Of a stretch of 64,000 nucleotides of DNA, positions 1 through 64,000 are shown piece by piece. The translations under genes were made by a program, and so were the position numbers. The notes under the pieces were generated by a model, which did not search any database, was not told where the DNA came from, and worked only from the letters and a program-made list of their open reading frames with translations. The DNA is from Rhodobacteraceae bacterium Alg231-30 (GTDB taxonomy: Bacteria; Pseudomonadota; Alphaproteobacteria; Rhodobacterales; Rhodobacteraceae): the NCBI GenBank assembly GCA_900143615.1, contig FREU01000002.1, forward strand, positions 166,663 through 230,662. Reading direction: 5' to 3'. The number at the start of each line of letters is the position of its first letter. Positions within the stretch are counted from its first letter, which is position 1.

Positions 1-597
1 GGGATCGACCATGGCCCCCATCCAGCCCTCTAAGCCGTCGGCAAACCCTGCTCGCAAAACGCGCCGCCGCCCTGGTTTAGCAACTGGTTTGCCGGAAACG
101 GCCGCGAATAAACGCGCAAAAGCAAATTTCAGATGCCACACGATATTCAAACTGCGTCTAAATAGAATTCGCCGGGGTCGCATGGGCGACTGGCGCTTGT
201 GGTTTGGCGGCATATCAAAATCCATCATACCGCTCACAGCCACAGCGTCATTAGGTCTTAGTTTGCGCCCAGATAGCAAGCATTCCGCAAGATGCGGGCG
301 GTAAACCTGATCATCGTCGCAAAACAGAATGTCAAAACCACTTTCTCGGAAATCCCGAACTGCGGGCAGGATTTTCGTCGCAGGCCCGAAATCTTCATCA
401 ACGCGCCGTATTTCGACACCTTCTGGAACGTTTGGTAAAACACCATCCCAGTTCGGAAATCGGCGGTATTCGCGGTTGATATACAGAATTATTTTTTCCG
501 GACGCACGGTCTGTGCAAGCAAACTGTCCAGAGTAGTTTGCAATTGCCCGAACCTCGGCGGAATTGAAGAAAGCGAAATTATGTACTTCTGAGTCAC
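1..597 (-). CDS. Glycosyltransferase-like protein, N-terminal part (cut by window edge)
   Basis: The reading frame runs open from a GTG at 595-597 leftward off the window, giving about 199 residues. The start reads VTQKYIISLSSIPPRF, and the next stretch, with DSLLAQTVRPEKIILYIN and an acidic DDDQ motif near residue 100, resembles GT-A fold glycosyltransferases that bind a nucleotide-sugar through a metal-coordinating acidic cluster. The frame stays open upstream of the GTG, with an in-frame TTG at 604-606. No ATG was found and the ribosome binding site is poor, so the start is uncertain. No other surface-polysaccharide gene is visible beside it. The function is inferred from motif style only; the acceptor and sugar cannot be told. 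Confidence 0.6.
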   Translation of the reverse strand, partial: MTQKYIISLSSIPPRFGQLQTTLDSLLAQTVRPEKIILYINREYRRFPNWDGVLPNVPEGVEIRRVDEDFGPATKILPAVRDFRESGFDILFCDDDQVYRPHLAECLLSGRKLRPNDAVAVSGMMDFDMPPNHKRQSPMRPRRILFRRSLNIVWHLKFAFARLFAAVSGKPVAKPGRRRVLRAGFADGLEGWMGAMVDP

Positions 598-773
598 GAG
601 GGCCAAGTGTTTAGCTATTGAATGAACCCTCAGTCGGTACCATGCGCCCGCCCTAGCGCAAGGCCTTTCCACGAATGAAGACCTGATTTTCCCTAAAAAT
701 GCGATTTTTGAACACTTCATTTGGAGCGATCAAACAGGTTTGAACTTTTTTCAATTTAATCCCCGTTTTCCTC

Positions 774-802
774 TTGCAGAGAACGCCGACTCTTTATATT
801 CC
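774..802 (+). promoter_or_regulatory. Promoter of the first tRNA-Gly gene
   Basis: TTGCAG at 774-779 and TATTCC at 797-802 are separated by exactly 17 bases. The same pair with the same spacing precedes the second tRNA copy, which supports it as a sigma-70-type promoter. Confidence 0.6.
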
Positions 803-894
803 ACGCCTCACCCAAGGAAGCGGGCGTAGCTCAGGGGTAGAGCATAACCTTGCCAAGGTTAGGGTCGGGCGTTCGAATCGCCTCGCCCGCTCCA
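797..894 (+). repeat. 98-bp direct repeat, copy 1 (contains tRNA-Gly)
   Basis: The block from the -10 element through the tRNA CCA end matches 1043-1140. Sequence identity stops at the -10 hexamer upstream and at the CCA end downstream, while the -35 hexamer just outside is also conserved. Confidence 0.9.
820..894 (+). tRNA. tRNA-Gly (GCC)
   Basis: A 75-base cloverleaf with acceptor stem GCGGGCG/CGCCCGC, discriminator T and encoded CCA at 892-894. The anticodon stem TAACC/GGTTA encloses loop TTGCCAA, with anticodon GCC at 852-854, and the T-arm contains GTTCGAATC. It reads the glycine codons GGC and GGU. It is identical to the copy at 1066-1140. Confidence 0.97.
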
Positions 895-921
895 ATATCC
901 TCCCTACCGGAGGAACAATGA

Positions 922-950
922 AAAAGGCGCGGATTTTTTCCGCGCCTTTT
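922..950 (+). terminator. Rho-independent terminator after the first tRNA-Gly
   Basis: Inverted repeat AAAAGGCGCGG / CCGCGCCTTTT with a short T-rich loop and a following T-rich stretch. It separates the two tRNA genes into independent units. Confidence 0.8.
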
Positions 951-1019
951 CCTTTTCTACAATGGCGCCCCAACAAGCAGTTTCCCGCTAACGCCATCAC
1001 AATAGAATCCTTTTTGCTC

Positions 1020-1048
1020 TTGCAGTCTGTCGCGACTGAGTCTATTCC
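1020..1048 (+). promoter_or_regulatory. Promoter of the second tRNA-Gly gene
   Basis: TTGCAG at 1020-1025 and TATTCC at 1043-1048 with a 17-base spacer. The hexamers and spacing are the same as upstream of the first copy, although the spacer sequences differ. Confidence 0.6.
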
Positions 1049-1140
1049 ACGCCTCACCCAAGGAAGCGGGCGTAGCTCAGGGGTAGAGCATAACCTTGCC
1101 AAGGTTAGGGTCGGGCGTTCGAATCGCCTCGCCCGCTCCA
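1043..1140 (+). repeat. 98-bp direct repeat, copy 2 (contains tRNA-Gly)
   Basis: Second copy of the block at 797-894, with the same bases from the -10 hexamer to the tRNA 3' CCA. Confidence 0.9.
1066..1140 (+). tRNA. tRNA-Gly (GCC), second copy
   Basis: Identical in sequence to the tRNA at 820-894. Anticodon GCC lies at 1098-1100 and the CCA end is encoded. It has its own promoter and terminator, so the two genes need not be co-transcribed. Confidence 0.97.
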
Positions 1141-1182
1141 AAAAACAAAAAGCGCGGACTTCGGTCCGCGCTTTTTGTTTTT
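1141..1182 (+). terminator. Strong bidirectional terminator
   Basis: A perfect 19-bp stem (AAAAACAAAAAGCGCGGAC and its complement) with a TTCG tetraloop at 1160-1163. T-runs occur on both strands, so it can end the tRNA transcript and also the leftward deaminase transcript that finishes at 1197. Confidence 0.9.
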
Positions 1183-1196
1183 CTTACACCAATTTT

Positions 1197-2531
1197 TTAA
1201 AGCGCAAGCCCACGTGCCAGTTCATTTTGCCGCTGCACAGTCGCAGCAAGATCAATGGTTGTCACTTGACCGTCTCGCACAACCTGACGCCCCTCAACGA
1301 ACAGATCACGAACGGTCGTGGGCCCTGCCAATAAAATGGCGGCAGGATCCCAACTTCCTGCGCTTTGCACGCCACTGACATCCCAAATTGCAATATCAGC
1401 ACGCTTGCCCACAGCAATTTGTCCACAATCAGGGCGTCCAAGAACTTGGGCGCCGCCACGTGTTGCGATCTCCAAAGCCTCTCGCGCACTCATGGCATCT
1501 GCCCCTTGCGCGACGCGCTGCAACAACATCGCCTGCCGCGCTTCTAGAACCAAATTGCCCGCATCATTGCTCGCCGATCCGTCTACCCCCAGCCCCACCG
1601 GGACGCCAAGATCACGCATCTTGCGGACTGGCGCGATCCCACTGCCCAAGCGACAGTTTGAGCAGGGGCAATGCGCCACACCAGTGCCTGTCTTTGCAAA
1701 CAACTCCATTTCCGAAGAATCCAGCTTAACGCAATGTGCATGCCACACATCGGACCCAACCCACCCCAATTCCTCGGCGTATTGCCCGGGACGACAACCA
1801 AAGTTCTCAAGAGAGTATGCAATGTCCTCCTCGTTCTCTGCCAAATGAGTGTGTAACATGACGCCCTTATCGCGAGCGAGAATAGCCGCATCACGCATCA
1901 AATCACGGGTCACTGAAAACGGTGAGCACGGAGCGACCCCAACCCGAACCATCGCGCCCTCACGAGGGTCGTGATAGCGGTCAACCAACCGGATCGCATC
2001 TTCAAGAATTGCAGCCTCCTGTTCGACCAAACTGTCAGGCGGCAGCCCCCCTGCGCTTTCACCGATACTCATTGCACCACGGGTTGGATGAAACCGCATG
2101 CCGACTGCGCGCGCCGCATCAATTGTATCATCTAGCCGCGACCCATTTGGGTAAAGATAGAGATGGTCAGACGTAAGTGTGCATCCCGACAGTGCCAATT
2201 CCGCCAATCCGACCTGTGCGGAGACCCGCATTTCTTCCGGCCCGAACTTTGACCAAATGGGATACAGCGTTTTAAGCCACCCAAACAGCAATGCGTCTTG
2301 CCCACCTGGCACCGCGCGGGTCAACGTCTGATAGAGATGATGATGGGTGTTCACCAACCCAGGGGTAACAACACAGCCTGCGGCCAAAACCTCTTCACCG
2401 ATGGTTTCAAGGTTTTCACCGATCTCGACAATCTGACCACCACGAATACGAATATCACATCCCGCCAGCTCTCGACGGGTATCATCCATTGTCACGATGG
2501 TTTGAGCGGATTTTATGAGTGTCTCTTGCAC
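1197..2531 (-). CDS. 8-oxoguanine deaminase-like amidohydrolase
   Basis: A 444-residue metal-dependent amidohydrolase of the guanine deaminase/AtzB branch. Visible motifs are VNTHHH near the N-terminus (HxH metal ligands), HTHLAE mid-protein, HAHC, and the GVDGSASND aspartate loop. This pattern and the PGLVNTHHHLYQTLTRA context match the family deaminating 8-oxoguanine to urate, a salvage or detoxification step. Hydroxyatrazine- or guanine-type substrates cannot be excluded. I chose the GTG at 2529-2531 because AAAGGA sits five bases upstream. A longer frame to 2636 exists but adds a Cys-rich tail unlike the family. It stands alone, with the HisN-like gene upstream on the same strand. Confidence 0.82.
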   Translation of the reverse strand: MQETLIKSAQTIVTMDDTRRELAGCDIRIRGGQIVEIGENLETIGEEVLAAGCVVTPGLVNTHHHLYQTLTRAVPGGQDALLFGWLKTLYPIWSKFGPEEMRVSAQVGLAELALSGCTLTSDHLYLYPNGSRLDDTIDAARAVGMRFHPTRGAMSIGESAGGLPPDSLVEQEAAILEDAIRLVDRYHDPREGAMVRVGVAPCSPFSVTRDLMRDAAILARDKGVMLHTHLAENEEDIAYSLENFGCRPGQYAEELGWVGSDVWHAHCVKLDSSEMELFAKTGTGVAHCPCSNCRLGSGIAPVRKMRDLGVPVGLGVDGSASNDAGNLVLEARQAMLLQRVAQGADAMSAREALEIATRGGAQVLGRPDCGQIAVGKRADIAIWDVSGVQSAGSWDPAAILLAGPTTVRDLFVEGRQVVRDGQVTTIDLAATVQRQNELARGLAL

Positions 2532-2649
2532 AACGGTCCTTTCACACTTCCTGCAGGCCTGTTTCGGTTGAGAAGCGTGAAAATGCGCCGACAGAATACA
2601 GGCAAAGGTCTCGGCACAGTACAATTGTAGAGCCACTCAGTAGTGGAAT

Positions 2650-3444
2650 TCAAGCCTGTGACAGCACCGCCAAGGCCTCAGCGTGCAGTTCAGGGGTTGC
2701 TGCAGCAAGCACGCGACCTCCCTCATGCGCAGGACCGCCTTGCCAGTCCGTCACAACACCTCCAGCCGCCTGAATAACAGCAATTGGTGCCTGAATGTCG
2801 TAGGCATTCAGCCCAGCCTCAATCACAAGATCAACCTGCCCTGCAGCCAGCAAAACGTATGCATAGCAATCCATGCCATATCGGGTTAGCCGCACGTCAC
2901 AGGCAACCGCTTCAAAAGCACTCCGCTCTTCAGGGGTTCCGACTTCTGGAAATGTGGTAAACAGAATCGCGTCGCGCAGATCCATAGTAGAGCGAACAGC
3001 AAGCGCGCGCGTGCCCAATGGCCCAGACATGTCAGCACGTCCAAACCCACCAAAAAATCTCTCGTTCATATAGGGTTGGTCTACAATTCCGAAAATCGGA
3101 CCCGTTCTATCAGACAGGGCAATCAAGACCCCCCAGGTTGGCGTGCCGCTAATGAACCCGCGTGTGCCGTCGATGGGATCCAACACCCAAGTCAGCCCGC
3201 TTGTCCCTTCTTTGCGACCAAATTCTTCGCCAAAGATACCGTCTTGGGGACGTCGCTCAGCCAAAATTGCACGCATAGCCTGTTCGGCAGCACGGTCCGC
3301 GATCGTGACAGGGTCAAACCCGTCGATCAATTTGTTTTCGGCCGAAAGCCCAGCCTGTCGAAAATAGGGGAGAATCGCCTTTCGGGCAGCGTCCGCCATC
3401 GCGTCCGCCACCCGAATTATTTCATCTTGCTCGGTCTGTTTCAC
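2650..3444 (-). CDS. hisN: Histidinol-phosphatase-like inositol monophosphatase family protein
   Basis: A 264-residue protein of the Mg-dependent IMPase fold. The metal motifs are visible: GEEFG around residue 72, DPIDGT at 89-94, and the C-terminal NAYDIQAP segment, which corresponds to the WD-x-A motif of the family. In Rhodobacterales this type usually removes phosphate from histidinol phosphate; inositol phosphate or PAP are alternatives. The start is GTG (3442-3444) with only a weak AGG upstream. It ends about 120 bases before the deaminase GTG and could be co-transcribed with it. The gene name is family-based inference. Confidence 0.75.
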   Translation of the reverse strand: MKQTEQDEIIRVADAMADAARKAILPYFRQAGLSAENKLIDGFDPVTIADRAAEQAMRAILAERRPQDGIFGEEFGRKEGTSGLTWVLDPIDGTRGFISGTPTWGVLIALSDRTGPIFGIVDQPYMNERFFGGFGRADMSGPLGTRALAVRSTMDLRDAILFTTFPEVGTPEERSAFEAVACDVRLTRYGMDCYAYVLLAAGQVDLVIEAGLNAYDIQAPIAVIQAAGGVVTDWQGGPAHEGGRVLAAATPELHAEALAVLSQA

Positions 3445-3500
3445 GTGCCTGATCCCGTCACTAAGCTTTGGGAAGTGGCTAGCTCAGTGCACGATCAAAC

Positions 3501-3866
3501 TCAAGCAACGTCGCTGAGGACCCGCGCCAATTCAAACAAACGGCGACGTTGATTTTCAGGAATTGCATAGTAGCTACGGATCAGATCCAAAGCTTCTTTG
3601 TCCCCCATCAAATCTGCAGGCACCTTCTGAGCAAACTCACCTTCTTCAGCTTCTAGGCCTTCGAAGAAAAAGCTCACCGGAACATCAAGCGAGTCCGCGA
3701 TGTCCCATAGACGAGACGCGCTGACGCGGTTGGCACCGGTTTCGTATTTTTGAATTTGCTGGAATTTAATGCCGACTTGCTCGGCGAGTTGCTGTTGCGT
3801 CATACCGGTCAGCCACCGTCTTTGACGAATTCGCTTTCCAACATGTACATCCACTGGGTGCGTCAT
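3501..3866 (-). CDS. XRE-family helix-turn-helix regulator
   Basis: A 121-residue protein with an N-terminal Cro/CI HTH (VGKRIRQRRWLTGMTQQQLAEQVGIKFQQIQKYETG) at about residues 7-45, then a helical C-terminal half with no recognised ligand domain. It resembles the small HTH proteins common in Rhodobacteraceae whose targets are mostly unknown. ATG at 3864-3866 is preceded by GGAG seven bases upstream; the frame continues to 4019 but without that signal. Its role as a DNA-binding regulator is secure. What it controls is not visible; its own promoter or the divergent oxidoreductase are possible targets. Confidence 0.82.
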   Translation of the reverse strand: MTHPVDVHVGKRIRQRRWLTGMTQQQLAEQVGIKFQQIQKYETGANRVSASRLWDIADSLDVPVSFFFEGLEAEEGEFAQKVPADLMGDKEALDLIRSYYAIPENQRRRLFELARVLSDVA

Positions 3867-4169
3867 TGCACAACTCCTTTTTTTACCTGTACAGGGGTTA
3901 AACCCAACGCACCCATCTGGATTTGTGAGCACGCATTTACCAAAAGTTACGTCGCCGCGCATCCCTACAGCGATATCCCACTGTATCAGTATTTGCTTTG
4001 CAATCAAGATATTTGACACAAGTCAACAGGGTGTGATCAAACGTCATAATCAATCTTAGCTTGTTCAAATTAGTGACGTAATGTCGCCAAAGAGGTGCAT
4101 CCCGCATGTTCCTTTGACACGTAAGCGTGCATTCGCGTACCTCAAATGAAACAACAGGAGATAAACCAT
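3867..4169. other. Divergent intergenic region
   Basis: About 300 bases between the XRE gene and the oxidoreductase. No coding sequence is supported. A perfect -35 TTGACA lies at 4114-4119, followed after 17 bases by a poor -10 (GTACCT, 4137-4142); this may drive the rightward gene. Nothing else was recognised. Confidence 0.5.
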
Positions 4170-5132
4170 ATGCGCGCTTTCACGGTCACTTCTCACGACT
4201 TGCCACCAATTCTAATCGACGCTCCGAAACCCACACCTGCGGCAGGTGAAGTATTGATTCGGATCAAAGCTTGCGCACTCAACTTTGCTGACCTGCTGAT
4301 GATGAAAGGGACCTATCAAGACACTCCTCAATTGCCGTTCGTCCTTGGAATGGAGGTCGCCGGAGTAATAGAGGCATATGGTCCCGACACAGATGGACTC
4401 GCGATTGGTACCCGTGTCTTGGTTTTTTCTGGCCGCGGCGGCATCGCAGATTACGGCTGCTACCCTGTAGAATCACTCGTCCCGATCCCCATAAGCATGA
4501 GTTTTGAGGAAGCAGCATCCTTTCCAGTCGCCTACGGAACCAGCCATGTTGCCCTAGACTATCGCGCTAAACTCAAGCCAAACGAGAACCTATTGGTTCT
4601 CGGAGCCGCAGGCGGCGTCGGCTTAACCGCCGTCGAAATCGGCAAACTCATGGGAGCAAACGTCATTGCCTGCGCACGTGGCCCCGAAAAGCTAGAAATT
4701 GCACGCCAAGCAGGCGCAGACCATCTTATTGACGCCTCCTCTCAAGACATCCGGCAAACAGTCAAGGATCTGGGGGGTGCCGATGTAGTCTATGATCCGG
4801 TTGGTGGCGAACAGTTTAAAGCCGCCTTCAGAGCGTGTCGCCCCGAAGCACGCCTTCTCCCGATCGGATTTGCCTCCGGTGACATCCCATCTATCCCCGC
4901 CAATCACCTGCTCGTCAAAAACCTGACAGTTATGGGCCTCTATTGGGGAGGCTACATGGCCTTCAAACCCAGTGTGATCGCTGAGAGCATGCAGACACTT
5001 TTCAACTGGCACTCTGAGGGACAAATTAAGCCACATATCAGCCATGTTTTACCAATTGAAAAAGCGGGTGAGGCTTATGAGCTGCTGCGAAATCGGAAAT
5101 CTACGGGTAAAGTTGTGATCCGCATGGATTGA
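4170..5132 (+). CDS. Zinc-less medium-chain NADPH:quinone oxidoreductase family protein
   Basis: A 320-residue MDR-superfamily enzyme. The N-terminal GroES-like domain shows ACALNFADLLMMKGTY, the quinone reductase form lacking the zinc-binding cysteines. The Rossmann segment LVLGAAGGVGLTAVEIGKLMGA lies near residue 145. The family reduces quinones or enoyl substrates with NADPH; the real substrate is unknown. ATG at 4170 has AGGAG about ten bases upstream; an earlier in-frame ATG at 4146 lacks such a site. A hairpin follows at 5139-5165. The LysR gene downstream is convergent, so a link is possible but unproven. Confidence 0.85.
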   Translation: MRAFTVTSHDLPPILIDAPKPTPAAGEVLIRIKACALNFADLLMMKGTYQDTPQLPFVLGMEVAGVIEAYGPDTDGLAIGTRVLVFSGRGGIADYGCYPVESLVPIPISMSFEEAASFPVAYGTSHVALDYRAKLKPNENLLVLGAAGGVGLTAVEIGKLMGANVIACARGPEKLEIARQAGADHLIDASSQDIRQTVKDLGGADVVYDPVGGEQFKAAFRACRPEARLLPIGFASGDIPSIPANHLLVKNLTVMGLYWGGYMAFKPSVIAESMQTLFNWHSEGQIKPHISHVLPIEKAGEAYELLRNRKSTGKVVIRMD

Positions 5133-5138
5133 TTTTTT

Positions 5139-5165
5139 GGCTGGAGACGTGTTGTGCCTCCAGCC
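5139..5165. terminator. Hairpin between convergent genes
   Basis: GGCTGGAG / CTCCAGCC inverted repeat with an 11-base loop, between the ends of the oxidoreductase and the LysR gene. A T-run precedes it on the + strand but does not follow it, so termination is plausible rather than certain. Confidence 0.45.
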
Positions 5166-5170
5166 TCCAC

Positions 5171-6064
5171 TTACCCCACAATGCCCAGGCGAATTGGGTG
5201 CTCGTTGCGCGTTTTCATCGGAAGGAACCCTTTTCGGATTAAATCGGCCAGCGACCCCATGACTTCTCCTTTGGAAGGATCAGCGCCGTACATGTTTATG
5301 TGCTGAAAACCCAAGTCGGGCAACGCGCCGGCATGGTCGATAACCTCCAAATGACGTGGTTCGGTTCCTTCAATCATCGCGCCCATGGCCAGGTCAGCAG
5401 CAATTGTCGCCTCAACAGTACGATCAGAATCTGTCTCAAGCGCCGAATCCCATTCGATACCTGCGCGATCAAAGGCCGAAATCGCCCGCTGACGAAATAG
5501 GCACTGCCGGCCGGAAGCGAAACGAATAGGTCTACGACGCCAGCTTGCGCCACCCGGCGCACCAATCCAAGCCAAAGGCAAAGTACACAACCCCTCTGAG
5601 GCTTCAGGAGTCTCTGCCTCAGTGGTCAAAATCAAATCTATCTCGCCTTTTCCAAACAGTTTTTTCAGCTCAATGGTAAAGGACGAGATTAAGTTCACTT
5701 TTACTCTGGGATAAGCGGCGCTGAATTGTTGCAACACCCGCGGAATCGCCGGGTAAACAATGTCGTGCGGCACACCCAGAGAAATCACACCTTCAAACTC
5801 TTCATGTGTCAAACGCCGCATTATTTCGTCATTCAGCGTCACCATGCGACGCGCATAGCCTAGCATTTGCTCCCCCGCTGGAGTCAAAGCCACACCTCGA
5901 CCGGACCTGTCCAGCAAAGGAACACCAATTAGCTCTTCCAACCTTTTCAACTGCATAGAGACCGCTGATTGAGTCAAATGAAGGAAGCCAGCTGCCTTAG
6001 TTACACCGCCCAAATCAGCGACGGCCACAAAACTTCTAAGCGTCGTTACGTCAAGATTTCGCAT
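5171..6064 (-). CDS. LysR-family transcriptional regulator
   Basis: A 297-residue regulator. The N-terminal winged HTH (TLRSFVAVADLGG, then AAGFLHLTQSAVSMQLKRLEE) occupies residues 5-60 and is followed by a type 2 periplasmic-binding-like effector domain. The start at 6062-6064 (MRNLDVTTLRSF) has AAGGA ten bases upstream; the frame extends to 6118 without such support. It is divergent from the DUF1127 gene, with about 130 bases between the two starts where a LysR operator would be expected. Effector and targets are not deducible. Confidence 0.87.
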   Translation of the reverse strand: MRNLDVTTLRSFVAVADLGGVTKAAGFLHLTQSAVSMQLKRLEELIGVPLLDRSGRGVALTPAGEQMLGYARRMVTLNDEIMRRLTHEEFEGVISLGVPHDIVYPAIPRVLQQFSAAYPRVKVNLISSFTIELKKLFGKGEIDLILTTEAETPEASEGLCTLPLAWIGAPGGASWRRRPIRFASGRQCLFRQRAISAFDRAGIEWDSALETDSDRTVEATIAADLAMGAMIEGTEPRHLEVIDHAGALPDLGFQHINMYGADPSKGEVMGSLADLIRKGFLPMKTRNEHPIRLGIVG

Positions 6065-6191
6065 CTCATCAATATCCTTGATGTAAAAGGTCACAAACAT
6101 TCGCTTTAAAGATAGCACACTTTATCGGATAACCATCACACAAATTGATGCAGATCAAATAAATCATCGAATTTCAAGAAAGGAGAGACCC

Positions 6192-6401
6192 ATGACTTTT
6201 ATCAGCACTCTCAGCCGCCGGTCTGGCATGCCTGCTTTCAATGTTGGCTGGCTCTTTACACTACCAGCCGTGCGTCGCCAGCGCCGTCAACTAGCAAACC
6301 TGGATGAGGCAGCTCTACGTGACCTCGGCTTGACCAAAGCAGAGGTAGCTCATGAAGTGAACCGCTCCATTTGGGACGTGCCGGCAACCTGGCGCGTTTG
6401 A
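6192..6401 (+). CDS. DUF1127 small protein
   Basis: A 69-residue protein whose C-terminal half carries the DUF1127 signature: RRQRRQLANLDEAALRDLGLTKAEV. Members are small, basic at the start of the domain and common in Alphaproteobacteria; some act in RNA turnover or in phosphate and stress adaptation. The ATG at 6192 has AGGAGA eight bases upstream. Its closeness to the divergent LysR gene suggests, but does not show, regulation by it. Confidence 0.85.
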   Translation: MTFISTLSRRSGMPAFNVGWLFTLPAVRRQRRQLANLDEAALRDLGLTKAEVAHEVNRSIWDVPATWRV

Positions 6402-6549
6402 TTCAAACTGTAAAATGCGATCAACTCTCGGCGATTTTCCGATTAGTACGCAATAGAATAGCTTGAAATCATCTTCCAGCTCTACGATATTTAAATAGAC
6501 GGCCATCGGGACCCCCGGTGGCCTACCTGTTTAGGAATTGGAGGCTGAA

Positions 6550-7326
6550 ATGGCTGAATTTGACACAATCCGGAGCGCCGCAGGCACGCGTACCGCCCAG
6601 ATTGACGAGGGACTTCGCGCCCACATGAATAAAGTCTACGGCACAATGTCCGTGGGCACACTGATCACTTTTGTCGCAGCTTGGGCCATTGCTGGCCTAG
6701 CCGTGACATCTGATCCCGCTGGAGCCGTTGCTCAAATCGGCGCGGACAAATACCTGACCGGGTTGGGCTCGGCTATTTATATGTCACCCCTGAAATGGGT
6801 GATTATGTTGGCTCCATTGGGCATGGTGTTTGGCTTTGGTGCGGTGCTGAACAAGATTTCCGCCGCTGGCGCTCAGCTTTATTTCTACGCCTTCGCAACA
6901 TTGATGGGTCTGTCGATCAGCTCGATCTTCATCATGTACGCTGGCGAATCGATTGCTCAGGTGTTCCTGATCACATCGATTGCTTTCGCAGGTCTGTCTC
7001 TCTGGGGCTACACAACTAAGAAAGACATCTCGGGTTGGGGCTCTTTCCTGATTATGGGTTTGATCGGTCTTATTGTTGCGTCCATCGTGAATATTTTTCT
7101 GGCGTCTTCAGCAATCGCATTTGCTGTGTCGATCATTGGTGTTCTGATCTTTGCTGGCCTGACCGCCTATGACACGCAGAAAATCAAAACCACCTATCTG
7201 CAGATGGCACATTCCGGGGATCAAGAATGGCTCGGTAAAGCGGCGATAATGGGTGCCCTGAGCCTGTATCTGGACTTTATCAACCTGTTCATGATGCTGC
7301 TCTCACTGCTGGGCAACCGCGAATAA
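6550..7326 (+). CDS. Bax inhibitor-1/YccA family membrane protein
   Basis: A 258-residue protein with about seven hydrophobic segments and the BI-1 family pattern: an N-terminal soluble start, MNKVYGTMSVGTLITF leading into the first helix, and a C-terminal TAYDTQKIK motif followed by GALSLYLDFINLFMMLL. Bacterial members (YbhL, YccA) sit in the inner membrane; YccA modulates FtsH, and others behave as pH-sensitive calcium leak channels. Conserved acidic residues of the family are visible in TAYDTQ and LYLDFINL. ATG at 6550 has GGAGG at 6540-6544. A terminator follows. Confidence 0.9.
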   Translation: MAEFDTIRSAAGTRTAQIDEGLRAHMNKVYGTMSVGTLITFVAAWAIAGLAVTSDPAGAVAQIGADKYLTGLGSAIYMSPLKWVIMLAPLGMVFGFGAVLNKISAAGAQLYFYAFATLMGLSISSIFIMYAGESIAQVFLITSIAFAGLSLWGYTTKKDISGWGSFLIMGLIGLIVASIVNIFLASSAIAFAVSIIGVLIFAGLTAYDTQKIKTTYLQMAHSGDQEWLGKAAIMGALSLYLDFINLFMMLLSLLGNRE

Positions 7327-7364
7327 GTTGCTGTTTCTGGTCTATTCAGACCATCCAACACAAG

Positions 7365-7390
7365 GGTCGGCTGTATTGGCCGACCTTTTT
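7365..7390 (+). terminator. Rho-independent terminator after the BI-1 gene
   Basis: GGTCGGC / GCCGACC stem followed by a T-run at 7386-7390. Confidence 0.8.
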
Positions 7391-7439
7391 TACACCTAGT
7401 CGCGAAAACCTTCGCCCAATACAACTTGTGAGCTCTTCT

Positions 7440-7886
7440 ATGATTGCCAGCCGTATCGCCCTCGCCGCCGTGTTGGGTGCCTGCGCCCAAACTGCTTCAG
7501 CCCAATCAGATGTCTGGCACTTGCTCGAACAAATCGAAATCGAAGAAGTCCTAAGAACGACCGAAGACGGGACAACCTATGAGGTCCGCAAGACCTTCCC
7601 CGATGCCCTGTCCGGCAAGAGCCTCGATGTTGAAATCACAGGCTATGCCGTGCCCGCCCTACCTGGAGATGTTGTTCAGGACTTAATTCTGGTCTCTGAC
7701 ATGGGCCTTTGTCCGCTTTGCGGCAGCGCGGATCACGGCGCGAGCCTCCAAGTCGCTCTAGCCGAGCCCATCGAAAGCTTTGATGAAAGCCGGCGACTGA
7801 CTTTCAAAGGCAAGCTAAAGCCTGTTCTGGATCGCGAAACATGGCAGGCGGCAATGCTTGAGAACGCGTCGATTATTGGCCAGTAA
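7440..7886 (+). CDS. Secreted hypothetical protein with a CPLCG motif
   Basis: About 148 residues with a signal peptide: MIASRIALAAVLGACAQTASA then QSD, giving a likely cleavage after Ala. The mature part contains YAVPALPGDVVQDLILVSDMGLCPLCGS; a two-cysteine CxxC loop followed by a histidine could bind metal or heme. The layout recalls DUF3299-type periplasmic proteins, a weak resemblance only. An in-frame GTG at 7428 is an alternative start; neither has a good ribosome binding site. It is flanked by terminators on both sides and so is probably monocistronic. Confidence 0.65.
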   Translation: MIASRIALAAVLGACAQTASAQSDVWHLLEQIEIEEVLRTTEDGTTYEVRKTFPDALSGKSLDVEITGYAVPALPGDVVQDLILVSDMGLCPLCGSADHGASLQVALAEPIESFDESRRLTFKGKLKPVLDRETWQAAMLENASIIGQ

Positions 7887-7900
7887 ACTACATTTTCTAG

Positions 7901-7930
7901 AAACGGGTCCGCACCGCGCCGGACCCGTTT
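7901..7930. terminator. Terminator between convergent genes
   Basis: A perfect 10-bp stem, AAACGGGTCC / GGACCCGTTT, with a 10-base loop and T residues on both strands. It can serve the secreted protein gene and the leftward GNAT gene. Confidence 0.8.
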
Positions 7931-7936
7931 TGCGAT

Positions 7937-8446
7937 TTAAAGAGCGCGCGTCATCTGAACAGTCGGGAAATGAACGCCCGGCGCAAGCGACAGCTCAACA
8001 ACACCGCGATCCTCAAAGCCCAGAGCTTCATAGAAACCGCGCGCGGTGAGGGTGCTCATGCAGCTCATGCGCTCCATCCCATGCGCTTCGGCTGACGCCA
8101 GTGTCACCTCAATGAGGCGACGCGCGACCCCACGACGCACCCAGTCTGAGCGGGTCGCAACATGACGCACGTGCCCGCGCCTGTCGTCTGACACGCCATT
8201 TGCGGGACTAATGTCTGTCCACCCTCCGGCTCCGATCACCTCTTCCGTTTCTGCGCATTCCGCCAGGAAATACGTCCCACATGTCATCAACGCAGGCTTT
8301 GCTCGCGTTATAAGGGGCAACACGTTGTTCAGGATTTCTGCGTCATAGTCCTGAGGCAAAAGCTCTGGGTAAGAGCGCGCCAACATGGCTTCAACGGCGG
8401 ACGAATCGTCCGGTCTTGCGGGTCTGATAAAGATGGGGTGTCTCAT
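7937..8446 (-). CDS. GNAT-family N-acetyltransferase
   Basis: A 169-residue protein of the Gcn5-related acetyltransferase fold: start IRPARPDDSSAVEAML, a central beta-strand region GHVRHVATRSDWVRRGVARRLIEV holding the acetyl-CoA pyrophosphate loop (R-R-G-V-A), and a C-terminal STLTARGFYEALGFEDRG typical of motif B. The substrate cannot be predicted. The start at 8444-8446 (MRHPIFIRP) is chosen over the longer frame to 8503 because the extra residues are not family-like. The rpmG terminator lies just upstream. Confidence 0.83.
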   Translation of the reverse strand: MRHPIFIRPARPDDSSAVEAMLARSYPELLPQDYDAEILNNVLPLITRAKPALMTCGTYFLAECAETEEVIGAGGWTDISPANGVSDDRRGHVRHVATRSDWVRRGVARRLIEVTLASAEAHGMERMSCMSTLTARGFYEALGFEDRGVVELSLAPGVHFPTVQMTRAL

Positions 8447-8506
8447 GGGATGCGTCCTGTGGAATCCTGTTGGAGAGCCAGGGCGCGATCTTCCTAAATG
8501 CAAAAA

Positions 8507-8531
8507 GCCGCGCCTTGGTGTATGGCGCGGC
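8507..8531 (-). terminator. Terminator of rpmG
   Basis: GCCGCGCC / GGCGCGGC stem with a TTGGTGTAT loop. On the minus strand it is followed by TTTTT, consistent with ending the L33 transcript. Confidence 0.75.
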
Positions 8532-8557
8532 CTTTGCAGTGTCTCAAAGAGGGGATC

Positions 8558-8725
8558 TTACTTGATCTTGCCTTCTTTATACTCGACATGCTTGCGCACC
8601 ACCGGATCGTACTTACGTACGACCATCTTTTCGGTCATCGTGCGCGCATTTTTCTTGGTCACGTAGAAATGGCCCGTGCCCGCGGTCGAGTTCAGACGGA
8701 TCTTGATTGTCGTCGGCTTCGCCAT
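8558..8725 (-). CDS. rpmG: 50S ribosomal protein L33
   Basis: A 55-residue protein beginning [20 protein letters not shown] and continuing with [21 protein letters not shown], the typical L33 sequence. It is part of the large ribosomal subunit near the E site. It is the cysteine-free form, without the CxxC pairs of zinc-binding L33. ATG at 8723-8725 is preceded by AGGAGAAG. It is a single gene with its own terminator at 8507-8531. Confidence 0.96.
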
Positions 8726-8932
8726 TTTTCTTCTCCTGCGACGGGACAGACAAATCCGTCCCGTAAAATCTCATGAAGTGTGCCTTTTACTGATGCCTGC
8801 ACCCGAGTCAATGGGATTCCCCAAAGATTCTTTGCGAAGATGTGAATTTCCGCGCAACCTCGCCGTTGCACCTGCTTAAACAACCTTTAACCTGCGTTTT
8901 GACACGACCCACGCCCTTGGAAAGAATTAAAC

Positions 8933-9964
8933 ATGCTCTGGTTTTGGCTCGCCACACTGACCCCAATTCCGATTCTTTTGACTGCTGGATTTGTCGGTGG
9001 CGTCTGGTCCCTTCTCGCTCTCTTTTACATGACAATATTTACCTATTTCTTCGACAGTATCATCAAAGGGGCCGCAGTACGGTGCGGGAGCGATGGTGAA
9101 TTTCCGTCTGGACACGCCCTCTCCATAACACTGGGCTTACTTCACTTCGCCCTTCTAGCTGTGGCGGTCTTTGCAATCTCCGGAGGCAGCAGGCTCGCCG
9201 TTTTTGATCGCTTCGTCTGCTTTCTGGCCTTCGGCCAATTCTTTGGACAAGTTAGCAATGCCAATGCGCATGAACTTATCCACCGCTCAGGCCGCTGGCC
9301 GCGCAGACTGGGGGCCATGGTCTACATCAGCTTGCTATTTGGTCATCATGTTTCCGCCCACCGATTGGTGCATCATGTCTGGGTGGCAACACCACAGGAC
9401 CCAAACAGCCCCAAACCTGGAGAGAGCTTCTTTCGCTTTTGGCCACGGGCCTGGATCGGATCATTTCAAGAAGGCTTAAAGGCCGAAACCGCTTTACGTC
9501 GCCGCGCCACTTCTACGCAGCCAATATGGAGCCACCCGTATGTAAGCTATGTCTTGGGAGCGTTGGCCATACTTGCCTTCACTGCCGTGATTTTTGGCGG
9601 CGTTGGAGTGGCCGCGCTGATTGCCATCTGCGGCTATGCGCAAATGCAGCTTCTGTTGTCAGATTATGTCCAACACTATGGACTACGCCGCACACTGGAT
9701 GCCAATGGCAAGCCTGAGCCAGTTAGCAACGCACACTCTTGGAACTCTCCTCAGCCCTTTTCTTCGGCCCTTATGCTCAACGCACCACGACATTCAGATC
9801 ATCACCTTAATCCAACTCGGAGCTACCCGTCTTTGCGCCTTAACGCGTCAATGCCAACGCTACCAAGATCACTACCCGCAATGGCCACTCTGGCGCTTTG
9901 GCCTCGCATGTGGCGGCGCGTGATGGACCCCCGCGTCAAAGAAATTACCGCCTCACAAGATTGA
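8933..9964 (+). CDS. AlkB-like non-heme di-iron alkane/fatty-acid hydroxylase
   Basis: A 343-residue integral membrane protein with the three histidine boxes of alkane 1-monooxygenases: NAHELIHRSGRW (about residue 112), HHVSAHRLVHHVW (about 140) and APRHSDHHLNPTRSYPSL (about 283), plus a QHYGL box in between. Hydrophobic segments cluster before the first box and around residues 205-240. The family oxidises terminal C-H bonds in the inner membrane with electrons from rubredoxin or ferredoxin. It is somewhat shorter than classical AlkB, and no rubredoxin gene is near. A lipid-modifying role is equally possible. ATG at 8933 has GGAAAG upstream. Confidence 0.85.
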   Translation: MLWFWLATLTPIPILLTAGFVGGVWSLLALFYMTIFTYFFDSIIKGAAVRCGSDGEFPSGHALSITLGLLHFALLAVAVFAISGGSRLAVFDRFVCFLAFGQFFGQVSNANAHELIHRSGRWPRRLGAMVYISLLFGHHVSAHRLVHHVWVATPQDPNSPKPGESFFRFWPRAWIGSFQEGLKAETALRRRATSTQPIWSHPYVSYVLGALAILAFTAVIFGGVGVAALIAICGYAQMQLLLSDYVQHYGLRRTLDANGKPEPVSNAHSWNSPQPFSSALMLNAPRHSDHHLNPTRSYPSLRLNASMPTLPRSLPAMATLALWPRMWRRVMDPRVKEITASQD

Positions 9965-10002
9965 GACTGGATCGAAAACGCAGCCTTTGGCAGCATAGGC
10001 AT

Positions 10003-10395
10003 ATGAAAAAGCTATTTCTCGCATTTTGCCTACTAACAGCACCCGCCTTTGCGCAATCCACAATGTCTGCCTCAGAATTCGAAAGCTATACGCAAGGGAA
10101 AACCCTATTCTTTGCCGCTGACGGGCGTCGCTATGGCGTTGAGGAATACCTGCCCGACCGTCGCGTTCGATGGTCGTTTATGGACGGGCAATGCAAAGAG
10201 GGGACATGGTTTGAGGACGCTGGGCAAATTTGCTTTGAATACGAAGACTCGCCTACGCCGCAATGCTGGAGCTTCTATCTAAGCGGCAACGGCCTCACGG
10301 CGCAGTTCGAAAATGAGCCGGACGGAACAGTGCTGTATGAAATCCAAGCCGCCAACGAAGAGATGGTTTGCCTAGGTCCAGAAATCGGCGTCTAA
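10003..10395 (+). CDS. Secreted hypothetical protein
   Basis: 130 residues with a clear signal peptide, MKKLFLAFCLLTAPAFAQS, and a mature part rich in acidic residues with four cysteines (GQC, QIC, PQC, VC) that could form two disulfides in the periplasm. It contains RRVRWSFMDGQCKEGTWFEDAGQICFEYED, a pattern seen in small periplasmic proteins of unknown role in Rhodobacteraceae. No enzyme motif was recognised. ATG at 10003 begins the signal peptide; the open frame extends further upstream but overlaps the hydroxylase. It converges with xseA, with only a few bases between the stops. Confidence 0.75.
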   Translation: MKKLFLAFCLLTAPAFAQSTMSASEFESYTQGKTLFFAADGRRYGVEEYLPDRRVRWSFMDGQCKEGTWFEDAGQICFEYEDSPTPQCWSFYLSGNGLTAQFENEPDGTVLYEIQAANEEMVCLGPEIGV

Positions 10396-10398
10396 CCT

Positions 10399-11916
10399 TT
10401 AAAACAAGCTCCCCTGATCTGATCCATCTGCGTCAGATGCCTTAGGTTTGGGTTTCGAGGGTTTTCGAATGATCGCAGTAGCCCCCGCCTCGCTTCCAAC
10501 TGGAAAACGCCCATCGGCGAATTCGATTTCCAACGATTTGGCCTTGCCTGCGACGGCAACTGACTTGACCAACGCGCCAGTGTCGTCTCGCACAACAGCA
10601 TACCCACGTTCCAGTGTCGCCTCATAGCCCAACGTGCGCCGCATACGCTCCAAAGCAGCTAGGCGCTCTTTCTGAGCGTCAACTCGGCGCGCGCCGGCTT
10701 CACTCAAACGCCGCGTCAGCTCTGCCACCTTTTCTTTCGTTCGCACAACATCGCGCAAAATCACGTCAGGTTTTAGTCGATCCGCGCTGCGGCCAAGCTT
10801 TTGATGCTGGGTCTCAATCACGCGGCGCAAAGTGCTGGCGCGCAAGCTGCCTGAGACTTCCGACAGAACAATCCGTCGCCGCTGCACCCCCACCTGCAAG
10901 GCTCTAGGCAAGGTGTCTGCTGCGGTATCCAATCTTTGACGCGGGCTTTGCAACAAAGCATCAGGTTTCGGCAATGCACGGGCAAGATCACGCAAACGCT
11001 GGTCACGCCGCGCCACGCCATCCGTCAAGGCTCGTGTTAGCCGCGCGCCCTGCTCGCCCGTCCAGCCCAACAAATCCAATCTGACAGGAACGGCCATTTC
11101 TGCCGCGGCCGTCGGCGTTGGCGCGCGTTTGTCGGACACAAAGTCAATCAATGTCGTATCGGTTTCATGGCCAACCGCGGAAATCAAAGGAATCTCAGAA
11201 CGTGCAGCCGCACGGGCGACCACTTCTTCATTGAACCCCCATAGATCCTCAACACTGCCCCCACCGCGTGCCACGATAATCAAATCTGGACGCGGCATCG
11301 CCCCACCGACGCTCATCCGGTTGAAACCGTCGATCGCATTTGTAACCTGTGGCGCACATTGTTCGCCTTGAACCGCCACCGGCCAGATCAACACCTTGCG
11401 CGGAAACCGGTCGCGTAATCGATGCAGAATATCGCGAATTACGGCCCCGCTAGGGGATGTCACCACACCAATGATCTCAGGCAGATACGGCAGCGGGCGT
11501 TTGCGCTCCTCCGCGAACAGACCTTCGGCCGCCAACTGCTTCTTGCGCTTTTCCAACATCGCCATCAACGCGCCTTCGCCCGCCACAGCCACATCGTCCA
11601 CGTTAAGTTGGTATTTAGACTGGCTGCCAAACGTCGTCAGCTTACCAGTGACAATAACCTCCATGCCCTCTTCGGGGCGGATCGAGAGCCGACTAACCTG
11701 TCCCTTCCAGCTCACAGCGGCCAGAACCGAACGGTCATCTTTGACGTCAAAATACAAATGCCCCGAACGCGCCAACATAACGCGACCGACTTCGCCGCGC
11801 ACACGCACGCGCCCAAACGCCCCCTCGATGGTGCGTTTTAACGCGCCAGATATCTCGGAAACGCTAAACTCGGGGGCGTTTTCGCCCTCTAATGGAGTGT
11901 CGATCAAATCGGACAT
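10399..11916 (-). CDS. xseA: Exodeoxyribonuclease VII large subunit
   Basis: A 505-residue XseA. The N-terminal OB-fold (FSVSEISGALKRTIEGAFGRVRVRGEV, HLYFDVKDD) spans roughly residues 15-110. The catalytic domain follows, with GVVTSPSGAVIRDILHRL, DLIIVARGGGSVEDLWGFNEE, and SAVGHETDTTLIDFVSDKRAPTPTAAAE. The C-terminal half is long and helical. With XseB it degrades single-stranded DNA into acid-soluble oligonucleotides. The start MSDLIDTP at 11914-11916 is chosen because the frame further upstream is antisense to purD. It is divergent from purD, with 73 bases between the starts. The C-terminal tail after residue 490 is Lys/Asp-rich. Confidence 0.95.
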   Translation of the reverse strand: MSDLIDTPLEGENAPEFSVSEISGALKRTIEGAFGRVRVRGEVGRVMLARSGHLYFDVKDDRSVLAAVSWKGQVSRLSIRPEEGMEVIVTGKLTTFGSQSKYQLNVDDVAVAGEGALMAMLEKRKKQLAAEGLFAEERKRPLPYLPEIIGVVTSPSGAVIRDILHRLRDRFPRKVLIWPVAVQGEQCAPQVTNAIDGFNRMSVGGAMPRPDLIIVARGGGSVEDLWGFNEEVVARAAARSEIPLISAVGHETDTTLIDFVSDKRAPTPTAAAEMAVPVRLDLLGWTGEQGARLTRALTDGVARRDQRLRDLARALPKPDALLQSPRQRLDTAADTLPRALQVGVQRRRIVLSEVSGSLRASTLRRVIETQHQKLGRSADRLKPDVILRDVVRTKEKVAELTRRLSEAGARRVDAQKERLAALERMRRTLGYEATLERGYAVVRDDTGALVKSVAVAGKAKSLEIEFADGRFPVGSEAGATAIIRKPSKPKPKASDADGSDQGSLF

Positions 11917-11989
11917 GTCGGCTCGCTTGTAAGACTGCTCGTCACAGCTTAGAACGCCCGCAACCGAAGGCCAAGCGGAAGGCAGCGCA

Positions 11990-13252
11990 ATGAACATTCT
12001 TATTCTCGGCAGCGGCGGACGTGAGCACTCTCTTGCTTGGGCCGTGATGCAAAACCCCAAATGTGACAAGCTCATTGTAGCACCGGGGAATGCGGGCATC
12101 GCCAAGATCGCAGATTGCGCTGACTTTGATATCAACGACGGCGGCGAAGTGGTGAGTTTCGCGGCGGCCAATGCGATTGATTTTGTGATCGTAGGCCCAG
12201 AGGCCCCTCTGGCCAACGGTGTTGCCGATCGGCTGCGCGAAGCAGGTGTGCTTGTGTTTGGCCCCTCCAAAGAAGCTGCACGGCTGGAAGCCTCCAAAAG
12301 CTTTACCAAGGAAATTTGCGACGCAGCGAATGCGCCGACTGCCGGATATGGCCACTTCACAGATGCACAGGCGGCGAAGGACCATATTCTCGCCAAAGGC
12401 GCGCCAATTGTGGTCAAAGCGGACGGCTTGGCTGCTGGCAAGGGCGTGATTGTCGCCATGGATGAAGACACAGCCTTAGCGGCCATTGATGACATGTTTG
12501 GTGGTGCCTTTGGCGGAGCTGGTGCCGAAGTGGTTATCGAAGAATTCATGGAAGGCGAAGAAGCGTCGTACTTTATCCTTTGTGATGGCAAGACCGCCCT
12601 GCCCATCGGTACTGCCCAAGACCACAAACGCGTCGGAGAAGGCGACACCGGACCAAATACCGGCGGTATGGGGGCCTATTCACCAGCACCGGTTCTAACC
12701 GACGAGATTGCCCAAAAAGCTATCGACGAGATTGTTCAGCCAACCATTGATGAAATGGCACGACGCGGCAGCCCCTACCAAGGTGTGTTGTATGTCGGTC
12801 TGATGATCAAAGATGGCCAGCCCCGTCTGGTGGAATACAACGTGCGCTTTGGCGATCCTGAATGTCAGGTCCTGATGATGCGCCTCGGCGCTCAGGCGTT
12901 GGATTTGATGCAAGCCGCGGCAGAAGAACGCCTGCATGAAACAAGTGTCAATTGGGCGGACGACCACGCCATCACCGTTGTCATGGCCGCCAATGGCTAT
13001 CCGGGCGCCTATGAAAAGGGCAGCGTGATCGGTGACCTCGACAGCTTGACCGAGGACAGCAAGAACATGGTGTTTCACGCTGGTACAACTGCCAAAGATG
13101 GTCAGGTGACCGCCACAGGTGGCCGCGTCCTGAATGTCACGGCCCGCGGTGCAAGCCTGTCAGAAGCACGTGATCGGGCTTATGCGATGGTTGATCAAAT
13201 CGCATGGCCAGAAGGTTTCTATCGAAAAGATATTGGCTGGCGGGCGCTCTAA
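11990..13252 (+). CDS. purD: Phosphoribosylamine-glycine ligase (GAR synthetase)
   Basis: A 420-residue ATP-grasp ligase joining glycine to phosphoribosylamine in de novo purine synthesis. Seen: NILILGSGGREHSLAW at the start, the ATP-binding segment PIVVKADGLAAGKGVIVA, the EEFMEGEEAS motif, the family block DHKRVGEGDTGPNTGGMGAYSP, and NVRFGDPECQ. Length is typical. ATG at 11990 has GGAAGGC upstream. Its stop is only three bases from the GTG of the next frame, suggesting translational coupling. Confidence 0.97.
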   Translation: MNILILGSGGREHSLAWAVMQNPKCDKLIVAPGNAGIAKIADCADFDINDGGEVVSFAAANAIDFVIVGPEAPLANGVADRLREAGVLVFGPSKEAARLEASKSFTKEICDAANAPTAGYGHFTDAQAAKDHILAKGAPIVVKADGLAAGKGVIVAMDEDTALAAIDDMFGGAFGGAGAEVVIEEFMEGEEASYFILCDGKTALPIGTAQDHKRVGEGDTGPNTGGMGAYSPAPVLTDEIAQKAIDEIVQPTIDEMARRGSPYQGVLYVGLMIKDGQPRLVEYNVRFGDPECQVLMMRLGAQALDLMQAAAEERLHETSVNWADDHAITVVMAANGYPGAYEKGSVIGDLDSLTEDSKNMVFHAGTTAKDGQVTATGGRVLNVTARGASLSEARDRAYAMVDQIAWPEGFYRKDIGWRAL

Positions 13253-13255
13253 GCT

Positions 13256-13864
13256 GTGCAAGAGGTCCGACTGCGCCCCGCGCCTGCTCGTTCAGAGCGA
13301 TGTTATAAAATTGGTCGCGGTCGGATTGTTTGTCATTTAGCCGATGACATTCTCTGGGACATTTCGCTATCTCAGATTAGCGACATTTCCTTTGTGTCGT
13401 GGAAAGCCCGCGACCGGCTTTTGTGGCGCATTGAACTGACCACACCAGAGCAAACCGTCGACATAAGCGCGAACCTTCCTACGCAAGGCACAGTAGTTTC
13501 TGATGACTATCTGTCCTTTCAAAAGATAGTGGCCGTGCTGACGACAGCGCTATTGGAACACCAGTCAGAAATGCAGATCACGCTTGGAGAGCGCGGATTC
13601 GCTCAGAAAGCTCTATTTGCCTTTGGTGTGCTGTCCACGCTCGCCGGAACGGGACTACTGATTGGTGCCGCTGTATCAGGGCTATCAATTAGCCGTTTGA
13701 TTGCCGCAGCGACTCCTATGTGCCTCCTACTTCTGTTCGGCGTTCTTCTGTTGCGCAACTACCACCCTTGGCGTCACCCGGTAGTGATCCCGCTGTCCAA
13801 ACTTTCCGAAGTTTTACGAGCCCTCGCTGGAGATCGACAAAACCGCCCTCAATCAGGGGGTTAG
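13256..13864 (+). CDS. Hypothetical membrane protein
   Basis: A 202-residue frame starting at GTG 13256, immediately after purD. Two hydrophobic segments are visible around residues 122-143 (ALFAFGVLSTLAGTGLLIGA) and 150-168 (LIAAATPMCLLLLFGVLLL), so it is probably an inner-membrane protein with a cytoplasmic N-terminal half. No family was recognised. The closeness to purD makes co-transcription likely, but the GTG has no separate ribosome binding site and the start is uncertain. Confidence 0.6.
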   Translation: MQEVRLRPAPARSERCYKIGRGRIVCHLADDILWDISLSQISDISFVSWKARDRLLWRIELTTPEQTVDISANLPTQGTVVSDDYLSFQKIVAVLTTALLEHQSEMQITLGERGFAQKALFAFGVLSTLAGTGLLIGAAVSGLSISRLIAAATPMCLLLLFGVLLLRNYHPWRHPVVIPLSKLSEVLRALAGDRQNRPQSGG

Positions 13865-13937
13865 CCAATCCAATTGCGAAACCTTACGTCGCGACATAGT
13901 CTTTCGGAACAGGGGACAAAATGAACAGGCACGCAGC

Positions 13938-14549
13938 ATGACTATGACAATCGACAAATGCTTTGAAACGCGTGATCTGACCGAGCTTGCCTTCAGCTTC
14001 GCGCCGGTGGGGCTGGTTGTGACCGAGAACCGCGTCATCCGTGAGTGCAATCAGACCTTCGCCGAAATGTTTGGCTATGCGCGCGAGGAATTGCACGACA
14101 GCACCTTCGCCATCCTCTACCCGACGCAAGAAGAGTTCGCCAACATCCGCACCCGCGGCATCCAAGAGCTGCGTGAAAGCAACCAATACTGGGACGAACG
14201 CGTCATGATGCGCCAAAGCGGCGATATGTTCTGGTGCCGCGTACGTGGTCATACCTTTACACCTGACGATCCCCTACAGCGTGCAGTCTGGAGTTTTGCG
14301 GACATCTCGGATGCACGTCCCTATCAGGCTCTGACCCGACGGGAGCGCGAAGTCTTCTCGCTGTTGGCAGAGGGTCTGACGAGCAAGGAAATTGCCATCA
14401 AACTGGGGATGTCCAATCGCACGGTTGAAGTGCATCGCGGAAAGCTGTTGAAGAAATTTGGAGCGTCTAACACCGCGAGCCTGTTTCAGTCCCTCGGTGC
14501 TATTGGCACCCGACATATTTATTCCGCAAGCGACGGCACGGTGCGCTAA
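13938..14549 (+). CDS. PAS domain / LuxR-type HTH regulator
   Basis: 203 residues: an N-terminal PAS fold (FAPVGLVVTENRVIRECNQTFAEMFGYAREEL, residues 20-60, and a PAC-like MMRQSGDMFWCRVRG) followed by a LuxR/NarL winged HTH (LTRREREVFSLLAEGLTSKEIAIKLGMSNRTVEVHRGKLLKKFGA, about 133-180). There is no receiver domain, so the PAS pocket is the likely sensor. Conserved regulators of this shape occur in Rhodobacteraceae; the ligand and targets are unknown. Start at 13938; an in-frame ATG at 13944 is possible. A tiny upstream frame (13921-13941) overlaps the start codon. Confidence 0.85.
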   Translation: MTMTIDKCFETRDLTELAFSFAPVGLVVTENRVIRECNQTFAEMFGYAREELHDSTFAILYPTQEEFANIRTRGIQELRESNQYWDERVMMRQSGDMFWCRVRGHTFTPDDPLQRAVWSFADISDARPYQALTRREREVFSLLAEGLTSKEIAIKLGMSNRTVEVHRGKLLKKFGASNTASLFQSLGAIGTRHIYSASDGTVR

Positions 14550-14573
14550 ACGCGCAGCCAACAGCCAGATTGT

Positions 14574-15310
14574 CTAAAGCGCACGACATTCCAAAGCGGC
14601 TTTGAAACTCTGTGTCCCGTCAAAAGGCGCAACAGTCCGCTTTTGAACTTTGGCTCCAGTAAGACGAACAGCCATTACATTTTGCCAATCAGCGTCTGCT
14701 GTGACGATCTCTGGCCCGTTCCCACAGTCGCGTATCCCGCCAGAAATGAAATCCTGCCCGATGCGGTGGTTGGTCAGCCCACCGCTGTCCGCGACATGTT
14801 CCAATGTGCCGTCAACAAAGCGCCAGATTCGCAAGGTTTTGGCCAGATGGGGGCGATCAATATAGGCCAACTCGACCAATCCGTCCCCGTCCAGATCAGC
14901 AGCTCCCAATGGTGCGAGCCAACGATTGCTACGCCCTATGTGCGGGGTTTGCGCCACTTTTCCATCTTCGTCGTAAATCGCCAAAGACGCACCAAGCGAC
15001 ATATCGCTTTCAATCACTACAACCTCGGGCGCGCCGTCCCCGTCAAGGTCAACAAGTCGCGGCGCGATATCTTCGAAAACACGGGATTGCGGCAGCGTTA
15101 TTGTGACATTGACCAACTGACGCAGCGCGCAACTGGGACATTTATCGACCCGCAATTCAAGGCTGCCATATTCAATGGCATCGCCCAACACGCCGTGGGC
15201 GTAGCGCTCGGTCGGCGCTCCATATTGCGCTGACAGAATAGCGCGGTCCGGAATGCCCTCCGCCTGCGCGATGGGCGCAAAGAAAAGAGCAAACAGAACC
15301 GCAGCGCGCA

Positions 15311-15311
<1 letters not shown>
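14574..15311 (-). CDS. Exported FG-GAP/VCBS-like repeat protein
   Basis: 245 residues with a signal peptide (MRAAVLFALFFAPIAQA). Two calcium-type repeats are visible: DLDGDGAPEVVV and DLDGDGLVELAY, the DxDxDG loop of FG-GAP/VCBS beta-propeller blades. A CPSCA cysteine pair lies near residue 58 and further cysteines near the C-terminus. It is probably periplasmic and of unknown role. Its ATG overlaps the ferredoxin stop (TGATG), so it is co-transcribed and translationally coupled to that ferredoxin. Confidence 0.78.
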
Positions 15312-15652
<341 letters not shown>

Positions 15653-15742
15653 CTAATTTCCGTTCATACCTAATAAACGACTGCCACTGCTTCCAGCCCC
15701 TTTTGCGACCTCAGCTTTATCAAGTTGCGACAAAGTTGACAT

Positions 15743-15757
15743 GTTCTCTATTTGTTC
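15743..15757 (+). promoter_or_regulatory. Alphaproteobacterial LexA (SOS) box
   Basis: GTTC at 15743-15746 and GTTC at 15754-15757 separated by seven bases match the GTTC-N7-GTTC operator bound by LexA in Alphaproteobacteria. The site lies 13 bases before the ATG of the DnaE2-tail frame and overlaps the region where its promoter must be; a TATAAA-like element follows at once. Confidence 0.75.
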
Positions 15758-15769
15758 TATATAAAAATC

Positions 15770-16126
15770 ATGCATTCAACCCCCATCAACAATTGGCCGC
15801 GTCCGCCGGCGGCCCTTGCCGCAACACAACTTTGCTTGCCCCCGAATGGGGCGCGGGTCACCGTGGCTGGGCTCGTCATTCTACGCCAACGGCCCGGAAC
15901 CGCCAAAGGCGTGATTTTTGTGACGCTTGAGGACGAAACCGGCGTGGTCAACGTCATCGTTTGGCGCTCTATGTATGAAAAATTTCGCCGGGCCGTTATC
16001 GCGGGACGCCTGCTGCGTGTGACTGGCCGCATTCAACGAGAAGGTAGTGTCACCCATCTGATTGCAGACCATGTCGAGGACATATCACCTCTACTCGACC
16101 AGCTTACCGCACCACACGTCAGCTGA
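15770..16126 (+). CDS. C-terminal OB-fold segment of error-prone DNA polymerase DnaE2 (ImuC), stand-alone
   Basis: 118 residues. From about residue 27 the sequence (ARVTVAGLVILRQRPGTAKG, VIFVTLEDETGVVNVIVW, FRRAVIAGRLLRVTGRIQREG) matches the C-terminal OB domain of DnaE2, the SOS-induced translesion polymerase of imuA-imuB-dnaE2 cassettes. The polymerase, PHP and finger domains are absent, and no imuA or imuB lies beside it. The ATG is only 13 bases from the LexA box and has no ribosome binding site, so a leaderless transcript is possible. Two readings fit: a relic left by deletion of the cassette, or a retained small SOS-regulated nucleic-acid-binding protein. The frame is intact, favouring some retention. 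Confidence 0.7.
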   Translation: MHSTPINNWPRPPAALAATQLCLPPNGARVTVAGLVILRQRPGTAKGVIFVTLEDETGVVNVIVWRSMYEKFRRAVIAGRLLRVTGRIQREGSVTHLIADHVEDISPLLDQLTAPHVS

Positions 16127-16197
16127 GGCTTTTGGCAAGATCAAAAACAGGTTAGAACGGGAAGACCAACATAAGCCCGCCCAAAAGAGGCCCGAGC

Positions 16198-16743
16198 ATG
16201 TCCCTAAGAACAGCGACCCTACCGGCGCTTGCCATACTGACTTTGGTCAGCTGTCAAAAGGACAGTGCGCTCACCGCATACATCGCCCCCCCTACTCAGC
16301 CCGAGATTTTTCGCGCCGGAGATCCTGGCGCCCCACCCAATGCGCGCGAAGGAAGCTGCTGGGGGCGTGACGTATCGCCAGCGGTTGTTGAGACCGTAAC
16401 CGAACAAATCATCGTTCAACCGGCAGAAGTGCTCGATGACGGCACTGTCCTCGCCCCCGCGATTTATCGCACCGAAACCCAACAGCGCATTGTCAAAGAA
16501 CGGCGTGAAACGTGGTTTGAGACGCCATGCGCCGAAGTCTGGACAGAGGAATTTACCGCATCAGTACAGCGTGCCCTGCAGGCGCGCGGACTATTTCGCG
16601 GACAGATCACCAGTGCGGTCGACAACCGGACGCTCACAGCCATTCGAAAGTATCAAAAAGCCGGTGGCTTAGACAGCGCAATTCTGTCACTTGAGAGCGC
16701 CCGCCGTCTGGGATTGGTCGCCGTCGCGCGGGATACACAATAG
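16198..16743 (+). CDS. Lipoprotein with peptidoglycan-binding-like domain
   Basis: 181 residues with a lipoprotein signal ending in LTLVSC (Cys19 as the acylated residue). The C-terminal part, EFTASVQRALQARGLFRGQITSAVDNRTLTAIRKYQKAGGL (about residues 120-165), has the pattern of peptidoglycan-binding domain 1. It is probably anchored to the outer membrane and touches the cell wall; an enzymatic domain is absent. The middle part (VETVTEQIIVQPAEVLDDG) is of unknown fold. It ends before a terminator shared with convergent degP. Confidence 0.78.
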   Translation: MSLRTATLPALAILTLVSCQKDSALTAYIAPPTQPEIFRAGDPGAPPNAREGSCWGRDVSPAVVETVTEQIIVQPAEVLDDGTVLAPAIYRTETQQRIVKERRETWFETPCAEVWTEEFTASVQRALQARGLFRGQITSAVDNRTLTAIRKYQKAGGLDSAILSLESARRLGLVAVARDTQ

Positions 16744-16786
16744 CGCGCGATAGACGGCACAGAAATTCACTTTTCACAAAACAAAA

Positions 16787-16806
16787 GGGGCGCCTCACGA
16801 CGCCCC
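16787..16806. terminator. Terminator between the convergent lipoprotein gene and degP
   Basis: GGGGCG / CGCCCC stem with an 8-base loop. On the minus strand it is followed by TTTTGTTTTG, fitting the end of the degP transcript. Confidence 0.65.
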
Positions 16807-16828
16807 CCTCATCAAGACTATGATCCAA

Positions 16829-18295
16829 TTAGTCTTCCAAATTCAAAGCCACAAAGCGCGGTTCACCTCCACGCCGGATCAACAACAGAACAGACTTACG
16901 CCCTGCTTCCTCAGCTTCTTCAAGGCGGTCCTCAAGATCGGAAATTGTCAAAAGCTTCTGCTGGCTTGCTTCAGTCAAAACATCGCCTGCACGCAGCCCT
17001 TTTTCAAAAGCCTTAGACAGCTCATCAACTTCGCGCACGACCAGCCCCGTCACGTTTTCAGAAACGCCCAGCTCCTCACGCAAGTCATCCGTCAGCGGAG
17101 TAACCGTCAGACCGAGAATAGTCATTTCCTCAGGCTCGCTCATGTCGGGCACAGGTTGGCTTGCAGGAACTGCGCCTTCCGCTTCTTCGCGGCGACCAAG
17201 TGTGACCTCCAGAGTTTGCTCACGCCCACTGCGCAACACGACCACGTCCACGGATGCACCAACCTCGGTATTCCCGACGCGACGCACCAGCCCACGGACA
17301 TTTGCAACTTCATGGCCATCAAAGGACATGATCACATCGCCTGCTTCCATACCTGCTTCACGGGACGGCCCTTCAGGAACATCTGTCACCATGGCACCAG
17401 ATGCGGTTTCCAATCCGTCAATTGCATCGACCATGTCTTCCGTGACATCCTGAATGCGAACCCCAATCCAGCCGCGACGCGTCTCACCGTATTCCTGAAG
17501 CTGTCCAACCACACGCGTCACAACATTGGACGCCATTGAAAAGCCAATCCCGATGGACCCGCCGTTAGGTGACAGAATCGCGGTGTTCACACCAATCACT
17601 TCACCATCCAGATTGAACAACGGTCCTCCCGAGTTACCTCGGTTAATGGCCGCATCGGTCTGGATATAATCGTCATAACTACCGGAAAGCGCGCGGTTAC
17701 GTGCCGAGACGATACCCGCTGAAACAGAAAAGCCCTGCCCCAACGGATTGCCCATTGCCACAACCCAGTCACCAACACGGGCGACGTCACTGTCACCGAA
17801 TTCGACAAAAGCAAGCGGATCGTCAGACTCAACCTTCAGAAGCGCAATATCGGTGTTGCGATCGGTGCCCACCACTGTCGCGGGTAATTCGTCACCTGAG
17901 AAAAACTCGATCAGAATTTCGTCAGCCCCTTCAATGACGTGATTGTTGGTCACTACATAACCATCCGCTGAAATCACAAATCCGGAACCAAGCGCGGAGG
18001 TCCGACGTGGACGGTCACCATTGCCTTGGCGATCCTGAAATTCCCGAAAGAAATCCTCAAACGGGGACCCTTCAGGAACAATACCTTGCGGACCTGTGCG
18101 ACCGGCGACAACTGTCGAAGTTGTGATATTCACCACAGCCGGGCTAATCTCTTCCGCGAGATCCGCAAGGCTATCGGGTCGCGATTGAGCAGACACGCTT
18201 TGAGCCAAAACAACCACTGCTGCGAGCGCAGCCATCCACATAAGGCGCCATTGCGTGAGCTGAGGCCTTTGCAGGGAAATAACCTGAGAATTCAC
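16829..18295 (-). CDS. degP: Do-family periplasmic serine protease (DegP/HtrA)
   Basis: 488 residues: signal peptide (cleavage near AQSVSAQ), a trypsin-like domain with catalytic His119 (VVTNNHV), Asp149 (RNTDIALLK) and Ser222 (NRGNSGGPL), then two PDZ domains (about 275-365 and 390-480). It degrades or chaperones misfolded envelope proteins. The start is GTG at 18293-18295, eight bases after GGAG. It lies downstream of hflK-hflC-DUF2065 on the same strand; the grouping of HflKC with DegP is common in Alphaproteobacteria. Because of the 212-base gap before it, its own promoter is likely. Confidence 0.95.
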   Translation of the reverse strand: MNSQVISLQRPQLTQWRLMWMAALAAVVVLAQSVSAQSRPDSLADLAEEISPAVVNITTSTVVAGRTGPQGIVPEGSPFEDFFREFQDRQGNGDRPRRTSALGSGFVISADGYVVTNNHVIEGADEILIEFFSGDELPATVVGTDRNTDIALLKVESDDPLAFVEFGDSDVARVGDWVVAMGNPLGQGFSVSAGIVSARNRALSGSYDDYIQTDAAINRGNSGGPLFNLDGEVIGVNTAILSPNGGSIGIGFSMASNVVTRVVGQLQEYGETRRGWIGVRIQDVTEDMVDAIDGLETASGAMVTDVPEGPSREAGMEAGDVIMSFDGHEVANVRGLVRRVGNTEVGASVDVVVLRSGREQTLEVTLGRREEAEGAVPASQPVPDMSEPEEMTILGLTVTPLTDDLREELGVSENVTGLVVREVDELSKAFEKGLRAGDVLTEASQQKLLTISDLEDRLEEAEEAGRKSVLLLIRRGGEPRFVALNLED

Positions 18296-18507
18296 TTCAG
18301 GAGCTCCTTCTATAATTTGTTTCGCTGCCCTGGTTCATTCCCAGAGCCTTGCCTAAAGAATGTGACGTTCACCACTTAAGTGCAACCGCCTGCCAATCGC
18401 GTTGCCACAATTACCCGTGATGAAATTGTGAAAGCTTGAAGTATTCGTGTTTCATGCGGCCGTTGCGCCCAACAAAAATCACTTCGCAAAACGATAAGAG
18501 CAAGACG

Positions 18508-18705
18508 TCACGCCCCCAACGATTTGGCAACCGCGACAAAAACGAACCCTAACGCCAGCGCGACAACCCCAATGGTGCGCCTTTGCCCTTCGGGCAGTGC
18601 GCGCAAGGCGGCAAGCAGGTCCTCAACAAGCGAAGGGGCCAGTACATAGACCAGCCCCTCCACAATTAACACCAAACCTATGGCCAGCAGCGCAGTGCTG
18701 ATCAT
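18508..18705 (-). CDS. DUF2065 small membrane protein
   Basis: 65 residues with two hydrophobic helices (STALLAIGLVLIVEGLVYVLAP and IGVVALALGFVFVAVAKSL) separated by a short RALPEGQRR loop. This is the DUF2065 pattern, and its position right after hflC is characteristic. The ATG overlaps the hflC stop by four bases (ATGA). A role with HflKC/FtsH is inferred only from the linkage. Confidence 0.88.
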   Translation of the reverse strand: MISTALLAIGLVLIVEGLVYVLAPSLVEDLLAALRALPEGQRRTIGVVALALGFVFVAVAKSLGA

Positions 18706-19574
18706 GGTCGACCTTGGTCGCTCTTCAGATAGTTAAAGAAGTCACTGTCAGGAGACATCACCATCGAAGAGTTGCCAGATTGAAGCGCATTTTTGTATGC
18801 ATTCAGAGACCGGTAGAATTCAAAGAACTCCGGATCGGCTCCAAAAGCAGTCGCAAAAATTCCGTTGCGTTCCGCATCTGCTTCACCGCGTACAATCTCG
18901 GATTGACGTTGCGCATCCGACACCAGTTCGACCACCGTACGATCGGCTTGCGCACGAACTCGCTGTGCGGCTTCTTCACCACGCGCGATCTCGTCTGCGG
19001 CTTCCCGTTCACGTTCTGCGCGCATCCGCGCAAAGGTCGCTTCAAGGTTAGCCTGCGGCAAGTCGGTCCGTTTCAGACGAACGTCCACCACTTCCAGACC
19101 CAGTGAGCGCGCTTCAAAGATTGCCGCGTCACGAATGCGGTTCATCAAAGCACCACGGTCAGCTGATAGGATCGAATCCGAACGAACCGAACCCAGCACC
19201 TCACGTGTCTGTGCACGCAAGATGTTGTCCAGACGCTGTTCGGCCAATTCAACACCACCAGCACCAACAGCTTGACGGAACTGAGTCACATTGGCGATTC
19301 GATACCGCGCAAACGCATCCACAATCAGACGACGGTCATCCAGAGGTGTTACCTCAAGCGGGCCAACTTCGCGGCTCAGAATACGGTCATCGTATTTGAC
19401 CACTTCTTGGATAAGCGGAATCTTAAATGCCAGACCAGGGTCTTCCTTGACAGAAACAACCCGACCAAACTGCAAAACCAGTGCTTTTTCTCGTTCATCA
19501 ACGATAAAGACCGACGACAAGCCCGCAACGATTGCCACGACAAGAACGGGCAGAAGATAAGTTGTCTTCCTCAT
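18702..19574 (-). CDS. hflC: FtsH protease modulator HflC
   Basis: 290 residues: one N-terminal membrane anchor (YLLPVLVVAIVAGLSSVFIV), then a SPFH/band-7 domain (VDEREKALVLQFGRVV, VDAFARYRI) and a long coiled-coil-forming Ala/Glu/Arg-rich helix (about residues 170-230). With HflK it forms the cage around FtsH in the inner membrane and restrains its proteolysis of membrane proteins. The ATG is one base past the hflK stop, and its end overlaps the DUF2065 gene. Confidence 0.95.
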   Translation of the reverse strand: MRKTTYLLPVLVVAIVAGLSSVFIVDEREKALVLQFGRVVSVKEDPGLAFKIPLIQEVVKYDDRILSREVGPLEVTPLDDRRLIVDAFARYRIANVTQFRQAVGAGGVELAEQRLDNILRAQTREVLGSVRSDSILSADRGALMNRIRDAAIFEARSLGLEVVDVRLKRTDLPQANLEATFARMRAEREREAADEIARGEEAAQRVRAQADRTVVELVSDAQRQSEIVRGEADAERNGIFATAFGADPEFFEFYRSLNAYKNALQSGNSSMVMSPDSDFFNYLKSDQGRP

Positions 19575-19575
19575 A

Positions 19576-20709
19576 TCAGTTGTCCCCCGAATTCTTGCGA
19601 AGTTCGTTTAGCGGCAGATAGGGCACAACACCGTTGCTGCCTCCGGTTTGATCATCAATGATCACCTTGTCGATACCACCCAGAACTTCTTCCATGGTTT
19701 CCAGATACAGACGTTTGCGCGTCACTTCCGGAGCCTTCTTATACTCTGTCAAAACCGCACTAAAGCGGCTGGCTTCACCTTCAGCTTCGTTCACAACCCG
19801 TGCACGATAGCCTTCAGACTCTTCCAAAACCTGCGCAGCTTCACCACGTGCACCCGCCAGAACACGGTTGGCATAAGCATCAGCTTGCTTTTCCAAACGG
19901 TCACGTTCTTGGCTTGCGGACTGCACTTCGCGGAATGCGTCTTTTACAGACTCGGGGGGATCGGCACCGTCAAAGTTCACTCGCACGACATTCACGCCCG
20001 AGTTGTAACTATCCAGAGTTTCCTGAATGAGCTCCAGCAGACGATCCGTAATGATACCACGATCACGGTTCAGCACCGGCGCAAGCTCGGACTGTGCCAT
20101 GATCTCGCGCATCGCCGATTCCGACACCGCGCGAATGGTTTCTTTGGGGTCACGCAGGTTGAACAGGTACTGAGCTGGATCATTGATGTTCCAAACGACT
20201 TGGAAATCGATGTCCACGATGTTCTCATCACCTGTCAGCATCAGGCCATCACCTGTCCGCGAGGGAATTTCTTCCGTTTGCTCGTTAGTCACCGGGACAA
20301 CTTCTGCTGTCACAAGTGGCCAAGGCGCAAAGTTCAGACCTGGTTCACCAGTTGCGGAGTATTTGCCCAAAAACAGTTCAACCGATTTTTCTTCCGGTTT
20401 GACTGTGTAAAAGCTCGCCATGCCCCACATGACCGCAGCAACAGCCAGACCAATGCCGACTGTGCCTTTTGTAATGCCAGGACCGCCGCTGCTGCCGCCT
20501 TCGCCGCCGCTATTGCGTCCGCCGCCGTCGCCACCGCGACCGCCCATCAAAACGCGCAGTTGGTCCTGACCTTTTTTCATGAGGTCATCGATATCGGGGA
20601 TTTGCGGTCCATCACCTTCGGGTGGACGTCGTCCATCACCGTTGTTGCCGCGATTTCCGCCGCCTTGATTGCCGCCCCCTCCCCAGGGGCCGCCGTTATT
20701 GCCTGCCAT
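19576..20709 (-). CDS. hflK: FtsH protease modulator HflK
   Basis: 377 residues. A Gly/Asn-rich cytoplasmic N-terminus (first 80 residues, several GGG runs) precedes one membrane helix (GTVGIGLAVAAVMWGMASFY) and an SPFH domain (VKPEEKSVELFLGKYSATGEPGLNF), followed by a coiled coil. It pairs with HflC to control FtsH. ATG at 20707-20709 has AAGGA upstream. It is the first gene of the hflK-hflC-DUF2065 unit. Confidence 0.95.
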   Translation of the reverse strand: MAGNNGGPWGGGGNQGGGNRGNNGDGRRPPEGDGPQIPDIDDLMKKGQDQLRVLMGGRGGDGGGRNSGGEGGSSGGPGITKGTVGIGLAVAAVMWGMASFYTVKPEEKSVELFLGKYSATGEPGLNFAPWPLVTAEVVPVTNEQTEEIPSRTGDGLMLTGDENIVDIDFQVVWNINDPAQYLFNLRDPKETIRAVSESAMREIMAQSELAPVLNRDRGIITDRLLELIQETLDSYNSGVNVVRVNFDGADPPESVKDAFREVQSASQERDRLEKQADAYANRVLAGARGEAAQVLEESEGYRARVVNEAEGEASRFSAVLTEYKKAPEVTRKRLYLETMEEVLGGIDKVIIDDQTGGSNGVVPYLPLNELRKNSGDN

Positions 20710-20790
20710 TCAGGTTCATCCTTTTACCATGTTCCTCGGCCTTCTCCTTAAATCTGAGGGTTAGACCGAAAAATTCAACCCATGCGCCAC

Positions 20791-22146
20791 TTAGCTTCGG
20801 CGGACGGGTGCCTTCATCGTCACAATTTCTTCAGACATCGTCGGATGCACAGCAACTGTGCGATCAAAATCTTCTTTGGTTGCGCCCATTTTTACGGCTA
20901 TGCCGGCCAGCTGGATCATTTCTCCCGCCCCGGGCGCCACAATGTGACAGCCTAGAACCTTACGGCTCGCTTGGCTAACGATCAACTTCATCAAGACACG
21001 CTCGGCCCGTCCGGCGAAACTCTGCTGCATTGGCTTAAAGCTCGTCGCAAAGACTTCAATCGGCTCAACCTCACGCGCCTGCTCTTCGCTTAGCCCCACA
21101 GTGCCCATTTCTGGCTGTGTGAAGATCGCTGTCGGAATCAAGTCATGATCCACCGTCGTCGGGTTGCCTTTGAATACAGTCTCGACAAACGCCATACCCT
21201 CGCGAATAGCAACCGGAGTGAGGTTAACACGATCGGTCACATCTCCAACGGCAAAGACAGACGGCACGCCGGTCTGGCTATAGTCGTCAACAAGCACCTC
21301 ACCTTTACGCCCCAAAGCGACACCGATGTCCTCCAGCCCCATATTGTCGGTATTGGGCGTACGTCCGGTGGCAAACATCACTTGGTCAAACAGGCGTTCA
21401 TCACCATTGGTGGCCTTGACCCAAATTTTGTCGCCTTCTTTGCGCATCTCAAGAATGTTGGTTCCCAGATGCACATCAACACCGCGTTGGCACATTTCTT
21501 CACAGACCAGCCCACGGGCTTCATCATCAAAACCGCGCAGAATTTGGGCACCGCGATAATACTGCGTGGTCTTCACACCCAGACCATTCATGATCCCCGC
21601 GAATTCACAGGCGATATACCCACCGCCGACAATCAGAATGTTCTCCGGCAGTTTCTCAAGATGGAAAATCTCATTGGAACTGATGCCAAGCTCTGATCCG
21701 GGAATTTCGGGCCAAACAGGACGACCGCCCATGGCCAATAGAATGTGTTTCGCCGACTTACGGCTGCCATCGGCCAACTCAACAGTATGCGCGTCCACCA
21801 TCTTGGCACGCAGATCGAATGTCTCAACGCCGCTATTGGCCAGAAGGTTGCGATAGATGCCCTCAAGGCGGTCCAACTCGGCGTTCAGCTTGCCTTTGAA
21901 CACATCCCAGTCAAAAGCTCCGGGCTTAATGTCCCAGCCATAAGCCTGCGCATCTTCGACAATGCCGGAATACTCACTCGCAAACACCATCAGTTTTTTA
22001 GGCACGCAGCCGCGGATCACACATGTGCCGCCATAGCGGTCTTCTTCCGCAAGAGCCACTTTGACGCCCTCAGCCGCCGCAACACGTGCGGCGCGAACCC
22101 CACCCGAGCCACCACCGATGACAAATAGATCGTAATCAAATGACAT
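20791..22146 (-). CDS. gor: Glutathione-disulfide reductase
   Basis: 451 residues of the class I pyridine nucleotide-disulfide oxidoreductase family. FAD-binding GGGSGGVRAARVAA is at the N-terminus, the redox disulfide is in GGTCVIRGCVPKK (Cys42, Cys47), and the NAD(P)-binding loop is ILIVGGGYIACEFAGIM near residue 170. The C-terminal HPTMSEE motif supplies the base of the partner subunit. CVIRGCVPKK is diagnostic of glutathione reductase rather than lipoamide dehydrogenase. It reduces GSSG with NADPH in the cytosol. It lies 14 bases downstream of rpiA in the same operon. Confidence 0.95.
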   Translation of the reverse strand: MSFDYDLFVIGGGSGGVRAARVAAAEGVKVALAEEDRYGGTCVIRGCVPKKLMVFASEYSGIVEDAQAYGWDIKPGAFDWDVFKGKLNAELDRLEGIYRNLLANSGVETFDLRAKMVDAHTVELADGSRKSAKHILLAMGGRPVWPEIPGSELGISSNEIFHLEKLPENILIVGGGYIACEFAGIMNGLGVKTTQYYRGAQILRGFDDEARGLVCEEMCQRGVDVHLGTNILEMRKEGDKIWVKATNGDERLFDQVMFATGRTPNTDNMGLEDIGVALGRKGEVLVDDYSQTGVPSVFAVGDVTDRVNLTPVAIREGMAFVETVFKGNPTTVDHDLIPTAIFTQPEMGTVGLSEEQAREVEPIEVFATSFKPMQQSFAGRAERVLMKLIVSQASRKVLGCHIVAPGAGEMIQLAGIAVKMGATKEDFDRTVAVHPTMSEEIVTMKAPVRRS

Positions 22147-22160
22147 AGTCAGTCTTTTCC

Positions 22161-22949
22161 CTAGTCCACGAGATCCGTGAACAAATTGTCTGTTTCTGCG
22201 AAATCAAGCATCGCTTGCTCGATCGTGCCAGCATTGATGTCACGCACTTCTACGCGACCATCACCAAAGCCAACAATAACTGCATCACAAATATCGATAA
22301 ACAGACCGTTTTCAACCACTCCTGGCATTTGGTTCATGACCATTGCCAGCTGTCGAGGATCCCCAATCCGATTCAGATGAAGGTCCAAAATGTGATTACC
22401 TTCATCGGTCACAAACGGCGCTGCCCCGTTCATGCGCAATGTGGTTCCACGCCCCAATACATCCATACTAACAAGGGTTTCCTCAATCAGCGCTTGGGTC
22501 GTTTGCCATCCAAAAGGAACCACCTCTACGGGGAGTGGAAAACCACCCAGCGTTTCGACTTCTTTTCCAACATCCGCAATCACGACCATTTGATCGCTCG
22601 CAGTTGCCACAATCTTTTCTTGCAGCAATGCCCCGCCCCCCCCTTTGATCAGGTTCAGCTCGGCATCAAATTCATCGGCGCCATCAATTGTCACATCCAA
22701 CCATTTGGCTTCATCAAGGCTGATCACCTCGATCCCGACGTCACGCGCCAACTCAGCTGTACGTGTCGATGTTGGCACGCCTTTGATACGCAACCCCTGA
22801 TCCCGCACCATTTCGCCCAAACAACGCACCAGCCAAGCGGCCGTTGACCCCGTCCCAAGACCGACCCGCATCCCGTCTTCTACATAGTCTGTCGCTCTCT
22901 TCGCGGCGACAAATTTGGCCTTGTCGATTGGGGACAGTTCTCCGGTCAT
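22161..22949 (-). CDS. rpiA: Ribose-5-phosphate isomerase A
   Basis: 262 residues. Seen are the family blocks GLGTGSTAAWLV (phosphate loop), DVTIDGADEFD with the catalytic aspartates, and LIKGGGGALLQEKIVA. It interconverts ribose-5-phosphate and ribulose-5-phosphate in the pentose phosphate pathway. ATG at 22947-22949 has AGGAG eight bases upstream. It precedes gor; linking NADPH-pathway sugar metabolism with glutathione reduction is a common alphaproteobacterial arrangement. Confidence 0.96.
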   Translation of the reverse strand: MTGELSPIDKAKFVAAKRATDYVEDGMRVGLGTGSTAAWLVRCLGEMVRDQGLRIKGVPTSTRTAELARDVGIEVISLDEAKWLDVTIDGADEFDAELNLIKGGGGALLQEKIVATASDQMVVIADVGKEVETLGGFPLPVEVVPFGWQTTQALIEETLVSMDVLGRGTTLRMNGAAPFVTDEGNHILDLHLNRIGDPRQLAMVMNQMPGVVENGLFIDICDAVIVGFGDGRVEVRDINAGTIEQAMLDFAETDNLFTDLVD

Positions 22950-23161
22950 GGCAAAGACTCCTCATTTCTTTGGATTGCTTATAGAAAAGAAGCAGCCTCG
23001 GTGCGAGAACAGATTGCGCTTATTGGCTGATGTACCGCCATAAAATGCACTTCCTTGCCTGAAACCAACCTTGCAAGCGAAAACCTAAATTATACGTTCT
23101 ACTCTTCGAAAGCGTCGCAAACCGACCGCTTCGGTCATTCAGGCAAACTAAAACAAACATT

Positions 23162-23860
23162 ATGACAGACACTTTGCGCCTTCACTATGCCCCCGATAAT
23201 GCCTCGCTCATCATACGCTTGGCGCTAGAGGAGCTTGGGCTTCCCTATGAAACCGTTCTGGTGGATCGCAGCAAAAATGCCCAGCGCTCCGACAACTATC
23301 GCGCCCTAAATCCGGCTGGGAAAATCCCTGTTCTTGAGACCCCCGACGGGGCCATCTTTGAAACAGGCGCAATCCTGCTTTGGCTTGGAGATCGACATCA
23401 GAAGCTTTTGCCGCCCCCCGAGAGCGAACAGCGCGGCGATTTCCTGAAATGGATGTTTTATGCCTCAAATACGGTCCATGCCAATTTGCGCATGACGTTT
23501 TACCCCGAACAATATGTTGCAGCGGATCACCGCACAGCCCTGCGAGTTGGCGCACGCCAGAACCTCATATCCTCGCTCGATATGCTAGAAAGGCTCGCCA
23601 ACGAAGGCCATCCTTGGTTTGCCGGGCCGCAGGTTTCTGTGCTCGACCTCTACGTTGTCGCAATGCTACGGTGGATGGCGCTCTATCCAGCAAATGACAC
23701 CGACTGGTTTGATCTGAAGCGTTGGCCTCACCTGTTGCACCTTACAGAATGCTGCGAGGCGCGTGAGTCTGCCTCTGCTTTATGTCGCGCCGAAGGAATG
23801 GCGCCAAAACCGTTTTCTAAACCTGCCCCACCAAATCCGCCTGAAGGGTCCGCCATCTAA
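23162..23860 (+). CDS. Glutathione S-transferase family protein
   Basis: 232 residues. The thioredoxin-like N-terminal domain has LHYAPDNASLIIRLALEELGLPYE, the cis-proline region NPAGKIPVLETPDG and the ET glutathione-contact pair after AIF. A helical C-terminal domain begins near residue 90. The catalytic residue near the N-terminus (Tyr9 or Ser15) is a guess from position. The substrate is unknown. Its stop overlaps the ATG of sdaA (TAATG), so the two are coupled. Confidence 0.85.
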   Translation: MTDTLRLHYAPDNASLIIRLALEELGLPYETVLVDRSKNAQRSDNYRALNPAGKIPVLETPDGAIFETGAILLWLGDRHQKLLPPPESEQRGDFLKWMFYASNTVHANLRMTFYPEQYVAADHRTALRVGARQNLISSLDMLERLANEGHPWFAGPQVSVLDLYVVAMLRWMALYPANDTDWFDLKRWPHLLHLTECCEARESASALCRAEGMAPKPFSKPAPPNPPEGSAI

Positions 23861-25233
23861 TGTTTCTCTCGGTTTTTGATATGTTCAAAGTCGGCGTTGG
23901 CCCGTCGTCGTCTCACACAATGGGCCCGATGGTCGCTGCCGCGCGCTTTCTGGACATGATGCGCGCCTCCCCTTTTGAGTTCCACGGTCTGCGCGCCTCT
24001 TTGCATGGGTCTTTGGCGTTTACCGGAATTGGTCACGCAACCGACCGCGCAACGATTCTGGGATTGGCGGGCTTTCTGCCTGACACCTACGATCATGAAA
24101 AAGCCGAAGCTGCGCTTGAACGCATCCGTGAAACATCGTCCGTGTCGCCGGAAGGCTTACCAACCCTCAACTTTGATCCGCGCGAAGATCTTAGATTTGA
24201 CTTTGGCCCAAACCTGCCCGGCCATTCCAATGGCATGATCCTAATGGCGACGGATGCGCAGGGCGATGTGACCTTACAAGAAACGTTCTATTCCATTGGT
24301 GGCGGTTTTGTTCTGACAGAGGGAGAACTCAGCGCAGGAAAAGACACGGATGACGGAAGCCCAGTCCCTTATCCCTTTAAGTCCGCCGTCGAGATGTTGG
24401 ATATGGCAGAAAGATCCGGCAAAACGATCGCGGAGATGAAAAAGGCCAACGAGATCGCTGGAGGCTGCTCAGAAAGCTTAAGCCGAGGCTGCGCCCGCCT
24501 CTGGCAGGTTATGAATGACTGCATTGATCGCGGCCTCACCACGGACGGCATACTTCCCGGAGGTCTTGGCGTGCGCCGTCGCGCCAAATCCATCCATGAT
24601 GCTCTTTTGGCAGAGCGCGGCATGAACCTGAACGCACCACATACCATCAATGACTGGATGAGCGCCTACGCCATGGCCGTGAATGAAGAGAACGCCGCAG
24701 GTGGACAGGTCGTCACCGCACCCACCAATGGGGCTGCAGGCGTGCTGCCTGCCGTTATCCGCTATTGGCTCGATCACGTTCCGGGCGCAGCCGCCTCACG
24801 GGTCGACGAATTTCTGCTTACCGCGGCGGCCATTGGTGGCCTCGTAAAATTCAACGCATCGATCTCAGGCGCAGAAGCCGGATGCCAAGCAGAAGTAGGC
24901 TCTGCCAGTGCTATGGCAGCCGCTGGTCTCTGCGCCGTGATGGGCGGCACATCTGCCCAAATCGAAAACGCCGCCGAAATCGCATTGGAGCATCACCTCG
25001 GTATGACTTGCGATCCCGTCAAAGGTTTGGTGCAAGTCCCCTGTATCGAGCGCAACGGGCTCGGGGCGATCAAAGCGGTCTCCGCAGCCTCTTTGGCATT
25101 GCGCGGAGACGGGAACCACCTCGTGCCTCTGGACAGCGTCATTGAGACGATGCGCCAAACGGGCGCTGATATGCACGAAAAGTACAAGGAAACGTCTTTG
25201 GGCGGGCTTGCGGTCAACGTACCCAATTGCTGA
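23860..25233 (+). CDS. sdaA: L-serine ammonia-lyase (iron-sulfur dependent)
   Basis: 457 residues of the single-chain type: the beta domain starts with [20 protein letters not shown], and the alpha domain contains [45 protein letters not shown] and [18 protein letters not shown], the last blocks holding the three cysteine ligands of the [4Fe-4S] cluster. It converts L-serine to pyruvate and ammonia. The start overlaps the GST stop, implying translational coupling. Confidence 0.96.
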
Positions 25234-25239
25234 TCTGCG

Positions 25240-26043
25240 CTATTTCATCGCAAACACGCAACCATCAGTAATCAATTCGGGCGGTGTCAGGCACATCGCC
25301 CGCGCCACAGCATAGGCTGCCAATACTTTAGGAACGTAGTCTCGCGTTTCCGCATAAGGCGGCACCCCATCATGCGCCCCTATTGAGTTTTCGCCGGCAT
25401 TATAGCCCGCGAGCACCAAAATCGGATCATCATCAAATTTCTTCATTAGGAAATCGAGGAACTTCACCCCAGCGCCAATATTCTGGCTGGCGTCAAAACT
25501 TTCTTCAGCACCGAACCGGTCCGCAGTATCAGGCATAAGTTGCATAAGCCCCTGTGCTCCAGCACTACTTACAGCATCTAAGCGACCTCCCGATTCAATC
25601 GCAATAACCGCCAAGACAAGCGCCGGAGATACTTTGGTGCCGATCGTTGACATAAGGATGTCGCCACCAAAGGCGCTCACAATTGTTTGCAAATCACTCA
25701 GACGCGGCGCGGCAATCCCACGTCCAACCGGAGGGTTACTCAATTGCTGCAGAGCTGGCTCCAAGCGTCCCGGACCCGAGGCGCTTAATTCTGGCGATAC
25801 CCCGTCCCAGAACCATCCATACGCCCCACTGGGCAACGCCACCTCAGTTGAGGGTTTAACCTTGGGCACCACAACAGGTGCTTCAGGATCTATCTGCACA
25901 ATTTTGGGTCTAGGTTGGCCAGCCACCGGCGGCTTAACCCGTTTTGCGCTGAATTCGGGAAAAGGTGGCGGTGATTCCGCAATAACAGGGCATCCCACCA
26001 GGGAGATAGCGGCCGCGACTCGCAGCATTCTGCGTAGATCCAT
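25240..26043 (-). CDS. Lytic transglycosylase (SLT domain)
   Basis: 267 residues with an N-terminal signal sequence (LRVAAAISLVGCPVIAES; the internal Cys in VGC could alternatively make it a lipoprotein), a Pro-rich linker of about 50 residues, and a C-terminal SLT domain: LVLAVIAIESGGRLDAVSSAGAQGLMQLMPDTA with catalytic Glu in IES, and a VLAGYNAGENSI block. It cleaves peptidoglycan between MurNAc and GlcNAc. The ATG at 26041-26043 is chosen; a TTG six bases upstream with AACAGG nearby is an alternative. It is convergent with sdaA. Confidence 0.88.
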   Translation of the reverse strand: MDLRRMLRVAAAISLVGCPVIAESPPPFPEFSAKRVKPPVAGQPRPKIVQIDPEAPVVVPKVKPSTEVALPSGAYGWFWDGVSPELSASGPGRLEPALQQLSNPPVGRGIAAPRLSDLQTIVSAFGGDILMSTIGTKVSPALVLAVIAIESGGRLDAVSSAGAQGLMQLMPDTADRFGAEESFDASQNIGAGVKFLDFLMKKFDDDPILVLAGYNAGENSIGAHDGVPPYAETRDYVPKVLAAYAVARAMCLTPPELITDGCVFAMK

Positions 26044-26398
26044 GATCAATATGCCTGTTTTGCTCTGTTCTTACTTAAATAATCGCAAAAATCTGCGGAC
26101 CAAACCAGCCAAACTGTTCCTAAAACGTGCAAAATGACGTGTTTTCTTCCACACAGTGGCCACATTCCCCCGCAAATGGCCCAAACAACAAATAGTTTAC
26201 CTATTAAGTTCATACAGTTAGCAAATAAATTTAGTTAAAATTCAAGCGATCCAAAATCGTTCCGATTGTGCCCCAATCACGCCCCATTCCAACGCGATAT
26301 TGCTTTCATACCAAGTCAGACGGGCACAGAGAGAGACGCCCACAACATCTGACACGGTGAACTTGAAAAACTAAACTGATCCTTTGGAGGGACAAACA
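26044..26398. other. AT-rich intergenic region before the first pilin
   Basis: About 355 bases with no supported gene, lying between the divergent transglycosylase and pilin genes. It is markedly A/T-rich around 26190-26250 and should hold the pilin promoter. No convincing -35/-10 pair or known operator was identified. The pilin ribosome binding site (TTGGAGGG) is at its right end. Confidence 0.5.
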
Positions 26399-26593
26399 AT
26401 GATCAAATTTATCAAAAACTTCCGCAAAGACGAAGCTGGCGCCGTAACTGTTGACTGGGTTGTTCTGACTGCTGCTGTAGTTGGCTTGGCTGTTGCCGCT
26501 TACACAACCATCGAAACTCAGACCAACAACCTTGCAGCTGACGCTGCTAGCGTAATTGGTTCAGAAATCAACGAAGCTCCAGCTGAAGAATAA
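26399..26593 (+). CDS. Flp-type pilin, Rhodobacterales VTVDW variant (copy 1)
   Basis: 64 residues. A basic leader MIKFIKNFRKDEAG is followed by AVTVDWVVLTAAVVGLAVAAY, a hydrophobic helix. By comparison with Flp pilins, prepilin peptidase should cut after Gly14, so the mature protein starts A-V-T-V-D-W: an Asp-Trp pair sits where Flp proteins carry Glu-Tyr. It is presumed the major subunit of the Tad pilus used in surface attachment. Ala and Val codons are mostly GCT and GTT/GTA, unlike the GC-rich neighbours, which fits high expression. It has a strong ribosome binding site and its own terminator. Confidence 0.85.
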   Translation: MIKFIKNFRKDEAGAVTVDWVVLTAAVVGLAVAAYTTIETQTNNLAADAASVIGSEINEAPAEE

Positions 26594-26606
26594 GACGCAC
26601 ATCTTA

Positions 26607-26638
26607 AAAATGGCTGCATCCCAGGATGCAGCCATTTT
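26607..26638 (+). terminator. Terminator after the first pilin
   Basis: A 13-bp perfect stem AAAATGGCTGCAT / ATGCAGCCATTTT with a short CCCAGG loop. It isolates the first pilin from the rest of the Tad locus and would stabilise a short abundant mRNA. Confidence 0.85.
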
Positions 26639-26874
26639 GGCCATTCCGCCCATCTTATTCATTAGGGCAAACGGCCAACTCAGTTTATGCGGCGCGTTAA
26701 ATCAACGTCCAAGCCGCGGCCAAAGACAGCCTTCAGAGAGTAGGCCTGCTATCCGTAAGATTAGGCAATTTCGCACCGCGATTTTCATCAACAGTTCAGC
26801 ATGTCAACTCCCAGGTCGAGATCGAGTAAAGTCGGCAAGAACTCGGATTTACTCGTGAATCAAAGGAGCGCTAA

Positions 26875-27057
26875 ATGTTAAAGCTGTACTCTAAAAAGTT
26901 TCGGAAAGATGCCGAAGGAGCCGTCACTGTAGACTGGGTTGTTCTAACAGCAGCAGTTGTTGGCTTAGCTGTTGTTGCTTATGTCGGCATCAAATCCAAT
27001 ACAACCGCCCTTGCAGAGAACACATCCACCGTCATTGCGAGCGAGATCGGGAACTAA
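26875..27057 (+). CDS. Flp-type pilin, VTVDW variant (copy 2)
   Basis: 60 residues, paralogous to the pilin at 26399. It shares FRKD, then GAVTVDWVVLTAAVVGLAV, and differs in the C-terminal half (YVGIKSNTTALAENTSTVIASEIGN). The predicted cleavage site G/AVTVDW is kept. ATG at 26875 has AAGGAG seven bases upstream. It is less biased toward T-ending codons than copy 1. It could be an alternative major pilin or a minor subunit. Confidence 0.82.
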   Translation: MLKLYSKKFRKDAEGAVTVDWVVLTAAVVGLAVVAYVGIKSNTTALAENTSTVIASEIGN

Positions 27058-27307
27058 CGGTTCTTCGCTTTTGGATGCCCTGCGATTCCGTGTTTCCGCG
27101 CAAATAGCGATTTCAGCACAATAAGAGCTTTAACCACGTAAGGTTTTACTCACGCTGCCCCTTTAAGCGCAAAAATCATCGTAAAACTGGGCCAATCCCA
27201 CCCTTAAATGGCCACAATTTTCTGCTTTACTCCACGCAGCACAATTTCGCACGATCCCGATTTCCGATCGGAAGGTCGCAGCAAACAAGAACCAGAGGTG
27301 ACGTGTC

Positions 27308-28162
27308 ATGCGCGCAATATTTGCAGCAGTACTCTTAGTAGGCCTCGGCCTTGCCGGATTTGCAGTCTACATGGCGCAAAACTACATCAAGGGTTACGAA
27401 AACGCATTAGCTCAACAGAAAACCGAACAGCCTCAAATAGATTTGGTGGACGGTTTTATCGTAAGCCGTGCCATAAAGTATGGTGAAAAGCTCGAGAAGA
27501 AAGACGTTCTGAGAGTTCAATGGCCCAAAGCTGCAATGCCCGATGGTATGTTCACAACCGTTGAAGAAATTTTCCCCGTAGGAGATGATCGTCGGCGCAT
27601 CGTACTACGTGCGATGGAGCGTGGTGAAGTTCTTATTTCAGCCAAGCTTACCAAGCCGGGCGAAGACGCCGGGATTAACTCTCGCCTTGAGCGCGGACAG
27701 CGCGCATTTGCTCTCAAAGTCGATGTTGCAAGCGGCGTGTCAGGCTTTTTACGCCCAGGAGATCGCGTTGATATTTACTGGACTGGATCTTATGGAACGC
27801 GCGGCAGCGGCACGGGCGAATTCACAAAACTCATCGAAGCAAATGTGCAACTGATTGCCATCGATCAAACTGCAAGCGAAGAATTAGATGGCGCCTCCGT
27901 CGCACGCACTGTCACGGTCGCAGCGTCTTCACAGCAAGTCGCCGCCTTCGCACAGGCCCAATCCACAGGCAGTTTGTCACTCGCACTTGTTGGCGCAGAA
28001 GATGACACCGTTGCCTCAGCAATTGAAGTGAACCAAAAATCTCTGCTGGGTATCGTCGACGAAGTGCAAGAAATTGTGGAAATCGAAAAGAAAGAGGTGT
28101 GCACAATACGAACCCGCAAAGGCGCGGAGGTCGTACAAATCCCTATTCCGTGTACAAATTGA
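27308..28162 (+). CDS. cpaB: Flp pilus assembly protein CpaB/RcpC
   Basis: 284 residues: an N-terminal membrane anchor (AIFAAVLLVGLGLAGFAVYMAQNYI), an SAF domain (VDGFIVSRAIKYGEKLEKKDVLRVQWP, about 45-110), and a RcpC-type domain (ALKVDVASGVSGFLRPGDRVDIYWTG, about 135-240). CpaB is periplasmic and helps assemble or stabilise the CpaC secretin channel. It has its own upstream space after pilin 2 and a terminator-like hairpin after its stop. Confidence 0.93.
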   Translation: MRAIFAAVLLVGLGLAGFAVYMAQNYIKGYENALAQQKTEQPQIDLVDGFIVSRAIKYGEKLEKKDVLRVQWPKAAMPDGMFTTVEEIFPVGDDRRRIVLRAMERGEVLISAKLTKPGEDAGINSRLERGQRAFALKVDVASGVSGFLRPGDRVDIYWTGSYGTRGSGTGEFTKLIEANVQLIAIDQTASEELDGASVARTVTVAASSQQVAAFAQAQSTGSLSLALVGAEDDTVASAIEVNQKSLLGIVDEVQEIVEIEKKEVCTIRTRKGAEVVQIPIPCTN

Positions 28163-28184
28163 CCCTTCCCCATCACTCTGAAAC

Positions 28185-28212
28185 GGGCGTTCCATCTTTG
28201 GGGCGCCCTTTT
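28185..28212 (+). terminator. Terminator-like hairpin between cpaB and cpaC
   Basis: GGGCGTTCC pairs with GGGGCGCCC (9 bp including two G-T pairs) around an ATCTTT loop, followed by TTTT. It suggests cpaB and cpaC are not simply one transcript. Confidence 0.6.
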
Positions 28213-28224
28213 GGCGTGGGTATC

Positions 28225-28240
28225 TGTGACCCCGATCACA
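28225..28240. promoter_or_regulatory. CRP/FNR-family palindrome upstream of cpaC
   Basis: TGTGA-CCCCGA-TCACA: both half-sites are a perfect match to the CRP consensus TGTGA-N6-TCACA. It lies just after the hairpin at 28185 and 118 bases before the cpaC start, a suitable place for regulating a cpaC promoter. Which regulator binds is unknown. Confidence 0.5.
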
Positions 28241-28357
28241 CATTCACTTTAACAAGGAAACCATTGATTCTTGCAAAAAAAATCAAACTGACGCACAGTG
28301 AGCGCAAATGTGGACAAAAAGATCCACGAACCGAGGCGTGATCGAGAGGCAGGTCAC

Positions 28358-29722
28358 ATGACATATAGAAGAATTTTTAGCGCAACCTTGTTGGGTCTGG
28401 CGCTTAGTATTTCGCCCATCGTTTTGGGCCAAGTTGAGGCAGAGACGCTGCGTGTTGTGCGCAGTGGTACGTCCTCTTCGCTCGGGGTTCCGATGAACCG
28501 CGCTGTAGTGGTCGAAAGCGACGTCCCATTTGCCGAGCTTTCCATCGCAAACCCGACAATTGCCGACATTTCATCCCTGTCTGACCGAACAATCTACGTT
28601 CTGGGGAAATCCCCAGGCATCACAACACTGACCCTATTTGACGCAACCGGCAAACTGATCACCAATGTTGAGGTCAGCGTTGCGCCTGATATCTCCGAGT
28701 TTAAAGAGCGCCTGCGACAGATCCTTCCCGGCGAAGAAATCGAAGTGCGCACGGCTAACGACGGGATTGTTCTATCCGGTACGGTATCTTCAGCCCAAAA
28801 ATTACAACGAGCACTTGATCTTGCGGCGCGATATGCGCCTGAACGCGTGTCCAACCTCATGGTTGTTGGCGGTGTTCAACAAGTTATGCTGAAAGTGCGG
28901 TTCGCTGAAATGCAGCGCTCCGTGACCAAGGCTCTTAGCGCAACAACTTCCATTTCCGGCGAGGGCATTAATTTTGCCGGCGGCGGCGGTTCTTTAGCCG
29001 GAGCTTCCGGCATTTTGTCATTTGGATTTGATGTCGGCGCGTTCGAAGTCAACATGCTGTTGCAAGCTTTGGAATCCAAAGGCGTTGTGCGCACTCTAGC
29101 AGAGCCAAACTTAACGGCTTTGTCCGGACAGGAAGCGCGTTTCCTCGCCGGCGGTGAATACCCTGTTCCAGTGGCCCAAGAAGACGGTGTAATTTCCGTT
29201 GAATTCAAACCTTTTGGTGTCGAGCTCGACTTTATTCCCCGCGTGGTAGACGGTGACCTGATCAATCTTGAAATGGCAGCAGCGGTTTCATCTATCGACA
29301 GCGCAAACGGCATCTCGGATGGCACGTTGCAAATCGATGCTTTCAAGCGCCGTGAAACCTCGACAACCGTCGAGGTACGAGATGGCGAAAGCTTCGCAAT
29401 CGCAGGTTTGTTGCAAGATGACTTCCTAGACAACAACAGCCAAGTTCCGTGGCTCGGAGATATCCCGGTATTGGGAGCATTGTTCCGAAGTGCTGACTAT
29501 CAAAGGTCGCAGTCTGAGCTGGTGATCATTATCACCGCTCATCTGGTCACACCAACCCGCGGCGAGGCACTGGCTCTACCGACTGACAGGGTAAAACCAC
29601 CGTCTGAAAAAGACCTCTTTCTATTTGGACATGTCGCACGCGACGTAAAACAGAACAAAGGCCCCGCTGGTGAAGTCGCAAAACAAGACTTTTCTGGCTC
29701 TTATGGCTATGTGATGGACTGA
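28358..29722 (+). CDS. cpaC: Tad secretin CpaC/RcpA
   Basis: 454 residues: signal peptide (FSATLLGLALSISPIVLGQVEA), an N-terminal pilus/secretin domain (VPMNRAVVVESDVPFAELSIANP), a BON-like segment (EIEVRTANDGIVLSGTV, about 130-150), and the secretin core (LMVVGGVQQVMLKVRFAEMQR through VRTLAEPNLTALSGQEARFLAGGEYPVPV to LVIIITAHLVTP). It forms the outer-membrane pore for the Flp pilus. ATG at 28358 with AGGCAGG upstream is preferred over the open frame from 28298. Confidence 0.94.
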   Translation: MTYRRIFSATLLGLALSISPIVLGQVEAETLRVVRSGTSSSLGVPMNRAVVVESDVPFAELSIANPTIADISSLSDRTIYVLGKSPGITTLTLFDATGKLITNVEVSVAPDISEFKERLRQILPGEEIEVRTANDGIVLSGTVSSAQKLQRALDLAARYAPERVSNLMVVGGVQQVMLKVRFAEMQRSVTKALSATTSISGEGINFAGGGGSLAGASGILSFGFDVGAFEVNMLLQALESKGVVRTLAEPNLTALSGQEARFLAGGEYPVPVAQEDGVISVEFKPFGVELDFIPRVVDGDLINLEMAAAVSSIDSANGISDGTLQIDAFKRRETSTTVEVRDGESFAIAGLLQDDFLDNNSQVPWLGDIPVLGALFRSADYQRSQSELVIIITAHLVTPTRGEALALPTDRVKPPSEKDLFLFGHVARDVKQNKGPAGEVAKQDFSGSYGYVMD

Positions 29723-29732
29723 GGAACGCAAA

Positions 29733-30380
29733 ATGCTTAAGAAACTTGCCGCTCTCGCCCTAATCACTCTAGCCGGTTGCTCCGATGGGGATGGAGCTAT
29801 AACCCCTTCTTTCTTCAAAGAGGCTGGCGCCGTTGTTGACACAGGGGCTTTTGGAGCCGCCACAGCGAACAACACGGGCATCCAGTCTGGCGATAAGTCC
29901 TACGTTCTAAGCCTCGCCACGCGGTTTGCAGAAGAAGTCGACACAACTGTAAACTTTGCTTTCGACAGCACCCAGCTGGATGAAAACGCGCGCGCCAAAT
30001 TGCGGCAACAAGCCGTTTGGATAAACCAATTTCCGGAAGTTCGCTTTAAGGTCTTTGGCCACACCGATGCTGTCGGCAGTGATGCTTACAATAAAAGTCT
30101 CGGCCTTCGCCGCGCAAAGGCGGTTGTCAGCTATTTGACAACTCAAGGCATTAGCCGTGATCGACTGGAAGCTGTTGTTTCTCTTGGAAAAACACAGCCT
30201 TTGGTGGTTACTCAGGGTCGCGAACGTCGCAATCGTCGTACTGTGACCGAAGTTACGGGATTTGTTTCAAGGCACCCAACAGTGTTGGACGGAAAATACG
30301 CTCAAGTTGTTTATCGTGAATACATTGCGAGCGGCGTGCCCACGACAGCCCTTGAAGGGTTGACTGCAGCTGAAGAATAA
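29733..30380 (+). CDS. OmpA-family lipoprotein of the Tad locus
   Basis: 215 residues. The lipobox ALITLAGC puts the acylated Cys at residue 16. The C-terminal OmpA-like domain (about 70-175) shows VNFAFDSTQLDENARAKL, KVFGHTDAVGSDAYNKSLGLRRAKAV and a final GRERRNRRT, which bind peptidoglycan. It probably anchors or spaces the secretin complex at the cell wall. It starts 10 bases after cpaC and is followed by a terminator. Confidence 0.9.
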   Translation: MLKKLAALALITLAGCSDGDGAITPSFFKEAGAVVDTGAFGAATANNTGIQSGDKSYVLSLATRFAEEVDTTVNFAFDSTQLDENARAKLRQQAVWINQFPEVRFKVFGHTDAVGSDAYNKSLGLRRAKAVVSYLTTQGISRDRLEAVVSLGKTQPLVVTQGRERRNRRTVTEVTGFVSRHPTVLDGKYAQVVYREYIASGVPTTALEGLTAAEE

Positions 30381-30402
30381 CCTTGAACTTTGTAAGTTCT
30401 TG

Positions 30403-30430
30403 AAAAGACCGGCGCTCGCGTCGGTCTTTT
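30403..30430 (+). terminator. Terminator after the OmpA lipoprotein gene
   Basis: AAAAGACCG / CGGTCTTTT stem (9 bp) with a 10-base loop, followed by T residues. It ends the cpaC-ompA unit. Confidence 0.8.
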
Positions 30431-30648
30431 TCGTTATAAACTAATTTCAACATTAGGCATCGTTCCAAAATATCGCACAATTTCGGCTTTTTGGCCCCAA
30501 TGTTGCCCAACTTGCAAGCGACTCTCCCACTGTAGGCATCCGTGTGTTCGAAAGAATTTTCAGTCGCGGACACCAAGGCAGGCACTTGGGTGGCGTAACC
30601 AACCACCCCACCAAAAAGCGATTATCGCGGACTAGAAAGTTGAGGCAG

Positions 30649-31896
30649 ATGACAACACCTGCGCCGAGTCAGAATGAACCGAGCCCAATCCTGGCATGCA
30701 CCATTTGCCGGGATGTCCAGAATTTTGAGCTTCTCATTGTTGATATGGAGGAGGCTCTGGGTGAACAATGGGGTGACCTTGGTTTTGAAGACGCGATTCC
30801 GTTTATGGAACAGCCGGATGCACAAAATCTTGAGTTCATCGCCTTGGCGATAGATGACCTTGACGAAGACAGCCTCACAGATTTGACACATATCATCACC
30901 GAAGCCGGAAATCGCGGCATTCGGGTTCTGTTGATTGCAGAAGATGTGACGCCTGCCTCGCTTCATCACTTACTGCGACATGGTGCTGACGAATTCATCC
31001 CCTACCCGCTTCCGCCCGGAGAATTGCAAAACGCGATTACGAAAATCCGTTCGCCCGCTCCAAAAGTTGATGTCATCATTCAGCAAGCAGCTGCGAGCTT
31101 AAACGCATCTGCAGAGTCTCGCGACGGTGTGCTCATTGCTGTGCACGGAATGGCCGGCGGAACCGGGGCAAGCACCTTGGCGACAAATTTGGCTTGGGAG
31201 CTGGCCTTACTTAACGATAGTTCGTCTCCATCGGTGTGCCTCTTGGACCTTGATCTTCAATTTGGAACCGTTTCGACTTTTCTGGACTTGCCGCGGCAAG
31301 AGTCAGTTTTTGAATTGATTACAGATACCGAAAGCATGGATAGCGAGAGCTTTGGGCAAGCCCTGCAAACCTTTGAGGACAAGCTCGACGTCTTGACCTC
31401 TCCACCGGACATCATTCCGCTCGACATGATTTCGTCAGATGACATTGACCGAATTCTTCAAATGGCACGACGTCATTATGATTATGTGATCGTCGACATG
31501 CCAAAAACATTGATTCAGTGGACAGAAACCGTCCTGAACGCCGCGCACGTCTACTTTGCACCAATGGAAATCGATATGCGATCCGCTCAAAACGTGATGC
31601 GGGTCAAACGCGCACTTCAGGCCGAAGATCTGCCTTTCGAAAAACTCCGCTATGTTATGAACCGCGCTCCCAAATTTACGGATTTGTCCGGAAAAGGGCG
31701 GGTTAAGCGCCTCGCCGAAAGTTTGGGCATTTCGATTGATGTTCACATGCCTGACGGCGGGAAAGCAATCATGCAAGCCTCCGACCAGGGGCAACCACTC
31801 GCCATGAGCGCCGCCAAAAACCCGTTGCGAAAAGAAATCACCAAGCTTGCAAAGAGCTTACATGAACTTGATCAGACCGACGAAAAAGCAGCCTAG
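30649..31896 (+). CDS. cpaE: Tad pilus localisation ATPase CpaE/TadZ
   Basis: 415 residues: a degenerate receiver-like N-terminal domain (about 15-140, VLLIAEDVTPASLHHLLRHGADEFIPYPL), then a MinD/ParA-type ATPase (about 160-390). The Walker A loop reads GMAGGTGAST, with Ala where a typical P-loop has Lys, an atypical form known in TadZ proteins; CLLDLDLQFGTVSTFLDL is the switch region. It places the Tad machine at the cell pole. ATG at 30649 has TTGAGG upstream; an upstream extension to 30544 is not family-like. Confidence 0.93.
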   Translation: MTTPAPSQNEPSPILACTICRDVQNFELLIVDMEEALGEQWGDLGFEDAIPFMEQPDAQNLEFIALAIDDLDEDSLTDLTHIITEAGNRGIRVLLIAEDVTPASLHHLLRHGADEFIPYPLPPGELQNAITKIRSPAPKVDVIIQQAAASLNASAESRDGVLIAVHGMAGGTGASTLATNLAWELALLNDSSSPSVCLLDLDLQFGTVSTFLDLPRQESVFELITDTESMDSESFGQALQTFEDKLDVLTSPPDIIPLDMISSDDIDRILQMARRHYDYVIVDMPKTLIQWTETVLNAAHVYFAPMEIDMRSAQNVMRVKRALQAEDLPFEKLRYVMNRAPKFTDLSGKGRVKRLAESLGISIDVHMPDGGKAIMQASDQGQPLAMSAAKNPLRKEITKLAKSLHELDQTDEKAA

Positions 31897-31910
31897 GAAA
31901 AGGAAAGCAG

Positions 31911-33386
31911 ATGTTCTCAAGGTACAAGAAATCCGCAGACCAAACCTCAGGTGATGGGTCTGTACAAAACGCAATTTCGGCAAAACAAGCGCCAAAAGAA
32001 CGCGCTGCGCCCAAAATGCAGCCAAGCGCAAAGGAACTCCCGGAAAAGCGGGTCTTGCGCAGATCTGTCGATAAGGCTCCGGCATCCGCTGGACCTGGCG
32101 ACAAAGAGCGCCGCCGCAAAGAGCGGCTTGGAGAGATTAAACTAGAGCTACACCGCGAGCTTTTGGACAACCTCAACTTGGCCGCTTTGGACAAAGCCAC
32201 GGAAAAGGATCTTCGCGCAGAGATCACGTCGATTGCAACAGAGGTTCTTCAGGACAAGGCGATTGTGCTAAACCGAGAAGAACGCAGCACACTGTTTCAG
32301 GAACTCTATGACGAAGTTACGGGACTGGGCCCCTTGGAAACCCTGCTTCAAGATGAGTCAGTGAACGACATTCTGGTCAACGGACCAAAACAGATTTTTG
32401 TTGAACGCGACGGTAAGCTTCAGGTCACAGACGTTGTTTTCAAAGACGAAAAACACCTCCTGCGCATAATCGACAAAATCGTTTCCGCTGTGGGACGACG
32501 GGTGGATGAATCCAACCCCTACGTTGATGCCCGTCTACAAGATGGGTCGCGTTTCAACGCCATGGTCCCGCCGATTGCGGTGGATGGATCGCTGGTGTCC
32601 ATTCGGAAATTCAAAAAAGACAAACTTGGTATCGACGACCTTGTACAATTCGGCGCCTTTTCCGAAGAAATGGCGGCTTATCTACAAGCAGCGGTTTCAA
32701 CCCGTCTCAATGTGATTGTGTCCGGCGGTACCGGTTCAGGGAAAACCACAACGCTCAACGCGCTCAGCTCTTTCATTGATGACGCCGAGCGCATTCTGAC
32801 GATCGAAGACACCGCGGAACTCCAGTTGCAGCAGACCCATGTCGGCCGCATGGAAAGCCGCCCTCCCAACGTGGAAGGCAAAGGCGAAGTCAGCCCGCGC
32901 GACTGTTTGAAAAACGCGCTGCGCATGCGTCCGGATCGGATCATCGTTGGCGAAACCCGCGGCGAAGAAGTTATCGATATGCTTCAGGCGATGAACACCG
33001 GCCACGATGGATCCATGACCACGATTCACGCCAACTCAGCGCGTGACGGGGTGTCGCGTCTGGAAAACATGATCGCGATGGCGGGAATTGAAATGCCTCT
33101 AAAAGCGGTGCGCAGCCAAATTTCTTCCGCTGTCAATTTGATCGTTCAAGCAAGCCGCCTTCAAGACGGCTCACGCCGCATGACCTCCATCACCGAAATT
33201 ACCGGCATGGAGGGCGACGTGATTTCGATGCAAGAAGTGTTCCGATATCAGCGCACAGGCCTGACCCCGGAAAATAAAATCATCGGTCACTTCACTGCGA
33301 CGGGTGTGCGTTCGCACTATTCCGAACGCTTCCGGATGTGGGGCTATGATCTTCCAGCCGAAATTTACGAACCGAGCGCGGGGTAA
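31911..33386 (+). CDS. cpaF: Tad secretion ATPase CpaF/TadA
   Basis: 491 residues. The N-terminal 70 are Ala/Lys/Pro-rich and disordered-looking; a helical domain follows, then the VirB11/GspE-like ATPase with Walker A GGTGSGKTTTLN (about residue 271), Asp box ILTIEDTAELQL, Walker B RMRPDRIIVGE and His box TGHDGSMTTIHANSA. It is the hexameric motor for pilus assembly in the cytoplasm. It starts 14 bases after cpaE, with AGGAAA upstream. Confidence 0.95.
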   Translation: MFSRYKKSADQTSGDGSVQNAISAKQAPKERAAPKMQPSAKELPEKRVLRRSVDKAPASAGPGDKERRRKERLGEIKLELHRELLDNLNLAALDKATEKDLRAEITSIATEVLQDKAIVLNREERSTLFQELYDEVTGLGPLETLLQDESVNDILVNGPKQIFVERDGKLQVTDVVFKDEKHLLRIIDKIVSAVGRRVDESNPYVDARLQDGSRFNAMVPPIAVDGSLVSIRKFKKDKLGIDDLVQFGAFSEEMAAYLQAAVSTRLNVIVSGGTGSGKTTTLNALSSFIDDAERILTIEDTAELQLQQTHVGRMESRPPNVEGKGEVSPRDCLKNALRMRPDRIIVGETRGEEVIDMLQAMNTGHDGSMTTIHANSARDGVSRLENMIAMAGIEMPLKAVRSQISSAVNLIVQASRLQDGSRRMTSITEITGMEGDVISMQEVFRYQRTGLTPENKIIGHFTATGVRSHYSERFRMWGYDLPAEIYEPSAG

Positions 33387-33391
33387 CCAAA

Positions 33392-34360
33392 ATGCCATTC
33401 TCACCAGAACTTATCGTCTACGGCATGGTCTTTATTGGCGTGTTTGTCCTTGTAGAAGGGGTTTACCTCACGGTCTTTGGCAAATCGATCAGCCTGAATA
33501 ATCGGGTTAATAGACGTCTGGAGATGCTCGACAAAGGCAAGCGTCGGGATGAAGTGCTGGAACAGCTTCGTAAAGAAATGAAGCAGCACGGCGAAAATCG
33601 CGGTATTCCACTTTATTCAATGCTGGCGGACAAAGCCCAAAAGGCGGCGATCGCCTTTACACCACAACAGCTCATTATGATGATGGGCGCAGTGACAGTA
33701 TTTGCTTTTGTTGGCCTCTCTGTTGGAACCCAAACAGGGCTACCGACAAGAATTGCCATCTCGACGCTGATGGGCATTGGCGGCGTTTACACTTGGGTTT
33801 CGATGAAAGCGGGCAAACGCATCGCGATGATCGAGGAACAGTTGCCAGACGCCATTGAACTTATGGTGCGCTCCTTGAAAGTTGGTCACCCGTTTTCTTC
33901 TGCTATCCAGATTGTTGCAAGAGAGGTCGACGATCCCCTCGCAACCGAATTTGGCGTCATTGCGGATGAGTCAGCATACGGTCGTGATCTTGGTGAAGCA
34001 CTTAAAGACATGGCAGAACGTTTAGACATGCAAGATCTTCGTTTTCTCGCGGTGGCCGTTGCCATTCAACAGCAGTCCGGCGGCAACCTTGCCGAAATCC
34101 TTGCAGGCCTTTCCAAAGTCATCCGCGCTCGGTTCCGCCTGTTCCGCCGCGTGAAAGCCATCACAGCCGAGGCCAAATGGTCCGGTAAATTTCTCTCAGC
34201 ATTTCCCGTTGGCGCGCTCATTGTCATCAACTTGCTCGATCCGAACTACTTTGACGAAGTAAAACTACACGCTTGGTTCATTCCCGGCTGCATCGCTGTT
34301 GGCGGGTTCCTTGTTACGAACCTTTTCGTAATGCGCGTTCTAACCGACATCAAGGTCTGA
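33392..34360 (+). CDS. tadB: Tad inner-membrane platform protein TadB
   Basis: 322 residues with an N-terminal membrane helix (IVYGMVFIGVFVLVEGVYLTVF), two central helices (LIMMMGAVTVFAFVGLSVG and the next), a cytoplasmic T2SF domain (IEEQLPDAIELMVRSLKVGHPFSSAIQIVAREV, about 147-250) and C-terminal helices. With TadC it forms the platform on which CpaF acts. It lies five bases after cpaF. Confidence 0.93.
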   Translation: MPFSPELIVYGMVFIGVFVLVEGVYLTVFGKSISLNNRVNRRLEMLDKGKRRDEVLEQLRKEMKQHGENRGIPLYSMLADKAQKAAIAFTPQQLIMMMGAVTVFAFVGLSVGTQTGLPTRIAISTLMGIGGVYTWVSMKAGKRIAMIEEQLPDAIELMVRSLKVGHPFSSAIQIVAREVDDPLATEFGVIADESAYGRDLGEALKDMAERLDMQDLRFLAVAVAIQQQSGGNLAEILAGLSKVIRARFRLFRRVKAITAEAKWSGKFLSAFPVGALIVINLLDPNYFDEVKLHAWFIPGCIAVGGFLVTNLFVMRVLTDIKV

Positions 34361-34372
34361 GGAGGCCCCGAC

Positions 34373-35350
34373 ATGACTACGATGGAAGCACTCAACCTGA
34401 TGATCACGGACATGCTTGGTCCCATGGGCCCCATGATCGCGGTGGGGATTTTGGGCGTGTTTGTTATATTGCTTGCAATCCCGCTGATTATTGCCCGTCG
34501 CGAAGATCCAATTGAAAAATTAAAGCGTTCCCAGAACGGGTCCGCAAAAGTTTCAAACGATCAAAAGGACAAACTGCGGCGAAAGTCCGCAAATGCGAAA
34601 CTAGATCGTTATAAAGCCTTTTTGGAACCTCAGGACGCCAAAGAGCTAAGTTCCGTTCGCCTAAGGCTTATGCAAGCCGGATATCCATCGCGTGACGCTG
34701 TTCGTGCATTTCACTTGGCCCAGATGGTCTTGGGAATTGGCGGTCTCATCGCAGGCGTTGCCTATTTCGTCTTGGTAAAGGGCACCGACGGAGCCAGCAC
34801 TCAAGATACTTTGATGTACACTCTCGGCCCAGGTGGAATTGGTTACATGTTGCCCAAGTATTGGGTCACACGACGTGTCGAAAGCCGCAAAGAGGAAATC
34901 ACAGCCGGATTTCCGGATTCACTCGACATGATGTTGGTCTGCGTTGAAGCGGGGCAATCGTTAGATCAGTCTATTGTAAGGGTCGCATCCGAACTGCAGG
35001 CCTCCTACCCTTCTCTGGCTGATGAATTCGAAATCGTTGCTCATGAAATGAAAGCTGGTAAGGACAAAAGTCAGGTTCTATCGGACATGGGCGAGCGCTG
35101 TGGCGTTCAGGATGTATCTTCGTTCGTGACAGTCTTGATACAATCTGCGTCTTTCGGGACATCAATCGCCGACGCCTTGAGAGTCTACGCCGAAGAAATG
35201 CGCGACAAACGCGTCATGCGTGCCGAGGAGGCTGCAAACAAGTTGCCAACCAAGATGACCCTCGCCACAATGATGTTTACAGTGCCGCCTCTCTTGATCA
35301 TTCTTGTGTCTCCCTCAGTCATCGGGATCACGAACATGGGCGGTCAATAG
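34373..35350 (+). CDS. tadC: Tad inner-membrane platform protein TadC
   Basis: 325 residues. The N-terminal helix ends in LAIPLIIARREDP, then a basic cytoplasmic stretch, two membrane helices, a T2SF domain (FPDSLDMMLVCVEAGQSLDQSIVRVASEL, about 181-290) and a C-terminal helix with a KMTLATMMFTVPPLLIILVSP ending. It is the TadB partner. ATG at 34373 is preceded by GGAGG. Confidence 0.93.
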   Translation: MTTMEALNLMITDMLGPMGPMIAVGILGVFVILLAIPLIIARREDPIEKLKRSQNGSAKVSNDQKDKLRRKSANAKLDRYKAFLEPQDAKELSSVRLRLMQAGYPSRDAVRAFHLAQMVLGIGGLIAGVAYFVLVKGTDGASTQDTLMYTLGPGGIGYMLPKYWVTRRVESRKEEITAGFPDSLDMMLVCVEAGQSLDQSIVRVASELQASYPSLADEFEIVAHEMKAGKDKSQVLSDMGERCGVQDVSSFVTVLIQSASFGTSIADALRVYAEEMRDKRVMRAEEAANKLPTKMTLATMMFTVPPLLIILVSPSVIGITNMGGQ

Positions 35351-35371
35351 CAACGCAATCCCTATGGGCAA

Positions 35372-35935
35372 ATGGCACACATCAAGAATTTATCTCTTAG
35401 TCTCATCGTACTGTGTTTAGCCGCCTGTTCTTCAGGCGGCTTCAACACATCAGAGGACACCCCCTTTGCGCCCGCTTTCGATTCCCAAAAAGAGGCGGTT
35501 GACGGGCTGGTCGTGGGCCGACGCTTAATGGATGCCGGAGAGTACGAACTGGCGCTAAGCGCCTTTACCCGCGCAGCCGCTGAGCAGGGTAAAACACCAG
35601 AGGTTTTGGCCGCCGCAGGAACGGCCAACCTCGCTTTGGGACGATTGGGTCAGGCTGAGAAAATGCTCAAATCCTCTCTGGAGGACGATCCCAACCAACC
35701 GGAAACATGGAACAACCTCGGCGTTCTCTTAATGGAGCAGGGCAAAACTGCCGAAGCAGAACAGATTTTCCGCAAAGCCTACGCCTTGGATAATGGCCAA
35801 AGTGACTCAATTCGCGACAACTTGCGCTTAGCACTCGCAAAATCGAATCATTCCGGTTATGGTGTGGACAACAATGAAGAATATAAATTGGTGCGGCGGG
35901 GTGGCAGCGACTACGTCATTCAGCAAACACCATAA
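35372..35935 (+). CDS. tadD: TadD-like TPR lipoprotein
   Basis: 187 residues. The lipobox VLCLAAC gives an acylated Cys near residue 19. At least two TPR units are visible: VVGRRLMDAGEYELALSAFTRAA and PETWNNLGVLLMEQGKTAEAEQIFRKAY. TadD supports outer-membrane assembly of the secretin. It starts 21 bases after tadC; a ribosome binding site is weak. Confidence 0.88.
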   Translation: MAHIKNLSLSLIVLCLAACSSGGFNTSEDTPFAPAFDSQKEAVDGLVVGRRLMDAGEYELALSAFTRAAAEQGKTPEVLAAAGTANLALGRLGQAEKMLKSSLEDDPNQPETWNNLGVLLMEQGKTAEAEQIFRKAYALDNGQSDSIRDNLRLALAKSNHSGYGVDNNEEYKLVRRGGSDYVIQQTP

Positions 35936-35964
35936 ACGGGGCAGAGCAGTAAAAGGACGCAAAA

Positions 35965-36813
35965 ATGCGCCATCTTTTCCTTGGGACAGTTTGTGCGGCT
36001 GGTTTGGTCGCACTTTCGGCGTGCGGGGACGCCAACGATTCTAGTGTCGAACGTGCTATTCAAGACGTCAACGCAGTCGATGAAACCAATCTTTCCGATG
36101 TGATGTTGACCGTTGCGGACCCCAACGAAGGGGTGAATTATTTCCAACGCACTTTGAACGAAAATCCAGGCCGTATCGATCTGCAAAGAGGCCTCGCCGT
36201 TTCTTTCGTGCGTGCCAGACGGTACACTGAAGCCGTTCCCGCGTGGAAAAAAGTCACAACCAACCCTGATAGCACCCTGACCGATATGGTCGATCTTGCG
36301 GACTCTCAGATCAGGGCGGGCCAGTGGGAAGAAGCCCAAGCGACTTTAAATGATATCCCCCCGACGCATGAAACGTTCAAGCGCTACAGACTTGAAGCCA
36401 TGATCGCTGACAGCAACCAGGATTGGGAGCGTGCCGACAGTTTCTATGAAATTGCGGTTGGCCTAACAACGCGCCCGGCCGGAGTTATGAACAACTGGGG
36501 GTATTCAAAACTGACGCGTGGCGATTACGCCGAGGCCGAGCGTTTGTTTAGCGAAGCGGTCCGTCAAGACAGCACGCTTTTCACAGCTAAGAACAACATG
36601 GTTTTGGCCCGTGGCGCGCAACGCAACTACACTTTGCCTGTGATGCCAATGGTGCAAACCGAACGCGCACAGCTTTTGCATACGCTGGCCTTGTCGGCCA
36701 TCAAGCAAGGCGACACAGAAACCGGCAAAGGGCTGTTGAGAGAGGCCATCGCAACGCACCCGCAGCACTTTGAAGACGCCGTGCGATCCTTGCGTGCGCT
36801 AGAAGCCACCTAA
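35965..36813 (+). CDS. Second TPR lipoprotein of the Tad locus
   Basis: 282 residues. The signal ends in GLVALSAC (acylated Cys near 20). TPR-like repeats: VNYFQRTLNENPGRIDLQRGLAVSFVRARRYTEAVPAWKKV, then MNNWGYSKLTRGDYAEAERLFSEAVRQDS and a further C-terminal pair. It is paralogous in design to the preceding TadD-like gene and probably also at the outer membrane. AAAAGGA precedes the ATG. Confidence 0.86.
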   Translation: MRHLFLGTVCAAGLVALSACGDANDSSVERAIQDVNAVDETNLSDVMLTVADPNEGVNYFQRTLNENPGRIDLQRGLAVSFVRARRYTEAVPAWKKVTTNPDSTLTDMVDLADSQIRAGQWEEAQATLNDIPPTHETFKRYRLEAMIADSNQDWERADSFYEIAVGLTTRPAGVMNNWGYSKLTRGDYAEAERLFSEAVRQDSTLFTAKNNMVLARGAQRNYTLPVMPMVQTERAQLLHTLALSAIKQGDTETGKGLLREAIATHPQHFEDAVRSLRALEAT

Positions 36814-36819
36814 TACAGC

Positions 36820-37353
36820 ATGCACATTTCGACTCTATCTGCGGTCTGCTTTCTGCTTCCGGCGCTTCCGATTTGCGTCTATATTTTCTATTCAGACATG
36901 AAATTCAAACGCATTAGCAACCTAAGTGTTTGGGCTTTGCTAATCGTGTTTATTATCGGCGGTCTCCTCACCTTGCCGTTTCAAGAGTTCCTTTGGCGTT
37001 TTGCTAATTATGCGATTGTATTTGCAGTGCTTTTTGTCATGTGGCTGGCACGTCAAATGGGGGCCGGCGACGTAAAACTCGCAGCGGTCGTGGCGCTGTT
37101 TATACACCCTTCCGACGCCAGCCCCGCGCTCTTCTTGGCGTTTTCCTCCGTGCTTGCCGCCACATTGGCGACCTTGATCGTGCGCAGTTCTCCTTTGCGC
37201 AACCTTGCGCCGGAATGGGCAGCTTGGGGGAACGCTGAAAACAGCTCTGCAAACTCGGTCGGGATTGGCAATCAATTCACCCTCCCTATGGGGACGGGAA
37301 TTGGACTGACACTCTGCATTTACCTGCTTTTGGGCGCACTAAACGGTCAATAG
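36820..37353 (+). CDS. cpaA: A24-family prepilin peptidase (CpaA/TadV)
   Basis: 177 residues with about five or six hydrophobic helices. The aspartate motifs are visible: a first acidic site in FYSDMKFKRISN and the second in the GAGDVKL (GxGD) loop. This aspartic peptidase removes the basic leader from the Flp pilins, here presumably at G/AVTVDW. It starts six bases after the TPR gene, so it belongs to the same transcript. Confidence 0.93.
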   Translation: MHISTLSAVCFLLPALPICVYIFYSDMKFKRISNLSVWALLIVFIIGGLLTLPFQEFLWRFANYAIVFAVLFVMWLARQMGAGDVKLAAVVALFIHPSDASPALFLAFSSVLAATLATLIVRSSPLRNLAPEWAAWGNAENSSANSVGIGNQFTLPMGTGIGLTLCIYLLLGALNGQ

Positions 37354-37469
37354 CCGCAACGCTTCACCATGCGGGCGCGTTGCCGCCCCAATATCGCCCA
37401 TTTTTCGCGATGTAGTCATCCGCAGCAAACCGATGGCCTCCAATGGCCCTGTAATGGAGCGTTTTGTCG

Positions 37470-38777
37470 ATGAATATGCAGACTTCGCACGTGATGGCCC
37501 CACCGGCACCAAAACGGCTGGAAGACATGAAGCTTCCAATCGTCATGATGCGCGACATTCTTTTGAAAACCATCTTTCGCAAAAACGTGGACATGGTTTC
37601 GGACATCGCACGCTCGATCTGCCTGCCCACAGCCGTGACCCAAGAACTTGTCGATATGGCGCGGGAACAACGTCTGTTGGAAGCAACTGGGACGCTCAAC
37701 GCCAACAGCGGCAACGAAATGGGTTATCAACTCACCGATACCGGCAAGGCCCGTGCCTTGGATGCTTTGGCGCAATCAGAGTACTACGGTGCGATGCCTG
37801 TGCCGCTGGATGTGTACCGCGAGCAGGTAAAGCGTCAATCCATTCGCAACATTCAAATTTCGCGCAAACAACTGACCGATGCGATGGGGCATCTGATCCT
37901 ACCCCCTACTCTGCTTGACCAATTGGGGCCTGCGGTGGGCGCTGGTCGATCCATTCTGATGTACGGCCCTCCCGGAAACGGGAAATCATCGATTTCCAAT
38001 GGCGTGCGTGATGCCATGGGAGACAAGGTCTACGTCCCCCATGCAATTGAATATTCCGGCCAAGTTATCACCGTCTATGACCCCATTGTTCATTCAGCCG
38101 CCGAAGGTGATGAGCAGGATGAAAACTCTTTGCGACGCGTCGCCCGCTTTGACAGCCGCTATGTCAAATGTGACCGGCCAACCGTCATCACAGGCGGCGA
38201 GCTGTCCCTGAAAATGCTGGACTTGGTCTACAACCCAACTGCGCGTACCTACCAGGCCCCGCTTCAGCTAAAATCAACCGGCGGAATTTTTATTGTCGAT
38301 GACTTGGGACGGCAGGAAGAGCCACCACAATCACTAGTCAACCGCTGGATTGTGCCGCTTGAGGAATCCAAGGACATTCTGGCGCTTCAATCCGGTGAAA
38401 AATTTGAAGTCCCCTTTGACACGCTGGTTATTTTTTCGACCAACTTCCACCCAAACGAGATTTTCGACCAAGCGGCCCTGCGCCGGATCTTCTTCAAAAT
38501 CAAAATCGACGGCCCTAGTCAGGAAAACTTTCTCAAGATTTTTGCACTCGTGGCCAAGAAAAAGCGTCTCCCACTGGACGAAGAGTCTTTGGTGCATCTT
38601 CTCAAAAACAAATATCGCGAGATTGATAATGTTTACGCCAATTATCAGCCCGTTTTCTTGATCGATCAAATCCTTTCGATCTGTGATTTCGAAGGTATCC
38701 CGTATCAGATGAATCCGGACCTCATCGACCGTGCTTGGGCCAACATGTTTGTAAAAGACGAACACATCGTTAAATGA
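37470..38777 (+). CDS. AAA-type ATPase linked to the Tad locus
   Basis: About 435 residues: an N-terminal winged-helix-like part (IVMMRDILLKTIFRKNVDMVSDIARSICLPTAVTQELVDMAREQRLLE, about 20-75) and an AAA domain with Walker A YGPPGNGKSSISN (about residue 170) and Walker B GGIFIVDDLGRQEE, plus FEVPFDTLVIFSTNF. The Walker B acid pair is D-D rather than D-E. Predicted soluble ATPases of this type sit beside Tad genes in Rhodobacterales; a chaperone-like role is inference. The start is ambiguous: TTG 37464, ATG 37470 or ATG 37476. Confidence 0.8.
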   Translation: MNMQTSHVMAPPAPKRLEDMKLPIVMMRDILLKTIFRKNVDMVSDIARSICLPTAVTQELVDMAREQRLLEATGTLNANSGNEMGYQLTDTGKARALDALAQSEYYGAMPVPLDVYREQVKRQSIRNIQISRKQLTDAMGHLILPPTLLDQLGPAVGAGRSILMYGPPGNGKSSISNGVRDAMGDKVYVPHAIEYSGQVITVYDPIVHSAAEGDEQDENSLRRVARFDSRYVKCDRPTVITGGELSLKMLDLVYNPTARTYQAPLQLKSTGGIFIVDDLGRQEEPPQSLVNRWIVPLEESKDILALQSGEKFEVPFDTLVIFSTNFHPNEIFDQAALRRIFFKIKIDGPSQENFLKIFALVAKKKRLPLDEESLVHLLKNKYREIDNVYANYQPVFLIDQILSICDFEGIPYQMNPDLIDRAWANMFVKDEHIVK

Positions 38778-39109
38778 TTTATTGGGATTGATGGAAAAGC
38801 GGCCAAAAACCTACGAGAGGCTTTTGGCCGGAGTTGGTCGCGCCAGTCGCCCTTTCGGTCTGGCCTATCAACACCGCATCTGGACCAAGCTGACCACTCC
38901 CCGGCGGTCGGGACCCCGCAAAGGTTCCCTCCAAATGTGTATCGATAGGTCTTTTAACGACTGCTCCATCGCTTTCCGTCGAAAGTTGTTCAACAAAAGC
39001 GGTTGATCCTTCCGCAACACGTATCCAAAGACAATACGCTGCCGAGGAATCCCTCGACAGCGTTCAATTCGCATCGACTTATGGATGGGGCCGTCACCGC
39101 ATCCAATTG
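38778..39109. other. Intergenic region between the Tad ATPase and the sugar operon
   Basis: About 330 bases. It holds a hairpin CGGCCAAAA / TTTTGGCCG at 38800-38830 right after the ATPase and a second inverted repeat near 39039-39064 (CGCTG and CAGCG arms with CGAGG/CCTCG inside). Neither has a proper T-run. Short frames exist on both strands but show no recognisable protein. It is likely the shared 3' ends of two convergent transcripts. Confidence 0.5.
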
Positions 39110-39949
39110 TCAAGTATCGTCAATACAGACCTGCGTTTGCTCACCCAATCCTTCGATCCCCAAACGCACCTCATCTCCCGCTTTCAAGAAACGCGGTGGC
39201 GTAAAACCAAGCCCCACACCCGGAGGTGTGCCTGTAGAAATGATGTCACCTGGATGCAGCGTGAAGAACTGGCTCAGATAGCTGATCAGATGCGCCACCC
39301 CATAGACCATCGTCTTGGTCGAACCGTCTTGCACACGCTCGCCGTTGACCTCTAGCCACATACCAAGATTTTGCGGATCTCCTGCTTCATCCGGTGTCAC
39401 CAGCCACGGCCCGGTCTGGCCAAAGTTGTCACAGGATTTGCCCTTGGACCATTGGCCTTGACGCTCAATCTGATACTCGCGCTCGGACACGTCATTGATC
39501 ACGCAATAGCCTGCCACATGGTCAAGGGCGTCCGCTTCCGCGACGTATTTCGCCTTTTTGCCAATCACCACGCCCAGCTCGACTTCCCAGTCAGTCTTGA
39601 CCGACCCCCGTGGAATAATGATCGGATCATTTGGTCCGCAAATGGCGGATGTGGCTTTCATGAACAGCACGGGCTCCGGTGGCACTTCCATGCCCGCTTC
39701 GGCAGCGTGATCTGCATAGTTCAGGCCGATACACATGAATTTTCCTGAACCGGCTACGCAAGGGCCGAGGCGCGGAGTGCCTTCTACAACAGGCAGACTG
39801 CTCGTATCGAGATCATCCAGTTTAGCGAGATCACCTAACACATCGCCCGCGAGGTCTCCCACAACAGCGCTCAAATCTCGAATGACGCCATCTGCATCCA
39901 GTAACCCGGGTTTCTCAGCCCCTTCCGGGCCGTAACGCAATAGTTTCAT
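39110..39949 (-). CDS. Fumarylacetoacetate hydrolase family protein (likely 2,4-diketo-3-deoxy-sugar acid hydrolase)
   Basis: 279 residues of the FAH fold: CIGLNYADHAAEAGMEVPPEPVLFMK, the metal-binding WEVELGVVIGKKAKYV, and the C-terminal GDIISTGTPPGVGLGF block with its basic surroundings. Closest well-known members cleave 2,4-diketo-3-deoxy-L-fuconate or -rhamnonate to pyruvate and L-lactate, the last step of the non-phosphorylative pathway; ureidoglycolate lyase is another family name. It is the last gene of the leftward operon, 22 bases after the SDR. Confidence 0.85.
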   Translation of the reverse strand: MKLLRYGPEGAEKPGLLDADGVIRDLSAVVGDLAGDVLGDLAKLDDLDTSSLPVVEGTPRLGPCVAGSGKFMCIGLNYADHAAEAGMEVPPEPVLFMKATSAICGPNDPIIIPRGSVKTDWEVELGVVIGKKAKYVAEADALDHVAGYCVINDVSEREYQIERQGQWSKGKSCDNFGQTGPWLVTPDEAGDPQNLGMWLEVNGERVQDGSTKTMVYGVAHLISYLSQFFTLHPGDIISTGTPPGVGLGFTPPRFLKAGDEVRLGIEGLGEQTQVCIDDT

Positions 39950-39971
39950 AAGTTTTCTGTTCCCCTAAGTC

Positions 39972-40700
39972 TCAAATTGTCCAACCGCCGTCGATATTTA
40001 TCGCCTGTCCGGTCGTGAACGCTGCTTCATCAGAAGCGAGATAACAGGCCAAGGCCGCGATCTCCCCCACTGTCCCGACACGCCCCATTTTCTGACGTGC
40101 GTTAAAATCTTTCCACGCTTGCTCGTAGTTTCCTGTTGCCCGCAGCCTCTCATGCAATGACGGACTGTCAACCGTTCCCGGGCAAATTGCGTTACACCGG
40201 ATACCGCGCTCGACATAGTCGGCCGCGACTGCCTTGGTCAGCCCGATAACTGCCGCTTTAGTGGTGCCATACACCACGCGATCCGGCACTCCGAGTGTAG
40301 AACTGGCCACGGATGCCATATTCACGATCGATCCTTGTCCACGTTCCAACATAGCTGGCAACACCGCCTGGATTGTACTGAACATCGATTTCACGTTGAC
40401 CTCATACGCGAGATCAAGCTCGTCGTGACTGGCTTTCAACACATCCCCCGCATGCACAATACCCGCACAGTTAAACAGGATGTCGACATCTCCAGCCGCT
40501 TCAATGGCCGTTTTCACGGCGTCGGCGTCGGTGACATCGAGCTGGCGCACCTCCAGCCCTTCCGCACCTTCTAGGGCAGAAATATTGATATCCGTCGCGA
40601 TAACCCGCGCCCCTTCTGCGGCCATGCGTTCAACCGTCGCGCGGCCAATACCCTGCGCGGCCGCAGTTGCAAAAACGGTTTTTCCCTCAAGTCTCTTCAT
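39972..40700 (-). CDS. Short-chain dehydrogenase (likely 2-keto-3-deoxy-L-fuconate dehydrogenase)
   Basis: 242 residues with the SDR pattern: GKTVFATAAAQGIGRATVERMA (TGxxxGxG-type variant with A-A-A-Q-G-I-G), NCAGIV, catalytic Ser in NMASVASS and YGTTK (Tyr-Lys). The family member in L-fucose oxidation converts 2-keto-3-deoxy-L-fuconate to the 2,4-diketo acid used by the FAH hydrolase next door. The ATG at 40698-40700 has a GAGAG site upstream; an upstream frame to 40730 overlaps the previous gene's end. The nucleotide-binding motif lacks the usual Thr-Gly pair. Confidence 0.85.
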   Translation of the reverse strand: MKRLEGKTVFATAAAQGIGRATVERMAAEGARVIATDINISALEGAEGLEVRQLDVTDADAVKTAIEAAGDVDILFNCAGIVHAGDVLKASHDELDLAYEVNVKSMFSTIQAVLPAMLERGQGSIVNMASVASSTLGVPDRVVYGTTKAAVIGLTKAVAADYVERGIRCNAICPGTVDSPSLHERLRATGNYEQAWKDFNARQKMGRVGTVGEIAALACYLASDEAAFTTGQAINIDGGWTI

Positions 40701-40711
40701 GTTTTCTCTCT

Positions 40712-41914
40712 TCAACGCGCCGGCAGGCAAGCAGGCCCAATCGGTTCAAATGATTTATAAGTTAGGATGAATTCCTGATGCCCCAGCGCCTCAGACGCAG
40801 TCGCCTGACCTGCGGCAGTTGAACAAATCGCATCAACGATATCGCTGGCGACCTCATCAAGGCTGCGCATCCCTTCGATAATCGCACCCGCATTGATGTC
40901 CATGTCACCTTCCAAGGCGCGATATGTATCAGGATTGGCACAGATCTTGATGACGGGAGACAAAGCTGAGCCCACCACCGACCCGCGTCCAGTCACAAAC
41001 AACGTCAGATGTGCGCCCGATGCGATCATCTCAACGATTTCGGCATTGTCGGAAATGTTTGGAAACCCGAACCGCACGTCGCCGTCCGGCACCACATCCA
41101 TCAAATACAAGCCCGTCTTCGGGGGCACGTCTCCGGGTTTGATAATCCCGCTGATTGGCGAGTCACCCGACTTCACATAAGCCCCAAGCGACTTTTCCTC
41201 GATTGTGGTCAATCCACCTGTGGCATTTCCGGCGGCAAAACTACCAACCCCCAGAACATCATAATACTGTGCCGCCTTGGTGATGGCACGCCGCAGCTCT
41301 TCGCCCAACTCCGGCGTCACGGCACGCTCGGCCATCACATCTTCACAACCGATCAGCTCTCCGGTTTCCTCAAAAATACAGCGCGCGCCTTTGGCCACCA
41401 ATTGGTCAAACGCCCGCCCAGCTGCGGGGTTTCCTGAGATCCCGCTGGTCCCGTCCGAGCCACCGCAGATTGTGCCCACAATCAAATCGCTCACGGCCAT
41501 CTCAACGCGTGGCACCGTGGCCAGTTGCGCCATAGCATCACTGACAAAGGCGCAACCTTTGGCAATGGTTGCCGCCGACCCACCTGCCTTTTGAATGACC
41601 AGCGTTTCTACTGGCCGTCCGCTGTCCGCAATAACCTTGGCGAGTTTGGCCCGGTTAAAGCTCTCACACCCCAGTGACACCAACAGCACAGCACCCACAT
41701 TTGGATGGGTACAAAGCTGCTCCATCATGCGTTGCGAATAGTCATTTGGAAAACAGCCGGGAAAGCCAATGAGATGCACCTCCTGATCCGGAAACTTTGC
41801 CGTAATCTTTGAGGCGACAAAATGCGCGCACTCCACCAGATAGGCAACAGCCACAACATTTCGAATGCCTTTGCGCCCGTCCTGCCGCAGATAGCCCTGC
41901 CAAACCTCACTCAT
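40712..41914 (-). CDS. UxaA-family dehydratase, large subunit (split form)
   Basis: 400 residues matching the catalytic part of altronate/galactarate-type dehydratases: WQGYLRQDGRKGIRNVVAVAYLVEC, GCFPNDYSQRMME, SLGCESFNRAKLA, IVGTICGGSDGTSG and FEETGELIGCED. Conserved cysteines and the GTICGGSDG block belong to the Fe-dependent dehydratase core. The N-terminal SAF domain, fused in E. coli UxaA, is encoded here by the preceding separate gene, with an 8-base overlap. A sugar-acid dehydratase is likely; the same split layout is known for the sulfolactate lyase SuyAB, an alternative I cannot exclude. Confidence 0.82.
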   Translation of the reverse strand: MSEVWQGYLRQDGRKGIRNVVAVAYLVECAHFVASKITAKFPDQEVHLIGFPGCFPNDYSQRMMEQLCTHPNVGAVLLVSLGCESFNRAKLAKVIADSGRPVETLVIQKAGGSAATIAKGCAFVSDAMAQLATVPRVEMAVSDLIVGTICGGSDGTSGISGNPAAGRAFDQLVAKGARCIFEETGELIGCEDVMAERAVTPELGEELRRAITKAAQYYDVLGVGSFAAGNATGGLTTIEEKSLGAYVKSGDSPISGIIKPGDVPPKTGLYLMDVVPDGDVRFGFPNISDNAEIVEMIASGAHLTLFVTGRGSVVGSALSPVIKICANPDTYRALEGDMDINAGAIIEGMRSLDEVASDIVDAICSTAAGQATASEALGHQEFILTYKSFEPIGPACLPAR

Positions 41915-42221
41915 ACGCCACCCCCGAGTCTTCTACGCGATAATTTGTTGCTGTGTATCGGCTAGCAACATTGTGCACATGCACATGTGCACCGGCAGCA
42001 ATGTCTTGCGTAGCCACGCCAATAGGCATGCCGTATTTCACAATCAAAGCCCCCTCAGAGATGGCCGTTGCCGCGATTTTATGACCCAAAGTCACTTGCG
42101 CGGGCATCTCCACACTCCGACCGTCCGGCAATGTCACCACACCCGGTCCAATAGGTCCCATCGCGACCAATACGTTGTCGGCCTCGTTTAGCAAAATCAA
42201 CTTTGCCGCGTCAGTGCTCAT
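41907..42221 (-). CDS. UxaA-family SAF-domain small subunit
   Basis: 104 residues with the SAF fold: LILLNEADNVLVAMGPIGPGVV, ALIVKYGMPIGVATQDIAAGAHVHVHNVAS. The HVHVHN ending is typical of the N-terminal domain of altronate dehydratases, which closes over the active site. It overlaps the next gene by eight bases and the preceding enolase stop by four (ATGA), so it is translated as part of the operon. ATG at 42219-42221 has GGAGGGG upstream. Confidence 0.85.
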   Translation of the reverse strand: MSTDAAKLILLNEADNVLVAMGPIGPGVVTLPDGRSVEMPAQVTLGHKIAATAISEGALIVKYGMPIGVATQDIAAGAHVHVHNVASRYTATNYRVEDSGVAYE

Positions 42222-43339
42222 GATAACGCCCCTCCGGCCCAATTCGTTGTGTTCTCGATCAAATTCCAATCTAACTCGACACCAAGCCCATGTGCCGTTG
42301 GCAGATGCGCCACCCCGTTCTTGATGGGCAGCGGCTGCGTCAAACCAAAGTCAAACTGCGCCAGAGGCATCAGTAACTCCAGATAACTGCAATTCTTCAC
42401 TGCCCCGCACAGGTGCAGATTGACCATCTCCAATGGGTGGAAAATTGACGTGTGGATTTCGCAGTTCATACCAAATGCTTCTGCCATCTGCGCAGTTTTC
42501 ATCACCGCTGTCACTCCACCAGACCAACTCACATCCGCGCGCACGACATCCACAACACGCTCGGCGATACATGCTGCCACTGAATAGGGATGTTTGGCCA
42601 GCGTTTCGGTGCCCACCACTGCGATATCCAAACTCTCTGTCAGCGCCTTTAGCGCAGGCATGTTCTCATCCTGCATGGGTTCTTCAAACCAAAGGTATCC
42701 CAACTCCTCGAGGTGACGCCCATAGCGCAGTGCCTCTGGATAGCTCATGAAGGCCACTGGATCACTCATCAGATCGAACTCAGACCCGACCTCCGCACGA
42801 CATGCCGTATGAATTGCCAGATCCTCTTCAAGAGACTTCCCCGGAGGATGCAGTTTATAGGCTGCAAAACCGGCAGCTTTCGCCGCCACTGCCTCGTCTA
42901 CATAGGTCTGTGGATCGTCATGAAACATCGAGCTCAGATACACGGGAACCTGATCACGATAGCCCCCAATATAGCGCCACAACGGCTGTCCAGCGGCCTC
43001 AGCCGCCAAAAGCCAAAGGCAACAATCAATCGGGCCCCAAACATAGACCGGCAGTAGGCTCCAAAACCGATCCTGCTTGCGAAAATCATGCCAAAGGGCC
43101 TCACGGTCCAACGCATTGCGACCCTTCAAAAACGGTCCAAGTGACAGCGCCAAGCGTGCCGACCCTTCTGCATCTGCTCCCGCGAACCCAAACATCGACG
43201 CTGATCGGCCGCACTCGGTGTGCAACGTATAGACCAGAAACTCCAACGCTTCTGGGCGCGTAACGCCGCGCAACGCATCGCTGGCAGCAACGTCGCTGCT
43301 CAACGCACAGGCGCGTACCTCAAGGGCGACAATCCGCAT
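42218..43339 (-). CDS. Enolase-superfamily protein, KxH type
   Basis: 373 residues. N-terminal capping domain up to about 125, then the barrel. Seen on the barrel: YKLHPPGK (second strand, K-x-H instead of K-x-K), metal ligand Asp in DLMSDPVAF, Glu in FEEPMQDENM, Glu in VGTETLA, Asp in RADVSWSGG, and His in CEIHTSIFH, the last pair forming a His-Asp dyad. This is a mandelate-racemase-group layout with a changed base at the end of strand 2. An acid-sugar dehydratase such as L-fuconate or L-rhamnonate dehydratase is inferred from context. ATG overlaps the RraA-like stop (TGATG). Confidence 0.82.
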   Translation of the reverse strand: MRIVALEVRACALSSDVAASDALRGVTRPEALEFLVYTLHTECGRSASMFGFAGADAEGSARLALSLGPFLKGRNALDREALWHDFRKQDRFWSLLPVYVWGPIDCCLWLLAAEAAGQPLWRYIGGYRDQVPVYLSSMFHDDPQTYVDEAVAAKAAGFAAYKLHPPGKSLEEDLAIHTACRAEVGSEFDLMSDPVAFMSYPEALRYGRHLEELGYLWFEEPMQDENMPALKALTESLDIAVVGTETLAKHPYSVAACIAERVVDVVRADVSWSGGVTAVMKTAQMAEAFGMNCEIHTSIFHPLEMVNLHLCGAVKNCSYLELLMPLAQFDFGLTQPLPIKNGVAHLPTAHGLGVELDWNLIENTTNWAGGALS

Positions 43340-43986
43340 CAAAACTTCCCGTATTTCAGATAGGCATCTTGGGGATCGACCCCCTCCATGATGGCAGTGC
43401 GCACTTTGTTTTCCGTATGCATCGCCTCCACGGACTTAACCGTCACCTCTTCCAAATGGGCTTTGGGAATACGCACCATGCCGTCGCGATCTCCCAACAG
43501 ATAATCACCAGGCTCGATACGCACATCCGCTATCTGGATCGGCACGTTGCTGGCCACGGGCAGCCAGCGCCCGACAATGTCTTTGGGCGTGTGCCCGATG
43601 CGCCACGTTTGAAAACCGATATCGAGCAGAAAATTTGTGTCGCGCGCATGCCCGTCCAGAACACAGCCCAACACGCCTTTCTTCTGCAAAGTCTCTGCCG
43701 ACAATTCACCCATCTGCGCCAGATCATGGGTGTTTGGCTGACAGGTCCAGATGTGCCCTTCTGGCGCTTGCGACAAAAGCCCCGTCCACGCCAACAAAGT
43801 CTCATGGGCATCCGCTGTGTCATCCGGTCGGCCTTCAATTGTAAAGGCAGGCCCGCACAGGGTTTTCTCAGGCATCAATGGCGTGATGGTCGTGGGCAGA
43901 GTGAAATTGCGCATCCCCATCGCGCGCATGACATCATGCGCCACTCCGCTGTAACAACCGCCCAACTGCGCGCGTAAATCAGTCAT
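43339..43986 (-). CDS. RraA/HMG-aldolase family protein
   Basis: 215 residues with the RraA-like swivelling barrel: CGPAFTIEG, VLGCVLDGHARDTNFL (the DGxxRD motif for substrate and metal), and VRIEPGDYLLGDRDGMVRIPKAHLEEV. Enzymes of this group cleave 4-hydroxy-4-methyl-2-oxoglutarate or related 2-oxo acids into pyruvate and another carbonyl compound. In this operon an aldolase for a 2-keto-3-deoxy-sugar acid is a reasonable guess, competing with the dehydrogenase route. The sequence is not RraA proper, the RNase E inhibitor. It overlaps the mutarotase gene by eight bases. Confidence 0.82.
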   Translation of the reverse strand: MTDLRAQLGGCYSGVAHDVMRAMGMRNFTLPTTITPLMPEKTLCGPAFTIEGRPDDTADAHETLLAWTGLLSQAPEGHIWTCQPNTHDLAQMGELSAETLQKKGVLGCVLDGHARDTNFLLDIGFQTWRIGHTPKDIVGRWLPVASNVPIQIADVRIEPGDYLLGDRDGMVRIPKAHLEEVTVKSVEAMHTENKVRTAIMEGVDPQDAYLKYGKF

Positions 43987-44308
43987 GGTGAAACACCTCC
44001 TCCATCATCGCCCACCATTCCCCGTCGGCACGGCTCTCCAGCCCCTCCTGACAAGGGTCCGTCAATTTCCACCACTCTTGCGTTTTAGGGTCGGCCGCGA
44101 TTTTGGCGGCATCCGCTTCAAAATCGGTGCCGTGGTATTCCCAATAGCCAAACAACAGGTTCTCGGGCTCACGCAGATAGATTGAATAGTTACGAATGTT
44201 GCTGCGGCTGATCCGGTCCAGAATTTCGGGCCAGCAATTGGCGTGCAGCTCTTTGTACTCGGGGATTTTCTCAGGCTTAATACCGATCACCATGGCCATA
44301 CGTTCCAT
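43979..44308 (-). CDS. L-rhamnose/L-fucose mutarotase
   Basis: 109 residues: AMVIGIKPEKIPEYKELHANCWPEIL with the catalytic His, RNYSIYLREPENLLFGYWEYHG, and a C-terminal EEVFHHD. This is the RhaM-type mutarotase family, which also contains L-fucose mutarotases; it flips the anomer of a 6-deoxysugar so that the dehydrogenase receives the correct form. Its small size and operon position agree. The sugar cannot be fixed from the sequence. Confidence 0.92.
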   Translation of the reverse strand: MERMAMVIGIKPEKIPEYKELHANCWPEILDRISRSNIRNYSIYLREPENLLFGYWEYHGTDFEADAAKIAADPKTQEWWKLTDPCQEGLESRADGEWWAMMEEVFHHD

Positions 44309-44317
44309 ACCTGTCTC

Positions 44318-45427
44318 CTATCCCTCAATAACCACTGGCGTCATCGCAGCTCCGTGCGAAATCGCGTCCCAATCCCAATTGATTCCAATTCCGGCCTCCG
44401 GCGATGGTCGCGCCATACCCTCGCGTATGGTCATGCTTTGCGGCGCGATTAAATCCAGTTGCGGAATGTACTCCAGCCACCGCGCGTTCTGCACCGCACA
44501 GACTAGACTGACGTGCAGCTCCATCAGAAAATGCGGACAGATGGCGACGTTAAACGCTTCAGCCAAATGCGCGATCTTAAGCCATGGTGTGATCCCTCCC
44601 ACCCGAGCCACATCCGCCTGCACAATGCTGCAGGCCCCGCTGGCCAGATAGTCTTTGAATTGCGACAGAGAGTACATGCTTTCGCCCACCGCGATCGGTA
44701 CTGATGTGTGCGCCGCCAGCTGTTTATGCGCACCAACATCATCAGCGGGCAGAGGCTCTTCAAACCAACCGACACCAACCTCTTCCAGCACTTTGGCGCG
44801 ACGCACAGCCTCGCCCATTGTAAAGCTCTGGTTGGCGTCGACCATAATCTCATAAGACGGCCCAACCGCCTCACGCAGCGCCATCAGCCGCGCGCGATCT
44901 TCACTCAGATGCGGCTTGCCGATCTTGATTTTCGAGCCCAGAAACCCCTTTTCCTGCACCGCCAACGCATCGTCGATCAACTCGGATGCCTCAATGTGCA
45001 GCCAGCCCCCCTCGGTCGTATATAGCGGCACCGCGTCACGGGCGCCCCCTGCCATCACCGACAGGGGCAATCCGGCACGCTTACAGCGCAAATCCCACAA
45101 CGCGGTGTCCACCGCCGCCATAGCCAACGACGTTATCGCCCCGACCGCTGTGGCATGGGTGCGAAACAACATGTCGTTCCAGATTGCCTGGATTGTGTCC
45201 CCATCTCGCCCGATCAACATGGGCGCCAAGGTGTGCTCTAATAAGGCAATCACCGACGGGCCGCCCGTGCCGATCGTATAACTATACCCAACACCCACCG
45301 CACCATCCGCATCAGTGATACGCACAATCGGGGTTTCCTGACTTTCAAAGCTTTGAATGGCATCTGTGCGCCGCACTTTGGGCTTCAGATCCACCATAAA
45401 AATCTCAACGCGTTCAATCTTGGCCAT
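44318..45427 (-). CDS. Mandelate racemase/muconate lactonizing family dehydratase
   Basis: 369 residues with the full mandelate-racemase set: SKIKIGKP (K-x-K), MVDANQSF (metal Asp), WFEEPLPADD (Glu), VGESMYS (Glu), QADVARVGG (Asp) and ICPHFLMELHVS (His). The His-Asp dyad and Lys pair are what acid-sugar dehydratases use to remove water. It could be the L-fuconate (or L-rhamnonate, galactonate) dehydratase of the pathway. It is shorter than classical L-fuconate dehydratase, so the substrate stays open. Confidence 0.88.
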   Translation of the reverse strand: MAKIERVEIFMVDLKPKVRRTDAIQSFESQETPIVRITDADGAVGVGYSYTIGTGGPSVIALLEHTLAPMLIGRDGDTIQAIWNDMLFRTHATAVGAITSLAMAAVDTALWDLRCKRAGLPLSVMAGGARDAVPLYTTEGGWLHIEASELIDDALAVQEKGFLGSKIKIGKPHLSEDRARLMALREAVGPSYEIMVDANQSFTMGEAVRRAKVLEEVGVGWFEEPLPADDVGAHKQLAAHTSVPIAVGESMYSLSQFKDYLASGACSIVQADVARVGGITPWLKIAHLAEAFNVAICPHFLMELHVSLVCAVQNARWLEYIPQLDLIAPQSMTIREGMARPSPEAGIGINWDWDAISHGAAMTPVVIEG

Positions 45428-45429
45428 GA

Positions 45430-46521
45430 TTATCCCCGCAAACTTTGCGTCGTGTCCGCATCAAACAAATGGCATTTCTCCAGATGCAGCTCACAAGTCA
45501 AAACCTCGCCCGACGTCACCGGCCGTGGGTTATGCATACGCGCCTGAATGTCCTGCCCACCCAACGTTGTCAGCAGAATAGACTCCGACCCCAGCGGCTC
45601 GGCCATATCGATGGTCAGATCAATGTCATGCAACACACCACTCTCGGCGAGCGTATGCCCCTTAGGCATCAACACATCGGCGCGAAATCCAAAGACAACC
45701 CGCCGTCCATTGGCAATTTTACCTGTAAAATCCGGCGGCACCGGCAGGCTGCGCCCATCGCTAAACACCACATGATCGTCTTTCACAGACCCTTCGATCA
45801 AATTCATCGGCGGCGAGCCAATAAAACCCGCCACAAAGGTGTCAACCGGACGCTCAAACACCTCAAGCGGCGTGCCGATCTGCACAATGTGACCGTCCTT
45901 CATGATCACAATCCGGTCCGCCAGCGTCATCGCCTCGATCTGATCATGGGTCACATACACAATTGTGGTTTTGACCTTGGAATGCAGCTTCTTGATCTCG
46001 ACCCGCATCTGCGTGCGCAACTTGGCATCCAGATTGGACAGCGGTTCATCAAACAGGAAAACATCAGGGTGACGCACAATCGCACGCCCCATCGCCACCC
46101 GCTGACGCTGCCCGCCGGACAGCTCGGCAGGCGTGCGCTCCAACAACTCGGTCAGGCCCAGAATGTCCGCCGCATCATCTACCGCTTTAGTGATGTCCTC
46201 CGGCGCCCGTTTGGCAATTTTCAGAGAAAACCCAAGGTTCTCGCGCACGCTCATATGCGGGTAAAGCGCATAGTTCTGAAACACCATCGAGATGTTGCGC
46301 TTGCGCGGCGGCAGCATGTTCACCACTTTGTCGCCAATCGCAATTTCGCCATCCGAGATGTCTTCAAGCCCGGCAATCATACGCAACGTCGTGGACTTGC
46401 CACAGCCCGACGGACCAACCAGCACCACAAATTCGTTGTGTGCAATCTCAAGATCAATGCCATGCACCACCTCAAGGGCGCCATAGCGTTTGACCACATT
46501 CTTCAGTGAGACTTCAGCCAT
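45430..46521 (-). CDS. Sugar ABC transporter ATPase (UgpC/MalK type)
   Basis: 363 residues: ABC domain with Walker A GPSGCGKST, signature LSGGQRQRVAMGRAI and Walker B VFLFDEPLSNLD, followed by a C-terminal OB-type (TOBE) regulatory domain from about 235. It powers uptake through the two permeases next to it. ATG at 46519-46521 begins MAEVSLKNVVKRYG, a standard start; the frame runs further upstream into the permease gene. Spacing to the permease is five bases. Confidence 0.94.
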   Translation of the reverse strand: MAEVSLKNVVKRYGALEVVHGIDLEIAHNEFVVLVGPSGCGKSTTLRMIAGLEDISDGEIAIGDKVVNMLPPRKRNISMVFQNYALYPHMSVRENLGFSLKIAKRAPEDITKAVDDAADILGLTELLERTPAELSGGQRQRVAMGRAIVRHPDVFLFDEPLSNLDAKLRTQMRVEIKKLHSKVKTTIVYVTHDQIEAMTLADRIVIMKDGHIVQIGTPLEVFERPVDTFVAGFIGSPPMNLIEGSVKDDHVVFSDGRSLPVPPDFTGKIANGRRVVFGFRADVLMPKGHTLAESGVLHDIDLTIDMAEPLGSESILLTTLGGQDIQARMHNPRPVTSGEVLTCELHLEKCHLFDADTTQSLRG

Positions 46522-46526
46522 TTCTT

Positions 46527-47372
46527 CTATCCTTTGACGCCGCCGAAAGTCAGGCCGGCTATGAGGTGTTTTTGTACTAGGAAGGTCAGGATCAGCGCGG
46601 GGATGATGATAATCACCGCCATCGCGCACATGCCTGCCCAGTCGATTGTGAATTGCGCGGTAAAGTCCATCAGACCTACGGGCAGGGTTTTACTATCGGT
46701 CGACCGCGTCAGCTGGCTGGCCAGCGCGTATTCATTCCAACTGGTGAGAAAAGCGAAAATTCCTGCACTTGCGATCCCGGATTTGGCCAGTGGAAATTCG
46801 ATCTTCCAGAAGGCTTCCCAACGGGTGCATCCATCGATCTGTGCCGCCTCATTCAAATCCTGCGGAACTTGGCGGAAAAACCCTTCGGTCAGCCAGATCG
46901 TGAACGGCACGTTGATCGCGGTATAAACTAGGATCACACCAAACTTGGTATCGATGATCCCCATCCGCGACCAGATGATGAAGATCGGCAGCGACAGCGC
47001 AATACCGGGCACGGTGCGCGACAGCATCAGCCACAAAAACGTGCTGCCCTTGCCTGGAAACCGATAGCGCGCAAAGGCATAGCCGCCGGTCATACCAATA
47101 AACACCGCGAGGAAAGTGGAGGTTGCCGAAATGATAATCGAATTGCGAAAGTAGCTTGCGACCGGAACCCCAACCACATTCTCCCCATAACCAAAAATGG
47201 CGCGGAAGTTGTCGAGTGTCAGGGTCTCGGGAATCCAGATCGCGGGCTTGGTGAGAATTTCCCCATTGGTGCGAAAGGCTGACAAGATGATCCACAACCC
47301 CGGCATGCAGATGATCAGCATGATCATGAATGTGGTGATCCAGATCAGGATATCTTTGGTGCGTGACGGCAT
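46527..47372 (-). CDS. Carbohydrate ABC transporter permease (MalG type)
   Basis: 281 residues with six hydrophobic segments and the EAA-loop motif DLNEAAQIDGCTRWEAFWKIEFPLAKSG (about 185-210), the ATPase docking site. An N-terminal start LIWITTFMIMLIICMPGLWIILSAFRT is typical of MalG-like subunits. The first base of its ATG coincides with the last base of the upstream permease stop. Confidence 0.94.
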   Translation of the reverse strand: MPSRTKDILIWITTFMIMLIICMPGLWIILSAFRTNGEILTKPAIWIPETLTLDNFRAIFGYGENVVGVPVASYFRNSIIISATSTFLAVFIGMTGGYAFARYRFPGKGSTFLWLMLSRTVPGIALSLPIFIIWSRMGIIDTKFGVILVYTAINVPFTIWLTEGFFRQVPQDLNEAAQIDGCTRWEAFWKIEFPLAKSGIASAGIFAFLTSWNEYALASQLTRSTDSKTLPVGLMDFTAQFTIDWAGMCAMAVIIIIPALILTFLVQKHLIAGLTFGGVKG

Positions 47373-48280
47373 CAGAAAGCCCCCAGATGTTTGCGGGCAT
47401 CCATCAGTTTTCTGAAGAAATACCAGGTAAAGAAAATTGACAGCAGGATCGACACATAGGCCATCGCATTGGCCCGCCCCATCCGCGCATCGTCATACGC
47501 TGTGCGCGCAATCAGCGTCCAAAGTAGCTCGGTACGCCCTGCGGGACCGCCGCCGGTCATCACATCGACCACGTCATAGGCGCGCGCCACATCCAGTGAC
47601 CGGATGGTCATGGCGATATAGATAAACGGCATCAGAAACGGCAGGGTGATGTGGCGAAACACTTGCCAGTTGGAGCAACCATCCACCTTGGCGGCCTCGA
47701 CCGGATCTTTGGGCATGGCAAACAGGCCTGCCAAAATCAGGATCGCGAAAATCGATGTGCTCATCCAGATTTCCGCAAATGCAATTGAGAAGAACGCCCA
47801 CCACCGATCCACCAGAAACGGGATGGCCTCGTGGGTGATCCCCAATGCCTGCAGCGCGTTGTTGACCAACCCGATGGTGTCGTTGAACAAATACTTGAAC
47901 TGAAAGCCGACCAAAATGGGTGAAAACATCATCGGAAACATCATGATGGTGCGCATAGTGCGCTGCCCATATGTGATCTTATTGACCAGCAAAGCCAGCC
48001 CCAGCCCAAACAGCATCTCAAGGTTTAGCGCGACGGTCAGGAACAGAACGGTCCGTCCAAAGGCCACCCAGAAATCCCAATCGCCCATGATGCGTTCATA
48101 GTTTCGCAGCCCGATCCAGTCCCACAACGTGTCTGGACGGATCAGCTTGTAATTGGAAAAGCTGGTGTAAAAGGAAAACAGCAGCGGCAACAAGACCACG
48201 ATCAGAATGACCAGAATCGCGGGCGAGATTAGCGCAAAGGGCACTGCGTTTTCACGTATCGTGCGTCGAAAGCGGGACAT
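47372..48280 (-). CDS. Sugar ABC transporter permease (MalF type)
   Basis: 302 residues, six membrane helices, with EAA motif DPVEAAKVDGCSNWQVFRHITLPFLMP (about 195-220). It pairs with the MalG-type subunit. It begins with FALISPAILVILIVVLLPLLFSFYTSFSNYK, the common first helix. The binding-protein gene lies 112 bases upstream. Confidence 0.94.
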   Translation of the reverse strand: MSRFRRTIRENAVPFALISPAILVILIVVLLPLLFSFYTSFSNYKLIRPDTLWDWIGLRNYERIMGDWDFWVAFGRTVLFLTVALNLEMLFGLGLALLVNKITYGQRTMRTIMMFPMMFSPILVGFQFKYLFNDTIGLVNNALQALGITHEAIPFLVDRWWAFFSIAFAEIWMSTSIFAILILAGLFAMPKDPVEAAKVDGCSNWQVFRHITLPFLMPFIYIAMTIRSLDVARAYDVVDVMTGGGPAGRTELLWTLIARTAYDDARMGRANAMAYVSILLSIFFTWYFFRKLMDARKHLGAF

Positions 48281-48392
48281 AATTTATGTGTCTCCGTAGT
48301 GCGGTTGCAAACGAATTCGTTCAGATAAGTTGTGAGTGGTAGATCGGGTCGCCCCGCCCCTTAAACGCTAAGGGACAGGGCTCGGGAGTATG

Positions 48393-49709
48393 TCAGAGGT
48401 AACCTGCGTCTTCCATTACCTCGAGCACGTCTTCAGCCGCTTCGTCCAGCGCATCCTGAGCCGTTTTGTCACCCAGAATGGCAGCTTGCAAACGTGGCCA
48501 CAAAGCGTTTGAAATCTCACCCCATTCCGCAATCAGCGGCGGCGTGAACGCGTGGTTGGCCATCGATTCAGCGTAGACTGCAAAGATCTCGACCATGTAC
48601 TCGTTGCCATCGGCGGTGAACTCGGCGATCACATCATCCCAAACTTGGGTTCGTGTCGGCAGAATACCCGCGCGCGCTTCCAGCATTTGCGCATCATGGC
48701 TGGTCAGGAATGTGATCAGGCTGGTGGCTGCTTCTTGGTTGTCGCAATCTTTGGTCATCGAGAAGCTGTGCGAGCCGGACCAGCCGGTGCGCTTACCACT
48801 TGACCCGGTTGGCGCCAGCACAATACCAACGTCTCCGCCGATCTTGCTGTCATCACCATTGAAATACGCTGCCCATCCGCCCCAATCGAGGTTGAATGCC
48901 ACGGCACCTGCCGCAAAGCCCAGTCCAAGATCATCCCAGACATAGTTCGTTGTACCCGCAGGAACCGCTTTGGCCTGATATAGATCGACGAACCAGTTCA
49001 GCGCAGCCACACCTTCAGGGCTGTTGAATGCTGGGCTCATATCATCATTGAGCAACGCGCCACCTTCAGCGACCAGCATCTCGTAAAACCGTCCGGTGAT
49101 GCCTTCGTCTTTACCCGCAAAATGCGTGCCGTAACGATCCGGTGCATCGGTGAAGAATTTCGCCTGATCAGACGCTTGTGCCCATGTCGCGGGCGGGGTC
49201 AGATCATAGCCGTATTCCGCTTTGAACTTCGCCTGATTGTCCGCATCTTCATAGAGCGACTTGACGTAGTACATATTTGACACGTCCGAGTGACGCGGCA
49301 TCGAAAACAGCTCACCTTTGACAGTCGCATGCTCAATCACAAGTGGTGAAAAAGCGGCCAAAGTGTCCTCTGCGATAAGACCATCCAACGGCTGGGTCAT
49401 CACATCATACTGTGGTGCAAAGTTGGTGTGGTTTGAGAACATACAATAATCGATGTTACCCGACGCGATGTCCTGCTTCATTTCACGATCCAGCTCGAAA
49501 TGGCTTTTACGCGACAGGATGTCGACTTTGGCACCAGTGGCTTCTTCCCACTGGGGAATCAGCGTGTAGAGCGGCTCATACTGAGCCCCCCCGATAAGCT
49601 TTACCCGCAGCGTATAGCCGTCGAAATTTCCATAATCAGAAGCACTTACTGCCCCCGCAACCGTCAATGCGGCCAAGCTCAAAACGCTTGTTTTAAACCT
49701 CTTTGACAT
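48393..49709 (-). CDS. Sugar ABC transporter substrate-binding protein
   Basis: 438 residues with a signal peptide (VLSLAALTVAGAVSAS) and a type 1/cluster-B solute-binding fold (PLYTLIPQWEEATGAKVDI, YVWDDLGLGFAAGAVAFNLDWGGW). It captures the sugar in the periplasm for the two permeases. It is the first gene of the leftward 12-gene operon. ATG at 49707-49709 (MSKRFKTSVL) is preceded by GGAGG; the frame runs on to 49757. The ligand, presumably L-fucose or a related deoxysugar or oligosaccharide, is inferred from the operon. Confidence 0.92.
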   Translation of the reverse strand: MSKRFKTSVLSLAALTVAGAVSASDYGNFDGYTLRVKLIGGAQYEPLYTLIPQWEEATGAKVDILSRKSHFELDREMKQDIASGNIDYCMFSNHTNFAPQYDVMTQPLDGLIAEDTLAAFSPLVIEHATVKGELFSMPRHSDVSNMYYVKSLYEDADNQAKFKAEYGYDLTPPATWAQASDQAKFFTDAPDRYGTHFAGKDEGITGRFYEMLVAEGGALLNDDMSPAFNSPEGVAALNWFVDLYQAKAVPAGTTNYVWDDLGLGFAAGAVAFNLDWGGWAAYFNGDDSKIGGDVGIVLAPTGSSGKRTGWSGSHSFSMTKDCDNQEAATSLITFLTSHDAQMLEARAGILPTRTQVWDDVIAEFTADGNEYMVEIFAVYAESMANHAFTPPLIAEWGEISNALWPRLQAAILGDKTAQDALDEAAEDVLEVMEDAGYL

Positions 49710-49850
49710 GATTTCCTCCCCTTCATGACATTTGGTTTTCATATTTGAGTAGCTCATTCATCTGTAAAATTCAGCCTTGTGTCAAATGTATTTTTCAGCC
49801 ATCTTCATTTTGCCTAGCAGTCGACTGACCAGAAATGAGAGGGTTTCAAC
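49710..49850. promoter_or_regulatory. Divergent promoter region of the sugar operon and IclR gene
   Basis: 141 bases separating the solute-binding protein and IclR starts. It is AT-rich and contains an inverted pair ACATTTG (49728-49734) / CAAATGT (49783-49789), about 48 bases apart, which may be regulator half-sites. IclR regulators usually bind such divergent regions. No exact -35/-10 was fixed. Confidence 0.45.
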
Positions 49851-50621
49851 ATGAGTGACAGCGAAAAATACCGCGCGCCCGCATTGGACAAAGGCCTCGA
49901 TATTCTTGAACTTCTGGCCAATTCCCCAACCGCGCTCAGTCAAGCCGAAATTGCCAAAGCGTTGGGGCGCACCACCAATGAAAATTATCGCATGCTCGAC
50001 ACGCTGGTGCGCCGCAGCTACGTGACACGCACCCCCGAAGGCGACCGCTATATGCTCTCGCTAAAGATGTTGGTGCTCGCCAATCAGCATCCACCGCGCC
50101 GTCGCATTCTGGACATTGCTGAACCCTTGATGCGTGCGCTTTCCATGAACAGCGAACAATCCTCTCATCTGGCCTTGTGGGAAGACAGCGACATCGTCAT
50201 CGCCTCTGCCTTTTCCGCCCCGGGCAACTGGCGCCAATCCCTGCGCCCTGGCGCTGTCATCGGAATATACAACACCGGCTCCGGCCGCATCCTCGCGGCG
50301 TTCCAGAACAAAACCCTACGCTCACGTATGTTACAGGATCATCAACTCGTGGTCGGCGAAGAACGCGTGGACAACGCCACATTTAATGCCGAGCTCGACG
50401 CGCTGCGCGACAAAGGTTGTGCTGTGGAGCCCTCCAAAACCGTCCGCGGCACCACCAACATCTCTTTCCCGATCCTAGACCCCACAGGTAATGCCATCGC
50501 CGCTCTGACGTGCCCCTTCATTGAACGAATTGACGATTATGCCGCGCCCGATGTGCACGAAGTCACCCGAATGTTTGGTGACGCTGCACGCGACATCGGC
50601 CAACAAGTGAACGGAGCCTGA
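49851..50621 (+). CDS. IclR-family transcriptional regulator
   Basis: 256 residues: winged HTH (ALDKGLDILELLANSPTALSQAEIAKALGRTTNENYRMLDTLVRRSYV, about 7-60) and a C-terminal IclR effector domain (about 80-250) with GAVIGIYNTGSGRILAAF and GTTNISFPILDPTGNAIAALTCPF. By position it controls the divergent sugar operon and the two genes after it, with a sugar-acid intermediate as the likely effector. Confidence 0.92.
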   Translation: MSDSEKYRAPALDKGLDILELLANSPTALSQAEIAKALGRTTNENYRMLDTLVRRSYVTRTPEGDRYMLSLKMLVLANQHPPRRRILDIAEPLMRALSMNSEQSSHLALWEDSDIVIASAFSAPGNWRQSLRPGAVIGIYNTGSGRILAAFQNKTLRSRMLQDHQLVVGEERVDNATFNAELDALRDKGCAVEPSKTVRGTTNISFPILDPTGNAIAALTCPFIERIDDYAAPDVHEVTRMFGDAARDIGQQVNGA

Positions 50622-50624
50622 GCC

Positions 50625-51617
50625 TTGAGCATCGACACATCCAATCTCGGCCGCGCCCAGCTACCCGTCTCGCAACTAGGATTAGGCTGCGCCAGTCTGG
50701 CTGGCATCTTCCGCCCTGTCCCCGAAGCGGACGCCCGCGCCACGATTGCTGAGGCGATCGCGGCAGGGATCACCTATGTCGACACGGCTCCATTTTACGG
50801 TCATGGCCTGTCCGAACGGTTGACAGGTGACGGCATCCGTGGACGCGACTCCGTGGTGATCTCCTCCAAGGTCGGCCGCCTTCTTAGGCCAGGCATTCAT
50901 GCGGACCCCGGCGCATGGGTGTCTGCGCTGCCGTTCACCCCCGAATATGACTATTCATATGACGGCGTTATGCGCAGCTACGAGGCCTCTCTGAACCGTA
51001 CCGGCCTTGATCACATCGACATCCTGTATTTCCACGATATCGGCAATCTGACCCACGGCCCAGAGCTTGGCCCGACCTCGTTTGAGACCGCGATGAGCAG
51101 CGGCTACAAGGCTCTGGAAGAACTGCGCAGTAGCGGCGCCATCAAAGCCTTTGGGCTGGGTGTCAACGAAATTGCGGTTTGTGAACAGGCCTTGGAACGC
51201 GGCGATTGGGACGCTTTTTTGCTAGCAGGTCGCTACACACTTCTGGAGCAGGCCCCGCTGGACGGGTTGTTTGAAACCTGCACCAAACAAAACGTCGATA
51301 TCGTGATTGGCGGGCCTTTCAATTCCGGCGTGTTGGTGGGGGGGGACAGCTTTGACTATGGTGCGATCCCGCCTGACGTCGCGCAAAAGGTCCAAGCCAT
51401 GACGCGTGTTTGCGAGACACACAACGTCCCCCTTCCAGCCGCCGCGCTGCGCTTTCCACTGACCCATCCGGTGGTCAAAAGCACCATCCCCGGACCACGC
51501 ACCCCGACCGAGTTGAAACAGATTCTTGACTGGTGGGAGCATCCGATCCCGCAAAGCCTCTGGTCAGATCTGAAATCCGAAGGCCTGCTGCGCGCAGACG
51601 CCCCGACGCCAAGCTAA
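50625..51617 (+). CDS. Aldo/keto reductase (likely L-fucose dehydrogenase)
   Basis: 330 residues of the AKR fold: LGRAQLPVSQLGLGCASLAGIF, YVDTAPFYGHGLSERLTGDGI with catalytic Asp and Tyr, and SSKVGRLL with Lys. The class includes L-fucose (D-threo-aldose) and pyridoxal dehydrogenases, which oxidise the sugar to its lactone with NAD(P). The start is a TTG at 50625, eight bases after GGAG, immediately downstream of the IclR stop, so the pair is an operon. This provides the first oxidation of the pathway. Confidence 0.86.
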   Translation: MSIDTSNLGRAQLPVSQLGLGCASLAGIFRPVPEADARATIAEAIAAGITYVDTAPFYGHGLSERLTGDGIRGRDSVVISSKVGRLLRPGIHADPGAWVSALPFTPEYDYSYDGVMRSYEASLNRTGLDHIDILYFHDIGNLTHGPELGPTSFETAMSSGYKALEELRSSGAIKAFGLGVNEIAVCEQALERGDWDAFLLAGRYTLLEQAPLDGLFETCTKQNVDIVIGGPFNSGVLVGGDSFDYGAIPPDVAQKVQAMTRVCETHNVPLPAAALRFPLTHPVVKSTIPGPRTPTELKQILDWWEHPIPQSLWSDLKSEGLLRADAPTPS

Positions 51618-51628
51618 AGGAGAGCATC

Positions 51629-52468
51629 ATGCGCATTGACAGCCATCAACATTTCTGGACCCTTTCGCGCGGTGATTACGGCTGGATGAGCCCCGAACTT
51701 GACCCCATTTATCGAGACTTTGGCCCCGATGATCTCGCCCCGCTTATGCGTGCTGCAGGTATAGACAAGTCGATCGTAGTTCAGGCGGCTGACACGGTTG
51801 CCGAAACCGAATTTCTTCTGGGTTTGGCTGATAAAACCGACAGCATCGCCGGAGTCGTGGGCTGGGTCGACATGAGCGCGCCCGACGCGATCCAAACGTT
51901 GGAGAAGCTTGCGCAAAACCCGCACTTCAAAGGCATCCGGCCGATGATTCAGGACATTGCGGAAGATGAATGGATATTGCGTCCCGAACTGGACGCGACA
52001 TTTCAGGCGCTGGTCGAGATGAACCTGAGCTTTGACGCCCTCGTGCTGCCACGCCACCTGCCGCACCTGCTGACACGTCTGGCGCGACACCCCGATCTGA
52101 ATTGTGTGATCGACCATGCCGCCAAACCCGAACTCAAAACCGGCAATCTGACAGACTGGCGTGCCAATATGTCCCGTCTGGCCCAAGACACAGATGCCCT
52201 GGGCAAATTCTCGGGCCTTGTGACCGAGGCCCACCCAGCGGCCACCGCATCCGACCTTGCCCCTGCCACGGATCATGTGATCGCAGAATTTGGCGCATCT
52301 CGTCTAATGTTTGGCAGCGACTGGCCTGTGCTCAACTTGGCCAGCGACTATCAGGCTTGGGTCGACATGGCAGACGCCATTACAGGATTTGAAGGCGATG
52401 CTGCCAAGGCTTTCTGGGGCGGCAACGCGGCAGGTTTCTACAGCGTTACCGAACCGGCGTCTACTTAA
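51629..52468 (+). CDS. Amidohydrolase, L-fucono-1,5-lactonase type
   Basis: 279 residues of the amidohydrolase-2 family. [20 protein letters not shown] carries the first metal-binding HxH at the start, with [24 protein letters not shown] and [13 protein letters not shown] (final Asp) further on. This is the COG3618 lactonase layout that hydrolyses the lactone made by the adjacent dehydrogenase. ATG at 51629 has AAAGGAGAG upstream. Its last eight bases overlap the convergent rimO end. Confidence 0.9.
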
Positions 52469-53882
52469 CCAACTGGCCCCAAAGGTCATATTCGCCAGCT
52501 TCATCCACGTCGACTGTCACAATGTCACCGACGGACAGACTGTCGGTGCCCTCATCGATAAACAGGTTGCCGTCGATTTCTGGCGCATCCGCTTTGGTGC
52601 GACACGTCGCAATACCGTCCGCGTCGATATCATCCACAATGACATCCATGCGCTGACCAACCTTGGCTTCCAGTTTGGCCTCGGAAATCGCCTGCGCCTT
52701 TTCCATGAACCGCTCCCAGCGCTCCTGTTTGACCTCTTCAGCCACATGATCAGGCAGCGCGTTTGAACGCGCGCCATCGACGTTTTCGTATTTGAAACAG
52801 CCCACGCGATCCAGCTGCGCCTCATCCATCCAGTCGAGCAGATGCTGGAACTCGGCCTCGGTTTCACCGGGGTAGCCGACAATAAAGGTCGAGCGCAGGG
52901 TGATATCAGGACACACGTCCCGCCAGCGGGCGATTTCATCCAAAGTCTTCGCCCCCGCCGCAGGCCGCGCCATGCGGCGCAACACATCGGGGTGGCTGTG
53001 TTGGAACGGAATATCCAGATAAGGCAACAACGCCGTATCTGGATCCGCCATAAGCGGGATCAGATCGCGCACATGCGGATAGGGGTAAACATAGTGCATC
53101 CGCACCCACAAATCCTTAGGCGCACCAAGGCGCCCCAACTCGTGCGCCAGATCGGTCACATGGCTGCGCACCTCTTCGCCTTTCCACGGATGTGCGGAAT
53201 ACTTGCGATCCAGCCCATAGGCCGAGGTGTCCTGAGAGATGACCAGCAATTCGCGCACGCCATTATCCACCAGCTTTTCCGCTTCGCGCAGCACCGCATG
53301 CACAGGGCGCGAGGCCAACTTGCCGCGCATGTCCGGAATGATGCAGAATTTGCAGGCGTGATTGCAGCCTTCGGAAATCTTCAGATAACTATAGTGGCGC
53401 GGTGTCAGCGACACACCGGATGCCGGCAGCAAATCCACGAACGGATCAGGGCTGGGCGGCACGGCCCCATGCACAGCGTCCAACACCTGCTCGTATTGAT
53501 GTGGGCCAGTGACGGCCAAAACCTTGGGATGCGCGCCGGTGATATACTCGGGCTCAGCGCCAAGACAGCCGGTGACAATCACCTTGCCGTTTTCCTGAAT
53601 GGCCTCACCAATCGCCTGCAAGCTCTCGGCTTTGGCGGAATCCAAAAACCCGCAGGTGTTCACCACAACCGCATCCGCACCGGAATAGTCCGGCGAAATG
53701 CCATAGCCTTCGGCGCGCAGTCTCGTCAAAATCCGTTCGCTATCCACCAGCGCTTTGGGACAGCCCAACGAGACCATTCCGATGGTCGGTTGGCCGGGGC
53801 GGGTCACACCTGCGCCCTCCGCGTCCTGTTGGATACGGGCATTGGCGAGGTCGGGGCGAAGGTCTGGCGGATTTGTTGACAT
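52461..53882 (-). CDS. rimO: Ribosomal protein S12 methylthiotransferase
   Basis: 473 residues. The N-terminal MTTase domain shows [19 protein letters not shown] and [16 protein letters not shown] with cluster cysteines; the radical-SAM core has [18 protein letters not shown] (C-x3-C-x2-C) and [13 protein letters not shown]; a TRAM domain ends the protein. It adds a methylthio group to Asp of S12. ATG at 53880-53882; the longer frame adds six residues. It is convergent with the lactonase gene. Confidence 0.95.
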
Positions 53883-53944
53883 GGCGGCGATATAGGCCAC
53901 CCATGCGGACTTGCAAAGGGGAATGAATCATCCCCCCGCCAAGC

Positions 53945-54676
53945 TTACTTCAAAGCGCGTTCCAAAAATCGCTGGGTGTCTGCATGCTGTGGCGCCTCAA
54001 ACAGCATATCCGGCGGTCCTTCTTCGACAATCTTGCCGTCCTTGAGAAAACACACTTTGTCGGCCGCTTCGCGTGCAAACGCCATCTCATGGGTAGCCAG
54101 CACCATGGTCATGCCACTGCCCTTGAGCAGACGCAAAACATCCAAAACCTCGCCCACCAACTGCGGATCCAGCGCCGAGGTGATCTCGTCAAACAGCATC
54201 ACCTCAGGTTTCATCGCAAGCGCACGCACAATCGCCACCCGCTGTTGCTGCCCACCGGACAACTGATCGGGATAGTGATCCATCCGATCCGCCAATCCAA
54301 ACCGCTCAAACAGCTCCGTCACTTCGGGCCGCAAAGCCGCGCGGCTCTTACGATACACCCTGCGCGGTGCCAGCATCACGTTTTCCGCCGCCGTCATATG
54401 CGGGAAAAGATTATAGCTCTGAAACACCATGCCAATGCGCTGGCGCACAGGCTGCGGGTTCAATCCGGGCAGCGAAATATCCTCGCCATCCAACAGGACC
54501 TCTCCGTCCTCAATAGTCTCCAGCAGATTGATGCAGCGCAGCAAGGTGGATTTCCCAGCCCCAGATGCCCCGATCAAACAGACCATCTCGCCTTCGTTTA
54601 CGTCCAGATCGATGCCATCGCACACTGTGTGTTCGCCAAAGCGTTTGATCACGCCTTTCAGGGAGAGTTTGCTCAT
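53945..54676 (-). CDS. Polar amino-acid ABC transporter ATPase
   Basis: 243 residues: Walker A GASGAGKSTLLRCIN, QSYNLFPHMTAAENVMLAP, signature LSGGQQQRVAIVRALAM, Walker B VMLFDEITSALDP and the ATHEMAFAREAADKVCFL switch, all of the GlnQ/HisP class. In the Walker B region Ile replaces the usual Pro (FDEITS), which occurs in some relatives. It is the last gene of a three-gene operon; its ATG overlaps the permease stop. Confidence 0.93.
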   Translation of the reverse strand: MSKLSLKGVIKRFGEHTVCDGIDLDVNEGEMVCLIGASGAGKSTLLRCINLLETIEDGEVLLDGEDISLPGLNPQPVRQRIGMVFQSYNLFPHMTAAENVMLAPRRVYRKSRAALRPEVTELFERFGLADRMDHYPDQLSGGQQQRVAIVRALAMKPEVMLFDEITSALDPQLVGEVLDVLRLLKGSGMTMVLATHEMAFAREAADKVCFLKDGKIVEEGPPDMLFEAPQHADTQRFLERALK

Positions 54677-55509
54677 CAGCTACGCTCCCTATTCTGCTTG
54701 GCCATCAGATAATCGGCATAGCGTGTCGCTGGAATGGTCACCGCCAGAAAAATCACCGCCGCCCCCACATAGGGCGTAAAATTTGCCAGCAGGGATTTGA
54801 ACACGCCTGCTTGGCGAAAGATCTCGACAGGCCCGATGAAACTCAACAAAGCCACATCTTTTTGCAGCGCGATGAACATGTTCATCTGCGCGGGGATCAC
54901 CCGCCGAATAGCTTGGGGCAGGATAACAAACCGCATGCTGTCGCCTTCTGACAAACCCAACGACTGCGCTGCTGCACGTTGGCTGGCGTGCACCGAGTCG
55001 ATGCCCGAGCGAAAGATCTCCGCCACATATGCCGAATAGGTTAGAACCAGCGCCAGCGAGCCCCATATATAGGGCGAATTCCACGGGCGTGGCAGCCCCA
55101 ATCCCGGAATACCAAAGCCGATCAGATAGACGGTCAAAACCACCGGCACACCGCGGAAAATGTCGGTGTAGGCCGCGCCCAGAATGCGCAGCGGAAACAG
55201 CGCCGGATTGCGCGTGTCACGCGCCAGTGCGACCAGCAGGCCAAGGATCACAATTGCCGGAGCGCTCCACAGGAATATCGCCACATCAAGCTTGAACGCG
55301 CGCAGCAAGTCCGGAAATGTCTTGGCAAAGACCTCCCAGTTAAAAAAACTGGCCTTAACCTTGTCCCATCCCGGCGCCATTGGCACCAAAAGGAACACAG
55401 CAAGGAACACCGCCAAACTGCTTGCGCAGGCCACGATCAGCGACCGGCGACGCAGGCGGTCTTCGTAAATCTGGCGGCGGGTTTTCCCCGCCGCTGTATT
55501 CTTGGTCAT
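54676..55509 (-). CDS. Amino-acid ABC transporter permease
   Basis: 277 residues with a basic cytoplasmic start (KTRRQIYEDRLRRRSLIVA), about five membrane helices and the His/Glu/Gln/Arg/opine-type permease motif HASQRAAAQSLGLSEGDSMRFVILPQAIRRVIPAQMNMFI. Only one permease is encoded, so it must act as a homodimer, or with a partner elsewhere. It follows the binding protein by one base. Confidence 0.92.
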   Translation of the reverse strand: MTKNTAAGKTRRQIYEDRLRRRSLIVACASSLAVFLAVFLLVPMAPGWDKVKASFFNWEVFAKTFPDLLRAFKLDVAIFLWSAPAIVILGLLVALARDTRNPALFPLRILGAAYTDIFRGVPVVLTVYLIGFGIPGLGLPRPWNSPYIWGSLALVLTYSAYVAEIFRSGIDSVHASQRAAAQSLGLSEGDSMRFVILPQAIRRVIPAQMNMFIALQKDVALLSFIGPVEIFRQAGVFKSLLANFTPYVGAAVIFLAVTIPATRYADYLMAKQNRERS

Positions 55510-55510
55510 A

Positions 55511-56326
55511 TTATTTGATCAGCGGCACACCTGTGGTCTGCTGCAACCACTGGGCTTCTATCGCCGCAAGCTCCCCGTTTTCAGTCATGCTTGCGATAGC
55601 CTCATCCACACAGGCCTTCAAGGGGTTGCCCTCTTCCATCAGCATACCGAACAGATCAGGGTTCTCGCTGCGCTCCGCCGCGAACTGGCCAATCACCGAC
55701 GATCCTTCGACCACCACTGCGCTGAGGTAGAGCGCGGTGGGCAAATCAAACAGCGCCGCATCAATCTGACCCGCCTGCATCGCGGCGGTCACGTCCGCAT
55801 TGTCACCATAGAGCAAAGGCATTTTGCTCGGATCAATGGTATCCATGAGCACAGGCACAGCTGTGGTGCCACCCATCGCGCCCCAAACCAGATCTTTCAT
55901 CGCCGCAGCGCTGGCCTCGGTGTCCGCAACATTGCCCGCCGCCAAAACCGCCATAGGAGCGGCATAATATGGCAGCGAGAAATCAACCATCTTCTCACGC
56001 TCTTCGGTAATCGAGAACTGCTGCAAATTCACGTCAAAATCCTTGGGACCAGGTTGGATAGCCTGATCAAAAGACGACCGCACCCAAACGACATCTTCAG
56101 CGGCAAAACCCATTTCCTTGGCTACCGCATAAGCCACCGCCGCCTCAAACCCTTCGCCGCTTTCCGGTGCATCATCCATCACCCACGGGTAATAGGCCGG
56201 ATTGCCGGTCGCGACGGTCAGCTTGCCGTCCGTCAATGTTTTGCCCGCGGCGCAATGACCGTCCGCCATAGCGACGGTCGCGGAAAACACGCCGAACATT
56301 GCGGCTGTGATGATCTTGGTAGACAT
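55511..56326 (-). CDS. Amino-acid ABC transporter substrate-binding protein
   Basis: 271 residues: signal peptide (IITAAMFGVFSATVAMA), then a type 3 periplasmic-binding fold with LTVATGNPAYYPWVMDDAP, FDVNLQQFSITEEREKMVDFSLPYYA and a C-terminal MTENGELAAIEAQWLQQ. It binds a polar amino acid or related small molecule. ATG at 56324-56326 has GAGGGG seven bases upstream; an upstream ATG at 56339-56341 is less likely. Confidence 0.9.
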   Translation of the reverse strand: MSTKIITAAMFGVFSATVAMADGHCAAGKTLTDGKLTVATGNPAYYPWVMDDAPESGEGFEAAVAYAVAKEMGFAAEDVVWVRSSFDQAIQPGPKDFDVNLQQFSITEEREKMVDFSLPYYAAPMAVLAAGNVADTEASAAAMKDLVWGAMGGTTAVPVLMDTIDPSKMPLLYGDNADVTAAMQAGQIDAALFDLPTALYLSAVVVEGSSVIGQFAAERSENPDLFGMLMEEGNPLKACVDEAIASMTENGELAAIEAQWLQQTTGVPLIK

Positions 56327-56669
56327 AATGTGGCCCCTCATAGGTTTTTCCTCGCGACAAAACCTAGGTGGCATGATCCGGCCTTGTCCAGCACAACCGT
56401 GCAGATGTTGCTATAAACTGGCAATGTGCTTTGAGGCGTTCCCGCACTTGACCAAATCACAATCATTTTCTCTCAGCTTGCGCGGCGCGGCCGCAAGCCT
56501 CGGAAACCTGTGGCCTTTCTCAGGTGCAAGTCTCAAGCACAAAACGGGGTAATTTCCACGCAAAAAGGCCGGAAAACAGCACCGTCGCAATACCGACGTA
56601 ATACCGACGCGATACAGACAGCACAAATTGACCTTTTGCCCTGCTCTGCATCGCATTGTTTTTGGCCGA
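56327..56669. other. Intergenic region with phased repeats
   Basis: About 343 bases between the amino-acid transporter operon and the betaine transporter operon, both leftward. It holds a hairpin GCTTGCG (56476-56482) / CGCAAGC (56492-56498) and three 11-base units at 56589-56621 (two of form AATACCGACG plus one, the third degenerate). No protein was recognised; short frames are not convincing. Confidence 0.5.
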
Positions 56670-58742
56670 TTACAGCCCCAGCGCCTGCCGTCTTTCTTCG
56701 GCAAATCCCTGCACCAATCGATCCGCCACCAAGGCCAATATCGCCATCGCTGCCCCTGCTGTGATGCCTAGTCCAATATCGGCCTGTCCAAGCGCAAGGA
56801 AGATCGACTGACCAAGGTCTGTTGTCCCGATCAATGCTGCAATCACCAGCATCGCAAAGGCATACAGAATGGTCTGGTTCAGCCCCAACAAAATAGTTGG
56901 TGCCGCATAGGGCGCACGCAACTCAACCATGGTCTGCCACCTCCCCGCCCCACTGGCCGTCGCCGCCTCGACCAGCTCGTCCGGGGTGCTGATCAAACCG
57001 TGTCGCGTATAGCGGATCATCGGCACGATCGCATACATGCAAATAGCGAGAAACGCGGAGAATTCACCGATTTGAAAGAACATCAAAACAGGAATGAGAA
57101 AGACAAAAAGCGGGATGGTTTGCAGCATGTCACAGACCGGACGGATCACCGCCCAAGCACGTGGACTAAGCGCCGACCAGAGCCCCAACAGGCCGCCAAA
57201 TACAGCGCAGAAAAACACCGAAGCTCCCGCCAGATACAACGATAGCAAAGCACGGTCCCACAGGCCCGAAATCAGGATCAGCCCCAACAGGACTGTCACC
57301 AACCGTGCCAGCCTCCAGCCGCCAGAAACCCAGCCCAAAGCACCGACCCCCAAGAGCACAAACGGCCATGGCAACTGAGAAATACCTGTTTCCAGAATGA
57401 AGGCCGCAATCAGCACAATCAGCCCCCAAGTTAGCGACGACCGAAACGCAAAAAATCCTGCAAAGGCAACAGCAAACGCATAAAACACCTGCGTATGCAT
57501 TTCCGTCCACTGAAACCCCCAGGTGAAGGGTAACACAGCATCTGACAGACCAATTCTGAGTGGCAAAAGCCCATAGAACATCGCGTTGTTTTTGATGTTA
57601 TCCAACGCTGCTCCGTTCGCCGCCGTAAAGCCGCCAACCACCTCATCCACCCAGCTTGCAACGCCATCCAATGCGGCAAATCCGTTGGGGCTCCACCCCG
57701 CAATCAACGACCAGATGGTCACAGCCAAAGTGGCGGCCAAAATCCCATACCCCACCCGTCGGTCATAAGGCTGCCCTGGCAATGCCAAAGCGGAAGACAT
57801 CCGGTCAATAATCACGGCAAAGATCACAATGACGGACCCCGCCAGAAAAGCCGGTCCAAACAGCGCCTTGCGCATGGTCAACAGCACTTCCCAGCCGATA
57901 TCCTGAAACCCGCCAATCACCGCCGCGATGATCACCATCGACAAGGCTGCCATCAGGCATTGATTGAAACCCACCATGATCTGCTGCATCGCCGCGGGAA
58001 GCTCGATCAAAAACAGCTGTTGCCGGCGGGTGCCCCCGGACATAATAGCCGCCTCGCGGATGTCATCATCAACCCGCTCAAGCCCTAGCAGAACATTGCG
58101 TGCCATGGGCGGGGCCGCATAAATCGCGGAGGCGATCAAACCAACCACAGGACCAAAGCCAAACAGCACGAGAAGCGGTGTGAGATAGGCAAACGTCGGC
58201 ACGGTCTGCATCACATCCAGAACCGCATTCACGGCACCTTTCACACGGGGAAACTCATAAGCCAGAACCCCAATCGCCAACCCCATTATGGCAGCCAATG
58301 GCACCGACACCGCCACCAACGCCAGCGTGTTCATGCCCTGTGACCAATAGCCTGAAATTACCACAAACCCGAGCCCAAAGAACCCCAATGCCGCCATGCG
58401 CGCGCCGCCAAGTTTCCATCCCAGCGCGGTTACCAACCCAACAACCAAAGGCCACGGCGCGCCGCCCAATAGGCTACCTGCCCAACTCATCGGGAAACTC
58501 AAGAGCCAGCTAAAGCGGCGGGCTAAGGGTTTGAAAAACTCTAGGAATTCTCCAACGGCCGTGCCAACCCAATCGGTCATCGGCACGGTCCAAGCGGCGG
58601 GCCAACCGACCAACCAAGTCACTTGATTTTCAAAAACACGACATAAAACTGCAATAGCAATCACAAACAAGGCCGCAATGGTACCTCGACTAAGCGAAAT
58701 GCCCCGCCCGGCCTGCGCGCTCGGCGTATCGGGCGTGCTCAT
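56670..58742 (-). CDS. Betaine-type ABC transporter permease, double-length (tandem permease fusion)
   Basis: 690 residues containing two binding-protein-dependent permease units. Unit 1 has its EAA-like loop at about 230-260 (EAAIMSGGTRRQQLFLIELPAAMQQ); unit 2 has the matching loop at about 591-620 (EAATASGAGRWQTMVELRAPYAAP). Each is surrounded by five or more hydrophobic helices, with additional helices at the N-terminus and in the linker. ProW-type permeases carry one unit and dimerise; here the dimer is made in one chain. Function as glycine-betaine or other osmolyte importer is inferred from its neighbours. It overlaps the ATPase stop by four bases (ATGA). Confidence 0.9.
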   Translation of the reverse strand: MSTPDTPSAQAGRGISLSRGTIAALFVIAIAVLCRVFENQVTWLVGWPAAWTVPMTDWVGTAVGEFLEFFKPLARRFSWLLSFPMSWAGSLLGGAPWPLVVGLVTALGWKLGGARMAALGFFGLGFVVISGYWSQGMNTLALVAVSVPLAAIMGLAIGVLAYEFPRVKGAVNAVLDVMQTVPTFAYLTPLLVLFGFGPVVGLIASAIYAAPPMARNVLLGLERVDDDIREAAIMSGGTRRQQLFLIELPAAMQQIMVGFNQCLMAALSMVIIAAVIGGFQDIGWEVLLTMRKALFGPAFLAGSVIVIFAVIIDRMSSALALPGQPYDRRVGYGILAATLAVTIWSLIAGWSPNGFAALDGVASWVDEVVGGFTAANGAALDNIKNNAMFYGLLPLRIGLSDAVLPFTWGFQWTEMHTQVFYAFAVAFAGFFAFRSSLTWGLIVLIAAFILETGISQLPWPFVLLGVGALGWVSGGWRLARLVTVLLGLILISGLWDRALLSLYLAGASVFFCAVFGGLLGLWSALSPRAWAVIRPVCDMLQTIPLFVFLIPVLMFFQIGEFSAFLAICMYAIVPMIRYTRHGLISTPDELVEAATASGAGRWQTMVELRAPYAAPTILLGLNQTILYAFAMLVIAALIGTTDLGQSIFLALGQADIGLGITAGAAMAILALVADRLVQGFAEERRQALGL

Positions 58743-59791
58743 GTCTCTTCCGCCTGCAGCGCCTTGGCCAAATCCTTAGGGTGCACCGCACCAATCATTG
58801 TGCCCTGCGCATCGCGGACTGGCACAGGTTCATAAAGCGCCATGCATTTGGCCAAAGCCGTATCCAACGTCATGCCCACCCGCAATCCCGGGTCATCGGG
58901 CATATTGTCCGGCACCGCGTCTAGCATGATCGACTCAACACAGGCATGGCGCCCTTTGGGCACGTCTTTGGAGAACTCTGCGACGTAATCATCCACAGGA
59001 TGCAGCACAATTTCTTCCGGCGTCCCAATTTGCACGATTTCACCATCGCGCATGATCGCAATGCGATCTGCAAGCTTAAGAGCTTCTGAAATATCGTGCG
59101 TAATGAACACGATAGACTTCTTTAGCGTTGCTTGGATGTTCAGGAATTCATCCTGCAACTGGCGCCGGATCAACGGATCAAGCGCTGAAAACGGTTCATC
59201 CAGAAACCAGATATCCGGATTGACGGCCAACGAGCGCGCAATACCGACGCGCTGACGCTGCCCACCGGACAACTCACGCGGATACGCCTCTTCACGGCCT
59301 TTTAGCCCAACTAGTTCCAACACTTCCAATGCGCGTTTGCGCCGCTCAACACGTCCAGCGCCTTGCATTTTAAGAGGAAAGCCAACATTATCGACCACTG
59401 TCATATGCGGAAACAGACCAAAGTGTTGGAACACCATACCCAGTTTGCGACGACGCAGCTCGATCAGGCGCTTTGGACTCGCCTGCAGAATATCTTCGCC
59501 ATCGATGCGTACGGCTCCAGCAGTTGGCTCAATCAACCTTGAAATACAGCGCACCAAGGTCGATTTCCCCGACCCTGACAGCCCCATAATGACGAATAAT
59601 TCGCCTGATTTAACCTCAAAATCGGCTTCCCGCACGGCGGGGATTAGTCCGTTTTTCTTGAGCCTATTTGCAATTTCATGGCGATCGCCTTGGCCGCGCA
59701 CTTCGCGCAGAGTGACGTCGGCGCGCTCGCCGAAGACCTGCCAGAGGCCTTCGACGGCAATCGCCGGAGCAATGCTATTTTCTTGAGACAT
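58739..59791 (-). CDS. Betaine/proline-type ABC transporter ATPase (ProV-like)
   Basis: 350 residues: Walker A MGLSGSGKSTLVRCI, signature LSGGQRQRVGIARSLAV, Walker B IWFLDEPFSALD, preceded by a ProV-like segment (KKNGLIPAVREADFEV). The C-terminal part has a CBS-like region (LAKCMALYEPVPVRDAQGTMIGAV), common in osmoregulated ProV and used to sense ionic strength. ATG at 59789-59791 (MSQENSIAP). It follows the binding protein by seven bases. Confidence 0.92.
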   Translation of the reverse strand: MSQENSIAPAIAVEGLWQVFGERADVTLREVRGQGDRHEIANRLKKNGLIPAVREADFEVKSGELFVIMGLSGSGKSTLVRCISRLIEPTAGAVRIDGEDILQASPKRLIELRRRKLGMVFQHFGLFPHMTVVDNVGFPLKMQGAGRVERRKRALEVLELVGLKGREEAYPRELSGGQRQRVGIARSLAVNPDIWFLDEPFSALDPLIRRQLQDEFLNIQATLKKSIVFITHDISEALKLADRIAIMRDGEIVQIGTPEEIVLHPVDDYVAEFSKDVPKGRHACVESIMLDAVPDNMPDDPGLRVGMTLDTALAKCMALYEPVPVRDAQGTMIGAVHPKDLAKALQAEET

Positions 59792-59798
59792 TTCGGCC

Positions 59799-60764
59799 TT
59801 ACTTGATGGCCGCGTCCACGACGGGCTTCCACTTGTCTTCATTGGCGCCCATCCAGTCTTCGACCACGTCTTCGACAGAGCGGCCATCTACATCAACCGC
59901 GCCCATCATTGGCTGCTGATCTTCAACAGCCAGTTGGTAGTTGACCAAAATTTCATGTGCAGCTGGCCAGTTCTCTTTCAGACCAGGCCAGCCAGCTTTA
60001 AAGATCCGCGAAGGTGAAAAGTCACAGTCGTTGATGGCGTTCGGGTTCGGTCCCCAAGAAGGATCAGTAAAGCAAGCTTCCTCGCCCACTGGCAGATCGA
60101 TAAATTTCACATCATAAGCCGCCATAGCCCAATGCGGTTGCCAGAACGTTACGAGCAAAGGAGATTTCTTCTCGGTCGACGCACGCAGCTCAGCAATCAA
60201 AGCGCCCTCGGAGCCTGCTGGCACTGCTTTGAACGGCAATGCAAGACCCGTCATGCGGTCAGCTCCCGGTGTGCCCCAATCAGCTGGGTAGTCCACCAAT
60301 CGCCCCATTGGGATCGTTTCAGCTGTGGCGAAATTCATCGCACAGTCTTTTAGCGCTTCCCAAGCTGGCAAGCCTGGGCACAAGTCTTCCACGTGGGCGG
60401 GGTAGGCAATGCCTTCACGCGCATTTAGGCCAAGGTCTGAGAGCTCTTCCAATTGGCCCGCATCTTTGAGCACACCATATTGATCGGATACGTTGGACGA
60501 CCAGATCTCTAGTGTCGCGTGAATGTCGCCATCCGCAATCGCCTGAAACTGGTTCATCATGCCAGCGGTGACATACTCTACCTCATAGCCTGCCGCTTTG
60601 AGCATTTCGCCCGCAACATGTGTGGTCACATGCTGTCCTGTCCATTCATTGATGGCCAGCTTGATCGGCTCACCCGTTGCGCCCATTTCGGCCGCCTGTG
60701 CGCCAACGACTAACGCTGACGTCATCGCAACTGTAGACAAACCTGTTTTCAAATAAGTTTTCAT
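59799..60764 (-). CDS. Glycine-betaine/proline-betaine-type substrate-binding protein (ProX-like)
   Basis: 321 residues with a signal peptide (LSTVAMTSALVVGAQAAE) and an OpuAC/ProX fold: IKLAINEWTGQHVTTHVAGEMLKAAGYEVEYV, several aromatic residues likely to form the cation-pi cage (W in LEIWSSN, WQPHWAM, W in PSWGPN). It binds a quaternary ammonium or related compatible solute. First gene of the three-gene leftward operon. ATG at 60762-60764 has GGGAG upstream. Confidence 0.9.
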   Translation of the reverse strand: MKTYLKTGLSTVAMTSALVVGAQAAEMGATGEPIKLAINEWTGQHVTTHVAGEMLKAAGYEVEYVTAGMMNQFQAIADGDIHATLEIWSSNVSDQYGVLKDAGQLEELSDLGLNAREGIAYPAHVEDLCPGLPAWEALKDCAMNFATAETIPMGRLVDYPADWGTPGADRMTGLALPFKAVPAGSEGALIAELRASTEKKSPLLVTFWQPHWAMAAYDVKFIDLPVGEEACFTDPSWGPNPNAINDCDFSPSRIFKAGWPGLKENWPAAHEILVNYQLAVEDQQPMMGAVDVDGRSVEDVVEDWMGANEDKWKPVVDAAIK

Positions 60765-61003
60765 GGTGATCTCCCTGACACGGCCTTTTCTTAAATGGCC
60801 ATTTAATTTTTTAACTGGCCGCATAAGAACATATGTCCCGCGACCTGCCAACAAAAATTACACCTGACCTACAATAGCGCGAAAGCCACGTTTAGGAAAA
60901 CGTGCTCTCGGCGCATTTAAGCCTATGTAAATCATTGAAGAATCTTGAATGTGGTCACCGCACTCTAATTGAGCAACCGAATGGGGTTTTCACGAATCCG
61001 CAG
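60765..61003. other. Promoter-containing intergenic region upstream of the betaine operon
   Basis: 240 bases between the proX-like start and the dapB end. A palindrome AAATGGCCATTT lies near 60794-60805 and a hairpin CACGTTT/AAACGTG near 60887-60904. The promoter of the betaine operon must be here. No gene is supported. Confidence 0.4.
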
Positions 61004-61813
61004 TCAGAGCCCCAAGACATCAAACATATCGTACTCACCTGGCTTCTGGTCTTGACCCCATAACGCGGCTTTCAAGGCTCCACGTGCAAAGATCGCGCGA
61101 TCCGTGGCTACATGGCGCAGGGTGATCCTTTCACCCGCTGCTGCAAACAGGACGTCATGTTCACCGACGATATCGCCGCCGCGAATGGCCGTGAACCCGA
61201 TATCACCTTTCTTGCGCGCGCCGGTAATCCCGTCACGCCCACGATCAGACACATCCCTTAACGCGACACCGCGCCCCTCGGCTGCGGCTTCGCCCAGCAT
61301 CAATGCTGTGCCAGAAGGCGCGTCAACCTTGTTGTGGTGATGCGCTTCAATGATTTCGATGTCGAAATCCTCATCCAGCGCTTGCGCCACTTTCTGAGTA
61401 AGTTTGGTCAACAAATTGACCCCTAAGCTCATATTGCCTGCTCTCACGATCACAGCATGGCGCGCACAGGGCTCAAGCTGCGCGATGTCTTCATCCGTCA
61501 TGCCTGTGGTGCCGATCACATGCACTGCCCGGGCTTGCGCCGCAAGTTTGGCAAACTCGATTGTTGCGGCAGGCGCTGTAAAGTCAATCACCGCCTGCGC
61601 CTTGGCAAACGCGTCCAGCGGCTCATCGGTAACGATGACACCCAAAGCCGCGCCGCCCATAGCTTCACCGATATCGCGTCCAACCCAATCATGGCCGCCC
61701 CGCTCAACGACGCCAACCAAACGCGCCTTGTCGCTGTCCAAAACTGTCTTGATCAACATCTGCCCCATCCGGCCCGAAGCTCCGGTGATCACAATTCCTG
61801 GCAGATCCTGCAT
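61004..61813 (-). CDS. dapB: 4-hydroxy-tetrahydrodipicolinate reductase
   Basis: 269 residues. Seen: nucleotide-binding [65 protein letters not shown] with the catalytic His-Lys block, and the C-terminal [24 protein letters not shown]. It makes tetrahydrodipicolinate for lysine and diaminopimelate. An ATG at 61811-61813 has GGAG at normal spacing; an in-frame ATG two codons earlier (61817-61819) is too close to it. Divergent from rbfA. Confidence 0.95.
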
Positions 61814-61912
61814 GCTCATTTCTCCATATTTCAGCGGTTCAGGGCAATTTCTCCCTGCTTACCCAATGCGCGCCCGCTTGGCAAAGCCTCTTGAAAGCCC
61901 TAAGTGGAGAAT

Positions 61913-62326
61913 ATGGCTAAGAACAATTTTCAAGACGCAGGTCCGTCCCAGCGCCAGTTACGCGTTGGTGAACTCATTCGCCGGACTCTGTCCGATTTGT
62001 TGATGCGCGGTGACGTGCACGATCCAGATCTCAATCGCATGTCCATTACCGTGGGCGAGGTGCGCGTCACCCCTGATCTCAAGATCGCCACGGTCTATGT
62101 GCTGCCCTTGGGCGGTATCGGCAAAGACGAGGTGATCGGTTTGCTGGCACGAAACAAAGGCGAGCTGCGCACCATGATTGGCAAAAAGGCCAAGCTTAAA
62201 TGGGCGCCTGATCTGCGGTTCCAACTGGACATGACCTTTGACCAGATGGATCATACCCGCGAAATGCTCGCGCAAGAGCGCGTCCGTCAGGACACCGAAA
62301 ACAAAGAGGATAGCGAGGAGTCGTGA
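61913..62326 (+). CDS. rbfA: Ribosome-binding factor A
   Basis: 137 residues with the KH-like RbfA core: [73 protein letters not shown]. It assists 30S subunit maturation and 16S 5' end processing. ATG at 61913 with GGAGA upstream; the GTG frame at 61904 is an unlikely extension. The glycosidase-like gene overlaps its end by four bases (GTGA). Confidence 0.94.
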
Positions 62327-63069
62327 AGCTACGTGCCAGCCTTTTGGCCCTGAGTTCAGGGATCACTTTGCTGTCCACCAGCGCAGCTTGGGCTGTGAAT
62401 TGTGAAAACGCGCGCTATGAAGCCAACAGCTACACGCTTTGTGAAGTAGACCTTCAAACTGAAGACCTGCGCCTGTTTCTGCGCGATGAAGCGGGAGCTA
62501 TTCTAGGACAGTTCTCCTCTGTGTCCAAAAGCTTAGGCGAAGATGAAACTCTCATCTTTGCCATGAATGCTGGCATGTATCACGCCAACCGCGCGCCCGT
62601 GGGGCATTACATGCAAGACGGTGTACAAGAGCAATCCTTGTTGACCGCCGCCAGCCCAGGAAACTTCGGCCTTTTACCCAATGGCGTGTTTTGCATCCGT
62701 GACGGGCGCGCCGATGTAATCGAAACACTGCGTTTTGCAAAGGAAGCCCCCGTGTGTCGCGACGCGACGCAGTCGGGTCCGATGCTCGTCATTGACGGCG
62801 CATTGCACCCGCGCTTTCTGGTGGACAGTTCTACCAGCTACATCCGCAACGGCGTTGGCACATCTTCAGATGGCCGTCGCGCGGTGTTCGTGATTTCCAA
62901 CAATCCCGTCACATTCCATGAATTCGGGCGGTTCTTTCGTGATGTTTTGAAATTGCCCAACGCCCTGTATCTGGATGGCAAGGTCAGCCGCCTGATGGCC
63001 CCCGATCTCAACCGGTCGGATTTGGGCTTCTGGCTTGGCCCAATCGTGGGCGTTGTCGAAAAAAACTAA
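62323..63069 (+). CDS. Phosphodiester glycosidase-like (NAGPA/DUF2233) exported protein
   Basis: 248 residues with a signal peptide ([20 protein letters not shown]), then the NAGPA-type core: [60 protein letters not shown] and [11 protein letters not shown]. Relatives remove N-acetylglucosamine from phosphodiester linkages or act on cell-wall glycans; the bacterial substrate is unknown. The start is GTG at 62323, overlapping the rbfA stop, so the genes are co-transcribed. A terminator follows. Confidence 0.88.
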
Positions 63070-63090
63070 ACACCATGCTCCAATACAAAA

Positions 63091-63125
63091 CGCGCAGATG
63101 CATCTCTGCATCGGCGCGCCTTTTT
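63091..63125 (+). terminator. Terminator after the phosphodiester glycosidase gene
   Basis: Stem made of CGCGC and GATGCA pairing with TGCATC and GCGCG, one A-G mismatch between, loop TCTC, then a T-run at 63121-63125. On the minus strand the same stem is followed by TTTT, so it could also serve the AbgT gene. Confidence 0.7.
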
Positions 63126-63133
63126 AGGGTGTC

Positions 63134-63157
63134 TGCTCCGGTAATCAAACCGGAGCA
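63134..63157. terminator. Hairpin upstream of the AbgT 3' end
   Basis: TGCTCCGG / CCGGAGCA inverted repeat (8 bp) located just past the AbgT stop. On neither strand is it followed by a clean T-run, so it may only protect the 3' end. Confidence 0.4.
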
Positions 63158-63164
63158 AAACAAT

Positions 63165-64000
63165 TTATTTACCTGGCAGCTCAAAGAACACTGGTGCATC
63201 GGGGCCCAGTGGCAGACCAGCAAAGGCCCACACGAGGAACAAGATGGTCCAGGCGATCAGGAACACGATCGAGAACGGCAGCATCAGCGACACCAGTGAC
63301 CCGATCCCAAAGTTGGGGCGGTACTTTGCACCAACGGTGATAACAAACGCAAAGTAGGTCATCAGAGGTGTGATCAGGTTGGTGGTTGAATCACCGATCC
63401 GATACAGCATCTGCGTTGCAGCGGGTGTCAGTCCAACAGTCATCATCATCGGAATGAACACGGGTGCTAGGATCGCCCATTTGGCAGAGGCCGAGCCCAT
63501 GAACAGGTTGATGATACCGGACAGGATCACAAAGCCAAAGATCATGCCAATCACACCGGCCATGCCTTCGGTTGGCATCGCTTCCAGCAGGGCAACACCC
63601 TTCATTGCGATCAGGACACCGATGTTTGAGGCGTTAAAGTAAGCCACAAACTGCGCCATGAAGAAGACCATGACGATGAAGCTCGCCATCGACACAGCCG
63701 CACGCTCCATGGTGTGCACAAAGTCACCACCGGTCTTGAACTTGCCGATCGAGACGCCGTAGGCAATGCCAGGCACCATGAACATAAAGAACAAAACAGT
63801 TACGATGATGTGGCCTTGGAACACAGGTGCGTGGGTGAAGTTCACCGCACCATACCGTTCAACCAAAGACGCTACTTCAGCAGCCGACAGAGTTGCCGTC
63901 GAGAACACACCCAACAGCGGGATGTTGCTGTCAAAAGGCAAACAGGTCCAGACGACTACAGCCGCATAGCCGAGGAAAGCCAAGCCAGCCATGCGCAGCG
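63165..64000 (-). CDS. AbgT-family transporter, C-terminal part (cut by window edge)
   Basis: More than 275 residues with many hydrophobic helices. Diagnostic blocks: SGIINLFMGSASAKWAILAPVFIPMMM and MLYRIGDSTTNLITPLMTYFAFVITVGAKY, the conserved features of AbgT proteins. The family was first described for p-aminobenzoyl-glutamate uptake and several members export sulfonamide drugs. The frame is open across the right edge, so the N-terminal part and start are outside the window. Substrate unknown. Confidence 0.9.
   Translation of the reverse strand, partial: LRMAGLAFLGYAAVVVWTCLPFDSNIPLLGVFSTATLSAAEVASLVERYGAVNFTHAPVFQGHIIVTVLFFMFMVPGIAYGVSIGKFKTGGDFVHTMERAAVSMASFIVMVFFMAQFVAYFNASNIGVLIAMKGVALLEAMPTEGMAGVIGMIFGFVILSGIINLFMGSASAKWAILAPVFIPMMMTVGLTPAATQMLYRIGDSTTNLITPLMTYFAFVITVGAKYRPNFGIGSLVSLMLPFSIVFLIAWTILFLVWAFAGLPLGPDAPVFFELPGK

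Follow-up and report, generated by a model that had tools for sequence, protein, structure and literature searches.

Many marine bacteria of the Rhodobacter family appear, as judged from sequence, to have an error-prone DNA polymerase, DnaE2, that was divided during evolution, with its C-terminal OB tail now encoded by a gene of its own which is probably controlled by DNA damage. We consider it quite likely that this OB gene was born by fission, that its product is a separately SOS-controlled DnaE2 subunit acting in trans, and that it has been kept since an ancestor within Rhodobacteraceae. If so, the view that such DnaE2 enzymes merely lack the OB domain would have to be revised, and a dispersed, multi-promoter form would be added to the catalogue of mutasomes. 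Moreover, as OB is a separate protein in these bacteria, its part in translesion synthesis is open to test through deletion of a single small gene.

The gene lies in a stretch of 64,000 nucleotides, referred to here as the window. An exact GTTC-N7-GTTC sequence, GTTCTCTATTTGTTC, read as a LexA-type box, occupies positions 15743-15757 of the plus strand, and an intact frame of 118 codons runs on the same strand from the ATG at 15770 to the TGA at 16126. Both the perfect operator and the intact frame of the original prediction were thus recovered, but the gap between them is 12 bases and not the 13 that it gave. Its claim that the frame resembles only the C-terminal OB segment of DnaE2 was borne out by profile searches: residues 16-113 correspond to positions 943-1040 (of 1047) of PRK05672, the NCBIfam DnaE2 profile, with E of 3.6e-32, and to no other part of it, while residues 30-105, the OB-fold core (15857-16084, plus strand), match the Pfam OB fold tRNA_anti-codon (E 4.4e-13). 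With 111 bits for PRK05672 against 33 bits for the best DnaE1 profile, the OB part of DnaE2 is preferred; this score is below the whole-protein cut-off of PRK05672, as expected for a single domain. A PDB search with the window protein alone returned DNA polymerase III alpha at E 0.31, ranked under an unrelated-looking designed protein (0.032), the remaining matches being weak. Ahead of the core, codons 9-13 (15794-15808, plus strand) encode the motif WPRPP, which we regard as a remnant of the linker between polymerase body and OB domain and as a possible docking peptide.

No polymerase or imu gene was present among the frames within a few kb of the OB gene. Its divergent upstream neighbour (15311-15634, minus strand) is a 2Fe-2S ferredoxin gene (Pfam Fer2), used here as a synteny marker and standing outside the proposed mechanism, and the product of the downstream gene shows a peptidoglycan-binding match below threshold. 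In 79 of 80 related loci (L036-L115, the exception being L074) this ferredoxin gene precedes OB, its distance to the OB match being 380-1,505 bases, and the OB locus is therefore old and common to the relatives. Among named relatives the closest are Shimia, and the window is probably from this genus as well. A comparison with relatives had been proposed in search of a full imuA-imuB-dnaE2 at this locus; what it gave was a separate OB gene beside ferredoxin in these loci, and one-piece DnaE2 in other genomes.

The statement that there is no polymerase body, imuA or imuB holds for this neighbourhood and fails for the genome as regards the polymerase body and ImuB. Searched with the DnaE2 profile, the genome yielded the window gene itself (on C9), the replicative DnaE1 and, on contig C7, a DnaE2 body (profile 6-938), three matches in all. 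The body, of 970 aa, covers positions 7-938 of the 1047 of PRK05672 at 1220 bits (cut-off 939 bits), carries the PHP, NTPase, finger and HHH_6, i.e. (HhH)2, domains, and terminates 11 residues past RLTLRQHPVALLR. It has no tRNA_anti-codon (OB) match, which in the one-piece control from Shimia (G009) is found at 1052-1125. Together, the body (to 938) and the window protein (943-1040) tile the DnaE2 profile with almost no overlap. PDIDVDF, which we take to be the active-site motif of the DnaE2 body, is present in all 51 split bodies compared. The ImuB gene of the genome is at C10:264641-266287 (locus L186); its product matches the ImuB of G009 in two pieces (51% and 45% identity) and contains Pfam IMS and IMS_C, with no NCBIfam match at 1e-20. 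The three loci, OB on C9, body on C7 and imuB on C10, are thus unlinked and do not form one LexA-controlled cassette, and imuA was not detected beside the split loci examined (tblastn, E up to 1e-5). The most economical role for the OB protein would therefore be that of the missing domain of the DnaE2 of its own genome, supplied in trans; the proposal of a short SOS-controlled OB protein stands as far as a kept gene with an SOS-type box is concerned, and yields to this more economical reading in its "role of its own".

The truncated body and the separate OB gene occur together. Among 33 genomes (25 Shimia and 8 other family members), a truncated body goes with a separate OB gene in 21, DnaE2 is in one piece and unaccompanied by a separate OB in 9, and 3 (G006, G020 and G024) have neither. 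One of the nine, G033, was scored as one-piece since its "orphan" OB starts at base 6 of contig C2 (217,585 bp) and its body lies at the other end, which suggests that a circle was opened inside dnaE2. A one-piece DnaE2 with adjoining imuB, and in several cases also imuA, was seen in the same genus or family in G009, G026, G033, G034 and others. We also looked at 50 named genomes, picked for a stand-alone OB out of 80 found with one. In 47 of them the DnaE2 match ends at profile positions 937-953; in G477 it reaches 970, crossing three stop codons, and in G468 and G484 it ends at 819 and 810, respectively. No one-piece DnaE2 is among the matches listed for these 50. On a broader scale, among 394 genus representatives, 148 of the best 150 OB matches are in frames no longer than 520 residues (G323 and G365, with OB inside long one-piece frames, were removed), and 129 genomes are common to these 148 and to the best 150 split-like bodies, as compared to 56 expected; this body list ranks similarity to the last 300 residues of the body, truncation itself having been read in the other sets.

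The exceptions in this broad set are mostly draft or incomplete genomes, so that gaps or recent losses are possible. Fifteen of the 21 genomes found on the body list alone have a lower-ranked OB match, and no OB match was found in six draft genomes with a body (G092, G112, G146, G190, G210 and G228). Similarly, 13 of the 19 genomes on the OB list alone have a lower-ranked match to the last 300 residues of the body; as to the rest, the only match of G369 is a one-piece one, short contigs with body fragments account for G109 and G166, and the search found no DnaE2 body in G099 (7 contigs, 100% complete), G370 (94% complete) and G406 (77% complete), all three of which have OB and ImuB. OB and imuB of G099 (loci L242 and L241) each have an exact GTTC-N7-GTTC upstream, the OB box having been read by eye. 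G369 (71% complete) has a one-piece DnaE2 together with a separate OB, and the search of it found no truncated body. A one-piece DnaE2 also stands alongside the split set in G083 and G339, and in G284 (loci L244 and L245) the split-type body is decayed, the OB frame is intact, and the genome also has an ImuB homologue and a one-piece DnaE2. The presence of one-piece DnaE2 in the same genus and family, and on Rhodobacterales plasmids, suggests that the split set has been replaced by transfer.

The trees are consistent with an origin of the split within the family. With 94 bodies (51 split, 43 one-piece) the tree requires two changes of state, and in a tree of 38 rows the 24 split rows form one clade (support 100/99) which takes in one row from a one-piece enzyme (L226 of G339); a constraint that keeps L226 out of the split rows gives a borderline AU p of 0.049. 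L226 (C88:8613-11831) is a one-piece enzyme whose body is within the split clade and whose OB domain groups elsewhere, on a long branch, and it is possibly a re-fusion with a foreign OB domain. The OB tree, built from too few columns, requires two changes with 94 rows and one with 38 rows (support 67/74). Two one-piece enzymes, L224 (G323) and L229 (G365), together form the sister group of the split clade (100/98). In L229 a single chain runs from a body end of split type (LRARLTPPG) through APWPRPPACL into the OB domain and finishes with SRDFH. Every one of the 51 split OB proteins carries W-x-x-P-P in its opening part (45 WPRPP, 3 WPKPP, and one each of WPHPP, WHRPP and WPQPP), and WP[RK]PP is found in none of 43 one-piece DnaE2 in the 60 residues preceding OB; L229, examined afterwards, is outside that set. 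As this one-piece sister carries WPRPP, we rejected the idea that the motif was invented by the split form. The linker stretch from LTPPG to WPRPP is, on this evidence, the probable site of the fission. The C-terminal end RDFH or RNFH is nearly invariant in one-piece enzymes (40 of 43), and none of the 51 split OB proteins or 51 split bodies contains RDFH.

A search for fission outside the family, at the level of the class, covered 337 genomes, of which 154 had a match; no convincing stand-alone OB was seen among the best 150 matches listed, the short frames lying mostly near contig starts by their coordinates. Candidates for independent fission in G763 and G525 were rejected as broken genes, a decayed cassette and a frame break, respectively, and G660, with a frame of 650 aa, was left out. 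No plasmid-borne stand-alone OB was seen among the 40 plasmid records listed out of 833; where a named feature lies under the match, it is an error-prone DNA polymerase, and five of the listed records are unannotated and two have no feature at that place.

The evidence for SOS control comes from the same loci. The window holds three exact GTTC-N7-GTTC sequences against 2.1 expected by chance, and the box alone is thus not significant; the further two matches, at 1299-1313 (minus strand) and 20332-20346 (plus strand), are at chance level in number. However, an exact box is present just upstream in 99 of 101 stand-alone OB loci, a set that counts some genomes twice (exceptions L100 and L101), with the start codon 1-3 nt 3' of it in 89 of the 101, and it is this conservation that makes the window box meaningful. 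Random 250-nt windows of loci L036-L115 contain a box in 89 of 4000 cases (2.2%). When the OB loci are aligned, TTG or TGG stands at -18 to -16, a -10-like TATATTT mostly falls within the N7 of the box, and ATG is at +17 in about 73%. The N7 of the window box reads TCTATTT, and a -35-like TTGCGA at 15725-15730 aligns with the TTG of the relatives. About 11 bases further downstream there is a second set, TTGACA-N16-TATATA-N6-ATG, formed by the -35-like hexamer at 15736-15741 and, 16 nt from it, the -10-like hexamer at 15758-15763 (both on the plus strand), with the start codon 6 nt on. A consensus promoter scan listed no plus-strand promoter; the latter pair escaped it because TATATA breaks the last-T rule of the scan. 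By eye, no Shine-Dalgarno sequence precedes the OB ATG, in agreement with the original prediction of a missing ribosome binding site. As the ATG stands at the expected start of transcription for the promoter sets of the relatives and of the window alike, the OB mRNA is probably leaderless.

Related boxes are found at the other two loci. Fifty-three split-type bodies had upstream sequence (four of them from genomes in which OB was not found): 10 have an exact box, 41 a one-mismatch form and 2 neither. The one-mismatch form is GAAC-N7-GAAT, whose final base starts a TATAAT-like element, and this is what the body of the window's own genome carries; in L171, one of the 10 with an exact box, that box is at another position and the usual position holds the one-mismatch form. 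Shuffled upstream regions of bodies gave the exact or the one-mismatch form in 21 of 2650 cases. An exact box precedes 11 of 12 imuB genes from split or nearby genomes, including the own imuB, and in two Shimia genomes (G005 and G013) imuB lies next to the body in divergent orientation, the two having one exact box in common. The main text of an in-silico study of LexA targets in Dinoroseobacter (PMC6473078) contains neither "dnaE" nor "imu", which is uninformative either way.

Several other explanations have to be weighed against this one. If the box were there by chance, the OB gene would be outside SOS control, as the window count of 3 versus 2.1 would allow; considering that 99 of 101 loci have the box, 89 of them with the start codon 1-3 nt on, as opposed to 2.2% of random windows, and that body and imuB carry related boxes, we rejected this reading as very improbable. 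The original prediction also put forward that an internal deletion had joined the promoter of an imuA-imuB-dnaE2 cassette to the tail of dnaE2, and a box directly before a DnaE2 tail is indeed what such a deletion would leave. Yet the same layout, with ferredoxin upstream, extends across many genera, the missing body is present elsewhere in the genome, and the OB core is under strong purifying selection (median dN/dS 0.066, maximum 0.15, in 136 pairs from 17 Shimia copies). A deletion scar was thus rejected as well, and its probability seems to us close to negligible.

A more serious alternative, although still an unlikely one, is that the OB domain has left DnaE2 and become a small SOS-induced protein that binds some other partner, be it ImuB, the replicative DnaE1 or single-stranded DNA by itself, with the truncated DnaE2 working OB-less. 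It would account for the three genomes that keep OB and ImuB with no DnaE2 body found and for the six with a body and no OB match, and the passages seen of a 2013 survey describe several DnaE2 enzymes without an OB domain (PMC3919608). On the other hand, co-occurrence is clean in the 33 genomes, and the exceptions, as said above, are mostly incomplete genomes in which gaps or recent losses are possible. Furthermore, co-evolution of OB with the body exceeds that of the body with the neighbour of the OB gene: over 50 genomes, pairwise distances correlate at 0.79 for body and OB and at 0.53 for body and ferredoxin, and the partial correlation of body and OB is 0.73 (permutation p 0.001, ferredoxin being the sole control gene). 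Between this alternative and the subunit acting in trans one may place the idea that OB is an exchangeable, separately switched part, error-prone synthesis requiring joint derepression of the three unlinked LexA loci as in an AND gate, and free OB also working independently of DnaE2, with ImuB or with the replicative polymerase. Such DnaE2-independent work is hinted at by G099, G370 and G406, and we regard the whole idea as rather doubtful, if somewhat less so than an OB protein with other partners only.

For the preferred reading, a trans-acting subunit of DnaE2, we propose the following course of events. Inactivation of LexA upon DNA damage would derepress the unlinked OB, body and imuB loci together, and the leaderless mRNA would give the small OB protein. 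This free protein would then dock on the DnaE2 body and restore the full polymerase, perhaps by means of its N-terminal WPRPP peptide, a guess made from conservation; binding of OB to the body is what we infer here. OB domains of DnaE enzymes bind the template strand. The docked OB protein could thus supply the template-strand binding otherwise given by the tethered OB of an ordinary DnaE, and OB, body and ImuB would together rebuild a translesion polymerase from pieces. Published models place the contacts between DnaE2 and ImuB on the PHP and (HhH)2 regions (PMC12926913, in the passages seen); as both are kept in the split body, binding of ImuB need not involve OB.

The arrangement resembles the LexA-controlled ImuA-ImuB-DnaE2 mutasome, with Mycobacterium tuberculosis as the model, in its DnaE2-family polymerase, ImuB homologue and LexA-type boxes, but differs from it in that DnaE2 is made as two proteins by genes that are not linked, imuB occupies a third locus in this genome, and the search beside the split loci gave no imuA. 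The "split cassette" of mycobacteria is a different matter, as there imuA'-imuB is apart from dnaE2 and the polymerase itself is unsplit, according to the parts seen of PMC10421592 and PMC6511836. Also comparable are the stand-alone ImuB-C proteins, the stand-alone mutasome domain named in the survey passages (PMC6511836, PMC12926913), in which a single domain of a mutasome protein is likewise encoded by its own gene; that domain is the C-terminal one of ImuB, whereas in the split genomes it is the OB domain of the polymerase. A C-family polymerase in two pieces is also found in the intein-split enzymes of cyanobacteria, as described in the passages seen of PMC3919608. The stretch from the RLTLxxHP motif to the C-terminus is 19-94 residues long in 50 of 51 split bodies (one is without the motif pattern), which, given intein sizes from general knowledge, is too short for an intein half and a linker in most of them. 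It is by protein splicing that the pieces of the cyanobacterial polymerases are rejoined.

The one-piece imuA-imuB-dnaE2 cassettes of Rhodobacterales, of which the one on the 126-kb plasmid of Dinoroseobacter shibae is an example (PMC9426580, seen in part), have the OB domain in one chain with the polymerase, and the RDFH/RNFH tail common in one-piece enzymes is missing from the split set. The D. shibae enzyme belongs to the same polymerase family and comes from the same bacterial family, its OB domain being 73% identical to residues 28-115 of the window protein. Nor is the dispersed layout universal in the family, since imuB and dnaE2 of Phaeobacter inhibens are reported as one operon in the part seen of PMC10883770. 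The passages searched in surveys from 2013 (PMC3919608), 2019 (PMC6511836) and 2026 (PMC12926913) make no mention of a stand-alone DnaE2 OB gene. According to the first of these, the OB domain is detected in no fewer than 97% of C-family polymerases, within the polymerase chain. The 2026 survey distinguishes 11 mutasome types, and "OB domain", "OB-fold" and "Rhodobacter" do not occur in its main text, as accessed. No title listed by the literature searches concerns such a gene, and prior notice elsewhere is possible.

A minor observation concerns ImuB of the split genomes. It aligns to the query in two parts, which are separated in L186 by about 37 additional residues, and the open frames are mostly longer (about 540-690 aa) than the query ImuB of 487 residues.
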